DNA from: a virus
Reading direction: 5' to 3' (one strand)
DNA length: 40,969 nt
Virus record (IMG/VR): IMGVR_UViG_3300021076_000379
Coordinates: 1 to 40,969 of that record
Both the position numbers and the translations under genes were made by a program. Below are positions 1 to 40,969 of this stretch, piece after piece (within the stretch, counting starts at the first letter, position 1; every line of letters begins with the position of its first letter). Under the pieces are notes generated by a model that saw nothing but the letters and a program-made list of their open reading frames with translations, did no database searches and was not told the DNA's origin.

Positions 1-1832
1 CCCACGTTGGAATCGCTTCTAGAATGCCTTTCTCTAGCCGTAGCCAAGTTAGAAACCGCTTTTGACATCATTTCCTTGAGCTTAGCTTCTTCGAATGCAT
101 GCTGGATATTAGTTGCCTCAGACTGGACAGCAGCTTGTTGTTGCTCCATCTGTTTCAATATCTCGATGAGCTCTTTCTTGCCTTGGATTGGTGCCTTCTC
201 GGCTAGCTTGCTTGGAGGTATGATTCCGCCGAGTTGTTGATTAAGTTCAAGCCATTGTTGGTACTCTTGGTATTTTTGGGATGGAGTTAAAACACCTTCC
301 TCAACAATGACTTGAGTTTTTGCGAATACCCTAGAGAAGAAGAACGGCGTTGGCTCTTCGCCGATCAGCATTCCTACTTTCGCGGGATTCCAGTTCTGTT
401 GGATGATCGCAAGCATGAGTTCACCGAGTTGCTTGAGAGATAGATCCCACTGATCGAAATACTTCTGCAAGACCATCAAGTTAGCAGCCTGCTTCAACAT
501 CACCGTGAGGCTAGAAGCTTGAGAATTGTCTTGGGCTGACCACGTCTCTAGGTTTACCCCTGACGTGCTAAAGATAAGCGATTGTAGCTGATCTGCGAGA
601 GCCATATCTGACTCTGGAACGGCTGACGGCATAATCTTCTCGCAATCTGTGAGCTCGTAGCCTTCGTTGATGATGATATCCCAGCCTTGGCCAGACTTCT
701 TGAGGTTATCTTCGTTGGCAATTGCGCCGCTCTTGCGTTTCCATCCAGCGTTGATGGTTGCTTCTGAGATATCGTGGTTTAAAATTATGCGTCTATTTAA
801 GAGGTAATTCGAGGCGCGCATAGTCCTGACGAGACCGCGAACGCGCAAGTCGTAATAGTTATTATGTGGTTCGTAGTTCCAGATCACCGGAACGAAAGGA
901 CATCCATCGAAACCTAACGGATTTTCGCCTTGAAACATGAGCTGATCGTTCAATACGACTGCCAACTTCCAACAAGGCACATCAACCTCAACTATTTCTA
1001 GATCAGGTATATTGTATAAAAGGGCATCCAGATGATCATCTCCGCCAGCATAGTCAAAGAATTGGTTTCTAGTCGCACTGTATAACCTCTTTTTCTTTTT
1101 ACGCCACTTGTACCAGACATAAGAAAGCACCATCAGGTCGTTTCTTGCCATATTATAGTTTTCTGGTAAGAAATAGAAGCTTCCATATCGCTGAGGCGTA
1201 CCTGACATCGGTGTTACAGTAGATATCTTATCAGGAAATCGCACTTCGGCTTCTTGTTTGCTAATATATTCTTGGCACCATACGAATTGGGCATCTGAGC
1301 CGTCTAGAGAACGCATGTAGGGATCAATTAGAAAGCTGTTGTATTCCCACAGTTTGACCTTAATCTCACCCTGAGCAGGGTCATCTTTGGTATAATCGAG
1401 ATAAGGTTGAAGCAAAACCATACCAGTGATGCAAGCCTGCTCACAAGCGCGAGAGAACTGTTCGTGTATGCCTCCTGCATTGCATAGATGCGTCATTAGC
1501 TTTGTGTATTGGTCGGTAGTCTGAGTGTCTGCACCTTCTGCCGGGATGTAATTGATTTGCTTGCGGTGTTGACGCTGATAGCCTGTTACCATATTCACGG
1601 GCTGTTGCAAGAGATTGAAGTAGAATTCCTGCTGAGATGATGGTTGGGTGATGTTGAAGTAGCGATTGATGAATGTTTGAGCACCGGCATAAAATAATGT
1701 GTCTATATTAGACTGATTCCAGCGACTTTGCTCGATTGGTTGGAATTTGCTGTAGAGATTATCTAACCACTGGCGGACGTTCCCTTGAGACGGTTCAAGG
1801 TTATTTGCCCATGGAGGCATATAAAAAGACAT
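1..1832 (-). CDS. Portal protein, P22-type, amino-terminal part (continues across the circular junction)
   Basis: The portal forms the ring at the head vertex through which DNA is packaged and ejected, and it docks the terminase. The ATG at 1832 follows AAAGGAG at good spacing. The frame runs off the left edge in RHSRSDSNVG and resumes exactly at the right edge (SNVGLFEER, ending at 40640). With the 11-bp terminal repeat counted once, the gene is 2151 nt, a whole number of codons (716 residues), close to the roughly 725 of P22 gp1. The segment YDLRVRGLVR and the long alpha-helical C-terminus rich in Gln and Met fit P22-like portals. It lies downstream of the terminase operon and upstream of scaffold and capsid genes, the usual order. 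The family call is by resemblance; I am fairly sure. Confidence 0.88.
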   Translation of the reverse strand, partial: MSFYMPPWANNLEPSQGNVRQWLDNLYSKFQPIEQSRWNQSNIDTLFYAGAQTFINRYFNITQPSSQQEFYFNLLQQPVNMVTGYQRQHRKQINYIPAEGADTQTTDQYTKLMTHLCNAGGIHEQFSRACEQACITGMVLLQPYLDYTKDDPAQGEIKVKLWEYNSFLIDPYMRSLDGSDAQFVWCQEYISKQEAEVRFPDKISTVTPMSGTPQRYGSFYFLPENYNMARNDLMVLSYVWYKWRKKKKRLYSATRNQFFDYAGGDDHLDALLYNIPDLEIVEVDVPCWKLAVVLNDQLMFQGENPLGFDGCPFVPVIWNYEPHNNYYDLRVRGLVRTMRASNYLLNRRIILNHDISEATINAGWKRKSGAIANEDNLKKSGQGWDIIINEGYELTDCEKIMPSAVPESDMALADQLQSLIFSTSGVNLETWSAQDNSQASSLTVMLKQAANLMVLQKYFDQWDLSLKQLGELMLAIIQQNWNPAKVGMLIGEEPTPFFFSRVFAKTQVIVEEGVLTPSQKYQEYQQWLELNQQLGGIIPPSKLAEKAPIQGKKELIEILKQMEQQQAAVQSEATNIQHAFEEAKLKEMMSKAVSNLATARERHSRSDSNV

Positions 1833-1883
1833 CGGGACTCCTTTGCAATGAACATATCATTAAATATTTTAATTGCAAATGAG

Positions 1884-1964
1884 TTAGAACGCGATGTTTA
1901 CTTTTTGAATGGGAAAAATGGCCCCTGTAAGCCCTGCACTTACATCTTTTGAGCCGCTAAGCAT
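1884..1964 (-). CDS. Possible 26-residue peptide upstream of portal
   Basis: A short frame of 26 codons begins MLSGSKDVSAG and ends IAF. AGGA lies six bases before the ATG, which is better than chance spacing. It fills most of the roughly 200-nt interval between the zinc protein and the portal start, an interval otherwise without genes. I recognise no family. It could equally be untranslated leader for the portal. Confidence 0.3.
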   Translation of the reverse strand: MLSGSKDVSAGLTGAIFPIQKVNIAF

Positions 1965-1989
1965 CAACTGTCCTACTACGGGTTATTCA

Positions 1990-2063
1990 CCCTTTAGACG
2001 AAGGAGCCATAATATATAATTACTTTTTACGCATGCCTTGTTTACTTTTCTTCGTCTAGAGGG
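1990..2063. repeat. Inverted repeat around the end of the zinc-protein gene
   Basis: CCCTTTAGACGAAG (1990-2003) and CTTCGTCTAGAGGG (2050-2063) are complementary at 13 of 14 positions with a 46-nt loop. The second arm encodes the last residues of the zinc protein. In the minus-strand transcript this would form a long-range stem between that gene's stop codon and the portal leader. No T-run follows, so it is not an ordinary terminator; RNA processing or translational control is possible. Confidence 0.4.
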
Positions 2064-2227
2064 CACCATAAACCACATAGAGAACAGTACCACATACTTG
2101 ACGTTCTGCCTATTACCATATTCATAGATTGCCCACAGCATTCCTTTTCTAATACAGGCGTACCATCTTCAAAATAGGCAGTTCCTGATATGAACCTAAT
2201 CGATTCGTCATTACATGTAAATTCCAT
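2042..2227 (-). CDS. Small putative zinc-ribbon protein
   Basis: A 61-residue protein. Cysteine pairs ECCGQ (residues about 29-33) and WYCSLCGLWC (46-55) suggest one zinc-binding ribbon. Its ATG overlaps the stop of the upstream gene (TAATG), so translation is probably coupled. It is the last clear gene before the portal in an operon of small proteins running from the terminase. Function unknown; I recognise the ribbon pattern but no named family. Confidence 0.7.
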   Translation of the reverse strand: MEFTCNDESIRFISGTAYFEDGTPVLEKECCGQSMNMVIGRTSSMWYCSLCGLWCPLDEEK

Positions 2228-2412
2228 TACTTTTTACTCATACCTTTGAGGGTCTCAGCAAGCACCGCACGCTTCTTCAACGTCGGATTCTTTGAGTGCT
2301 CAGCCTTCATAAGCTTCTTCTCAGGAATCTTCTTGCCTTCCGGCACGTGAAGTTCTTCATGCAAGGCGCCTTTCTTCATGTGCATCTTGCCGATCCATTT
2401 TTCTTTAGCCAT
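2227..2412 (-). CDS. Small basic phage protein (MAKEKW.. family)
   Basis: This 61-residue, Lys-rich protein begins MAKEKWIGKMHMKKGALHEE and contains GKKIPEKK and a central HSKNPTLKKRA. Short proteins of this pattern are common in phage structural operons; I recall the pattern but not a function. It starts just after the preceding stop, with AAGGGG upstream of the ATG. High charge and no hydrophobic stretch suggest a cytoplasmic nucleic-acid or virion-associated protein, which is inference. Confidence 0.75.
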   Translation of the reverse strand: MAKEKWIGKMHMKKGALHEELHVPEGKKIPEKKLMKAEHSKNPTLKKRAVLAETLKGMSKK

Positions 2413-2413
2413 A

Positions 2414-2608
2414 TTAGCACCCCTTCTTTTTCATCTTCTTGAGCTCTTTCATCGCCGGGTCTCTAACCTCGCGGTCAATCTTCACAAGCTTCTCGTTTTT
2501 CTTCTCAGCGCCCTTGAGGACTTTCATCGCGGCTTTTTCTTTGCCATGCTTCATGTCCTTTTCAGCGGATTCCATCGCTTTAGTAACTTTGTGCATCTTC
2601 TTGTCCAT
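2414..2608 (-). CDS. Small Lys-rich helical protein
   Basis: A 64-residue highly charged protein (MDKKMHKVTKAMESAEKD..) with heptad-like Lys/Glu spacing, predicted to be almost wholly helical. The frame could open at a TTG two codons upstream, but AAGGA lies six bases before the ATG at 2608, so I place the start there. It follows the LAGLIDADG gene directly and precedes the MAKEKW protein by one base. Function unknown. Confidence 0.7.
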   Translation of the reverse strand: MDKKMHKVTKAMESAEKDMKHGKEKAAMKVLKGAEKKNEKLVKIDREVRDPAMKELKKMKKKGC

Positions 2609-2610
2609 GA

Positions 2611-3066
2611 TCAATCCTTTTTATTAGATAAATACTCTTCATAAACCAATTTCATAGGTTCAGGATATATACCATCTCCTTTCCTATTTAACCAATGAAT
2701 CTGATCAGATATTAATTTAGCGCTATCTTTTCCTTCTTTTGTCCATACATTTCCTTTCCCTGGACGAATTACTTCATAAAGAAATAAACAAGTTGCCTGA
2801 TCTTTTTTTATTCTTAAATATTTGTATATTTTTTCTAAAAACTCAATTGCTGAGGAATTTTGAATTACCCAATGACATGGACATTTCCATCCTTGTTTGC
2901 TGGCCGGACGATACAATATATGTCCTCCAAATGCTTCTTTAAGATCGTAAATTATCTGTTTGTTGGTATTTGTAATTACGATTCTGGGAGCAATACTTTT
3001 CCCACATTTAGTGAGGCCTAAACATCCTTCTCCATCAACAAGACCAGCGACATATGCTATATTCAT
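2611..3066 (-). CDS. Free-standing LAGLIDADG homing endonuclease
   Basis: A 151-residue protein with one LAGLIDADG motif at its N-terminus (AYVAGLVDGEG, residues 4-14). It also has the family's ITNTNK strand, WVIQNSSAIEFLEKI, and a C-terminal helix with LLYEVI-like character. With one motif it should act as a homodimer that cuts a long asymmetric DNA site. Its ATG overlaps the upstream stop (ATGA), so it is translated as part of the late operon. It is not inside an intron or intein: both neighbouring genes look complete. It therefore resembles the intergenic homing endonucleases of T-even phages. It is distinct from the intron-borne LAGLIDADG protein at 36364. Confidence 0.85.
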   Translation of the reverse strand: MNIAYVAGLVDGEGCLGLTKCGKSIAPRIVITNTNKQIIYDLKEAFGGHILYRPASKQGWKCPCHWVIQNSSAIEFLEKIYKYLRIKKDQATCLFLYEVIRPGKGNVWTKEGKDSAKLISDQIHWLNRKGDGIYPEPMKLVYEEYLSNKKD

Positions 3067-3203
3067 TTTTTCTTCGATTTTCCAGCAACACTCATCGCAA
3101 TCGCGATACTCTGTTTCTGAGGTTTCCCAGCATGCATTTCACGTTTAATATTTTCCGAAATTCCTTTCTTCGACTTCGCAGCTTTCCCCTTAACTAATGG
3201 CAT
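3063..3203 (-). CDS. Small basic protein, DUF6496-like
   Basis: A 46-residue protein beginning MPLVKGKAAKSKKGISENI and containing REMHAGKPQKQSIAIAMSVA, the hallmark of a small phage family (DUF6496 as I remember it) of unknown function. The open frame extends upstream, but AGGAGG sits just before the ATG at 3203, deciding the start. It overlaps the upstream DUF551-like gene by 10 nt and the downstream LAGLIDADG gene by 4 nt. Confidence 0.8.
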   Translation of the reverse strand: MPLVKGKAAKSKKGISENIKREMHAGKPQKQSIAIAMSVAGKSKKK

Positions 3204-3412
3204 GATTCCTCCTGTAGTCTTAATTGTTCCCCTTTCAAGTAGTTCCTCATATTCGAATCTGGACGCATCCAATGAGTCATTTGTTGTTCATTAACCCACC
3301 ATGAGAGTCGATCGAATGGACCATACCAATACGAAGTTGGATACTCTTTACGCGCCATAAGAACGAGTTCCCCATTATCTGGGATGCTGTCTTTGCAATC
3401 AATCCAGTTCAT
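3194..3412 (-). CDS. DUF551-like protein
   Basis: A 72-residue protein opening MNWIDCKDSIPDNGELVLMA with a central MTHWMRPDS. This is the Trp-led 'WI...P..G..VL......THWM' layout of DUF551, a domain frequent in phage accessory regions and of unknown function. It overlaps the upstream 78-residue gene by 14 nt, indicating coupled translation. The family call rests on these two motifs. Confidence 0.75.
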   Translation of the reverse strand: MNWIDCKDSIPDNGELVLMARKEYPTSYWYGPFDRLSWWVNEQQMTHWMRPDSNMRNYLKGEQLRLQEESCH

Positions 3413-3635
3413 GTATTCCCTCGGGGATTAGATGTCGTATCTCTTCGCAGAACTTATCAAGTGCGAGATTCTCATCTTCGGCCCATTTCAAGCGACCTCG
3501 ACACTTCTCATCTATACGACGTAGAGCCAAAAACATATCATCGTTGAGATCAAAGAGCTTTTTCTCATTGCGATCACGGGGTAATACGAATGTATATGTG
3601 ACCGTAGGGCCATAGTTCTCGTAATCGTCCATCAT
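3399..3635 (-). CDS. Hypothetical 78-residue phage protein
   Basis: Begins MMDDYENYGPTVTYTFVLP, then a helical, acidic body with KFCEEIRHLIPEG near the end. ATG overlaps the stop of the 58-residue gene (ATGA). No family recognised and no membrane or zinc signature. Its place in the tightly overlapped terminase-to-portal operon supports that it is real. Confidence 0.65.
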   Translation of the reverse strand: MMDDYENYGPTVTYTFVLPRDRNEKKLFDLNDDMFLALRRIDEKCRGRLKWAEDENLALDKFCEEIRHLIPEGIHELD

Positions 3636-3808
3636 CTCACCTTTGGTAGCTTAGCCCAGAATATATGTTTCCCTTCAATCTCGCCGATATTATCAGAATC
3701 GATCAAGTTGCAATCCCAGTAATCCCAATCACCTTGCTTAATGCGCCATAGAACCAAGATTTCTTCTCCAGGCTCTGGCTTCTCATCCTTAAGATTGATC
3801 AGTTTCAT
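3632..3808 (-). CDS. Hypothetical 58-residue protein
   Basis: A frame of 58 codons (MKLINLKDEKPEPGEEILVL.., ending WAKLPKVR). AAGGAG lies five bases before the ATG. The pattern 'L.D.KP.PGEEILVLW' followed by Trp-rich residues resembles a short relative of DUF551, like its neighbour at 3194, so the two may be diverged paralogs (inference). Its stop overlaps the next start by 4 nt (ATGA). Confidence 0.7.
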   Translation of the reverse strand: MKLINLKDEKPEPGEEILVLWRIKQGDWDYWDCNLIDSDNIGEIEGKHIFWAKLPKVR

Positions 3809-3818
3809 GCTATCTCCT

Positions 3819-4193
3819 TTAGGGTAGTCTTTTACGAGATTTGAACAGATATGGGATATTACTAGTTAGAGTTTTTGATATCTTGAATGCTTTCTTGGCA
3901 TTCTCAAGGTAATGCATGATATACATAGCTAGCCCAAACACATAGCGATCAACAATCAATGTATCATTCTCGATTGCCTCTAAGGTTGGTAAACATATAA
4001 CAGCTGCGCGATCACCGATAGATGCTTGCTTCTCAAGGTCAGCTTTCACAAGAGCCCAAACTTCTGGAACGTTCTTGATAGCTAAAACAAAGCTGACAGC
4101 ATATGAAGCCAGAGGATGGACCTCACCGCGATCGAGTGTGCCTATTGGGCCGTTTTCTAATACTATTTCTGGTTGCTTGAGTTCTTCAGTCAT
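3819..4193 (-). CDS. Hypothetical 124-residue protein downstream of TerL
   Basis: MTEELKQPEIVLENGPIG.. with a hydrophobic helical core (ASYAVSFVLAIKNVP and YVFGLAMYIMHYL) and a basic tail ending KSRKRLP. AGGA precedes the ATG at suitable spacing. The hydrophobic stretches are interrupted by charged residues, so I read it as a soluble helical protein rather than an integral membrane protein. Similar short proteins lie next to terminases in other phages, but I cannot name a family. Confidence 0.65.
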   Translation of the reverse strand: MTEELKQPEIVLENGPIGTLDRGEVHPLASYAVSFVLAIKNVPEVWALVKADLEKQASIGDRAAVICLPTLEAIENDTLIVDRYVFGLAMYIMHYLENAKKAFKISKTLTSNIPYLFKSRKRLP

Positions 4194-4203
4194 TTGTTTC
4201 CTA

Positions 4204-4299
4204 TTAAGTTAAATATAAATATAAAATAAAAATAAGCAATATCATATGCAGACTAGTTATAACTAATAACAAACCTTGTATTTCATGAAATTTATCCAT
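4204..4299 (-). CDS. 31-residue single-helix membrane peptide directly after TerL
   Basis: The ATG follows the TerL stop with no gap (TAGATG). After a short polar start (MDKFHEIQ) the peptide is one hydrophobic helix (LLLVITSLHMILLIFILYL). Such length and topology fit a membrane peptide; a holin or holin-like role is possible because no lysis gene is recognisable elsewhere, but that is speculation. The start has only a weak AGG seven bases upstream, inside the TerL end, so expression may depend on reinitiation. Confidence 0.5.
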   Translation of the reverse strand: MDKFHEIQGLLLVITSLHMILLIFILYLYLT

Positions 4300-6606
4300 C
4301 TAAAACCTATAAGCCCGAGGGCCTTTCCCTAAGTTAGTAGCGTCTGTTTCTTTCTGTCCAAAGAACACAAGCCCTGAAGCAAGCGTTCTAAATGCATCTG
4401 CGCAATTATGTACAATAGCCCCATTAGACAAACAAAAATCCTCTACTCCAGGTACAGTCAAACACCATACATCAGACTTCCAAGGAAGTTTTCTTACACT
4501 TTGAACGGTACAGTGATTTACAGCGATTGCAACAGAATTTTTGATCGCCAGTTCCATTTTTTCTAAGAAGGGCTTCAAATTGCTGTGAACAATTGAGACA
4601 AGCTCTTGGTTCTCTTTTCCACTTAAGATGAGATTTAATTCTGTCTGCATGTCGTTTATGCCACAATCTGCCTTCTTCTGATGAATGCCATAAGCTCGCC
4701 TTAGTTCTACACTCGTCTGTAAAATGATTTGTGATATGAGATTTTGTTCTTTTCCAATCATTTTGTAGATGTTCTCGCGCTGGTAAACATTCCAAGTTGG
4801 ACAATTTGTTATTGAATCTATCACCGTCTCTATGATGTATATGACATCCTTTAGGAATCTCTCCAAAGGCGTCCTTCCAAACTTCTCTGTGTAAGTATTT
4901 AGTGTTTTTGAAATACTTCTCTCCAGGAAAAATTCTATATAACTTTCCATTAAAGTATTCAGTGATTGGGTCGACCCTGACTGGATCATAATACCCCTCT
5001 CTAGGTTTTCTGCTGATATCCACCCGGATGCCGTTTTGAATAAATGATCCGGCGTACATCTCACTGTAAGATCGTTTTCGAATGCAACTTCCACAAGTGG
5101 GGCATTTTTCCTGGTTATCCTCGGATTCCTGTATTCTTTCCATCCACATGATGTTAATATTACTCCACGATTAGATAGATCCATTATCCGACGCGTTCCG
5201 AATATAGTCAAGACTTCTGTCTGACCTATAAAACAATGTGAAGCCCAATTGTGGAGAGGTTGGCCCTTCCAGCAGCCGTGCTTGTCATCCCATTCTTTCT
5301 TGTAGTTCTCAAGGCACTTGATACCAGCTGAGCATTTCTTCTCATCAAACCAACAGCGATTGAATATGCCTCGAGCTTTGTCTATTCCTACGACGATTGC
5401 AGCTTTGGGAACAGCGATGAAGTTGATACCCATCTGACGAGCTGATGATTGACGATTCATTCCGCTTGTGTATTCATGAGCCATGATATCGTGAGGCGCA
5501 AGATGCTTTTCATACACATAGGGCTTAGACTTTACAACGCCCAGCCAATGCGCTAGGGACTCGCCAGAGCCTTCAATGTAGTCGATTACGTGTATCTCCT
5601 TGCCTACTAGCTGAAACCACCAAATCGATGTAGAATCGTTGTATCCTAAATCCCATGCAGTGCTTACGGGAACGGCTTCATCATATGGGACAGATGAGAT
5701 ACGCCCTTCTAATCGGGCCGTGGTTACATTCTTGGCATAATATGCGCCTTCATTGGATTGCTCCCATGCTTCTTCTGGAGTAGATGGGAACTCGCGCATC
5801 ATGTTATCGCGTTGGTTGGCCTCGACAGCTGCGTACCAGTTCTTTTGTTCGGGATCAAGTGTAATACCTCTGCCTTCGAGCGATTTGAAGTAATCCAAGG
5901 CATCTTCAGTGCATGATACCGGTGAGCCAAGTCGATATGCTGGTTCTCTCCACCAAGGAAAGAAGTGAAAGCGATAATCCAATTCTGTTAGCTTATGCTT
6001 GGAATGCTTCTGAGCTTGAGACTTTTGGCACATGTCATAGAAGTATCCTTCTTTGCCTTCAGCGGTTGATTCGATGAATACGAATTGCCCAGCAGCGACG
6101 GTATTCAATGCTCCGGTCATGACCTCTGTGGCTTTGTCAGGGGATTCAGCGCATAGTTTGCCGAACTCAGAGATATGCAGATATTGCAGAGTGCTACCAC
6201 GCATCGAGTTACCCACACGCATTGTTGATCCATTAGAGAATGATAGCTCGCGGGCACTATCTGATGTGGCTTTGATCTTCGACTTGATGTATGGATCGAG
6301 TGAATCGTATGCGAACTTGATGCGCTGGAACATGATTTCGCTGTCCTCACGCTTGTGGCAGATGATACCTGCTGTGATGCCCTCGTTGAATAGACACTTA
6401 TCCAAGAACAGCATACATACATACGTCGATATTCCAAGCTGGCGTGCCTTCAAGATGATGTTGCAATACCATAGATTATCATGAAGCTCTTGTTGGGCCC
6501 AGTTCATGCTAAATTTGATTTTGCGGCCGCGCTTGTCGAGAATGCAATATAGATTGTTGAGGCGCCATTCATCATCTGTCAAGCATTTCTCTACTTCCTT
6601 ATTCAT
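4300..6606 (-). CDS. Terminase large subunit precursor, interrupted by an intein
   Basis: Packaging ATPase and nuclease. The ATG at 6606 (MNKEVEKCL) follows GGAGATGGA; upstream in-frame ATGs lack a site. The precursor is 768 residues. Without the 277-residue intein the protein is 491, near the 499 of P22 gp2. The N-terminal ATPase shows a terminase Walker A variant (KARQLGIST), a Walker B-like strand (LHISEF) and the coupling motif IESTAEG. The C-terminal RNase H-like nuclease shows the first acidic motif (AWDLGYNDST) and the last (CADAFRTL). The intein sits between NWASH and CADAFR, directly before the final catalytic Asp, so nuclease activity should require splicing. A small zinc protein and the small terminase precede it. 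Confidence 0.93.
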   Translation of the reverse strand: MNKEVEKCLTDDEWRLNNLYCILDKRGRKIKFSMNWAQQELHDNLWYCNIILKARQLGISTYVCMLFLDKCLFNEGITAGIICHKREDSEIMFQRIKFAYDSLDPYIKSKIKATSDSARELSFSNGSTMRVGNSMRGSTLQYLHISEFGKLCAESPDKATEVMTGALNTVAAGQFVFIESTAEGKEGYFYDMCQKSQAQKHSKHKLTELDYRFHFFPWWREPAYRLGSPVSCTEDALDYFKSLEGRGITLDPEQKNWYAAVEANQRDNMMREFPSTPEEAWEQSNEGAYYAKNVTTARLEGRISSVPYDEAVPVSTAWDLGYNDSTSIWWFQLVGKEIHVIDYIEGSGESLAHWLGVVKSKPYVYEKHLAPHDIMAHEYTSGMNRQSSARQMGINFIAVPKAAIVVGIDKARGIFNRCWFDEKKCSAGIKCLENYKKEWDDKHGCWKGQPLHNWASHCFIGQTEVLTIFGTRRIMDLSNRGVILTSCGWKEYRNPRITRKNAPLVEVAFENDLTVRCTPDHLFKTASGWISAENLERGIMIQSGSTQSLNTLMESYIEFFLERSISKTLNTYTEKFGRTPLERFLKDVIYIIETVIDSITNCPTWNVYQRENIYKMIGKEQNLISQIILQTSVELRRAYGIHQKKADCGINDMQTELNLILSGKENQELVSIVHSNLKPFLEKMELAIKNSVAIAVNHCTVQSVRKLPWKSDVWCLTVPGVEDFCLSNGAIVHNCADAFRTLASGLVFFGQKETDATNLGKGPRAYRF
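4405..5235 (-). mobile_element. Intein (277 residues) in the terminase nuclease domain
   Basis: Protein-splicing element, class 1 layout. Block A is CFIGQTEVLT with Cys1; block B has the TxxH of CTPDHLFKT (residues 60-68). Block F is read in SDVWCLTVPGVEDF; block G is GAIVHN, followed by Cys as the first C-extein residue. All four junction residues (Cys1, penultimate His, terminal Asn, Cys+1) are present, so splicing should work. Between blocks B and F, residues about 85-245 show no in-frame LAGLIDADG or HNH domain. This stretch is longer than a mini-intein needs because the DNA encodes a separate HNH endonuclease in another frame (4472-5149). Confidence 0.92.
4472..5149 (-). CDS. HNH homing endonuclease nested out of frame inside the intein
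   Basis: A complete 225-residue protein read in the -1 (+2) frame relative to TerL, wholly within the intein. Residues 16-22 form CPTCGSC. Residues 84-127 carry the HNH core: YLHREVWKDAFG, HIHHRDGDRFNN and LSNLECLPAREH. A C-terminal zinc finger has C184-x2-C187 and C207-x2-C210. This is the layout of phage HNH_3-type homing endonucleases. The ATG at 5149 has only a distant GGAG, so it may be translated weakly or by reinitiation. Both frames are open for the full 226 codons, and the N-terminus overlaps the region encoding intein block B. It presumably cuts intein-less terminase alleles so the intein can home (inference). Confidence 0.85.
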   Translation of the reverse strand: MWMERIQESEDNQEKCPTCGSCIRKRSYSEMYAGSFIQNGIRVDISRKPREGYYDPVRVDPITEYFNGKLYRIFPGEKYFKNTKYLHREVWKDAFGEIPKGCHIHHRDGDRFNNKLSNLECLPAREHLQNDWKRTKSHITNHFTDECRTKASLWHSSEEGRLWHKRHADRIKSHLKWKREPRACLNCSQQFEALLRKNGTGDQKFCCNRCKSLYRSKCKKTSLEV

Positions 6607-6619
6607 TCCATCTCCATAT

Positions 6620-6823
6620 TCATGACGATCTGAACGATCTGACTCTATCATTTATGAAATCGGATCGCTGCTTGTTCCAATCAGCCATCATTTCTTGATG
6701 ATCTAATATACTCATTTCTCCATCTTGATCCCACAAAGGCGGCTCACATCTTCTGTTGCACTTGGCACAAAACCCGTAAACAACAAAATATTTGGGATCA
6801 CAAGCTTCGCACTTTTTATTCAT
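6620..6823 (-). CDS. Small zinc-ribbon protein between terminase genes
   Basis: A 67-residue protein. CEACDPKYF and FCAKCNRRC give two CxxC-type knuckles in the first 27 residues, followed by an acidic helical half (MSILDHQEMMADW). The ATG overlaps the end of the small terminase gene by 8 nt, and the stop lies 13 nt before the TerL start. It could be a terminase accessory factor, but only position supports that. Zinc binding is read from cysteine spacing. Confidence 0.7.
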   Translation of the reverse strand: MNKKCEACDPKYFVVYGFCAKCNRRCEPPLWDQDGEMSILDHQEMMADWNKQRSDFINDRVRSFRSS

Positions 6824-7208
6824 CTTGTTTTACGTCTAGTCCTCGTTTCTTATTCATGAAACGTTCTACGAACTCATCTTCATTCATTACCACAACAGAT
6901 GCTTGGGCCATTTTGGTTGGATGTACGAAGTCGTGATTAGTACACAACATCCATATTGATGAGCCCTCTTTTAGCTTTCCTCGTAGTGATCCCATGATCA
7001 ATTTCTTCTCCTGAATGGCCTTGGCTATATATAATGCTTGATGAAACTTTGCACTTCTGGCACTCCAATGGCTAATTTCTTCGGGATGACATCCTTTATC
7101 AATTGCGAAGTACTTGAAGAAGATATTGTCATCATCTTTCATCCATTGCAACAAGTCATCAGCGAAAGAATCTAATTCCTCGTCAGTAAATTTTGTTGGT
7201 CTACACAT
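6816..7208 (-). CDS. Terminase small subunit (probable)
   Basis: DNA-recognition partner of TerL. The 130-residue protein opens MCRPTKFTDEELDSFADDLL and continues with a helix-turn-helix-like segment (KYFAIDKGCHPEEISHW), then the helical KFHQALYIAKAIQEKKLIMG typical of small terminases, and WMLCTNHDFVHP. GAGG precedes the ATG. It is the first gene of the late minus-strand operon, two genes upstream of TerL. The pac site is usually within or near this gene, but I cannot point to it. The call rests on resemblance plus position. Confidence 0.75.
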   Translation of the reverse strand: MCRPTKFTDEELDSFADDLLQWMKDDDNIFFKYFAIDKGCHPEEISHWSARSAKFHQALYIAKAIQEKKLIMGSLRGKLKEGSSIWMLCTNHDFVHPTKMAQASVVVMNEDEFVERFMNKKRGLDVKQDE

Positions 7209-7230
7209 ACAAACCTCATGTAAAATTAAA

Positions 7231-7259
7231 ATTATATATCAACTATATTTTTTAATCTT
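7231..7259 (-). promoter_or_regulatory. Possible promoter of the terminase operon
   Basis: On the minus strand, TATAAT occurs at 7236-7231, placing a start about 16 nt before the small terminase ATG, just long enough for its GAGG site. The matching -35 position is poor, so an activator would be needed. Low confidence because the whole region is AT-rich. Confidence 0.3.
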
Positions 7260-7260
7260 A

Positions 7261-7289
7261 TTGACCGGTTGTATGTTTTTCCATCTAAA
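7261..7289 (+). promoter_or_regulatory. Possible promoter of the early plus-strand operon
   Basis: TTGACC at 7261-7266, a 17-base spacer, then TCTAAA at 7284-7289. It points toward the operon beginning at 7432, leaving a leader of about 135 nt. The interval 7209-7431 separates divergent transcription units and otherwise shows no convincing gene. Confidence 0.35.
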
Positions 7290-7431
7290 TCAAATCGCCC
7301 ACCCATTTTATCGATGTATCACGCGTGGGCTGCTGTGATGCATTCTCTTTACATTCATCTATTTGCGTTGCTAAATATTGGTCGATTCTATCAATATCAT
7401 ACCAAAAAATAACGTTAACCTCAAGGGGAAT

Positions 7432-7641
7432 ATGACAGAATTTGTCAGAATCGGGAGATTATTTGCTGCGAGAAAAGAGCTAATTATAAGTGTCGGTCCC
7501 TATGAAGATGACGAAGGTTTGTATTTCATAAATGTTTTATGGGAAGATGGAGAAGATTCAGACATTCTTTTTCCCAACAAAGAAGAAAGAGATGAAGCAC
7601 TTGAAAAAGTAGTATATAATCTCGCTGAAACACCATCCTGA
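7432..7641 (+). CDS. Hypothetical 69-residue early protein
   Basis: First gene of the plus-strand early operon. AAGGGGAAT immediately precedes the ATG at 7432, which I prefer to an upstream TTG. The protein (MTEFVRIGRLFAARK..) is small and acidic, with alternating strands (LIISVGPY, LYFINVLWEDG) and a C-terminal helix EERDEALEKVVY. It is probably an alpha/beta fold; no family recognised. Confidence 0.65.
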   Translation: MTEFVRIGRLFAARKELIISVGPYEDDEGLYFINVLWEDGEDSDILFPNKEERDEALEKVVYNLAETPS

Positions 7642-7654
7642 GGGCATTTTTGAT

Positions 7655-7822
7655 ATGAAAAAATTATACGTTTTTGAAGAAGACGAGCATGAAAAGATCG
7701 GCCAATTATTAACCGATGCTATGCATATGCTAAATTGTTCTGAACATACGGACAAATTCATTGAAGCAGCCATCTGCAATATTGAAAGAGCCAATGTTAT
7801 TTTAGACGGATACGATTCATGA
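7655..7822 (+). CDS. Hypothetical 55-residue early protein
   Basis: MKKLYVFEEDEHEKIGQ.. ending ILDGYDS. Acidic and helical with two Cys (LNCSEH, AAICNIER). The stop overlaps the start of the next gene (ATGA), the coupling used throughout this operon. The ribosome site is weak (GAGG about 13 bases upstream). No family recognised. Confidence 0.6.
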   Translation: MKKLYVFEEDEHEKIGQLLTDAMHMLNCSEHTDKFIEAAICNIERANVILDGYDS

Positions 7823-8217
7823 GAAACAGAGCTAAATGTCGTCTATGCGGCGACATCATCGAGTCCTTTCATCAACACGATTACGTTAGATGTTCGTGTG
7901 ACCAGATCGCCGTTGACGGAGGGAATCACTACCACAAATGCGAAGCTGTCGATTGGGTAAACTTCATCCGAGTTGATGATGAGGGGAATGAGATTCTGCC
8001 CAAGATTGTAGATCAGATTGAGGATGTCCACGAGGCGATCGAGCCGGTTATATCCAACCCTCCTTCAATGTCTATACAAGAGAAGATAATTATGTTAAAG
8101 CAGAGCGGGGAATCTTACGAGAGATTACCTCAGAGTGCAATGACACTTCCTCCCACCAATTATGATATGTATGCTCTGACGATTTTATTGCACTCCATCT
8201 TGAAAGACTTGACCTAA
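7819..8217 (+). CDS. Zinc-ribbon protein (DUF7695-like N-terminus)
   Basis: The first 45 residues (MRNRAKCRLCGDIIES.., CSCDQIAVDGGNHYH) match a small zinc-ribbon domain I know as DUF7695: CxxC, then CSC, then a DGG turn. This domain is widespread in phages and mobile elements, with unknown role. The remaining 85 residues form a separate region with an acidic linker and PPSMSIQEKIIMLKQSGE. The fourth gene-scale overlap (ATGA) ties it to the upstream ORF. Confidence 0.75.
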   Translation: MRNRAKCRLCGDIIESFHQHDYVRCSCDQIAVDGGNHYHKCEAVDWVNFIRVDDEGNEILPKIVDQIEDVHEAIEPVISNPPSMSIQEKIIMLKQSGESYERLPQSAMTLPPTNYDMYALTILLHSILKDLT

Positions 8218-8227
8218 ATGGGAAATA

Positions 8228-8244
8228 ATTGCTAAAATAGCAAT
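8228..8244. repeat. Perfect palindrome just upstream of a start codon
   Basis: ATTGCTA-AAA-TAGCAAT, a 7-bp inverted repeat with a 3-base centre, ends 2 bases before the ATG at 8247 where a ribosome site should be. It may be an operator or a hairpin that controls translation. No consensus Shine-Dalgarno sequence precedes that gene. Confidence 0.4.
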
Positions 8245-8246
8245 AT

Positions 8247-8411
8247 ATGGATTACGATGACATGACGCCCGATCAAAAATTAACCTATGATTTGCGCTTG
8301 GTATGTGAGTGTTCGGGGCTAACGAATATGGAAGTACTTGATGTCCTTGGGAGAATGTGGATAGATATTATCAGGCCACCCGCTGAGATAAAAAAAGATG
8401 AACAACCTTGA
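8247..8411 (+). CDS. Hypothetical 54-residue early protein
   Basis: MDYDDMTPDQKLTYDLRLV.. with a helical core ECSGLTNMEVLDVLGRMW and a Pro-rich acidic tail. No ribosome site is visible; instead a palindrome lies directly upstream. Its 3' end overlaps the next gene by 14 nt. No family recognised. Confidence 0.55.
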   Translation: MDYDDMTPDQKLTYDLRLVCECSGLTNMEVLDVLGRMWIDIIRPPAEIKKDEQP

Positions 8412-8571
8412 AGAATTTATGATGAGAGAATATTTGAGATTGGCCGACAAGATAGAAGAGGCGTTATTGACAAAAGAAAACGACTTCAACGACCCTGTTG
8501 ATAGAATCATACCAAAAAGTGAAGATGACTTTGATGATGAGTACGATATGTACCAAAGAGATGGATCGTGA
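8398..8571 (+). CDS. Hypothetical 57-residue acidic protein
   Basis: MNNLEEFMMREYLRLADKI.. followed by a very acidic C-terminal half (SEDDFDDEYDMY). It overlaps its upstream neighbour by 14 nt and its downstream neighbour by 4 nt. Strong negative charge could mimic DNA, as some anti-restriction proteins do, but nothing specific supports that. Confidence 0.5.
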   Translation: MNNLEEFMMREYLRLADKIEEALLTKENDFNDPVDRIIPKSEDDFDDEYDMYQRDGS

Positions 8572-8660
8572 GACTATCCCATCGTCGGGCTGCCGACATT
8601 GCTATTGGGATTATAATTTTTTGGATTGGGGTGATTTTAGCTAAGGTGTTCTATGAATAG
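8568..8660 (+). CDS. 30-residue single-helix membrane peptide
   Basis: A GTG start overlaps the upstream stop (GTGA). After MRLSHRRAAD comes one hydrophobic helix (IAIGIIIFWIGVILAKVF). The basic N-terminus predicts an N-in orientation. Its 3' end overlaps the next ATG by 8 nt. It is supported mainly by the overlap chain and the clean membrane segment. Confidence 0.5.
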   Translation: MRLSHRRAADIAIGIIIFWIGVILAKVFYE

Positions 8661-8862
8661 AGATGAAGAAATCTCAAGAGCGCGTGAGATATTGACTGAT
8701 GGATTGTTGATAATTCATTCCGAGGGACTTTCTTATTCTTCCGCGATCATTGCTTTGTCTATTCATCTTGGGATTGGCATGGCAGAGGGTGCATTTAAAC
8801 GCGGTGATTGCAATGAGCTATTTGGGAAAATATTAGAAATTTGGCAAAAAAATCAGGACTAA
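8653..8862 (+). CDS. Hypothetical 69-residue helical protein
   Basis: MNRDEEISRAREILTDGLL.. An amphipathic helical protein with SSAIIALSIHLGIGMAEGAF in the middle, too mixed for a membrane segment. AAGGTG precedes the ATG. It shares general layout (helix, Gly turn, acidic helix) with the next gene, so the two may be distant paralogs (weak inference). Confidence 0.6.
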   Translation: MNRDEEISRAREILTDGLLIIHSEGLSYSSAIIALSIHLGIGMAEGAFKRGDCNELFGKILEIWQKNQD

Positions 8863-8864
8863 AC

Positions 8865-9080
8865 ATGGATCATGAAGAAGCGTGCAAAAAAATAAGGGAG
8901 ATGGAAAAAAATCTCTTGAGATTGCGGGAAGAATGGGGGCGAGAGAAGTTTATGGCCATATTGGGGGGATATCTCTTAGAAGAATGCTTTCACAGCGGGA
9001 TGGATCGAACCCATTTCAATTCCTATCTAGATATTATGCAAAATAATTTTGACAGAGGTTTGACAGCACTTAGACGGTAG
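8865..9080 (+). CDS. Hypothetical 71-residue protein, end of early operon
   Basis: MDHEEACKKIREMEKNLLRL.. begins with a short coiled-coil-like helix, then FMAILGGYLLEECFHSG. AGGA lies seven bases before the ATG at 8865, favoured over a TTG in frame at 8841. It is followed by a terminator-like hairpin, so it is probably the last gene of the operon. Confidence 0.6.
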   Translation: MDHEEACKKIREMEKNLLRLREEWGREKFMAILGGYLLEECFHSGMDRTHFNSYLDIMQNNFDRGLTALRR

Positions 9081-9099
9081 CTAGAACATCGGTGATGCA

Positions 9100-9121
9100 G
9101 GGGAGTTTTATCTCCCCGTTT
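9100..9121 (+). terminator. Terminator-like hairpin after early operon
   Basis: GGGGAG-TTTTAT-CTCCCC (9100-9117), extendable by GCA/TGC, followed by GTTT. The T-run is short, so termination may be partial. It lies 20 bases after the last plus-strand early gene and before the convergent minus-strand operon. Confidence 0.5.
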
Positions 9122-9171
9122 CACTGCCGAGTAACTATGGAAAAGTATGCATGGGAAATTACCACAAGTTT

Positions 9172-9660
9172 CTACTCCCAATCCTCTAGATATCTGTATA
9201 TGCTTTCATTCTCTTTGAACCATGGAGCTTGTATTAAAATTATTTCTTGGTCAGGGAAATATTTAGTGAACCGTTTCAACTTAGTTTTGCTACGATCGTC
9301 CATCCATCCCTTCACTTCAACCCAATAGTAAGTATCGTCGTTCCTTATCACTTTGAAATCTGGAAGATAACTGCGGCATCCTCTCTTAATTTTATCAAAC
9401 CAAAATGTTTGAGGTTCATGAAGCCAGTCTTTTATTTTGCCTTCACATTTTAGATGCTCTAAATATCGTGCATAATTGGCTTCCCATCGAGATCTAAAAA
9501 ATTTGTTCTTCCCTCCAATCGTTCTCCATGCTGATTTCCATGAGCCATGTGGTTTGTCATAAGTTCCTTTCTCTCGGTTAGTTTCTACCATTTTTTTAGT
9601 TCTTTCATTTGCTAATTGCTCACTTGCTTTTAGCCACCATTCCGTTGAACGAGGTCCCAT
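9172..9660 (-). CDS. PD-(D/E)XK nuclease, C-terminal part of a frameshifted gene
   Basis: Catalytic residues of the PD-(D/E)XK fold are visible: SRWEANYARYL (Glu), SYLPDFKV (PD) and YWVEVKGW (ExK), with KLKRFTKYFP after. I recall homologs where this domain follows an HTH region in one protein. Here the frame extends upstream of the ATG at 9660 (GKKHSPEYCKEM) to overlap the end of the HTH frame. Removing one A from an A6 run near 9690 would fuse both into one protein of about 280 residues. It may be a phage HNH-like homing or recombination nuclease; substrate unknown. The call of the fold is good, the gene's intactness uncertain. Confidence 0.75.
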   Translation of the reverse strand: MGPRSTEWWLKASEQLANERTKKMVETNREKGTYDKPHGSWKSAWRTIGGKNKFFRSRWEANYARYLEHLKCEGKIKDWLHEPQTFWFDKIKRGCRSYLPDFKVIRNDDTYYWVEVKGWMDDRSKTKLKRFTKYFPDQEIILIQAPWFKENESIYRYLEDWE

Positions 9661-9673
9661 CTCTTTACAATAT

Positions 9674-10000
9674 TCAGGAGAATGTTTTTTGCCTACCTTT
9701 AACAGTGAGGCCCATTTTCCTGGCTTCTCTTGATATATTTGTGTGGGGTCGACCCAAACCCTTGGCTAACCCTTTTAAATCGATTGGAGAGCCTGTAATC
9801 GCGTTTAAATAGGTTTCTCGGATCGCTTTCCTTTCTGCTTTTGAGTATTTTTTGTTGTTTAGTTTATATCCGGCCTTTTGTAAACGTTCATGTACCGATT
9901 GACCACATAATCCAACTTCCTCCCCTACTTTCCAAACACTTTGATGAATCTCATACGATTCTATCAATTTTTCTATAGGGACAGTTGGTTTCCCAGACAT
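9674..10000 (-). CDS. HTH DNA-binding part of the frameshifted nuclease gene
   Basis: MSGKPTVPIEKLIESYEIHQ.. contains two HTH-like segments: VWKVGEEVGLCGQSVHERLQKAG (about residues 22-44) and LKGLAKGLGRPHTNISREARKMG (74-96). AGGTGA precedes the ATG at 10000. The protein ends abruptly (GRQKTFS) 14 bases before the nuclease frame's first ATG, just after a run of six A. DNA-binding modules of this type guide homing-type nucleases to their site. Confidence 0.75.
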   Translation of the reverse strand: MSGKPTVPIEKLIESYEIHQSVWKVGEEVGLCGQSVHERLQKAGYKLNNKKYSKAERKAIRETYLNAITGSPIDLKGLAKGLGRPHTNISREARKMGLTVKGRQKTFS

Positions 10001-10001
10001 C

Positions 10002-10388
10002 TCAGTCACCTCGGACTAAGTTTTCTATTTCTGATATTCCATAAAGCACTTCCAGCATAGATTTTTTTAGATCTTTTTCCGATGAGGGATCTATTCCAAG
10101 AGAAAATGAAATATCCTCCCTAAAATAGTTCAATCTGTTAAAGTGCGGACTCATTTTCTCAATTTCAGCCAATACTAATTCTTCTGTGGACTTCTCTTCT
10201 TGGAGTTTACTTGTTTCTTGCTTCATGTGAGCGATAGAGCTTCCTAGACAGTCGGCACAATCTTCTATGCGTTGTAATGCCATATCAAGAAGTCGCATTT
10301 GCATTACTTCTTCTTCTGTTGGATGGTAATCCCCGAACATTCTTACACATTTAAGCAAGTTAATGGCTTCATTCAGACTTACTAACAT
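10002..10388 (-). CDS. Hypothetical coiled-coil protein
   Basis: A 128-residue, mostly helical protein. The segment IAHMKQETSKLQEEKSTEEL.. has coiled-coil spacing, and EDCADCLG holds a Cys pair. GGAGGG precedes the ATG at 10388, which overlaps the upstream stop (TAATG). It lies in the replication operon between the initiator and the nuclease; role unknown. Confidence 0.65.
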   Translation of the reverse strand: MLVSLNEAINLLKCVRMFGDYHPTEEEVMQMRLLDMALQRIEDCADCLGSSIAHMKQETSKLQEEKSTEELVLAEIEKMSPHFNRLNYFREDISFSLGIDPSSEKDLKKSMLEVLYGISEIENLVRGD

Positions 10389-10717
10389 TACCAACCCTCC
10401 ATTGGGCTTGCATACGGTGATTCGTAATGATTACTTTTTGGTGGCGCATCGAAAATCCGTTTTAGATCTTCTGACATTTGGATAGATAACTCTTTGTAGA
10501 TATCTTTGTCAACCAGCTCGAAAGCTGGAACCCATTCGCCGCGGACGTTTGTATTAACCCCTTTGATGTAGAGATGAGCACCCTTTTGCGCTTTGAGAAC
10601 TGAGACCCAGATTTTTATCTTCTCGTTGATCAAGAGATGCATGTGACCAATGACCGGGGAGGGTTTGGTTGATGCGGATTGGTGGTTTAACTCGTGCTTT
10701 AAGATTTCGACTTTCAT
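10388..10717 (-). CDS. Hypothetical 109-residue protein, possibly SpoVG-like
   Basis: MKVEILKHELNHQS.. with IKIWVSVLKAQKGAHLYIKG and GEWVPAFELVDKDIYKELS. The strand-strand-'GE..PA' order followed by a C-terminal helix resembles small SpoVG-like DNA-binding folds, but I am not certain. Translation is coupled to the upstream gene by ATGA. It sits in the replication operon, where a nucleic-acid-binding role would fit. Confidence 0.6.
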   Translation of the reverse strand: MKVEILKHELNHQSASTKPSPVIGHMHLLINEKIKIWVSVLKAQKGAHLYIKGVNTNVRGEWVPAFELVDKDIYKELSIQMSEDLKRIFDAPPKSNHYESPYASPMEGW

Positions 10718-10998
10718 TCTTGGACCTGTAGCTCTTGAAGAGTTGATAGGCTTTCGTATAAACGAATCAATAAAAGGGTATCGTTCTCATCACTACTCAA
10801 ATCTTCAAAGAACTGTTCAATTTCCATGCAGTCTTGACAAAACCCACCCATTGGTTTTTCTTTCCCATAACAAAAACATACAAATCCATTTTTTCTGTTG
10901 TAAGTGATTTGTTTCAATTCACTGACTGGGATAACAATTGTTTCGTATTCTTGATCTCCGACATATTCTATCCGATCTATCTGAATCATTCTAATCAT
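10714..10998 (-). CDS. Hypothetical 94-residue protein with Cys motif
   Basis: MIRMIQIDRIEYVGDQEYE.. then FVCFCYGKEKPMGGFCQDCMEIE, four Cys that could bind metal. An ideal GGAGGAATT precedes the ATG at 10998, and the start overlaps the upstream stop (ATGA). Family not recognised. Confidence 0.65.
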   Translation of the reverse strand: MIRMIQIDRIEYVGDQEYETIVIPVSELKQITYNRKNGFVCFCYGKEKPMGGFCQDCMEIEQFFEDLSSDENDTLLLIRLYESLSTLQELQVQE

Positions 10999-11321
10999 AA
11001 TTCCTCCGATTTTTGAGTATATTTTGTTATATATTTATTATACGTGTTTTGCACCATTTTTTGAAACAAAAGTGTTGATTGTAAACAACTTATTGGCGTT
11101 GCATAACGTGAACTTCCTGGTTTTGTTTGGTCTTGGTATGAGATCATGACATATGCGTCTTTTATGCTTCCCTTCATCCCCATAGCCTCACATAATTTAA
11201 CGTTCATGCCTTCGGGAGGCTCGATGTCCCAGACCCATTTTTCAAACCAAGAGACGTTGGCTTTGTGCTCAAAGCTATCTTCTTTGGGACCCGTGTAACC
11301 GCTATCGTTATCTTCAATCAT
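10995..11321 (-). CDS. Hypothetical 108-residue protein after the initiator
   Basis: MIEDNDSGYTGPKEDSFEH.. with Trp-rich WFEKWVWDIEPPEGM and ISYQDQTKPGSSRYATPI. The ATG at 11321 overlaps the end of the initiator gene by 8 nt; an upstream TTG at 11348 is a less likely start. No family recognised. Position directly behind the initiator suggests a replication accessory role (inference). Confidence 0.6.
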   Translation of the reverse strand: MIEDNDSGYTGPKEDSFEHKANVSWFEKWVWDIEPPEGMNVKLCEAMGMKGSIKDAYVMISYQDQTKPGSSRYATPISCLQSTLLFQKMVQNTYNKYITKYTQKSEEL

Positions 11322-12390
11322 CGTCGCCTGCTTCCAGTTTGATTCCAAACCAAGTTGCTATTTTCGATAACATTTGTGGCTCATCGAGACGTGTTTTCAC
11401 ACCACGAGGCCCTGTGATATCCAATCCATGCACTTCCAAATTCCCTTTTTCCGCCAGGCTTCTTGATTTTATGATGAATTCTTTGATCTTATAAAACTTG
11501 GCTCGATTTTTAGATACGAGTCCTTCTCGTTCTTCTTGAGACAAGGGAGCTTTTTCCTTGAGAAGTAACTCAAGAGTTTCGAAGTGATCTCGAAGCTTTT
11601 CGATAGAGCGGACATTTCTTCTCCAGAAGACATCTGTTGGGAGATATTTCAACACCTTGCGCATCCGGACTTCGGAAATGATATCTAACCTCATCATGTC
11701 GTCGACTTGCTTTGCCCATGATTCTATCTTTGGCTCTTTGGAGTCAGGCAACAAAACTTTGACCTGCCTGCGCAATTCGCATGCCAGCTCGATGCCCAAA
11801 GGGGAAGGGGGCGCCGCGGAACTAGGGGGTTTGGGTTTCTTAGGCCTACCAGGTGATGTATTTTCTTCTTTTGATTGATTTGAAGAAGAAGCAAAAGACG
11901 TCCCAGCGTTAGCGGGGACCTCCCCCTTTAGGGGGTTGGGGGGTGTATTTGACTTCGGAGGTGTTCTGTTTCTTTTCTTATCTTCTTCTTTAGTTAATTC
12001 ATTATTATTAGTGCACCATTTTCCGCTAAGCGGCTCTCCGCTAAGCGGTTTTTGACAAAGCGGTAAAATTATTTGAATTTCCTGTTCTGTCATCCTTTTT
12101 TCGAAAACAAAATACTCAACCTGAGCGAACTTTCCATTTTCACCTTTTGGCTGAAACTTGTAGCAATATCCATTTTCTTGGAGTTCTTTCAGCACGCGAT
12201 AAACAGTAGTCGCACTCCATTCGCAAGATTTACTAAGCTCTGTAACGCTAACGCGCCAATTATTTGGACGGGATAACAGACGTACCCACAAACATGTAGC
12301 CATAGCAGACAATTTTGTGTCCCACAATGACTCTCTATTAATCATGACATAAGGATTTTCTCTGTCATGGGCAACACGAACGATGCTCAT
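11314..12390 (-). CDS. Winged-helix replication initiator (probable)
   Basis: A 358-residue protein in three parts. Residues 1-90 form a winged helix (RVSVTELSKSCEWSATTVYR is the recognition region). Residues about 115-195 are a low-complexity linker rich in Pro, Ser and Lys. The C-terminus is helical. This layout is that of lambda O-type and RepA-like initiators. AAGGAGG precedes the ATG at 12390; the longer frame to 12474 lacks a site. The linker DNA contains two palindromic repeats beside an AT-rich polypyrimidine tract, the arrangement of the lambda origin within gene O. It likely heads replication together with the downstream operon. The host helicase loader or a partner was not found. 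Confidence 0.7.
   Translation of the reverse strand: MSIVRVAHDRENPYVMINRESLWDTKLSAMATCLWVRLLSRPNNWRVSVTELSKSCEWSATTVYRVLKELQENGYCYKFQPKGENGKFAQVEYFVFEKRMTEQEIQIILPLCQKPLSGEPLSGKWCTNNNELTKEEDKKRNRTPPKSNTPPNPLKGEVPANAGTSFASSSNQSKEENTSPGRPKKPKPPSSAAPPSPLGIELACELRRQVKVLLPDSKEPKIESWAKQVDDMMRLDIISEVRMRKVLKYLPTDVFWRRNVRSIEKLRDHFETLELLLKEKAPLSQEEREGLVSKNRAKFYKIKEFIIKSRSLAEKGNLEVHGLDITGPRGVKTRLDEPQMLSKIATWFGIKLEAGDDD
11920..12068. other. Candidate replication origin in the initiator linker
   Basis: Two direct copies of the palindrome CCGCTAAGCGG lie at 12023-12033 and 12038-12048, with a third partial AAAGCGG at 12058. Beside them (about 11960-12015) is an AT-rich, almost pure pyrimidine strand. A CCCCC-TTTA-GGGGG hairpin lies at 11922-11935. 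Iterons, AT-rich tract and location inside an initiator gene are the features of the lambda origin. Inferred only. Confidence 0.4.
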
Positions 12391-12498
12391 TTTGCGCCTC
12401 CTTGGGGAAAAGATAAGATGATATTTTTTGCCCCGACAGGGCCTTGAGAGCGAGAATCTGACATATACCTCCACGTGGTTGGAGGAAGATAAGGTAAC

Positions 12499-12672
12499 TT
12501 ATTTAGCGTTAAGTATTTCTTTCACATTGATAATCAATGCGGCTAGATGATACATTGTGTTCATTCTGGCGTTGGTACTAGCGTCTAGATGCGTTAACAT
12601 TTCTTCCCTTGTTAAATGGTTGTTAGCGTACTTCTTAAGGGCGGTTACCCTTGAGAAGACCCGATAGTACAA
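12499..12672 (-). CDS. Hypothetical helical protein, TTG start or readthrough extension
   Basis: An open frame of 72 codons follows the TAA at 12718 in the same frame as the upstream HTH gene. It contains no ATG before residue Met of EEMLTHLD, so the start is either the TTG at 12672 (AAGG four bases upstream, giving 57 residues) or readthrough of the stop. The sequence YYRVFSRVTALKKYANNHL and HLDASTNARMNTMYHL looks protein-like and helical. It lies between the HTH gene and the initiator. Family unknown. Confidence 0.5.
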   Translation of the reverse strand: MYYRVFSRVTALKKYANNHLTREEMLTHLDASTNARMNTMYHLAALIINVKEILNAK

Positions 12673-12717
12673 GTTACCTTCTTTAGGGGCTACATAATTT
12701 TTGTAGCCTCGTCTTTT

Positions 12718-12960
12718 TTAAAGCACCTTGTAGATGGATTCTGGAGACCCTAAGATCCAATTTGGCACCCTATCTATCATGAGATGGGCGATCAACATTC
12801 CGAGATCGCGTTGGATATATTTTTTTCTGATATTTGTTTTCTCACACAAAGTTGAGTTCTTGATTTTGCAGACATTGTCAGGCGATTCCTGGCACATCTG
12901 GGCGATGAATTTGTATAACCTGAGCTGCGGTTGAGTCAGGGGCAATTGGGATTCTAACAT
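12718..12960 (-). CDS. Small winged-helix-like DNA-binding protein
   Basis: An 80-residue protein (MLESQLPLTQPQLRLYKFIAQ..) with a likely HTH: NSTLCEKTNIRKKYIQRDLG, then a beta-like C-terminus WILGSPESIYKVL. It is the first gene of the leftward replication operon and may regulate it. The ribosome site is weak. The region upstream (12961-13030) lies between this gene and the oppositely directed tRNAs and probably holds promoters for both. Confidence 0.55.
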   Translation of the reverse strand: MLESQLPLTQPQLRLYKFIAQMCQESPDNVCKIKNSTLCEKTNIRKKYIQRDLGMLIAHLMIDRVPNWILGSPESIYKVL

Positions 12961-12978
12961 GATCGCTAGAGTAAAGAT

Positions 12979-13008
12979 TTTCTTTGATATTGCAAGGGAA
13001 ATATAATG
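12979..13008 (+). promoter_or_regulatory. Possible promoter of the tRNA transcript
   Basis: A perfect TATAAT at 13002-13007 lies 24 bases before the first tRNA, so transcription would start some 17 nt ahead of it. The -35 region at normal spacing is poor, while a TTGATA lies too close. The placement supports a promoter, the -35 does not. Confidence 0.35.
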
Positions 13009-13030
13009 ACTGCCAAGATGTGATTATTTC

Positions 13031-13103
13031 TGAAGAGTAGCTCAATTGGTAGAGCACCACACTTTGGTTGTGGCGGTCGGAGGTTCGATCCCTTTCTCTT
13101 CAA
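13031..13103 (+). tRNA. tRNA-Gln (anticodon TTG)
   Basis: A full cloverleaf folds by hand. The acceptor TGAAGAG pairs perfectly with CTCTTCA. The D arm is GCTC/GAGC with AATTGGTA. The anticodon arm CCACA/TGTGG encloses CTTTGGT (anticodon TTG, reading CAA). The T arm is GGAGG-TTCGATC-CCTTT with two G-T pairs. Discriminator A; CCA is not encoded. Five bases separate it from the next tRNA. Confidence 0.93.
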
Positions 13104-13108
13104 ATTAT

Positions 13109-13181
13109 TGAGGGATAGCAAAATGGTAATGCACTTCACTGTTAATGAAGCGATTTGCAGGTTCGACCCCTGCTCCCTCAG
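13109..13181 (+). tRNA. tRNA-Asn (anticodon GTT)
   Basis: Acceptor TGAGGGA/TCCCTCA pairs fully. The D arm is GCA/TGC with AAATGGTAA, one pair shorter than usual. The anticodon arm CTTCA/TGAAG encloses CTGTTAA (anticodon GTT, reading AAC). The T arm is GCAGG-TTCGACC-CCTGC. Discriminator G; CCA not encoded. It is co-transcribed with tRNA-Gln. Confidence 0.92.
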
Positions 13182-13347
13182 AAATTTCTTGTGGATAAAT
13201 TGCGAAATTCGCTAAGATTGCAATCGCCTTACCATTCCCTGGTAGGCAGATTGTTCATGAAGTCCAAAGAATATTCGGCCCCACTTGGTCTTGACTCTCC
13301 AAGTTTTCTCTGAGTGGGGAAGTTTTGGTATGTTTGATGCATTTTTT
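13182..13347 (+). ncRNA. Possible structured RNA between tRNAs and terminator
   Basis: These 166 bases carry no convincing gene but lie within the tRNA transcript. Visible hairpins: GCGAA-A-TTCGC near 13202; CCT(T)ACCA with TGGTAGG near 13228-13246; and CCCCACTTGG, later closed by CCAAG and AGTGGGG (about 13279-13319). A perfect DnaA-box match (TGTGGATAA, 13190-13198) is at its start. It could be a small RNA, a tRNA-processing trailer, or part of an origin. Confidence 0.4.
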
Positions 13348-13394
13348 CCACTCTCTTTAGACTCGGCAACAGACTAGAGAGAGTGGTTTTTTTT
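13348..13394 (+). terminator. Strong intrinsic terminator
   Basis: CCACTCTCTTTAG pairs with CTAGAGAGAGTGG in a 13-bp stem with one G-U, a 13-base loop, then eight T (13387-13394). It ends the plus-strand tRNA transcript. On the minus strand the stem is followed by A, so it is one-directional. It abuts the stop codon of the convergent gene at 13393. Confidence 0.9.
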
Positions 13395-13614
13395 ATTCCT
13401 CAATATTAACTTCACTCTGCTGGTCAATATCTATGTAATCGTAAGTCATAGTTAAATGTTTTTCTTTATTCTTTCCACATCTCCGACAACAATATAATAA
13501 ATTGTCATAAGCTACTATAAATGTGGACGGATCGTTTAGATCTGCATATATTTTCATCCTACGAAACCCTATGTTCTTCCATTTGTGTCCTAAGAAGAGG
13601 CATTTCCAATTCAT
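13393..13614 (-). CDS. Small zinc protein of the regulator operon
   Basis: A 73-residue protein opening MNWKCLFLGHKW, followed by strands (STFIVAYDNLLY) and YCCRRCGKNKE. Cys4/His at the start and CCRRC later make one likely zinc site; phage proteins with 'C.LFGHKW...CxxCG' are common. The ATG at 13614 overlaps the upstream stop (ATGA). Function unknown. Confidence 0.65.
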   Translation of the reverse strand: MNWKCLFLGHKWKNIGFRRMKIYADLNDPSTFIVAYDNLLYCCRRCGKNKEKHLTMTYDYIDIDQQSEVNIEE

Positions 13615-13811
13615 TCTTCCAACTTTTCCTGAGATTCCGCATCTTCTTCTAACTTGAATGGCAAACTGCGAATCAATCGCTTCACTCTCCACAATTCGTT
13701 ATCCAACGCGATTAGACGCCCTCTGAGCTCGTTATTTAAAAAAGTGACCCAGATAGCCAGACCAAACATTTCTACCACTAAAGTGCCCATAAAAAACGTT
13801 TCATACGACAT
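13611..13811 (-). CDS. Small membrane protein with charged tail
   Basis: A 66-residue protein: one N-terminal membrane helix (FFMGTLVVEMFGLAIWVTFL, residues about 6-25), then a charged helical cytoplasmic tail (ELWRVKRLIRSL, EEDAESQEKLEE). It overlaps the HTH gene by 11 nt, sharing its ribosome site. Possible roles include superinfection exclusion or lysis control; nothing decides between them. Confidence 0.6.
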   Translation of the reverse strand: MSYETFFMGTLVVEMFGLAIWVTFLNNELRGRLIALDNELWRVKRLIRSLPFKLEEDAESQEKLEE

Positions 13812-13986
13812 TCTTTCTCTCCATTTTCATATACCATTCAAGGCGTTGTTCCATCTTCTTACTTTTGTAGACCCGGGTGACGAAGTGCGACAGCGTATAC
13901 TGGCTGACTCCTATGTCGACCGCGACTTGCTTTTGAGTTAACTTGTGCTTCTTGCGAAAGTCCCTCAATTTTTCTATGACATCCAT
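13801..13986 (-). CDS. Small HTH regulator (Cro/CI-like)
   Basis: A 61-residue protein whose core, FRKKHKLTQKQVAVDIGVSQ then YTLSHFVTR, is a classic XRE-type helix-turn-helix. AAGGA precedes the ATG at 13986. The open frame continues upstream but lacks a start signal. It is divergently transcribed from the ERF recombination genes across a 74-nt intergenic region, the usual place for its operator. It may switch between the leftward and rightward promoters. I call it Cro-like because of its size. Confidence 0.75.
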   Translation of the reverse strand: MDVIEKLRDFRKKHKLTQKQVAVDIGVSQYTLSHFVTRVYKSKKMEQRLEWYMKMERKNVV

Positions 13987-14012
13987 ATTTTCCTTGTTGC
14001 TAAATTCTATAA

Positions 14013-14041
14013 ATTGTACACTATTGGGGTATATGAAACAA
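14013..14041 (-). promoter_or_regulatory. Promoter of the HTH regulator operon
   Basis: On the minus strand: TTGTTT, a 17-base spacer, TACAAT (14018-14013). Transcription would start near 14006, 20 nt before the regulator ATG. The same 74-nt interval must hold the rightward promoter for ERF, so the operator of the regulator is probably here. Confidence 0.5.
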
Positions 14042-14060
14042 ACTAAAACTTGGAGAGAAA

Positions 14061-14666
14061 ATGTATACTTATAACAGTTCTGATATTTCTGAATTGATGA
14101 AAGCCTTAATGGCTGCCGAAGATGAATTTGAGTCGATCCAGATGACAAAGACGGGTCAGGCTGGTTCATTCAAATTCCATTATGCTGATCTAAAGGAATG
14201 CTTTAGAGCAACCAAACCTGCTCTTAAAAAACATGGTCTTAAATGTGTAGGAGTATTTTCTACTATAGGAGATGTATTGCATCTTTCATTAGTATTGACA
14301 CATGCCGCTTCTGGTCAATGGATGAAGTCTACGATGCCAATCACGCCAGCTTCTAATTCCCCCACAGACTTGGGTAAATTTATTACTTACATGCGACGCT
14401 ACATGTATGTCACATTGCTTGGAGTCGTCAGCGATGAAGATGTAGAAGGGGATGCCTTGGATGCGGTTGAGGCCAAGAAGTCCGATAACCGATTGATCAG
14501 CAAAGACCAATGTGATGAGTTAACGAACTTAATCCTTAACTCTGGAAGAACAGTTCAAGAAGTCTTAGACAAGCACAAGATAAAATCATTGGACTCCATC
14601 AGCGAGAAAACCTATAAATCATGGGTTCAATATCTATCCAAAGGGAGCTCAGATCATGCAAGTTAA
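14061..14666 (+). CDS. ERF-family single-strand annealing protein
   Basis: Phage recombinase that anneals complementary single strands made by its partner exonuclease. The 201-residue protein has ERF family features: an early helix SELMKALMAAEDEFESI, FKFHYADLKECFRATKPAL, the LVLTHAASGQWM strand and DLGKFITYMRRYMYVTLLGV. DEDVEGD follows, then a variable C-terminus. GGAGAG precedes the ATG. It overlaps the YqaJ exonuclease gene by 11 nt, a typical pair for phage DNA recombination and circularisation. Confidence 0.88.
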   Translation: MYTYNSSDISELMKALMAAEDEFESIQMTKTGQAGSFKFHYADLKECFRATKPALKKHGLKCVGVFSTIGDVLHLSLVLTHAASGQWMKSTMPITPASNSPTDLGKFITYMRRYMYVTLLGVVSDEDVEGDALDAVEAKKSDNRLISKDQCDELTNLILNSGRTVQEVLDKHKIKSLDSISEKTYKSWVQYLSKGSSDHAS

Positions 14667-15540
14667 CATAGTTCAAGGAACTCCTGAATGGCACAGTTGG
14701 AGGCAAAGCGGTATTGGTGCTTCAGACGTAGCAGCGATCATGGGTATCAGCCCATGGCGTACCGCGATCGATGTATTCAACGACAAACTTGGCCTCAAGG
14801 AAGCATATTCCACGTCTGGGATGGCGCGTGGGAACAAATATGAAGAAGAGGCCTTTGAGGCTTACAAAGTTACATTTAAATATTCTACGCCTTATATCTT
14901 TGAGAGGTCCCCGTGCTTTTGTAGCGATGAATTATCATGGGCTATCGCTTCTCCAGACGCTTGGGAAATCGTCGATCGCTTATTGATAGAGATAAAAGTT
15001 CCCTCAGAAGAAGTGTATGAACATCACAAATCCGGAATGATAGCCCCCCATTATATGTCACAAGTGCAGTGGCAACTTTTTGTCACGGGATTCGATGTCT
15101 GTCACTTCGTGGTTTACTCTCCAGAGAAAAAAGAATACAAGATTTCTGTCATTCAGCGTGATGATGCCTATATTGCTACTGTTTTGGAAAAGGCAGCCAA
15201 GTTCTGGGATGGAGTGTGTAACGCAAGGGCTCCTGAGTCAGATAAACCCCAATACATCACTCTAGAAGACCCACAACTGCATCATTTGGCTTATGACTAT
15301 AAAGAGATGGCTAAAGAATCGAAGCGATTGGATAGGGAATTAAAGGCCTTGCGTGAGAAAATCATAGAATTCGGTGACGACAGCAATTTCCGTGCTTATG
15401 GAATCAAGGCGACATGGAACAATCCACGATCATCTTATGACATGCAGTCCATGAAAGATGATGGGATCGATATTGAGAAATATAAAAAATCTTCCGGCAA
15501 ATCCGGATATTATACATTAACTTTGGAGAGAGATGATTGA
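14656..15540 (+). CDS. YqaJ / lambda-exonuclease-family nuclease
   Basis: A 294-residue 5'-3' exonuclease that should work with the ERF protein. N-terminal GTPEWHSWRQSGIGASDVAAI is diagnostic of YqaJ nucleases. The catalytic Asp is in SPDAW and the ExK in LLIEIKVPS; APHYMSQVQWQLFVTG supplies the conserved Gln. The C-terminus (KRLDRELKALREKIIEFGDD) is helical. Length fits the family. It lies 11 nt inside the ERF end, so both are translated together. Confidence 0.92.
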   Translation: MQVNIVQGTPEWHSWRQSGIGASDVAAIMGISPWRTAIDVFNDKLGLKEAYSTSGMARGNKYEEEAFEAYKVTFKYSTPYIFERSPCFCSDELSWAIASPDAWEIVDRLLIEIKVPSEEVYEHHKSGMIAPHYMSQVQWQLFVTGFDVCHFVVYSPEKKEYKISVIQRDDAYIATVLEKAAKFWDGVCNARAPESDKPQYITLEDPQLHHLAYDYKEMAKESKRLDRELKALREKIIEFGDDSNFRAYGIKATWNNPRSSYDMQSMKDDGIDIEKYKKSSGKSGYYTLTLERDD

Positions 15541-15694
15541 ATTAGTGTTTGCTATAGGTATATTTTTCAGCCCAGCTATTGACTATTCATTACTTTTAGA
15601 ATCTCATTATGAGATTGAGGTCAAAGAAGAGATAGAAACAGATGAAGATCGAGATGATGAATATGTCGATTGGACTTTTTGTCCATGTGTCTAG
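15533..15694 (+). CDS. Hypothetical 53-residue protein, hydrophobic start
   Basis: The ATG overlaps the end of the exonuclease gene by 8 nt and has GGAGAGAG before it. The protein starts with a hydrophobic stretch (MIELVFAIGIFFSPAI), continues very acidic (KEEIETDEDRDDEY) and ends WTFCPCV. Its stop overlaps the convergent fibre gene by 4 nt. It may be membrane-anchored; function unknown. Confidence 0.6.
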   Translation: MIELVFAIGIFFSPAIDYSLLLESHYEIEVKEEIETDEDRDDEYVDWTFCPCV

Positions 15695-17049
15695 ATCGAA
15701 TCTATAATCCACCAATTAATAGTAGAGGTGTCACCAGTAACGATGGCACCTGTGGCGTCCACGGAGTCGATAATGAATTTCGAAGCATCTGATATAGATC
15801 CAACTTGAGGGATACCAGCTGCTGTACCAGCTCCAACCGCACGTGTTAAAAAGATAAAGCTAGAAGTTTGCACCGCTGTGGTATCCACCGTTACAGTTCC
15901 CGCAACCAAAACGGCTTGGCCGGCTTTAGCGTTAGTTCCTGTTGAAACTTGGATGGAGGTCCCCACTGTTGCCAGTATCAATGTGCCATTAACTGCTAAA
16001 GACTTATCAGAGTTGAACGAAGCACCTGTTGCCATCGTCCCTCCAGATAGAATATTGACCAATAGTTGAGAATTTGTATTGTCAATCGGCATGCAAGCCA
16101 GTTCGCAATACAATTGGGTGTCGGGAGGACTTGTAGGGCTTGATGAACCGAATAGCAATGATGTGTTGCTACTAGTGGGTGGTGATCCAACATTATTTCT
16201 AATCAATATAGCTACGGCTTCGCCTGGGTCTTGCGCATTAACCGTCAGCATACATAGATGCGTCGTATCTGGATTAAATGAATTCCCTGGAGGATTCACA
16301 ACCAGCGGTTCAAATATTTGGAACCCTTCATTGGAGTTAGGTGAAGCACTAGAGTCATTATAATTGATTTGCATCATCTTTGTTGGCGTTCCAGAACCTG
16401 TATCGGTGACCTGAAATGACATAGATCCAGGCATTGATGCAGCTCCGGGAGCTCCAGCAACTGTGGTTTGGATTGTACCAGCTAATTGGTAGGCTGCACC
16501 ATCATATCCAGAGAATTGAATATTTCCTATAACGTCTCCCGAGTCTACTATTACAGGAGTTCCTGTAGACCCCCTAGATCTTAATAAATTCAATGATGAA
16601 CCATTAGCGGGCGTCGCATTGGATTGGCTAGAGGAGATATTCCCATCAAAGGTGAAATCCCCTGTGAATGGAGAAGCCATATTATATGTTACAGTATTAG
16701 CCGTGCCAACTGCAGCAATTCCATTCCCATCAGGAAGATTCACATTAGACATTGCATCTGGAAGGACGGTTACTTGATCCGGAGAATCCCCAACTGTAAA
16801 TTGAGAAATAGGAGAGGTAGTCGCGCCTCCCCCTTCTTGTTCCCAGTTAGCTAATAAAGACCCTTGCATACTCGAAAAGCTTGTGAGAGTAAATGTCGTA
16901 TTAGCTGTAGTATTGATCCACTTTTTGCCGATGGGGTAGATGTTATCGCCCGGTCCTGGATCACGTTTGAGAACCTGAGGAATTTCCACATTCTCGGGAC
17001 GAGTTCCGATTGCCACTCCGTAGACGTTACCACCGGTTGGATAGCTCAA
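15691..17049 (-). CDS. Large member of the paralogous tail-fibre family
   Basis: A 452-residue beta-rich virion protein. Its N-terminus (RPENVEIP, IYPIGKKWIN) and C-terminus (VTVDTTAVQTSSFIFLTRAV) match the three 144- to 146-residue proteins at 20566-21895. About 300 residues of Ser/Thr/Gly-rich sequence are inserted between them. It probably attaches to the tail by the shared module and presents a receptor-binding insert. The start is TTG at 17049, overlapping the upstream stop (TTGA). Last gene of the fibre operon. Confidence 0.7.
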   Translation of the reverse strand: MSYPTGGNVYGVAIGTRPENVEIPQVLKRDPGPGDNIYPIGKKWINTTANTTFTLTSFSSMQGSLLANWEQEGGGATTSPISQFTVGDSPDQVTVLPDAMSNVNLPDGNGIAAVGTANTVTYNMASPFTGDFTFDGNISSSQSNATPANGSSLNLLRSRGSTGTPVIVDSGDVIGNIQFSGYDGAAYQLAGTIQTTVAGAPGAASMPGSMSFQVTDTGSGTPTKMMQINYNDSSASPNSNEGFQIFEPLVVNPPGNSFNPDTTHLCMLTVNAQDPGEAVAILIRNNVGSPPTSSNTSLLFGSSSPTSPPDTQLYCELACMPIDNTNSQLLVNILSGGTMATGASFNSDKSLAVNGTLILATVGTSIQVSTGTNAKAGQAVLVAGTVTVDTTAVQTSSFIFLTRAVGAGTAAGIPQVGSISDASKFIIDSVDATGAIVTGDTSTINWWIIDSI

Positions 17050-17570
17050 TTTAGCATGCTCCCTGTAAAATACGTGATTATAGGAGATGTATTTCCCATA
17101 ACCGAGACTGAATCTGTTATTTGTCCATAAATAGTGAGATCGATCTTACAAGTATCCCCGGAAGACATCGCAGTTATAATACTTCCGCCTAATGTGAATC
17201 CATTGACAGAAGCTGCTGCCGTGGTACTGATACTGTTGCTGAAGTATTGAGCTGAAGTAGTATTTATGACAGCTATCACTGAAGTTGCTGATGTAAGTGT
17301 CCCGGAGTCTAGAGTTATTCCCCAAGAGAATAAATAATTCCCTGACGCTGGCGCAGTATAAACGCCTCCTGTAATCGTTCCAGCCTGATTAAAATTCACT
17401 TGATCAAACGGTATTGTAAACAGGGTGCCGCTGCCTGTCACATTGCTGAGAGTTGTGGATAGACAACAATTAAAACATGGTTGCTGAGCGAGGTTAATCA
17501 CGCCCGCAGAAGATATGACTAAACTTGAGTTCGGACCTAATTGATTATTTGAAGAATTATTGGTTGCCAT
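17046..17570 (-). CDS. C1q-like fibre protein
   Basis: A 174-residue protein. The segment FDQVNFNQAG, then GGVYTAPASGNYLFSWGI, matches the C1q/TNF jelly-roll signature (F.....N..G..Y.AP..G.Y.F), with a preceding CFNCCLST. C1q-like knobs form trimers and bind receptors; in phages they sit at fibre ends. The polar N-terminus (MATNNSSNNQLGPNSS) is probably the anchor. The call is by motif only. Confidence 0.65.
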   Translation of the reverse strand: MATNNSSNNQLGPNSSLVISSAGVINLAQQPCFNCCLSTTLSNVTGSGTLFTIPFDQVNFNQAGTITGGVYTAPASGNYLFSWGITLDSGTLTSATSVIAVINTTSAQYFSNSISTTAAASVNGFTLGGSIITAMSSGDTCKIDLTIYGQITDSVSVMGNTSPIITYFTGSMLN

Positions 17571-17586
17571 TTTTTCCTTTTAAGTA

Positions 17587-17604
17587 GGGGGTTTTTACAC
17601 CCCC
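17587..17604. repeat. GC-rich hairpin between fibre genes
   Basis: GGGGGT-TTTTAC-ACCCCC, a perfect 6-bp stem, lies in the 54-nt gap between two minus-strand fibre genes. No T-run follows on the minus strand. It could stabilise mRNA ends or cause partial termination so that fibre proteins are made in different amounts. Confidence 0.5.
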
Positions 17605-17624
17605 AAACATAACACCGTATTTAA

Positions 17625-18911
17625 CTAAACAATGTCGATATTTCCTTGGACTCCGGATGGAGCAACCCATAGAGTATCTGCCACTGCATTGACTGCATAG
17701 AAACCATCTGTATTATTGGTAGAGGCCAAGCTTCCTCCAGCACCTGGTGTAGAAGATAGACTTCCAATCTGCACAGATTGACTTGGGTCATTCTGGATCA
17801 AACTCCAACCAGAACCTGTCGATAGACCAGCAATCGCGAAAGATGTACCTTCAGCTGCACTTGTTGGAAGAGTAAACGCTACTCCTCCTGTAGCTGCATT
17901 AGCGAAGTATCCATGTCCATTAACGATTGTCTGTGTAGCGCCTGTTACGGTTGACCATACTAAAGGAGCCACTGGCATTGCTACGGATCCTAAAGCACCT
18001 GCTGAGCTAATTGTTACTAGTTCAGGAGATGCGACTGAAACTCCGTATACCCCTGTTGCTACGATACCCGCAGAACCTGAATTAAGGGTCAAGCTAGCTG
18101 CCCCTGAAGTAGAGCCGACGGTCACGGCATTAGCAACAGCACCATCAGCGATATGGACTACTTTAGCATTTGTTGCGCCTGTAGCGATATTAACAGTGGT
18201 AGCGCCAGAACCAGTACCCACATCAACGATATTCGTCGCAGATGAAGCGCCGAGAGTAATCGTACCGGATTGAGATGTGCCTCCGATTGTGATCGTTCCA
18301 GCAACTGTTGAAGCACCGATCCCATAAGTAGATGCACCAACGCCATCTAAAGAGAAATTCCCGGTACCAACTTTGAGAGTTAATGCAGAACTACCAGTTG
18401 TGTTACCGATAGATGTTGCGTAATCAGTTGCAGATACGTTGATCTGAGTGATTCCCTCGCCTGTCATCCCAGCTTCATAAGTGAGAAGATTGGCAAATGT
18501 TTTGGCCCCAGCTAATGTTTGAGTTGTTGTACTAACACCTCCTGGATGTGTACCATCAGCAGGCTGCATATTAAGAACGTTAGAGGCTAAAGATAGACCG
18601 TCTGCGTTTGGTGTTGATCCAAAAGCTCCTAGAGAAAGAAGATCACCTGAAACAGATAAGTCAATTCCACCAGCTGTATTGGTAATGGTAACGGAACTAT
18701 CTGCCGAAAGAATGTTTGCTAGAACAGGTGTGGCGCCAGTAGAACCAATGACCAACTGACCGTTGGTTGCTACACCTAAATCGACTACCGTATTGGAAGG
18801 GCCTCCCAACAAGGTAGAATATTGATCGATAACTGATCCAGAAAAGGTTCCTGCACCGTCAAACGATACGACCCCTGCCGCTTGTAAATTTAAACTGTTA
18901 TTTACTGCCAT
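17625..18911 (-). CDS. Tail-fibre protein, Gly/Ala/Thr-rich repeats
   Basis: A 428-residue beta-rich protein, starting MAVNNSLNLQAAGVVSFDG. The middle repeats short 'G(A/T)..I.(V/I)G..' units (TYGIGASTVAGTITIGGTSQ, then TITLGASSATNIVDVGTGSG), as in fibre shafts. The C-terminus has VNGHGYFANAATGGVAFTLP and a segment SFAIAGLSTGSGWSLIQND. The latter recurs in the 403-residue fibre (YYRIVGNSSNGWALNINAGQ), a shared head domain that also appears in other aquatic phage fibres I recall. Virion tail-fibre or adhesin. Confidence 0.7.
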   Translation of the reverse strand: MAVNNSLNLQAAGVVSFDGAGTFSGSVIDQYSTLLGGPSNTVVDLGVATNGQLVIGSTGATPVLANILSADSSVTITNTAGGIDLSVSGDLLSLGAFGSTPNADGLSLASNVLNMQPADGTHPGGVSTTTQTLAGAKTFANLLTYEAGMTGEGITQINVSATDYATSIGNTTGSSALTLKVGTGNFSLDGVGASTYGIGASTVAGTITIGGTSQSGTITLGASSATNIVDVGTGSGATTVNIATGATNAKVVHIADGAVANAVTVGSTSGAASLTLNSGSAGIVATGVYGVSVASPELVTISSAGALGSVAMPVAPLVWSTVTGATQTIVNGHGYFANAATGGVAFTLPTSAAEGTSFAIAGLSTGSGWSLIQNDPSQSVQIGSLSSTPGAGGSLASTNNTDGFYAVNAVADTLWVAPSGVQGNIDIV

Positions 18912-18941
18912 TTTTATAATCCTTAAGTTGTTAAGAAATGT

Positions 18942-20153
18942 TTATGAGTAACCAATATTCCCCATATTAGAGATCACTTGAAATCCTGTATTTGGGACTA
19001 CACATAGCAATTCTATGCAATCACCTTGAAATGCAGACGCTAATTGAGAAACTGCTGTGACATCTCCATATTGAATATATTGACCCGCATTTATATTGAG
19101 TGCCCATCCATTGGAAGAGTTCCCTACAATTCTATAATAATCTCCGAAGTTAGCAGACGTAGGTAATGTGAAGATGATCTCTTCGTCAAAATTGCTAACA
19201 TATCCTGTATTCGGGGCCAACGTAATATCTGTTGATACGTTCACCCATGTGAAAGCACCCGATCCAGTGGCAGTAATTGTAATAGCGTTAGCACTTGGGG
19301 TTATGGAAATTCCAGTACCTGCCGTTAGAACGGCTGTCCCGAGTTGATCAGACGCCTCGACTACCACATTAGCTGTGTTTAAGTTAACGCCATCAATACC
19401 AGAAATATATGCTGCCTGTAGTTCAAGCGTGTCTGTGCCTGTTCCTCCACCTATACGAAGGGTGTTGTTTTCACCTGAGACGCCATAATTATTAATTATG
19501 ATGTTGTTAGATTCAGCGGAGTCATATTCATACGCCGAATAATAACCGAGCGCAATATTGTAATTTCCTGAGATAATGTCTTCAAGAGTTCCGATACCGA
19601 CGGCCGTGTTATAATTCCCAGTGGTTAAATCTTCGAGAGATTGGCTTCCTATGGCAGTATTTTCATTTCCAACAGTTAGGGCATATAAAGCTCCATATCC
19701 AACTGCAACGTTATCAGCAGAGTTACCTAGATTAGAAAAGACATATGTTCCGATTCCAGTATTGACACTTCCTGGAGTTCCCACTACTCCACTATATTGA
19801 CCCAAGATTGTGTTCTCATTTGCGTCACTTAAATTTAGAGTAGAGATAGTCCCAGAGTTTGCAAAGGCTACGGATGAGCCACAATTAAGAGCCGCTTGGT
19901 CAGCATAGATCGTGATATCTGGTCCCGCGATACTACCAGAGTCACCATTTATGGTTGCTCCAGTGGATGATCCCGTGATCGTTAAGGTATATGTACCGGC
20001 GTTTCCAGACGTGCTTATTCCACTAGCGCCTATAATATTTATATCGCCCGTAGCTGGATCAGGTGGCACAGGTACATCATCATTGCCAACCACGAATAAT
20101 ACCGGCTGGGCCGATGGATTTACATTTTCCTCATAAACACCCGACTGTGACAT
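18942..20153 (-). CDS. Tail fibre with trimeric-adhesin-like repeats
   Basis: A 403-residue protein. Residues about 135-215 carry repeats of the form N(T/V)A(I/V)G.G.L..L..G: NVAVGYGALYALTVG, NTAIGSQSLEDLTTG, NTAVGIGTLEDIISG and NIALGYYSAYEYDS. Such repeats occur in YadA-like head domains and in several phage fibres, and form trimeric left-handed coils. The C-terminal domain (GFYV-like strand, GNSSNGWALNINAGQ) matches that of the neighbouring 428-residue fibre. It is probably a trimeric receptor-binding fibre. Confidence 0.72.
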   Translation of the reverse strand: MSQSGVYEENVNPSAQPVLFVVGNDDVPVPPDPATGDINIIGASGISTSGNAGTYTLTITGSSTGATINGDSGSIAGPDITIYADQAALNCGSSVAFANSGTISTLNLSDANENTILGQYSGVVGTPGSVNTGIGTYVFSNLGNSADNVAVGYGALYALTVGNENTAIGSQSLEDLTTGNYNTAVGIGTLEDIISGNYNIALGYYSAYEYDSAESNNIIINNYGVSGENNTLRIGGGTGTDTLELQAAYISGIDGVNLNTANVVVEASDQLGTAVLTAGTGISITPSANAITITATGSGAFTWVNVSTDITLAPNTGYVSNFDEEIIFTLPTSANFGDYYRIVGNSSNGWALNINAGQYIQYGDVTAVSQLASAFQGDCIELLCVVPNTGFQVISNMGNIGYS

Positions 20154-20162
20154 CTATACTCC

Positions 20163-20495
20163 TTATCCTGAATACCAGTAAGAAAGAACAACAATACCCT
20201 TAGTGGGTGGGGCATCATAAGGATCAACCCAGAGTCCATAACCTGCAGGAATTTCACATGTATTAGGAGTTCCTTTATTGGTTCCAACATCCAAAAGTAG
20301 AAATCCTCCTGGAGGAAGCATGAAATTTGATTGAATACCATCTTGAGAGCAAAACAAGAACACGTCGGTAAAGTTTTGAACCAAATAGATACGAGCTGGG
20401 AAATTCAAAATCCCTACGAACGTAAGTCCAGATTCTCCCACATCTATTCCATTAATAACTGAAATTCCATCTGGTACAAGTCTGACGCTTTCCAC
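20163..20495 (-). CDS. Hypothetical 110-residue fibre-locus protein
   Basis: A compact beta-rich protein (FVGILNFPARIYLVQNF, MLPPGGFLLLDVGT, GYGLWVDPYD). GTG start with GGAG upstream. Placed between fibre genes, it may be a fibre cap, a connector or a chaperone. No family recognised. Confidence 0.6.
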   Translation of the reverse strand: MESVRLVPDGISVINGIDVGESGLTFVGILNFPARIYLVQNFTDVFLFCSQDGIQSNFMLPPGGFLLLDVGTNKGTPNTCEIPAGYGLWVDPYDAPPTKGIVVLSYWYSG

Positions 20496-20565
20496 GAAAA
20501 CTCCTTTAATCTAAGGTGACTTGACTATATCCAATAAAAAATTTTATATCTATCAAATTAAAATT

Positions 20566-21000
20566 TCAATTTACTACCATGTAAGACACGGTTGAGGCAT
20601 CCGTTCCACTGAAAGAATCAATGGTAAAAGTGCCTGGACCGCTAATTGAAACAGAGATATCGCTAGTATTAACTGGATTCAACTGACTGATTAGGATAAC
20701 AGATGTATCTACAACCGTTGGATCATTAACCGTAATTGCCCCTCCGGACAGCGTAGCAGTGCCTACAGAAGCGACATAAAAATTTATTTTGTTCAAAAGC
20801 AACCAAAAGGCTTTTTGAGAGGGCGCAAAGCTAGTCATCGACGTTAATACATATTCTTGATTGGTGATATTGTTAATCCATCTCTTCCCAATAGGATAGT
20901 CTGTGTCACCTGCATCTGGAGATCGCATACTGACAACAGGGATTTCTATATTTTGAGAATATGAACCAAAACCCTGGGTATATACAACTGCACCTGTCAT
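20566..21000 (-). CDS. Small tail-fibre paralog A
   Basis: A 144-residue protein of the local fibre family. The N-terminal module is AVVYTQGFGSYSQNIEIPVV..DYPIGKRWINN; the C-terminal module is ATLSGGAITVNDPTVVDTSV, ending TVSYMVVN. The order module-spacer-module is shared with 21009 and 21455 and with the ends of 15691. Tandem copies separated by only 8 nt suggest recent duplications and different receptor specificities (inference). Confidence 0.65.
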   Translation of the reverse strand: MTGAVVYTQGFGSYSQNIEIPVVSMRSPDAGDTDYPIGKRWINNITNQEYVLTSMTSFAPSQKAFWLLLNKINFYVASVGTATLSGGAITVNDPTVVDTSVILISQLNPVNTSDISVSISGPGTFTIDSFSGTDASTVSYMVVN

Positions 21001-21008
21001 TTTTTCTC

Positions 21009-21446
21009 CTAATTGATGACCATATAATAATATGTACTGGTGGCGCCTGATCCTCCACCGGCGATTTCAAAAGATCCATTGGTCACATTCGTGACATAAG
21101 CGGCACCATTCCCATTCCATATCGCAGCCGAGATGAAAATTACAGATGTTGAGATGACAGCGGGATCGTCAACGGTTATAGTGCCGTTTACCAGAGGAGG
21201 TGCTATGCCTGCTGAGGCCACATATACATTCCCTCCCGCCAAAAATAACCATGTCGAAGCAGTCGTTCCTTGAGAAGATATTAAAGAAGTTAACACGGAT
21301 TCCGAAGAATCTGAACTATTGATCCATCTTTTTCCAATTGGATATAGAAGATTACTTATGTGCGGAGGTCCAGGGGAAATAACTGGGACTTCTACACTTT
21401 CTGGTCTATTCCCGAAACCTTGAGTGTTTAAAACTGCTCCTGACAT
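21009..21446 (-). CDS. Small tail-fibre paralog B
   Basis: A 145-residue protein: AVLNTQGFGNRPESVEVPVI, LYPIGKRWINSS, then GTITVDDPAVISTSVIFISA and a final TSTYYYMVIN. It is a close sibling of paralogs A and C. GGAG-type sequence precedes the start (AGGAGA..ATG region). Confidence 0.65.
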   Translation of the reverse strand: MSGAVLNTQGFGNRPESVEVPVISPGPPHISNLLYPIGKRWINSSDSSESVLTSLISSQGTTASTWLFLAGGNVYVASAGIAPPLVNGTITVDDPAVISTSVIFISAAIWNGNGAAYVTNVTNGSFEIAGGGSGATSTYYYMVIN

Positions 21447-21454
21447 GCGATCTC

Positions 21455-21895
21455 CTAGGGGTTAACAACTACATAAAAGAAACTCGATGAGTCTCCGCCA
21501 CTACTACTTTGTATTATAAATTGTCCATTTGTAATCGAAGAGGGCGCGACTGCTACTAACCCAAGACTTCCTGAGAAAAATGTATAGGTGAGAAAGACTA
21601 GAGAGCTGGACGTAATTGCAGTATTCATAATAGTTACGGATCCCCCCGTCAATGTAGCCGATCCCTTCGCTACAATGGAAAATCCCGACAAACTAATCCA
21701 GTTGGCTGTTTTCTCCAGACGCGAATACGAAAATGATAAAAGAGAAAAAACTTGATTAGATGCCTGATTGACCCACCTCTTTCCAATGGGATAATTCAAA
21801 TCGTTCTGCGTTGGATTTCTAGTGTCGATCTGTGGGACTTCCACGTTCTCTGCTCGTGATCCGAGAGCTTGGGTATATAGCATGGCGCCGGACAT
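21455..21895 (-). CDS. Small tail-fibre paralog C, first of the locus
   Basis: A 146-residue protein: AMLYTQALGSRAENVEVPQI, NYPIGKRWVNQASNQ, SATLTGGSVTIMNTAITSSS, ending FFYVVVNP. As the first minus-strand gene after the plus-strand island, it needs its own promoter in 21896-21985, which is AT-rich, but I see no clear one. AGGAGA precedes its ATG. Confidence 0.65.
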   Translation of the reverse strand: MSGAMLYTQALGSRAENVEVPQIDTRNPTQNDLNYPIGKRWVNQASNQVFSLLSFSYSRLEKTANWISLSGFSIVAKGSATLTGGSVTIMNTAITSSSLVFLTYTFFSGSLGLVAVAPSSITNGQFIIQSSSGGDSSSFFYVVVNP

Positions 21896-21989
21896 GTTTT
21901 CTCCTAGAAGGTATAATTAAAAATTTAATTTAACATGGGATTTTAGTCCATGCATTTGAACCGTACGAGGAAATCGAACAGTTGGCAGG

Positions 21990-22442
21990 ATTAAAAGAAA
22001 GTTTCGGGATTACACACAAGCCACGAAATATGATATGTTTTTCAACATCTTTACACACAAGGATATATCATGGCTTTTATAGAACAGAAAAATGCAAGAA
22101 TATTTTGGAAATGTTTTGAACGTACTTCTATTGTTGAAGATGTCAGAGTGGAATCTATAGATTTTAATGAAGGAGATCAAGAATCGCCTCATTACAAATT
22201 ATGGATGACAGCGGGAAATTGTTATTCAAATTGGAATTCATTATATGAAGCCGAAATAATGCAAGAAATTTTTAGGATAATGATAGACTACGAATTTTCA
22301 AAGGATATGAAGAAAAAATTTATCTTAGAGCTTGGTAAGATAAAACCTTTAATTCACGTGCGAGGGCTAGCGAGATATTATATAGAGAATGATCTGATTC
22401 AAGAAGAGTTCGATGAAAAGTATTATTAAAAGAAAGTTTCGG
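21990..22442 (+). repeat. Two identical 18-bp boxes, one before each plus-strand gene
   Basis: ATTAAAAGAAAGTTTCGG occurs at 21990-22007 and again at 22425-22442. Each copy lies 53 to 63 nt upstream of a plus-strand start codon (22070 and 22496) and each is followed by a TATGAT (22029 and 22468). The spacing between box and TATGAT differs (21 and 25 bases), so the box is better read as an activator or operator site than a -35 element. Confidence 0.55.
22070..22429 (+). CDS. Hypothetical 119-residue plus-strand island protein
   Basis: MAFIEQKNARIFWKCFERTS.. A polar alpha/beta protein with Trp residues, no known motif. AAGGAT precedes the ATG. It lies on the plus strand between minus-strand ejection and fibre genes, with its own upstream box. 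Such 'morons' are often expressed from their own promoter and act on the host or on competing phages; that is inference from position. Confidence 0.65.
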   Translation: MAFIEQKNARIFWKCFERTSIVEDVRVESIDFNEGDQESPHYKLWMTAGNCYSNWNSLYEAEIMQEIFRIMIDYEFSKDMKKKFILELGKIKPLIHVRGLARYYIENDLIQEEFDEKYY

Positions 22443-22495
22443 ACTGGTGGAATGTTAACGTTAATGTTATGATAGTGGAAACTTGGAGGTATAAA

Positions 22496-22666
22496 ATGAA
22501 AATAGATATGTGGGATGTTCTTCTAACTGCCGGAGCCTGGTATTGTGGGGTGAAGTTAGCAGACAATTTATTAGAAAAGAAAGAAAAGCAATTCGATGAA
22601 TACGTGGAGAATAAAAAATTACGTATTGAGATCGAAGAACTTAAGAAGAAGATGCAGAACGCTTAG
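22496..22666 (+). CDS. Small membrane-associated coiled-coil protein
   Basis: An ideal GGAGGT precedes the ATG at 22496. The 56-residue protein has a short hydrophobic start (MWDVLLTAGAWYCGVKLA), then a charged helix (LLEKKEKQFDEYVENKKL). It overlaps the convergent 41-residue gene by 26 nt at its 3' end. Second gene of the plus-strand island with its own 18-bp box. Confidence 0.65.
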   Translation: MKIDMWDVLLTAGAWYCGVKLADNLLEKKEKQFDEYVENKKLRIEIEELKKKMQNA

Positions 22667-22766
22667 GTTTCTTTTTCTTCTTTTTCTTGAGTTTGGATAT
22701 TTCTGCCTTGATGTATGAAAGGTCTTTTAGCATTTTTATTTCTTTGTCTGATAATTGATCTTTCAT
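22641..22766 (-). CDS. 41-residue Lys-rich peptide
   Basis: The ATG overlaps the stop of the 434-residue gene (ATGA). The peptide MKDQLSDKEIKMLKDLSYIK is followed by a long basic run (KLKKKKKKKPKRS). It could bind nucleic acid or be an unstructured virion peptide. Its 3' end overlaps the opposing gene. Confidence 0.5.
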   Translation of the reverse strand: MKDQLSDKEIKMLKDLSYIKAEISKLKKKKKKKPKRSASSS

Positions 22767-24067
22767 ACTTTTTTAGGCCTTTTTCTTTTTTGCCTTAATT
22801 TTTCCCAAAAATCATATCCCAATTCATATGTATCGTAGTTAGGATTTTTCTCTTCACCTTTACCTGACTTCTTCCATCTAGAATCTTTCTTAATGAATTG
22901 ATCAACTGCTGCGCCAAGAGATTCTTCATCAGCTGGTGACCATGAACCAAATTCATTTTGACCTGTACTAACTGGAATGGCGGCCTTCGATCTTATTTTT
23001 TCTACGATATCATCTGGGAAATTTCTATATTTCGTAACTTGACCTTCAAAATGCCATTGAACCCAAAGGTTTTTATGTTCGGGATCATAGAACCACAGCG
23101 CAATAGGAGCTGATCGATCTTTCTCATGAATCTGTAAATAATCAGCAACCGATTTTCTTGCCTCTGGACTTCCAGGTTCTACTTCTGATAGAGGAAGCTT
23201 TTGTAATTTTCCTCCAACGTCAACGTATGCATGATCACCTTTTGTTTCTTTGATCTCTCCTGCTCCATGTGGAGTGACAACGATTGATCCTTTTTCTTCG
23301 GGAGAATATCTAGATTTTATTTGTTGAATGACATCCTTGAATGAAGATTTGTTCTCCGATTCATGTGCCCTAACTGCATTACCGAACAATGTGGACTTCT
23401 GTAAATTATCATAAATCTCGTCAGGAGTTTTACCAGATTTCAACGATTTTTCTACGAATTTTGCTATATGAGGGAAGTGCTTATGTGTAGTGGATGTATA
23501 ATAATCGATAGGATTGGCTAAATCATGAGCAGATTGAGTACCTCCAGGAGTTTGATTGAATGCTTGAGCGAAATTTTGCGCTGGGGTTCCTGGAGGATTT
23601 TGTGGGTTTGCAGGTGAACCCGCAGGATTTATTTGTCCAGCTGGAGGAATTCCAGGCCCTGGGCTTGGACCTCCTCCACCTCCTCCCGGAGGAATATTAG
23701 GCGTATTCACTCCACCTTGAGCACCTAATGCTCCCTGAGCCGCCGCAGAGGCGCCACGCCCCATCAATCCAGCTATTCCAGCCCCAGCAAGTGCGCCTAT
23801 GCCAGCCGTTTTAGCAACCGTTTTGTAGGCATCAGTCTTTTGTTTCTTATAGTTTCTTTCCGTTTTTTCATATTCGGTTAGATAATCATCATCCTGGGAT
23901 TGATCATTTTTTCTGTTAAGTTGTCTTAAAATAGTATGTGGAAGAAATCCAGACTTCTTAGCTAAATTTATAGCCGGAGCGGCTTTTGGGAATTGCCTAG
24001 ACAGGTAATTCAATATGGTTGATGCCGTGAAACCATTTCGAATTGCATTTATAATTGGAGAAGTCAC
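22763..24067 (-). CDS. Probable ejection (internal virion) protein
   Basis: A 434-residue protein in parts: a helical N-terminus (STILNYLSRQFPKAAPAINL), a small-residue hydrophobic helix (GIGALAGAGIAGLMG, about residues 92-106), a long Gly/Pro/Ala-rich linker, and a C-terminal globular region with WFYDPEHKNLWVQWHFEG and YLQIHEKDRSA. A Gly-rich hydrophobic helix and flexible linker are typical of injected proteins that cross the envelope. It lies with two other candidate ejection proteins. I place the family by layout only. Confidence 0.55.
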   Translation of the reverse strand: MTSPIINAIRNGFTASTILNYLSRQFPKAAPAINLAKKSGFLPHTILRQLNRKNDQSQDDDYLTEYEKTERNYKKQKTDAYKTVAKTAGIGALAGAGIAGLMGRGASAAAQGALGAQGGVNTPNIPPGGGGGGPSPGPGIPPAGQINPAGSPANPQNPPGTPAQNFAQAFNQTPGGTQSAHDLANPIDYYTSTTHKHFPHIAKFVEKSLKSGKTPDEIYDNLQKSTLFGNAVRAHESENKSSFKDVIQQIKSRYSPEEKGSIVVTPHGAGEIKETKGDHAYVDVGGKLQKLPLSEVEPGSPEARKSVADYLQIHEKDRSAPIALWFYDPEHKNLWVQWHFEGQVTKYRNFPDDIVEKIRSKAAIPVSTGQNEFGSWSPADEESLGAAVDQFIKKDSRWKKSGKGEEKNPNYDTYELGYDFWEKLRQKRKRPKKV

Positions 24068-25224
24068 TATCTACCTATGAGATTAAATTTATATAGGATT
24101 TTCTCTAAATTATTCAAAGGGGGTTGAGTCAAATGATTCCATTGTGCTTCTTGATCTTCATTTAATTGGATTTGTCCTTCTGACATTAGATTCTCCAAAG
24201 CATCCTGAAATGATCTCCAGTCGACACCCTTCTCCTCATACGCTCTTCTCAATAATAAAGGGTTTACTGATGGTTCACGTTCAAATGCATTTTTTAGATT
24301 TTCCTGGAATATTTGTTGTTCTTTTTCTGGGAGTTGTCTGCGTTCAGTGAATGGATGTTCCACTCGTTTTTTTATATAGGTTCCCAGTGTTTTAAAATTA
24401 GGTAATTCAGCTAGAGCTCGCTTAGAACCTTCTCCCAACTCTGTAATAAATGATTCTACTTCTTCAGGAGAATATCCCCTTCTGCTGTACAGTTCTCGTG
24501 CTTTTTGATATTGACCTTCCTCTAATAAAGGTTTGGCGAGGAGGCGCATGGAATTTCTATTTTTTTCAGCATCGCGTCCATTCCCTAAATACATTTCTTT
24601 GAAATTTTTCCCTATTCTTTTAGGGGGAATACTGTTTTCAATACGGGAAATAGTATTTTTATATTTGCTTGCTTCCTTAGCAGCCAATCTACGTATATCC
24701 GATTCTCCTAATCCTTCGTAAGCCTGATTTTCTAATTTTTTTCTAATTATGGCCGTATCTTCACCAGAAGGATTTTTCATCACTTTTTCTAGTTCTACTT
24801 GTCCGATGTCTGCATAACTGTTTTTAAGATTTCTTTGTTGAAGGATATCTTGATTTTTTTCACGTACGTGGTTTCTTCCTTCTTCAATCGTTGTAGGCAG
24901 ACCACGATTATTTCTCTCTGTTGCCCATTGAGCCGCTTTTTGATCTAATTGTTCTACAGGAGTAATTTGTGGTTCTCGTGAGACATTTGCAAAAGGCTGA
25001 TCTTGTGAGGTAATTACATTTGGTTGATTGCCATAACCGGCGGCATTGATTCCAGCTTCTGCCTGTTTAAGTTGTAATCCCTGCTTCAATTGATAGCGTT
25101 GTTTTTCTAAGGCCATCTGCTGAGCAAAATTGGTTGACTGATCCAGTCCCTTTTCCATACCGCGACTTAGACTCTCTGCGAACCGTTCGCCAAATCCTGG
25201 AACTTTCGGTAAAACCTGTACCAT
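24067..25224 (-). CDS. Probable ejection protein, helical
   Basis: A 385-residue, strongly helical, Gln- and Lys-rich protein (FAQQMALEKQRYQLKQGL, AEAGINAAGYGNQP). It has no hydrophobic segment. The stop and next start share a base. Injected proteins of P22-like phages are long, helical and Gln/Ala-rich, so I infer an internal virion role together with 22763 and 25233. No specific family recognised. Confidence 0.55.
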   Translation of the reverse strand: MVQVLPKVPGFGERFAESLSRGMEKGLDQSTNFAQQMALEKQRYQLKQGLQLKQAEAGINAAGYGNQPNVITSQDQPFANVSREPQITPVEQLDQKAAQWATERNNRGLPTTIEEGRNHVREKNQDILQQRNLKNSYADIGQVELEKVMKNPSGEDTAIIRKKLENQAYEGLGESDIRRLAAKEASKYKNTISRIENSIPPKRIGKNFKEMYLGNGRDAEKNRNSMRLLAKPLLEEGQYQKARELYSRRGYSPEEVESFITELGEGSKRALAELPNFKTLGTYIKKRVEHPFTERRQLPEKEQQIFQENLKNAFEREPSVNPLLLRRAYEEKGVDWRSFQDALENLMSEGQIQLNEDQEAQWNHLTQPPLNNLEKILYKFNLIGR

Positions 25225-25232
25225 AATATCTC

Positions 25233-25784
25233 CTATAACATTGCTAGCATGGCAGCGTTGCCAGCTTGTTGGGTTCCAAATTGCGCGGCGTTACTGGCGA
25301 GGCCTTCGAGGAGTTTTTGCCAGAAGGGGGTCTGTTTTTGGGTCAATTGATTTTCGAAAGGACGCTGCTGTAAAAGTTGATTACTCATGCTTGACAAGTC
25401 CATGATGGCTTGCCGTTGAAGATTTAGGCGATTGCTTTGCAACTGACCAGCGAAATCTGAAGCGGCTGCATTGGCAGTGTTTTGAAATCCGGACGAATTT
25501 CGGTTCCCGAACGATCCCATTCCGCTGAATCTCGATGCCAAACCGCCTTGGAGAGCCGAAAATTGCTTCAAAGCAGGTCTTTCAAGAGCCTCAAATTGAG
25601 ATTGGGCTCCTCCTGCAAGTTTACTAAGATAACTATCAGGGCCTACTTGGCCGAATAGTTGAGAGAATAATTGTTGTTGTTGGGGGGAGAAATTTTGCAG
25701 TTGACTTAATTGATATCCCTTTGCAACTTTATTTCCGCTTCGACCTGATGTCCCATAGGGTGTTGAGCCGATCATTGACGACAT
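25233..25784 (-). CDS. Probable tail-tube or ejection protein
   Basis: A 183-residue protein rich in Gln, Ser and Gly: FSPQQQQLFSQLFGQVGPDS, GGLASRFSGMGSFGNRNSSG and a C-terminus SNAAQFGTQQAGNAAMLAML. Similar small proteins ('LTPEQQQLF...') precede ejection genes in many podoviruses. First of three consecutive minus-strand genes. Confidence 0.6.
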   Translation of the reverse strand: MSSMIGSTPYGTSGRSGNKVAKGYQLSQLQNFSPQQQQLFSQLFGQVGPDSYLSKLAGGAQSQFEALERPALKQFSALQGGLASRFSGMGSFGNRNSSGFQNTANAAASDFAGQLQSNRLNLQRQAIMDLSSMSNQLLQQRPFENQLTQKQTPFWQKLLEGLASNAAQFGTQQAGNAAMLAML

Positions 25785-25849
25785 ATTTACCTCGTTTTGG
25801 TTGAGTGTAGCATGTAAAGAATTTTCTATATATGTCAGATTTGTATAAA

Positions 25850-26062
25850 CTACTTAACTTTTTTATCGGAAGTTCCTTTTCCGCTTATGATGAATTCCAA
25901 TACCTTTTCTTCTATCAAAAGAATTTTTCTTCCAAGACGACGTGTGCACTCTTCTCTAAACGTCTTATTTGAAAATAATAAATGACGTAGACCACCTTCA
26001 GAAGTGAAAGGGTGTTTTTTCCAGAATTGAGATACTGTCAGTAAAGTTACATCGTTTTGCAT
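25850..26062 (-). CDS. Small HTH DNA-binding protein (excisionase-like)
   Basis: A 70-residue protein: LLTVSQFWKKHPFTSEGGLR, HLLFSNKTFREECTRRLGRK, then ILLIEEKVLEFI. The order 'SQF...HPF..EG.LR......N.......R.GR.ILI....F..WI' is a small DNA-binding family common in phages and plasmids. AAGGAT precedes the ATG. It is divergent to the HTH gene at 26266 across 200 nt. Confidence 0.65.
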   Translation of the reverse strand: MQNDVTLLTVSQFWKKHPFTSEGGLRHLLFSNKTFREECTRRLGRKILLIEEKVLEFIISGKGTSDKKVK

Positions 26063-26265
26063 TGTGATCCTTTTTTTTAAAAATTGTTGTACAAAGTTCT
26101 AGTTTATAAATTAAGACATATTTTTGGTATGCATTTTTTTGTCTATGTAGTTGTTTCATACAAAAATTTATCCCAAAACAACGACACTCCCATTTTCAGG
26201 CAAAAACTGACGTAAATTGTGTAATCACTTCCTCTAAATCCATGGCGTGGTATATCATGGTATGT

Positions 26266-26574
26266 ATGGATAAACAAACCTATTACATGACCGCTGCCGA
26301 AGTCGCAGAAGAATGCAAAACAGACACTCGCAACATTTGCCGTTGGGCACGTGATCACTGCTTCGAGCATATCATGATTCCGCATCCAAATGTTCTTGGG
26401 TCTAAGATGATGGCTTTCGATGAGAAGACTGCGAAGCGAATCATTTCAATACGAACATCTACCACAAAGAAAAAGCCTATCAAGGATAGAGTTGGGATGA
26501 CGGATGCTCAATATATGCGGCTTGGGAAGAAAATATTCATGCTAATGAAAGAGGAATTTAAAAATGGGACATAG
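26266..26574 (+). CDS. HTH protein of the second plus-strand island
   Basis: MDKQTYYMTAAEVAEECKTD.. with a winged-helix motif TDTRNICRWARDHCFEHIMI. The frame opens at 26242, but the ATG at 26266 better fits the domain. An inverted repeat CCATG..CATGG (26240-26260) overlaps the possible starts and may be its operator. It precedes the recombinase-like gene by 3 nt and likely regulates that pair. Confidence 0.6.
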   Translation: MDKQTYYMTAAEVAEECKTDTRNICRWARDHCFEHIMIPHPNVLGSKMMAFDEKTAKRIISIRTSTTKKKPIKDRVGMTDAQYMRLGKKIFMLMKEEFKNGT

Positions 26575-26577
26575 GCT

Positions 26578-27012
26578 GTGTATTTTGAAAAGAAAATAAG
26601 CGAAGATGTTTTCCAAAAATTAATTTTGGTTATGACATTGAGAGATGCAATAATAAGTAAAATATCATACTACTATAACATAAGCTATGCGAAAGTTATA
26701 GAGTTAAAGTTTGGGGAAATTGAAGAGTTAAATTTAAACGAAGAAATAAAAAATGAAATATTAGAATATGTAAATAATCCAAGAGATCGAAATGTTCGTG
26801 TTGAAATATCGGACGAAGCTCTGATTTTCATAAATTGCAAAGGCGAAAAAGTTGAACGGACTCATCTAATTCAGGCTTTTAATAGAGCTGCAAAAAGACT
26901 AAAATTAAAAGACGTTCGACCATCTTCTCTTTTAGAATTTAAGCCAATGACAACCATTCCACCACAACAACTCCTGAAGAAATGGTTGGAGGACTTCCCC
27001 CTCCAGCCGTGA
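26578..27012 (+). CDS. Degenerate tyrosine-recombinase-like protein
   Basis: A 144-residue protein (GTG start). It follows the layout of a tyrosine recombinase catalytic domain: an opening helix, SYYYNISYAKVIELKFGEIE (where integrases have 'TGLRISELLxLxWxDI'), ALIFINCKGEKV, LIQAFNRAAKRLKLKDVRPS. The Arg of motif I and the HxLR of motif II are absent (RPSSLL instead), and no clear Tyr nucleophile follows. It therefore should not catalyse recombination; a DNA-binding role is possible. It overlaps the convergent tail gene by 74 nt, which makes the last 25 residues suspect. Confidence 0.45.
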   Translation: MYFEKKISEDVFQKLILVMTLRDAIISKISYYYNISYAKVIELKFGEIEELNLNEEIKNEILEYVNNPRDRNVRVEISDEALIFINCKGEKVERTHLIQAFNRAAKRLKLKDVRPSSLLEFKPMTTIPPQQLLKKWLEDFPLQP

Positions 27013-27424
27013 TCACAATGCTGGTGTCAGTGATGACAACTTGCACCTGATTGGTTGCATCCGTTGCATCTACATACGGTAACGGATACCAATGCTCGTT
27101 AGGAGGCGTAGCACCATCCGTAAATGCCCCGTAGACCCTCACAAATGGTCCCAGTTGCGATATCTTTAATCCATGGGGTATAGAGCCTGCTCCGGTGAAA
27201 GTATAGACTTGCCTGAAGCCTTGTTGTCGCTGACTGTTGTTTAGAAACCAGCTTTCTCCGTTCTGTGCTGATCTAGTTGTTGGGAATATTCCGATGGTAC
27301 GAGAATTCACAGATGAAGCAATATCAATATATGAGCGATCCATCTCAACAGTTAACTGATGCAAATCTTCGGGAAAATTACGGCTAGTTCTGAGAAACGC
27401 GACCTGATTTACAACATTACTCAT
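26939..27424 (-). CDS. Conserved virion protein (161 residues)
   Basis: MSNVVNQVAFLRTSRNFPED with DRSYIDIASSVNSRTIGIF and a beta-rich C-terminus FTGAGSIPHGLKISQLGPFV, WYPLPYVDAT. Phage proteins with this 'LRTSRNFPED...IA..VN.R.IGIF' order lie beside tail tube genes. The start overlaps the 941-residue gene's stop (ATGA). Probably a tail or head-tail completion component. Confidence 0.7.
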   Translation of the reverse strand: MSNVVNQVAFLRTSRNFPEDLHQLTVEMDRSYIDIASSVNSRTIGIFPTTRSAQNGESWFLNNSQRQQGFRQVYTFTGAGSIPHGLKISQLGPFVRVYGAFTDGATPPNEHWYPLPYVDATDATNQVQVVITDTSIVITAGGGSPPTISSGVVVVEWLSLA

Positions 27425-30246
27425 GCAAGCACCTGCGACGGATAGACTGTCAGAATAAATGCATGCAATTCCACTTCAGCCGTTTGGTTTGTAAAAGTTG
27501 GGTCTGCCATCTGATTATCTGATATGGTGAAACCAATCTGCACAGTATCTCCAATCAAGCTCGTATTCATACGGTGCCATATCTGGGATTGACTAGCAGA
27601 GGTCGGCATCTGAAGATTTTTTAATTCCGGTCCAGTGAAGAGAATATCCGTGTACACCAGTGAACTATTATCAACGTTATCGTAGGGAACGATAGGACCA
27701 TAGTTATAAGGAGATGAGCCATTCTGGCTAAGATAGATTTGCAATTCAATCTGAGCTCCTCCACTGTTTGTAAATAGATACTGTTGAACCCCTATTCTTG
27801 TCTTCCTAGACATACTCCACGCGGTGGGGAATTGTTTAGTCTGGATTAGGGGAATATAGAATCGGGTTATCAATCCACCACCAATATAAGTTCCTGTAGG
27901 TATAGGATTTTCATTCTCTGGACCAGTTACCCCTATCAGGAATGCGTTAGAATTTGTTACGCTGATTACCTCATAGACATACCCATTGATCGTATTGGTT
28001 GGAGTAGCAATCGAGCCCATGCATCCTGTGATCAAGATGAAATCTCCTGCATTCAAACAGTGATTATAAGCCAGGATTGTGATAGATGTTCCAGAAATTG
28101 TGATCGCCGTAATAGCAAGAGACGTGTCTTCGGCAGTTTGATTATCGCTGCGTCTGAGCACAAATCCTTCTTGATTTCCGCCTATGACGTTCGGTTGATA
28201 TGCGTCATTTTGATTCCATGGAGACTCCCATCCTAACCAGGTAATATCAGTATATTCGGTCCATGCTTTTGATCCCTGTTGTACAAATTGCCCATAAGTT
28301 GTGTAGGTCTCATTGAACATTCCCCAAGACGCTTCTCTATAGTTATATAATAGAGTTTGAGTAGGGTATAAATATTTAGTCGAATCTGACGTCTGAGGGC
28401 GATAGGTGATATAAATCCATTCATTTTGGAAATCTCGCTGCGTGCATATTCTCTGCGAACCATTCTGGACCAAACTGAATTTAAATATATTATCCGGTAC
28501 CGCGAGATCGATCCTTTCACAAGTGGTCTGACCTGTGAGGGTAATTCCATTTTGACCAACTGCTATAACCCCTTGATCCAGATTAACCGTTGAGAAAGTC
28601 GAACTGGTTCCTAATTCAGAATTGATCACGAAGAAATTGAAAGGAATTATGTCGTTCCCTGTATAGATCATACGAACTTGACTGTTTTGGCATCCCAATA
28701 TAAGCACATCTTCATTCGATGACACAGATATGATTGGTTGATCGATTCCAATGACCTGATATCCTCCGAATCCTGCGACATCTCCAAACCATGATGGTGA
28801 AGTCGCCGTCTGATTCTTTGGAACCAACACAGGGGTAAATTGTGTGCTTGAAGCTAGAACATCTCCGGTATATGTGGAAGTATAATATACGGTCCCATTC
28901 TGGCTATAGATAACGGTGTCACGTAGATAAACTTGGCTACTATCAGCAGTAGTATTATCAGTTTGAGCTGTCTGGATGATAGGGCCAAAGAAAACCATTC
29001 TATCCTTGAAAGGATACATCACCTGAGCACCAACCAAATAATATTGAGTTTTAGGTTGGTCATCGATAGAAAGATTACTGAATGAGAGTGGGGGACAAAA
29101 ATTAACCCATCCCAATCCCGTGCTAAGTACAGGCGGAGAGGCCCCATTAGACGGGTTACCATCATACCAACGAATACAATCTTTTGTTGTGTCATAACGA
29201 TTTGTCAAATATTGAAGGATTCCATTGGTGGTATAGGTGTTTGCAGTCAGTGTGCAAGGATTCGGGAAGACAACGGTTACAGTAAATGGACCTGTTCCTG
29301 CTACATTTGTTACATAACCTGTCTGAAAGTTGATCTGTGGGGTTAAAATTTCATCTGTTACTTGATTCACGAATACATAATCACCAATGACTAATTTCGG
29401 GTCAGTCGCCACTGTAAACACAGCAGTAGCGTTACCTCCAGGCATTGTTGTAACTACGATGGTAAATTTTATATACTGCATCCCAATATTTGTAGTGGTG
29501 AATGGTCGTGTAAATCCATTGCTTGCCCAAAGCGCACCTTGATAATTAACGGTATAGAATTGCTGATAATTCATTCCGTTCCATGTCGAGGGTGTAACGG
29601 CGGTCTTAGCAGTATTTGGCGATGCAGGATTTTTATAGAAGCTTACATCAGAACTGGGGAAGGGGGACGTCGTGGAAATGTCATAAGCATAGTTGGTATC
29701 GAACCCAATGTTACCTGGGAAATATGTATTGAAAGCTGTGAGAGATTCCAGCCCCATCACCGGTAACCCAGGATAATAATTAAACATCGCTGAAATATTA
29801 TGGATCGCCTCTATAGGCAATTTTATTTGACCAGAGGCGTAGTTGATGGTCCCCGAGGTGCCGGGACCTGGACTAACAACTAGATTTCCAGCCCCGTCAT
29901 CTTCATATGTTACCGAAGCCGAAGTGTCGACAATGGTGACTGTCATTGGAACTACTGAGGCATACGTGGTTGGATTGACTGCTACTTGTAATCCAAATGC
30001 CGTCAAAATATTTGCATTCCCTGATGCATCTGTTGGAATCGTAGCGTTGGCGGAATAAGATGTAGAAGAAGAGTTGAAATATCTTTGCAGTCGAGTGATT
30101 AATTGAGTTCCTCTCTTTCTCTTGATACGACCTCTCCAATGATAAGAATTTATCAAAGTAGGAAATGCATCATTGTCTATCACGAATGCGGTGCGGTCGC
30201 TTCTAAGACCTTGATTAAACGGACCGACAATGATTTGCTGTGCCAT
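27421..30246 (-). CDS. Large tail protein (tail-tube / stabilisation-like)
   Basis: A 941-residue beta-rich protein, starting MAQQIIVGPFNQGLRSDRT, with WRGRIKRKRGTQLI near the N-terminus. This opening is that of large podovirus tail proteins that sit below the portal (T7 gp12 / P22 gp10 position). Mid-protein CQNSQVRMIYTG and a distal E1-FCCH-like module (YNHCLNAGDFILITG, about residues 705-760) follow. Its length and place after the connector genes fit a tail nozzle or stabilising protein. Exact homology not tested. Confidence 0.7.
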   Translation of the reverse strand: MAQQIIVGPFNQGLRSDRTAFVIDNDAFPTLINSYHWRGRIKRKRGTQLITRLQRYFNSSSTSYSANATIPTDASGNANILTAFGLQVAVNPTTYASVVPMTVTIVDTSASVTYEDDGAGNLVVSPGPGTSGTINYASGQIKLPIEAIHNISAMFNYYPGLPVMGLESLTAFNTYFPGNIGFDTNYAYDISTTSPFPSSDVSFYKNPASPNTAKTAVTPSTWNGMNYQQFYTVNYQGALWASNGFTRPFTTTNIGMQYIKFTIVVTTMPGGNATAVFTVATDPKLVIGDYVFVNQVTDEILTPQINFQTGYVTNVAGTGPFTVTVVFPNPCTLTANTYTTNGILQYLTNRYDTTKDCIRWYDGNPSNGASPPVLSTGLGWVNFCPPLSFSNLSIDDQPKTQYYLVGAQVMYPFKDRMVFFGPIIQTAQTDNTTADSSQVYLRDTVIYSQNGTVYYTSTYTGDVLASSTQFTPVLVPKNQTATSPSWFGDVAGFGGYQVIGIDQPIISVSSNEDVLILGCQNSQVRMIYTGNDIIPFNFFVINSELGTSSTFSTVNLDQGVIAVGQNGITLTGQTTCERIDLAVPDNIFKFSLVQNGSQRICTQRDFQNEWIYITYRPQTSDSTKYLYPTQTLLYNYREASWGMFNETYTTYGQFVQQGSKAWTEYTDITWLGWESPWNQNDAYQPNVIGGNQEGFVLRRSDNQTAEDTSLAITAITISGTSITILAYNHCLNAGDFILITGCMGSIATPTNTINGYVYEVISVTNSNAFLIGVTGPENENPIPTGTYIGGGLITRFYIPLIQTKQFPTAWSMSRKTRIGVQQYLFTNSGGAQIELQIYLSQNGSSPYNYGPIVPYDNVDNSSLVYTDILFTGPELKNLQMPTSASQSQIWHRMNTSLIGDTVQIGFTISDNQMADPTFTNQTAEVELHAFILTVYPSQVLA

Positions 30247-30252
30247 GAAACC

Positions 30253-30852
30253 TCAATTTTGTAGAACCGCGAAGCTGATTTGATAAGTACCAAGTAATCC
30301 AGTGGCAGTAAATGTAATCACTTGGCTGGCTACTTGTGAGACAACTACAGTTGTACGATTAGAGCAGTTCGCACTGAAAATCACAGTTGTATTTGCAGTG
30401 GTGCTACCGGTAGCAATGGTGTTTGGTTGCAAGGTTATAGTAAAAATTGATCCACTTCCATCGGACGTTCCACTTAAAACATTGAATTGTGTACCAAAAG
30501 TTAGAGAACCTGCGCCTGAAAGTGTCGTGAAGGTCCCAAATGCCTTTATGCACGATAGCATGATGGTAGAGGTGGAATTTTTGAATAAAGCTTGTACCGC
30601 CGCATTAACAGGAGCTGGCTCCATTTGGAGAGCCGGATATAATACAGATGCGTTTGCAGTCGGAGTTGTTACTGTTGCTAACTGGGGGAAAGTAACTTGT
30701 TGATGTGTCCCGCCAATTCCACTAGATGGGAGCCCAAAATGATCAACATTTGTCCAGCTCGCTATACTGTTGCAATTTTGTTGCATATCATTAACATCGA
30801 TACTAGGAGAATTGGTAGGGAACGGTCGGTCCCTGGTATAGTCAAATGTCAT
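30253..30852 (-). CDS. Tail protein with conserved N-terminus
   Basis: A 199-residue protein: MTFDYTRDRPFPTNSPSIDV, then NDMQQNCNSI, DHFGLPSSGIGGTHQQVTFP and a Ser/Thr-rich beta C-terminus. The 'RP.P.NSPS.D...M..N.NSI......DH.GF....G.H..V' order is common in fibre and tail proteins of aquatic phages. It begins inside the upstream stop (TAATG). Likely a tail fibre or tailspike base. Confidence 0.65.
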   Translation of the reverse strand: MTFDYTRDRPFPTNSPSIDVNDMQQNCNSIASWTNVDHFGLPSSGIGGTHQQVTFPQLATVTTPTANASVLYPALQMEPAPVNAAVQALFKNSTSTIMLSCIKAFGTFTTLSGAGSLTFGTQFNVLSGTSDGSGSIFTITLQPNTIATGSTTANTTVIFSANCSNRTTVVVSQVASQVITFTATGLLGTYQISFAVLQN

Positions 30853-32060
30853 TAGCTTGATCCTATGTTCATGGTGTTACCGACTCCCTGATTAAATCCT
30901 CCAGAGCTGAAGATTGTCTGAGTCCGTGTGCTTGTGAATTGCCTCTGGCTGCGCTTCCACACCAGCATCTCTTGCTCTCTGAAGAATGGTTCGTACATCT
31001 GTAATTGCTCCACGTCTCCGGTATCCGAGAGAATCTTTCTCGCTGCTCCACGAGCGATATATTCACACATGTAAGCGAATTGGATAGCGTTTGTTGTCTG
31101 CAAGAAGGCCGCAGGAGATAGATACGCCGTCAACTCGACAAGATATTGAGTATTGGGAGGAGGTCTGATAGTAATAGTATTATCGTAGTAAAGAATGACA
31201 CGGGGAATACCTTGCTCATAAAAATAGCACTGAGCTTGGATATCAGCCCCTGCAGGAGGCGGTTGCGGGAATGTGACATTAACCACTCCTGTGTTATAGT
31301 TCACTGTGTTGGTATTGATATCATAAGCCCCAAGAGAAGCCATTGGATTCGGGAATACTCCAGGTGCAGCATTCGCAGGGTTCATCAGTAATCCATAAAG
31401 GTCTTGATTTGGATTAGTAGCTGGCTCGTCTATTTCCAAAAACTGACCGCTATCTGTGATGGTTACGGTATTTCCTGATGAATCGGTATAGGTCAGAAAA
31501 ACACCCGGCTTAACGCTAGTAATCGGGATATTGGGATTGAAAGTTTCAGTGAATATCGGATCACTAGTCGACTCAGATGTAATGATTCCAGTAAGATCAA
31601 CATGGCCTGGAATAGCTGGATTGTAAGGCAAATTAAACGTAAACTCTGTCTCACTTCCATCACCGACACCAACCGTTGTGAGGGCCTGCAAATATTTCGG
31701 ATACGCATTCCAGAAGGTTCCCCTTTCAGTGCCAAAGCCTACAGGGATGCCATTGACGAAACATGGGTCTAGGAATCCTTGATATACGGGATAGGGAGTG
31801 ATCTGTTGAATTGGTGTTCCAGCAGGAGGGGGCTGTGTCTCAGTCTGTATCTGATACAAAGGCATGTTGTATTGATCGACACCAGGAATGGTCTCAAACT
31901 GATACACCGTCTTTAGATCAAACAATTGGATTCTTGCATCCACGTCCATGATCCAAAAACGGTTAACATAATCAATGAGCAAGCTGTCCGGGATAGACGA
32001 ATTCGAAGGAGCTTTGATAATCCGTCGAATGTAAGTCAGTATATCGGCCAGCATGTCCAT
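30852..32060 (-). CDS. Head-tail connector / tail adaptor protein
   Basis: A 402-residue protein. The N-terminal helices (MDMLADILTYIRRIIKAPSN, LLIDYVNRFWIMDVDARIQL) and DLKTVYQFETIPGVDQYNMP match the layout of gp11-like adaptors and P22 gp4-type proteins that dock on the portal, with a beta insert and a helical C-terminus (FAYMCEYIARGAARKILSDT). Gene position between capsid and the 941-residue tail protein agrees. Confidence 0.7.
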   Translation of the reverse strand: MDMLADILTYIRRIIKAPSNSSIPDSLLIDYVNRFWIMDVDARIQLFDLKTVYQFETIPGVDQYNMPLYQIQTETQPPPAGTPIQQITPYPVYQGFLDPCFVNGIPVGFGTERGTFWNAYPKYLQALTTVGVGDGSETEFTFNLPYNPAIPGHVDLTGIITSESTSDPIFTETFNPNIPITSVKPGVFLTYTDSSGNTVTITDSGQFLEIDEPATNPNQDLYGLLMNPANAAPGVFPNPMASLGAYDINTNTVNYNTGVVNVTFPQPPPAGADIQAQCYFYEQGIPRVILYYDNTITIRPPPNTQYLVELTAYLSPAAFLQTTNAIQFAYMCEYIARGAARKILSDTGDVEQLQMYEPFFREQEMLVWKRSQRQFTSTRTQTIFSSGGFNQGVGNTMNIGSS

Positions 32061-32062
32061 CG

Positions 32063-32659
32063 TTAAAACCTACTTGATGAGCTGAACATTGATTTTCTTT
32101 CAGAAACAGGGAAGGCAGCCAATCTCTTTATAGTACTGTCAATGGCCATATTTCCGTACATCTGAGCCCCATTACCTACATTTGTAGTAGTGTTATCCAT
32201 AGTAAATCTGTGGTAGCTTTTTCTTTCGATCTGTTCAGCAAGGTATCTTGGAGCCCATATAGGTTTGTTGGTAGGGACTTTCCAGAATTCTGCACCAACT
32301 CCTCCAAAAGGATGTGTCCATATCTCGATGGCTTCACCGATTAATTCTTTATTCTCTGCGATAAAGTGAACATATTCTTTCGCATGATTCCAGGCGTCTC
32401 TAAACTTCTCATTGAACTTCTGTCTATCTGGAATGGATCTTTCAGGTTTTAGATAAATATCTAGAGATTTTATTTCCTTTGATGAAAGATGAGTTTGTCT
32501 ATCTTGTTCTTGTTTTGGTTCAGAACTAAAACCATGGCTAGCTAAAGATGTGAGATTCTCTTGAAACTCATCGAATTCCTTTTCTACACGGTCTACTTCT
32601 TGTTGTGCTTTGCCACTTGTCATCTTTGGCTTAGAGAGGGGAGATTTTTGTTCTTCCAT
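32063..32659 (-). CDS. Conserved hypothetical virion-operon protein
   Basis: A 198-residue protein with an acidic helical N-terminus (QEVDRVEKEFDEFQENL), a charged middle (FNEKFRDAWNHAKEYVHF) and GVGAEFWKVPTNKPIWAPRY, then IERKSYHRFTMDN. Such sequences recur in phages of this gene order. AAGGA precedes the ATG. Possibly a connector or scaffold-like factor. Confidence 0.6.
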   Translation of the reverse strand: MEEQKSPLSKPKMTSGKAQQEVDRVEKEFDEFQENLTSLASHGFSSEPKQEQDRQTHLSSKEIKSLDIYLKPERSIPDRQKFNEKFRDAWNHAKEYVHFIAENKELIGEAIEIWTHPFGGVGAEFWKVPTNKPIWAPRYLAEQIERKSYHRFTMDNTTTNVGNGAQMYGNMAIDSTIKRLAAFPVSERKSMFSSSSRF

Positions 32660-32673
32660 GGTTTTTCCTTGGG

Positions 32674-33327
32674 TTAAGAGACGTTTATAAAGCTCCCTGG
32701 TACAAAGGTGGCCGTATTAGGGCCGTTTCCATTGATTTGTCCACTATTGATATCTCCAATAGCAATGATCTGAGGCAGATTGTTCTTTCCAGGCGTTAGC
32801 AATATTGCGGTTCCGGCAGATGTATACGCACTGAACGATGTGCTATCCACATTTATGGTTATGGATGTGTTTGTAACAGATAAAATGGAATATTCATTTC
32901 CATTCAATTCCGTCATACCACCTACACCTGATATCATCACATCTAGCCCAGCAACAAAATAATTGGAAGCTGTTATCACACAAGGGTTAGCCTGGGAAAT
33001 ACCAGTGATAACGGCAGACGGGCCTCTATATCCGAAGGGTACAAATCCATTAGAATTCACACTAATGTACACTTGATTATCTTCGGGTATTGAAACCACA
33101 TAACCTTGCATTGCGTTCAATTGGACGGCTCCAAAATATTGCGGGATCAACAATCTAATAAGTTGGCCCACCAAATAATTAGTGGGCTCAGAAGTTGTTA
33201 TCAGCGTCGTTGGTCCCATTTCTATATTTGTCACAACAAAACGACCAGGCACGAAATATTGAGGCTCTATAGGAGGATTATTCTCCGGAGCTATCGGACC
33301 TGGGGTCACATTGCTTTGACTACTCAT
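32674..33327 (-). CDS. Tail-associated beta protein with E1-FCCH-like module
   Basis: A 217-residue protein. Residues about 115-170 (ASNYFVAGLDVMISGVGGMT, ELNGNEYSILSVTNTSITIN) fit the E1-FCCH-like module seen in many phage structural proteins. The second part, LPQIIAIGDINSG near the end, matches the end of the two paralogs upstream (FPQIVAVGDLNTG, FPQMVAVGDINSG). It is therefore a third, shorter relative of that pair. Its start shares TAATG with the upstream gene. Confidence 0.62.
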   Translation of the reverse strand: MSSQSNVTPGPIAPENNPPIEPQYFVPGRFVVTNIEMGPTTLITTSEPTNYLVGQLIRLLIPQYFGAVQLNAMQGYVVSIPEDNQVYISVNSNGFVPFGYRGPSAVITGISQANPCVITASNYFVAGLDVMISGVGGMTELNGNEYSILSVTNTSITINVDSTSFSAYTSAGTAILLTPGKNNLPQIIAIGDINSGQINGNGPNTATFVPGSFINVS

Positions 33328-34376
33328 TAAAACCCTGTGTAATCAGAATAAGTGGCTCTCCAAAACATCTGGTCAGAAGTCAGTCCACATATCACAGAAC
33401 CAATGGTAAATCCTTGAGCCGTGTTGTTTACAAACGCTCCACTGATAGATGGGCCATTGATACTAGGAAGTGAATTAATCAGGGGTTGACCGCCTCCAGT
33501 GTTCAAATCCCCAACCGCAACGATTTGAGGGAATGTAAGACCTGGGACTGCTGCTACCGGTACGTTCGCCGTAAAAGGAGTAAAATTAGTAGAATCGATG
33601 TCGACTACCACAGTTTGTCCTGAATCTACAGAGATGACGGTCCCATAAATTATAAAGCCAGGTATGTTTGGATTGTTTCCTGGATTAAGTTGTACCGTTC
33701 CCCACTGCCTAGGTATCCTGAAAGAAACTGTTTGGCCAACGACATAATTAGGAACTCTAGTTAGAACAAATGTTGTTTGAGTCCCAAGACCGATGCTATC
33801 GATGACATTGACTCCAGGAGAATATTGTTCAGGATTGATTATTTTTCTAACCACTGCTCCAGCAGGAGAACCTGATAAAGCTGTATAATTACTCGTACTC
33901 GCGTTCCATAGAATCTGGAATGTATTGGTCGACACATTCAATATGGTGAAAGGGATTCCACAGATTTGAGGCATACCTGTCGTTGGAGACTGGTATAGAC
34001 CTTCAAATATCACGAGGTCTCCATTTGAAAAACCATGCGCTGTAACCGTCACAATAGGATTGGAAGCAGCCGTCATGGAAACAACTTGTTGTGGTGCCGT
34101 GTATAGGACGCCAGGTGAATTATAAACAGGAGTAATGCCTCCAGTCGCAGTATTTGCTATACTTAAAGCACCTGCTGATCCGATAACTTCAACGCTTGCT
34201 GATCCAGGAGCCATTGGCTTTTGCCAATAAATATTCGTGTAAGCCGCTGATCGTTGAGCTGTTTCAGCCGTAATATTTTTAACTTCCACAATTTGAGGAA
34301 TAAAGGGCAAATAAATTGTCTGAGGAGTGCCTGTAGAAAGATAACTTCCTTGGGCAAGTTTAGAATATTCAGCCAT
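33327..34376 (-). CDS. Tandem virion paralog 2
   Basis: A 349-residue beta-rich protein closely related to 34467: both open M(A/G)EYS..A.GS..STG, contain TAHG(F/Y)..GD(L/V)VIFEGLY and GMPQICG, and end FWKA/FWRATYSDY. One 50-bp segment is identical in DNA. Such paired proteins follow the MCP in several phages and are probably head decoration or tail proteins. Confidence 0.65.
   Translation of the reverse strand: MAEYSKLAQGSYLSTGTPQTIYLPFIPQIVEVKNITAETAQRSAAYTNIYWQKPMAPGSASVEVIGSAGALSIANTATGGITPVYNSPGVLYTAPQQVVSMTAASNPIVTVTAHGFSNGDLVIFEGLYQSPTTGMPQICGIPFTILNVSTNTFQILWNASTSNYTALSGSPAGAVVRKIINPEQYSPGVNVIDSIGLGTQTTFVLTRVPNYVVGQTVSFRIPRQWGTVQLNPGNNPNIPGFIIYGTVISVDSGQTVVVDIDSTNFTPFTANVPVAAVPGLTFPQIVAVGDLNTGGGQPLINSLPSINGPSISGAFVNNTAQGFTIGSVICGLTSDQMFWRATYSDYTGF
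33964..34013. repeat. 50-bp perfect direct repeat, copy 1
   Basis: The 50 bases are identical to 35131-35180 and encode LVIFEGLYQSPTTGMPQIC in both paralogs. Flanking sequence has diverged strongly, so this stretch is either under strong constraint at DNA level or recently converted. Confidence 0.9.
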
Positions 34377-34466
34377 AGAAGAGCTCCATAATAAAATTTT
34401 TATTTGAACTTTAGCGTAAACTTTTTTTTAAATAAAGGCCAGGATAAATCCCGGCCCCCTATTTGA

Positions 34467-35564
34467 TCAATTAGAGCTGTAATCGTATAGATACGCTTTC
34501 CAGAAAAGTTGGTCATTTAGTGTGCCTGCCACTGATGCTCCAATAACAAAACCACTTGCAGTATTGTTAACGAAGGCACCGAGAATGCCAGGTCCATTGA
34601 TAGTCGATACCCCATTTACAACAGGAGATGGATACAAAGCGCCACCGCTATAAGGTGTCCCACCACTGTTAATATCTCCCACAGCGACCATCTGAGGGAA
34701 GGATAACCCTGGGACGTCGGTGACTGGGATATTTGTAGTAAAAGGAGTAAAGTTCATTGAGTTCAGCTTCACAAGAACAGAAGTCGAACTTATTACGCTC
34801 ATAACATAACCGTACACAGGAGATCCAGGAATCCTGAAGTTCTGTGGTGAGTTTAGCTGAACCGTACCCCATAATTTAGGAATACGGAAAGCTACTTCAC
34901 TACCGACGTTTAAGTTATGTGGAGCAGTTGTAACGACTGTTGTTGTAGCACCGAGTGTCAAACTTGTGATGTTCGATACTCCAGGAGCATATAAGAAAGG
35001 ATAAATCACCTGTCTTACGAAAGCTCCCGTTGGGCTAGCGCTCAAAGCCGTGTAAGAACTCTGAGCACCATTCCAATTGATACTAAAATCATTGGCATCA
35101 ATGACGGTAATAACGAAAGGCATCCCGCATATTTGAGGCATACCTGTCGTTGGAGACTGGTATAGACCTTCAAATATCACAACATCTCCGGTTACATAAC
35201 CATGGGCTGTTACTGTAAATACAATTGGATTCGCAGCTGTTGCAGAAGCAACTTGCTTTTGAGGCCCGAATTGTAAAGACAACCCAGCAGAGAAAGTTGA
35301 GATACCGCCAACCAATATAGTTTCTGTAGATAAAGCTACTGGCGTAGTTCCTACAAAAACGTCATTCACAGCTGGAGATACTGCTCCGGACAAGAAATTC
35401 ATTCCGTAATCCCATTGGGTATACGCGATCTTGGTTGCCGTAGGAGTAGTCGCAGACGTGAAGTTAGTAATCTCCACATATTGCGGTTCAAAAGGCAATG
35501 TCACAGCCATCAAGGCACCAGTCGAAACTAGAGAACCTCGTGCTGATCTTGAGTATTCGCCCAT
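34467..35564 (-). CDS. Tandem virion paralog 1
   Basis: A 365-residue beta-rich protein directly after the capsid gene (AAGGAG overlapping its end). Opens MGEYSRSARGSLVSTGALMA. It has the E1-FCCH-like module (about residues 118-170, VTAHGYVTGDVVIFEGLYQS), then YAPGVSNITSLTLGATTTVV and the conserved end VGDINSGGTPYSGG, FWKAYLYDYSSN. Likely a head decoration or head-tail joining protein made in quantity. Confidence 0.65.
   Translation of the reverse strand: MGEYSRSARGSLVSTGALMAVTLPFEPQYVEITNFTSATTPTATKIAYTQWDYGMNFLSGAVSPAVNDVFVGTTPVALSTETILVGGISTFSAGLSLQFGPQKQVASATAANPIVFTVTAHGYVTGDVVIFEGLYQSPTTGMPQICGMPFVITVIDANDFSINWNGAQSSYTALSASPTGAFVRQVIYPFLYAPGVSNITSLTLGATTTVVTTAPHNLNVGSEVAFRIPKLWGTVQLNSPQNFRIPGSPVYGYVMSVISSTSVLVKLNSMNFTPFTTNIPVTDVPGLSFPQMVAVGDINSGGTPYSGGALYPSPVVNGVSTINGPGILGAFVNNTASGFVIGASVAGTLNDQLFWKAYLYDYSSN
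35131..35180. repeat. 50-bp perfect direct repeat, copy 2
   Basis: Partner of 33964-34013; same strand, same reading frame relative to the protein, 1167 bp apart. Recombination between the copies would fuse the two paralogs in frame. Confidence 0.9.
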
Positions 35565-35565
35565 G

Positions 35566-36174
35566 TTATACTCCTTGGTTACCGGTTCTTGTACAAAGCA
35601 AATTTCGAATAGCAGTGTCTTGTGTGATCGCTTGGGCCTGGCTAAATTTAACCGCCAAAGTAGCGTTCTGAGCTAACATTCCAGAGTAGTACGGATCACG
35701 ATAGATCAGGTTCATGGAATATCCATCCTGATTGATATGCGTGAGCGCTTGCTTTCCAAGAACTGTGTTATAATATACGTCCTGGGAGTTAGCACTGGCT
35801 TGTCTCGCAATCGGTGCTTCCGAGCTTGTTACAATCCTGATGTTATAGACAGAACCGTACTCGCTTGGGAGTGCCGATGTGTTGTTAGGGTAGTTCCAGC
35901 TAGATAAGAATCCAGAACCTGTTAGCGTATCGAAATCGGTTTGTAGCTCTGTTGAGGACAGCATGAAGTATGCTGAACGGACAGGGCCTGTTCCGAATTT
36001 CAAGTCGCCTTCGATACCGCTCATAAATTTATAAGCATTATTAGTATCAAGGGTCGTTGCCACAAGGCTAAAATCGCTAACACCAAGGTTAGTTGGGTTA
36101 TCGTTGTTGCTACCACCGCCAGCGTTGATTTCAGACGCTGCTGAGACGATGTAGTCTCTCAAAATGAGATCTTC
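35566..36174 (-). CDS. Major capsid protein, 3' exon
   Basis: Encodes 202 residues beginning EDLILRDYIVSAASEINAGG, followed by NNDNPTNLGVSDF, KFGTGPVRSAYFML, EYGSVYNIRIV and HINQDGYSMNLIYRDPYYSG, ending LRNLLCTRTGNQGV-like. This is the C-terminal two-thirds of the P22/N4-gp56-like capsid family. It has no start of its own: an in-frame TTG at 36177 overlaps the 3' splice site and lacks a ribosome site. Joined to ..VAMRQA at 36974 it gives RQAEDLILRD, matching RQTEDLLTRD of relatives as I remember them. Confidence 0.85.
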   Translation of the reverse strand, partial: EDLILRDYIVSAASEINAGGGSNNDNPTNLGVSDFSLVATTLDTNNAYKFMSGIEGDLKFGTGPVRSAYFMLSSTELQTDFDTLTGSGFLSSWNYPNNTSALPSEYGSVYNIRIVTSSEAPIARQASANSQDVYYNTVLGKQALTHINQDGYSMNLIYRDPYYSGMLAQNATLAVKFSQAQAITQDTAIRNLLCTRTGNQGV

Positions 36175-36973
36175 CAATCTGTTACCCCTCTTTCGAGTGA
36201 TTAGGTCATTTCTGCCTAATTCTCGGATTTTATTTATAGTCCGAGTTCAGAGCACCGCATCTCTATTTCTAGAGTCCAACCGCTTGCTCGTTCAGCCTAG
36301 ACATTTAAATAGGAGTATGCAACAATATACATTCATCTACACACAAACAAAAGGAGAGTGTAAATGCCTGAAATTCCTTATGAAAAAGTAATTTATGATC
36401 CTATTAAATTGGCTTATCTTGCTGGTATCGTTGATGGAGAGGGCTCTCTCTGCATTTACAGAGTAAATCCTGCCAAATATAACCGGTACCAGACACCCAA
36501 TTTCAGATCTGTCCTCAATATTTCCAACACAAAGAAGGAACTTTTTGATTGGATTGAGGAGCATTTCTCTAATTTGAATCATAAATCCAAAAAACATAAG
36601 CGATCCATTTTTAAGAAAAACTCCACGCACGAGAGATGGATTTATGAATGGGTTATCCAAGGTCATCGTCTTGTTGACATTTGTACCCAAATACTTCCTT
36701 ATCTCGTTCTTAAGAAACGACAAGCTGAACTTATCCTTGAGTTTAGAGCCACCTATACTCAAAAAGGGTTCGGAGCACATACTCCTCTCAATCCAGAAAC
36801 TATGGCAAAGAGAGAAGACATCCGAGTTGAGATGTGTCGTCTTAACGCTAAAGGCTTTCTTAAAGCTGAATTCGAACATACTATTCCTATTTAAACCCTT
36901 GGCCCTTGTTGCCCTCTTTAAAGAGAGGGTTTCCAAGTCAATCAGGTTAGATTTATACAGGCCTATTATCTCA
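36175..36973 (-). mobile_element. Group I intron (799 nt) in the capsid gene
   Basis: The 5' exon ends ACAGGCU and the intron begins UGAGAUAAUA-GGCCUGU, forming a perfect 7-bp P1 that ends in the diagnostic U.G pair. The intron ends in G (..ACAGATTG) followed by the exon GAAGAT, restoring the frame. The 3' end folds as successive hairpins (CTCGGA/TCCGAG; ATTAGG/CCTAAT; CTC-GAAA-GAG) as in P9 extensions; near the 5' end CCCTCTTT/AAAGAGGG and CTTGG/CCAAG can pair. I did not derive the P3-P7 core fully. It holds a LAGLIDADG gene on the opposite strand. Confidence 0.78.
36364..36894 (+). CDS. LAGLIDADG homing endonuclease in the intron, antisense
   Basis: A 176-residue single-motif LAGLIDADG protein: KLAYLAGIVDGEGSLCIYR (about residues 15-33), SVLNISNTKKELFDWIEEHF, YEWVIQGHRLVDICTQIL and LVLKKRQAELILEF, all positions typical for the family. 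AAGGAG precedes the ATG. It is wholly inside the intron but on the strand opposite to the capsid gene, so it must have its own plus-strand promoter (candidates in 36300-36350) and cannot be made from the capsid transcript. It should cut intron-less capsid genes at the insertion site. Confidence 0.9.
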   Translation: MPEIPYEKVIYDPIKLAYLAGIVDGEGSLCIYRVNPAKYNRYQTPNFRSVLNISNTKKELFDWIEEHFSNLNHKSKKHKRSIFKKNSTHERWIYEWVIQGHRLVDICTQILPYLVLKKRQAELILEFRATYTQKGFGAHTPLNPETMAKREDIRVEMCRLNAKGFLKAEFEHTIPI

Positions 36974-37063
36974 AGCCTGTCTCATCGCTACTGCGAGCCT
37001 TTCAGACACCCAGGCGAGGACTCCCTCTTGATCCTGAAGTATCACTTGCTCGTTGATTACGCA
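36974..37063 (-). CDS. Major capsid protein, middle exon segment (30 codons)
   Basis: TGC GTA ATC.. encodes CVINEQVILQDQEGVLAWVS then ERLAVAMRQA, the conserved link of this capsid family (INEQV.LQ.QD.VL....LG.SLRQ) between exon 1 and EDLILRD. It is out of frame with exon 1 because of the 44-47 nt interruption before it, and stops one codon past the intron boundary (GCT TGA) if unspliced. No start codon fits. Confidence 0.75.
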
Positions 37064-37110
37064 GCCTGTCTATTAACGTAATCGGATGAGTTTTCGGCAC
37101 AGGCACTTTT
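37064..37110 (-). other. 44-47 nt interruption in the capsid frame; candidate translational bypass
   Basis: Between GGT (Gly of MAFFG, 37113-37111) and the next family-matching codon TGC (37063) lie 47 nt ending in GGC. Read straight, they encode KSACAENSSDYVNRQAA and a TAA. TTTTCGGT pairs perfectly with GCCGAAAA around the take-off codon, and GATTACG pairs with CGTAATC around the landing site. GGT and GGC can be read by the same tRNA-Gly. T4 gene 60 has a 50-nt bypass between identical Gly codons with a take-off hairpin. A -1 slip at GCT/TGC or a mutation would be alternatives. Confidence 0.5.
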
Positions 37111-37374
37111 ACCGAAAAAAGCCATTTGCGCATCGATGATATCTCTTTGCGGCACTTGAGCTGGGGGATCGATCCCGGCGTTACCAAGTTGCACAGTTGG
37201 GGGAACTAAAGCTCTTGGTCGCATAAAGCGGCAAGTAGTCCCACCATTGGCAGGCATCGACACCTTGTCGGCCACCATAATGTAGTTCATACTAGGAGTT
37301 GGAACATATAACATCGCCGGAGCTAAGCTCTGGAGAATCATTGGACCAAGGTTCCCTGTAGTTGTAATAGACAT
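37111..37374 (-). CDS. Major capsid protein, 5' exon
   Basis: Encodes 88 residues: MSITTTGNLGPMILQSLAPA, YVPTPSMNYIMVADKVSMPA, CRFMRPRALVPPTVQLGNAG and DIIDAQMAFFG. This is the N-terminal arm and the beta strand region of the P22/N4-gp56-type capsid. AGG-type sequence precedes the ATG (TTGAGGTTTT). The frame continues 17 codons past GGT without homology and stops. The full capsid, if bypass and splicing occur, would be 320 residues. Confidence 0.85.
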
Positions 37375-37524
37375 AAAACCTCAAGAATTGAGTTCTATTC
37401 GATAAGTGCTCGGTGGACGAAAGCCTATTACATCCGTTCGCTTGCTTATCTGATCGTAGGTGCGAGGCTACGTAACGCGAAAGATAGAGTTGGTGCACAT
37501 GACGCTTGTGCGTGCGTGAGTCTT
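37375..37524 (-). promoter_or_regulatory. Long structured leader of the capsid mRNA
   Basis: About 140 nt from the predicted start to the ATG carry no gene. GCACAAGCGTCATGTGC forms a hairpin (GCACA/TGTGC), and GTAGCCTCGCACCTAC another. The leader may stabilise this abundant message. Nothing identifies it as a known riboswitch. Confidence 0.35.
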
Positions 37525-37554
37525 GTTATATCAAGTAAAATATTTATTTGTCTA
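37525..37554 (-). promoter_or_regulatory. Promoter of the capsid gene
   Basis: On the minus strand: TAGACA, 18-base spacer, TATAAC (37530-37525). Both hexamers are one base from consensus. A start near 37518 would give the capsid its own transcript. The interval up to the upstream gene stop at 37657 has no other feature I recognise. Confidence 0.5.
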
Positions 37555-37656
37555 CTACCTGATATCTGTATATTTTTTGTAAATTGCCTTATAGAAAAAC
37601 TTTTGTCACTAAACGGCAGATGAAATGGCCGCATCTGTCACAATACGGCCAAGTTG

Positions 37657-37893
37657 TCATTCTTTTTTCATACTAGCTTGATGCCCACAGAAAGGACAAT
37701 ATATGACTTCAGTTTGTTCCTCAAAACCATCTTCATATGGATCACCAAAACTACACTGAAGTATTAATCTATCCATTCTAGACGAGTATTGCCTACACGA
37801 CCAGTTATGGTCATTGCTGTGACATGCATGTTGAATCACACAAATAATGGATTCATAATTTCCATTATCTAATATTTTCATTTCTGTTTTCAT
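37657..37893 (-). CDS. Hypothetical protein with Cys-rich ends
   Basis: A 78-residue protein. ATG at 37893 overlaps the upstream stop (ATGA). CVIQHACHSNDHNWSC in the first half and VIYCPFCGHQAS at the end offer a zinc site (CPFCGH). No family recognised. It lies between scaffold-side genes and the capsid. Confidence 0.6.
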   Translation of the reverse strand: MKTEMKILDNGNYESIICVIQHACHSNDHNWSCRQYSSRMDRLILQCSFGDPYEDGFEEQTEVIYCPFCGHQASMKKE

Positions 37894-38081
37894 GCTAAAT
37901 GAACCAATATGGTCACTAGCATCTCGCAAACCGATTTTGGAACACCGTGTTTCTCAGCCCATCCCTCGAGAAGATTCTCAAAGTCTTGCTGAATCTCAGG
38001 TGTTAAGTGGAATTCTTTCTCAACATGCTCAACTTCTTCCACAATGTGTTTGGCATGCGATAGATCTTTTGCAAAATCCAT
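37890..38081 (-). CDS. Hypothetical 63-residue helical protein
   Basis: MDFAKDLSHAKHIVEEVEHV, then EFHLTPEIQQDFENLLEGWA and VPKSVCEMLVTILVHL. All helical. GAGGT precedes the ATG. The gene sits directly after the scaffold and could be a small head assembly factor (position only). Confidence 0.65.
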   Translation of the reverse strand: MDFAKDLSHAKHIVEEVEHVEKEFHLTPEIQQDFENLLEGWAEKHGVPKSVCEMLVTILVHLA

Positions 38082-38111
38082 GATTGACCTCGTTGTTGAC
38101 AGTTATTTATG

Positions 38112-38777
38112 TCAGCCTCTCAGCTGTGCTTTCAGTTGTTGCATCTTATCATAAGCTGCCTTCTGCCCTTGAGGGCTGAAATCTCCTTGGGACGCATAAG
38201 GAGCGCTCCCAACGCCTGTAGGTTGATAGTATGGGCTACGACGATTGGCATCAATCTTTTCCTGAACGGAGGGTTGTTTGATCTCTGGTTGGTCTAAACG
38301 TAGAGCCTTGATGTTCGCGTAAGCGAGCTTCTGTCTCTCAAACTCATCAGGTATTGAAAGAATTGACTGAGCCAAGTCTGGAGCTGTCTGCTCGAACTTA
38401 TTCAACACATCTTCTCGCATGACTTTTTGGAAGTCGGGGTTATTTTTGAACCAAGCTTGTTTTCGCTCCTCATAAATAGCTTTCTGCACTTCATTTCTAA
38501 CGATGTCTGCAGTAGCTTGCTTAGTTTGTTCTCCGAACTGGCTAAGTTTCTTGTTGAGCTTTCTTGTGTCAACATAAGGTTCTGTGTCTTCATCCTCATC
38601 ATCAACAGGTTTGGAATTTTTCTGTTGCATGGCCTGCTCAAGAATAGCCATTCTCTGTTCGAGTTGTTCCTTTGCTGATCGTTCCCTTTCCAATTGTTCC
38701 CTGAGTTTGCCGAAGTTATACTCTTTATCATTTCTTACGTTTTCCACTGGTTCTTGTTGTTGAATCTCTTGTGTCAT
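38112..38777 (-). CDS. Scaffolding protein (probable)
   Basis: A 221-residue, highly charged, helical protein: REQLERERSAKEQLEQRMAI forms a coiled coil (residues about 25-50), then an acidic linker (DDEDEDTEPY), a long helical region and a basic C-terminus (KMQQLKAQLRG) like the capsid-binding helix-loop-helix of P22 scaffold. Such composition just upstream of the capsid gene is typical. Pro-rich GYQ-like segment RRSPYYQPTGVGSAP precedes the C-terminus. GAGGT precedes the ATG. Confidence 0.8.
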   Translation of the reverse strand: MTQEIQQQEPVENVRNDKEYNFGKLREQLERERSAKEQLEQRMAILEQAMQQKNSKPVDDEDEDTEPYVDTRKLNKKLSQFGEQTKQATADIVRNEVQKAIYEERKQAWFKNNPDFQKVMREDVLNKFEQTAPDLAQSILSIPDEFERQKLAYANIKALRLDQPEIKQPSVQEKIDANRRSPYYQPTGVGSAPYASQGDFSPQGQKAAYDKMQQLKAQLRG

Positions 38778-38822
38778 TATACCTCATCTTGACGCCGACT
38801 AGCGAATTTGTTTTTGAACACC

Positions 38823-38852
38823 TTGTACATTAAAATTTTTAATGCATATAGT
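38823..38852 (+). promoter_or_regulatory. Promoter of plus-strand insertion between head genes
   Basis: TTGTAC, 18-base AT-rich spacer, TATAGT. Start would be near 38859, 16 nt ahead of the ATG at 38875 with GAGGT in between. It faces away from the scaffold gene. Confidence 0.45.
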
Positions 38853-38874
38853 AAAGATTTTAATACGAGGTTAT

Positions 38875-39351
38875 ATGCTCAAGGTAGACAGACTAGACGC
38901 CCATGACCGGCTTCAACACCTGGTCAAACAAGACTTTGATATAGGTATGTGTTGCCAAGATTTGATAGATAAAAGACCGTTTGGGAACCATCCATTCTAT
39001 ATATTCGCTCACACAAGAACTGATGACGATGGCGTATCTAAACGTCTGATATGGCAACCTAGATTGACGAAGCCAAAGTCACAGACCAACTCTATGCTAT
39101 TTAAGGCGTATCCTGGGACAGATACAGTTAGAGTGATATGGATGATCCCTGCGAGAGAAATGTGGGAGCAATTTGATCAAGACAAGATGACAGCGAATCC
39201 CTTGGTATGCGATAGTATCTATAACTTTACACATCACCGAGAGAAGTTAGATGCTAAAGAATGGGATGATTTGAGCGATATTGAGATTGATGCCATATAT
39301 TGCGAATTAAGTATGTCGGCCCCAAAGAAAAAACCATGGAAACCCCTCTAG
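38875..39351 (+). CDS. Hypothetical 158-residue plus-strand protein
   Basis: MLKVDRLDAHDRLQHLVKQD.., with RPFGNHPFYIFAHTRTDDDG, LIWQPRLTKPKSQTNSMLFK and IPAREMWEQFDQDKM. It looks like a compact, conserved phage protein (I recall such sequences beside scaffold genes) with unknown role. GAGGT precedes the ATG at 38875; the upstream in-frame ATG at 38842 is inside the promoter. It is opposite in strand to the head genes on both sides. Confidence 0.68.
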   Translation: MLKVDRLDAHDRLQHLVKQDFDIGMCCQDLIDKRPFGNHPFYIFAHTRTDDDGVSKRLIWQPRLTKPKSQTNSMLFKAYPGTDTVRVIWMIPAREMWEQFDQDKMTANPLVCDSIYNFTHHREKLDAKEWDDLSDIEIDAIYCELSMSAPKKKPWKPL

Positions 39352-39358
39352 GAATAAA

Positions 39359-39466
39359 ATGACACACATGGAAAAGATTGTAATTATTGGTATTGTAGGA
39401 TTCGTTTTTATGATGATGACATTATCATTTTTGAATCAAACATTTGGATGGTATCGCCTAAGCTAG
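39359..39466 (+). CDS. 35-residue single-helix membrane peptide
   Basis: AGGA lies five bases before the ATG, 7 nt after the previous stop. MTHMEKIVIIGIVGFVFMMM is one membrane helix, then a short polar tail (NQTFGWYRLS). Its stop overlaps the convergent gene by 9 nt. Possible holin or membrane accessory protein; unproven. Confidence 0.55.
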   Translation: MTHMEKIVIIGIVGFVFMMMTLSFLNQTFGWYRLS

Positions 39467-39625
39467 TGTCTTGGGCGGTTTTCGTAGCTTTCTAGGAGGG
39501 ACTGGATTCTGTCCCACAGTTCCTTTAGCCACTTTGCCAACTGGGTTCTTATGCCCCGTACCATAATAATCTCCCATGCCCTTAGGACTTTTATTGGTAT
39601 GCCAAGCAGGAGTTTTTTTACTCAC
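39458..39625 (-). CDS. Small conserved head-operon protein
   Basis: A 55-residue protein with GTG start overlapping the upstream gene's last codons (GTGAGTAA). Sequence MSKKTPAWHTNKSPKGMGDY, then YGTGHKNPVGKVAKG and a basic Pro-rich end (PPRKLRKPPKTLA). Short proteins with 'GMGDYYGTG.KNP.G' occur beside portal genes in related phages as I remember. Function unknown. Confidence 0.65.
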   Translation of the reverse strand: MSKKTPAWHTNKSPKGMGDYYGTGHKNPVGKVAKGTVGQNPVPPRKLRKPPKTLA

Positions 39626-39848
39626 TGTCGACCTTGAGAGTATTAACTTTACCGAACGGGATGGGACCCGACATCATTCCACTTGGGACACCTTGTGTAC
39701 CCACAGGATTATTGAATCCCACACCATAATCGGAACCTGCATCGATGCGCATACGATTGTCATATTGAGGGCATTCAAAGTTCCAAGGTTTTTTGGGTTC
39801 TTTGTCGCCTTTACGTGGAGCAATGGGATCTTTAAAACCTGTTTTCAT
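39618..39848 (-). CDS. Small conserved head-operon protein (MKTGFKDP family)
   Basis: A 76-residue protein: MKTGFKDPIAPRKGDKEPKK, PWNFECPQYDNRMRIDAGSD, YGVGFNNPVGTQGVPSG, FGKVNTLKVDSE. This order is familiar from phage head regions near the portal; role unknown. I prefer the ATG at 39848 because AAAGG is then correctly spaced; the ATG two codons upstream overlaps it. Confidence 0.75.
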   Translation of the reverse strand: MKTGFKDPIAPRKGDKEPKKPWNFECPQYDNRMRIDAGSDYGVGFNNPVGTQGVPSGMMSGPIPFGKVNTLKVDSE

Positions 39849-39865
39849 ACACATCCTTTAAGGAG

Positions 39866-39883
39866 GGGAGGCATAAACCTCCC
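39866..39883. repeat. GC-rich hairpin between small head genes
   Basis: GGGAGG-CATAAA-CCTCCC, a perfect 6-bp stem, lies between the stop at 39894 and the next start at 39848. No T-run follows. It may be a processing or stability element. Confidence 0.5.
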
Positions 39884-39893
39884 TATTGTGAAC

Positions 39894-40115
39894 TTAATGT
39901 CTGTATCCGTCTTTAGGCATGTTAGATCTCATTTTACCAGCGCCTTGCATCTGGGCCATTTTGATCGCTTCGGTTGTGTCTTCATATTTCCTGACACCTC
40001 CGTCGCCTTCAGCTGAAGATTCGTCTTTCATTTTAGATTCCATTGGGAATACACAGCCTTTGCTGCCTTTTCCAGCCCAAAAGGAATGATCATTAATTTT
40101 TGTTCCGCCTGACAT
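39894..40115 (-). CDS. Small conserved head-operon protein
   Basis: A 73-residue protein: MSGGTKINDHSFWAGKGSKG, then AEGDGGVRKYEDTTEAIKMA and KMRSNMPKDGYRH. AGGTGAT precedes the ATG at 40115. Typical of small proteins near portal and scaffold; function unknown. Confidence 0.65.
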   Translation of the reverse strand: MSGGTKINDHSFWAGKGSKGCVFPMESKMKDESSAEGDGGVRKYEDTTEAIKMAQMQGAGKMRSNMPKDGYRH

Positions 40116-40263
40116 GGTATCACCTAAATTTTTTACTTGATACCATTGTAGCACTCAAGAAAATATTTGCAAGTATTTGTTATGGAGATTAAAATCTACG
40201 AAGATGTGTGTTTTTGGGAAGGCTGATCTCTCTCTCATTGCATGCATCATGGCTTTGAGTCAC

Positions 40264-40286
40264 CTGATAGCTCGATCAACTATCAG
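40264..40286. repeat. Inverted repeat in the post-portal gap
   Basis: CTGATAG and CTATCAG enclose 9 bases. It lies in the 346-nt interval 40116-40461, which has no gene that I can support, together with a terminator-like hairpin and phased repeats. Confidence 0.5.
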
Positions 40287-40303
40287 CTCACTGCCTAGGC
40301 GAC

Positions 40304-40336
40304 GCCTCTAACTTGTTGTTAGGGGCTTTGCTTTTC
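40304..40336 (+). terminator. Terminator-like hairpin, plus strand
   Basis: GCCTCTAAC-TTGTT-GTTAGGGGC, a 9-bp stem with one G-T, followed by TTTGCTTTTC. On the plus strand it would end transcripts entering from 38875 or an unannotated small RNA starting in 40150-40260. On the minus strand it would lie in a leader. Confidence 0.5.
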
Positions 40337-40373
40337 ATATACTATGATTTATACAAATTATCTTGGGTACACT

Positions 40374-40422
40374 TTACGAGTAAAATTTTCCATATTACGA
40401 GTGAATTTCTTCAATTTACGAG
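40374..40422. repeat. Three direct repeats at exact 21-bp spacing
   Basis: TTACGAG starts at 40374, 40395 and 40416, each followed by TAAA, TGAA or AAAA. The exact 21-base period puts all copies on one face of the helix. On the minus strand a TATAAA lies 20 bases beyond (40353-40348) with the nearest repeat at the -35 position, so this could be an activator-dependent promoter for the small head genes. Confidence 0.55.
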
Positions 40423-40461
40423 AAAAAATCTCGCAAAACGTCGAAATTTGACCTAAAAACG

Positions 40462-40656
40462 CTATATTTTACTACTGAAGTAACCAAATTTCACAAATAG
40501 ATCATGATCGACTTGATTGCATCTTTGCATCGCGGTTGCCAGATCATCTATATCTAAAAGTCCGGTAAGTGAATTTTGATAGACGCGATTCCAGTTGGCA
40601 TCAGCGCTTTTCTTGAACTCTAGTTGGTGTTGTAAAGGGTCAACCTTGCGGCCCAT
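40462..40656 (-). CDS. Hypothetical 64-residue protein overlapping the portal end
   Basis: MGRKVDPLQHQLEFKKSADA, then NWNRVYQNSLTGLLDIDDLA and DHDLFVKFGYFSS. The ATG lies inside the last codons of the portal gene (17-nt overlap, shifted frame), so translation is coupled. No family recognised. It is the last gene before a 346-nt non-coding interval. Confidence 0.65.
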   Translation of the reverse strand: MGRKVDPLQHQLEFKKSADANWNRVYQNSLTGLLDIDDLATAMQRCNQVDHDLFVKFGYFSSKI

Positions 40657-40969
40657 TCATACCCGGTTGCATGCCCTGTTGTGGTTGTTGCTGACCACCC
40701 GCACCCATCTGGCCTACCTGACTCATCATCTGAGACAAGAATTCATTCCCAGCTGAGTTCTGCTGAGCTTCCGCCTTGTCCTTCTGAACGTCGACATCTT
40801 GCTTGTAGTCGAATGATTCGATACCAGACGCTGCCAATGAGGTCTCAACTTCACCGTATTTGGCGATAGCCTCAATTAAAGCGGTGATGGCTTCCATCTT
40901 AGCTTTGGTACTCATGGCTTCATTCTTCTGGACTTCGCTCAATCTTTCTTCGAATAATCCCACGTTGGA
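40640..40969 (-). CDS. Portal protein, carboxy-terminal part (joins position 1)
   Basis: The C-terminal 106 residues of the portal, read from the right edge: SNVGLFEERLSEVQKNEAMS, a helical barrel-like stretch (KAKMEAITALIEAIAKYG), then a Gln/Gly/Met-rich tail (GAGGQQQPQQGMQPGMNGPQ). The ATG at 40963 is an accident of the window edge. Bases 40959-40969 repeat 1-11. Confidence 0.88.
   Translation of the reverse strand, partial: SNVGLFEERLSEVQKNEAMSTKAKMEAITALIEAIAKYGEVETSLAASGIESFDYKQDVDVQKDKAEAQQNSAGNEFLSQMMSQVGQMGAGGQQQPQQGMQPGMNGPQG

Follow-up and report, generated by a model that had tools for sequence, protein, structure and literature searches.

Can a single segment of phage DNA encode a protein-splicing element in one reading frame and a separate homing nuclease in another? 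The question is raised by the gene for the terminase large subunit (TerL) of IMG/VR record IMGVR_UViG_3300021076_000379, a virus contig of 40,969 bases that was analysed over its whole length (hereafter the window). An initial annotation had proposed that an intein within TerL contains an out-of-frame HNH endonuclease gene. This observation is confirmed here, and its interpretation is supported, with splicing and the separate production of the nuclease being inferred. We consider, with a probability of roughly 0.8, that the locus is a mobile intein and that its homing endonuclease is encoded within it, out of frame, by a gene in its own right, a reading in which splicing, internal initiation, cleavage and homing are all inferences.

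Structure of the interrupted terminase gene

The features of the locus are as follows.

4300..6651 (-): TerL ORF, interrupted by the intein, 783 aa
5236-6651 (-): TerL N-extein; PHROG phrog_2 terminase large subunit, E 2e-24
4300-4404 (-): TerL C-extein, part of the TerL ORF 4300..6651
4405..5235 (-): intein, 277 aa, with C1, TPDH, HN and C+1
4972..5235 (-): N-terminal half of the splicing domain, residues 1-88 (blocks A-B), pLDDT ~97 over most of its length
5044..5055 (-): intein block B, TPDH (TPDH/TPEH in 101/102 relatives)
4519..4971 (-): intein-frame linker, residues 89-239; pLDDT mostly <50, NN/SN 0.98
4405..4518 (-): C-terminal half of the splicing domain, residues 240-277 (blocks F-G), pLDDT ~97
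4472..5149 (-): HNH homing endonuclease ORF, 225 aa, ATG start, -1 frame of TerL/intein
5084..5104 (-): N-terminal zinc knuckle of the HNH protein, CPTCGSC; Zn_ribbon_8 in 34/85 members, best E 1e-6
4766..4900 (-): HNH_3 catalytic motif (HIHHRDGDRFNNKLSNL); PF13392, E 9e-16
4520..4600 (-): C-terminal C2-C2 zinc-binding motif, present in 102/102 nested HNH proteins
4972..5149 (-): stretch of ~60 codons under purifying selection in both frames, intein residues 29-88 = HNH residues 1-59

The intein announced in the initial annotation is complete: Cys1, TPDH, the terminal His-Asn and Cys+1 were all found, and the intein alone matches Pfam Intein_splicing (PF14890) with an E value of 8e-10. It interrupts the nuclease motif of TerL (HNWASH^CADAFR). 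The 225-codon HNH gene was likewise recovered in the -1 frame, where it runs from intein nt 87 to a point 67 nt short of the intein end, giving a two-frame overlap of 678 of the 831 intein nucleotides. Its N-terminus does lie over the block B codons, as had been noted, HNH residues 32-35 (YAGS) overlapping the TPDH codons, and the zinc knuckle also overlaps the intein N-terminal half.

With its splicing residues, its predicted HINT fold and its in-frame insertion in a host gene that also exists without insert, the element has the sequence and structural features of an intein, self-excision being inferred. TerL and the intein form a single ORF, so the criterion for a split intein, separately translated halves, is not met; nor is that for an in-frame endonuclease between blocks B and F, the HNH being in the -1 frame. 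Of the features that define an HNH homing endonuclease, the catalytic motif (PF13392 in 85/85 aligned members) and the mobility pattern are present, and cleavage of the intein-free allele is inferred.

The AlphaFold model of the intein frame, built with 85 relatives, reached a pLDDT near 97 at both termini but mostly stayed under 50 along the linker, and its nearest PDB folds in Foldseek were the Ssp DnaB and gp41-1 inteins (E down to 2e-6). On the strength of this model, the intein frame is confidently predicted to be a HINT fold with a disordered linker, the latter being the HNH gene translated out of frame. The model of the HNH frame, also a confident one, had a mean pLDDT of 87 and a weak best PDB fold match, I-HmuI (E 0.05, probability 0.90), while no PDB sequence was matched by the HNH profile.

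PHROG families 30251 and 35162 match window 4405-5235 (-) in the intein-frame linker, that is, in frame-shifted HNH sequence; public families thus already hold the out-of-frame HNH translation, unrecognised.

According to the mechanism that we propose, reading of the TerL frame would yield a precursor in which the two HINT halves (residues 1-88 and 240-277) fold across the long disordered linker; the intein would then excise itself and ligate the TerL exteins, and the linker would have no function of its own except remaining stop-free. On the same mRNA, ribosomes would initiate at the internal ATG (intein nt 87-89) and produce a stand-alone 225-aa HNH protein with zinc knuckles. This nuclease would cut intein-free TerL at the conserved nuclease motif, and repair would copy the entire intein-HNH unit. 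A self-splicing intron or another RNA element was rejected, as an Rfam scan of the window gave two tRNAs only; these genes, for tRNA-Gln(ttg) and tRNA-Asn(gtt), lie side by side at 13031-13182 (+).

Distribution of the nested arrangement

Among annotated phages, tblastn located HNH relatives inside the TerL genes of Tetrasphaera phage TJE1, Rhodobacteraceae phage LS06-2018-MD07 and Acinetobacter phage Highwayman, whose records annotate only a terminase at the nested HNH site; a further match, also inside TerL, came from an unannotated human faecal contig. In all four, the HNH occupies the same out-of-frame phase and the TerL/intein frame is open. Scans of IMG/VR raised the total to 159 loci with an HNH within the intein ORF. 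Among them are 102 distinct sequences that cover the whole intein (window copy included); because of shared ancestry, these are not independent of each other. An HNH in frame with the intein, or stops breaking either frame in relatives, would have refuted the initial proposal: all 159 loci share the -1 phase, and neither frame is broken in the 102 distinct sequences.

A scan of species genomes with an 85-sequence alignment added 30 loci; an earlier bacterial-genome scan with a two-sequence alignment had returned none. In 19 of these 30 loci, as well as in a Halobacterium plasmid, the HNH is nested in an open TerL intein frame, and the nested species-genome cases, in prophages, belong to the Bacteroidota, Pseudomonadota, Actinomycetota, Myxococcota, Gemmatimonadota, Omnitrophota and Bacillota. 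Together, they make up the roughly 20 nested cases, more distant ones, from bacterial and archaeal records.

The splicing residues of the 102 nested copies are almost invariant, with C1 and the terminal N in 102/102, TPDH or TPEH in 101/102 and HN in 96/102; the +1 residue is C, S or T in 102/102. The catalytic and zinc residues of the HNH protein are likewise conserved among relatives. In the HNH tree, the window-type nested copies form one clade, and nested, split and free-standing forms are mixed elsewhere, so that this tree neither demonstrates nor rules out that nesting arose just once.

Insertion sites and mobility

TerL proteins 61-67% identical to that of the window are mostly without insert (HNFASHAADSFRTL, HNWASHGADAFRTL), and one at 58% identity carries a nested intein one codon downstream of the window site. 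Overall, nested elements occupy at least four neighbouring codon positions within the TerL motif HDWSSHxADAFRY. HNH proteins 59-66% identical to each other occur in TerLs that are only 18-23% identical, and some TerLs more than 80% identical carry HNHs just 55-61% identical.

With four-fold sites of the extein as the baseline for divergence, the pair L119/L131 differs at 46/109 extein sites vs. 0/23 sites of the non-overlapping intein (P 2e-5), and the pair L063/L099 at 59/108 vs. 3/24 (P 2e-4). Empty sites in close TerL relatives, together with elements less diverged than the flanking TerL, indicate that the element moves. Horizontal transfer and a patchy distribution are thereby established; cleavage and homing are inferred.

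Two further ORFs of the window, at 2611-3066 (-) and 36364-36894 (+), are apparently free-standing endonucleases of LAGLIDADG type, the second by a weak Pfam match; both match PHROG 5046, labelled HNH endonuclease there. Counting the nested HNH, the phage thus has at least three homing-type nucleases. Window 14061-15540 (+) encodes an Erf-like ssDNA-annealing protein and, after it, a RecE-like exonuclease; these two recombination proteins could act together in the repair on which homing depends.

Roles in packaging or exclusion have been reported for other phage HNH proteins encoded close to terminases, and the nuclease might serve DNA packaging or the exclusion of competing phages besides homing. 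Free-standing relatives adjoin TerL in the cultured phages PAE1, SN1 and Poludnitsa, which speaks for this role; many close TerL relatives, however, are without the insert, which is therefore not generally needed for packaging, and the element has been transferred separately from TerL. Such an additional role remains possible but unlikely.

Inferred translation of the nested gene

Seventy-nine of the 102 nested copies share the ATG at intein nt 87. Counting copies with a start codon at any of three nearby positions, an SD-like match of at least 5 nt with suitable spacing precedes 66% of the starts vs. 5% of random positions. Part of this match is due to the Gly-Glu-Val codons of the intein; at these codons, however, GAG outnumbers GAA more strongly (68:20) than in the rest of TerL (1528:1120; P 2e-4). 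In the window copy, 13 nt separate the upstream GGAG from the ATG, an unfavourable distance, and no well-spaced SD is present.

Instead of an internal start, -1 slippage in the N-terminal half of the intein might produce a TerL-IntN-HNH fusion. The HNH frame is exactly -1 of TerL, and in some copies it is open far upstream of the ATG; in most, however, a stop lies closely upstream, which leaves little room for slippage. Moreover, no slippery heptamer was seen in the window copy (by eye only, not systematically), and the conserved ATG, often with an SD-like motif ahead, argues for initiation at that site. We therefore regard slippage as improbable.

Stop avoidance and selection in the two frames

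Both frames of the window copy are open, as the initial annotation had claimed, but the roughly ten chance stops that it had expected are an overestimate. When the HNH protein and its own codon set were kept and synonymous codons shuffled, 3.8 intein-frame stops were expected, and only 0.28% of the shuffles contained none (P 0.0028). Across the nested copies, no intein-frame stop occurs in 102/102, vs. 2.36 expected per gene, whereas five free-standing HNH relatives have 1-11 stops in the corresponding frame. The other forward frame of the overlap stretch has 23 stops in the window, and the third frame of nested genes contains 17.8 stops vs. 17.4 from shuffling. With random codons, the used frame holds 4.9 stops vs. 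15.9 in the alternative, i.e. about one third; this greater ease of keeping it open may explain why only one phase was found.

Substitutions in 17 non-overlapping pairs were classed as S or N in the intein and as S or N in the HNH. Over intein codons 1-28, NN/SN is 0.41 and NN/NS 1.09: selection acts on the intein frame alone. The linker presents the reverse picture, with an NN/SN of 0.98 (0.82-1.20) and an NN/NS of 0.25 (0.20-0.30): amino-acid selection acts on the HNH frame only, strongly conserving its protein, and the intein-frame residues are free to drift while their frame merely stays open. Over codons 29-88, where intein block B is superposed on the zinc-knuckle N-terminus of the HNH, both ratios are low (NN/SN 0.42, 0.35-0.48; NN/NS 0.51, 0.37-0.70) and both bootstrap intervals lie below 1; purifying selection acts on both frames here. 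Intein-frame four-fold sites have diverged at 66/423 in these codons vs. 69/155 in the non-overlapping C-terminal part (P 3e-12); the contrast with codons 1-28 (49/213) is weaker (P 0.03). The purifying selection anticipated for the two frames was thus recovered along the HNH frame throughout and along the intein frame outside the linker, and not for the intein-frame residues of the linker. Judged from these substitution patterns, true two-frame selection is limited to the ~60 codons of intein residues 29-88.

It is highly improbable that only one of the two, intein or HNH, is functional and the other a decaying passenger. An intein can be maintained even when it has no active endonuclease, and mini-inteins without HNH do occur at the equivalent TerL motif (L006 and L007); strong purifying selection nevertheless runs along the whole HNH and along the intein outside the linker, and the catalytic and zinc residues are conserved. 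An inactive HNH was rejected in view of the purifying selection on its frame. Whereas a single copy alone could be read as a frameshift or assembly error that shifted an in-frame HNH, or as a chance ORF, this is ruled out by intein ends that are both in frame with TerL and by 102 distinct sequences that share the phase and have both frames unbroken.

Mini, split and free-standing forms at the terminase motif

Besides the nested inteins, other forms are found at the same TerL motif. One of the two HNH-less mini-inteins is that of Microcystis phage Mic1, and a search for relatives of the mini-intein L006 gave one partial match. In a Bacillota clade, five loci from related prophages (L248, L249, L251, L253 and L262) carry naturally split inteins at the TerL site of the nested ones, with an HNH of the same family: TerL-IntN is followed by the HNH ORF and then by IntC-TerL, and IntC shares sequence with the 3' end of the HNH ORF in the nested phase; L253 is a genome contig of Staphylococcus borealis. 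An archaeal MAG copy (L256, 3351-4727) has a single intein-frame TAG directly followed by ATGATG and IntC, and looks like an intein caught splitting, or a sequencing error. At a further locus (L266:2811-4727), an HNH ORF at the TerL 3' end is followed by a second, diverged TerL C-terminus (DLIRYFVYTVARQLNKWVI) that overlaps the HNH gene.

These forms suggest that nested and split inteins interconvert, in a direction that the HNH tree leaves unsettled. Because the linker is only passively translated, the intein could split with the nuclease untouched: one stop or frameshift, combined with re-initiation, would suffice. That out-of-frame nesting constitutes a general third mode by which inteins carry an endonuclease, and a route to split inteins, is put forward tentatively, the odds being somewhat against so broad a statement.

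Relation to known systems

In fractured genes, reportedly described by Dassa et al. in 2009 (a paper that PMC3229294 cites), an endonuclease gene of its own separates the two halves of a split intein. The TerL element resembles them in having the endonuclease encoded apart from the splicing domain within the same insertion, but the fractured host gene is broken in two, whereas TerL is one uninterrupted ORF. With the PHROG 15471 and Pfam HNH_3 families, and with I-HmuI at the level of the fold, the nested HNH shares a catalytic core plus a C-terminal region; those proteins, however, are free-standing or intron-borne, and where nested copies have an open intein frame, the free-standing relatives contain stops.

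The dCTP deaminase intein of cyanophage CL131 (PMC6293099) also combines a HINT splicing domain with an HNH_3 endonuclease within the intein. Its HNH is a domain in the same frame, unlike the TerL HNH, which is a separate overlapping ORF accompanied by an in-frame linker predicted to be disordered.

The initial annotation knew of no published example of the arrangement; a relative does exist, although without an intein. The ShiLan papers (PMC11855218, PMC12613952) describe out-of-frame HNH insertions in methylases. As in TerL, an HNH gene with zinc fingers lies out of frame in an insertion that is open in the host frame, in the same relative (third) frame (PMC11855218), and the distribution is patchy, suggesting homing. 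Neither an intein nor an intron can be detected in the ShiLan insertion, which presumably remains part of the protein, whereas the TerL element is an intact intein and has part of its DNA selected in both frames. Of the ShiLan-type criteria, an out-of-frame HNH in an open insertion is therefore met and the absence of a self-splicing element is not. ShiLan was the only other case of out-of-frame HNH insertion found in the literature, in a survey that did not cover a 2025 preprint of the same group on non-canonical actinobacteriophage inteins, which may overlap with the present work.

Significance of the nested form

Annotation currently misses the nested HNH: the three phage records and the haloarchaeal plasmid list only a terminase or a Hint protein at its place. 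The family is a rare large one in which a single DNA stretch is visibly under selection in two frames, and it supplies many HNH nucleases whose probable common target, cleavage being inferred, is a single conserved motif in a packaging gene. It indicates that a selfish element can uncouple its nuclease from its splicing domain with the host gene still in one piece, and the nested form is a candidate source, open to testing, of split inteins, which have found wide use as tools.
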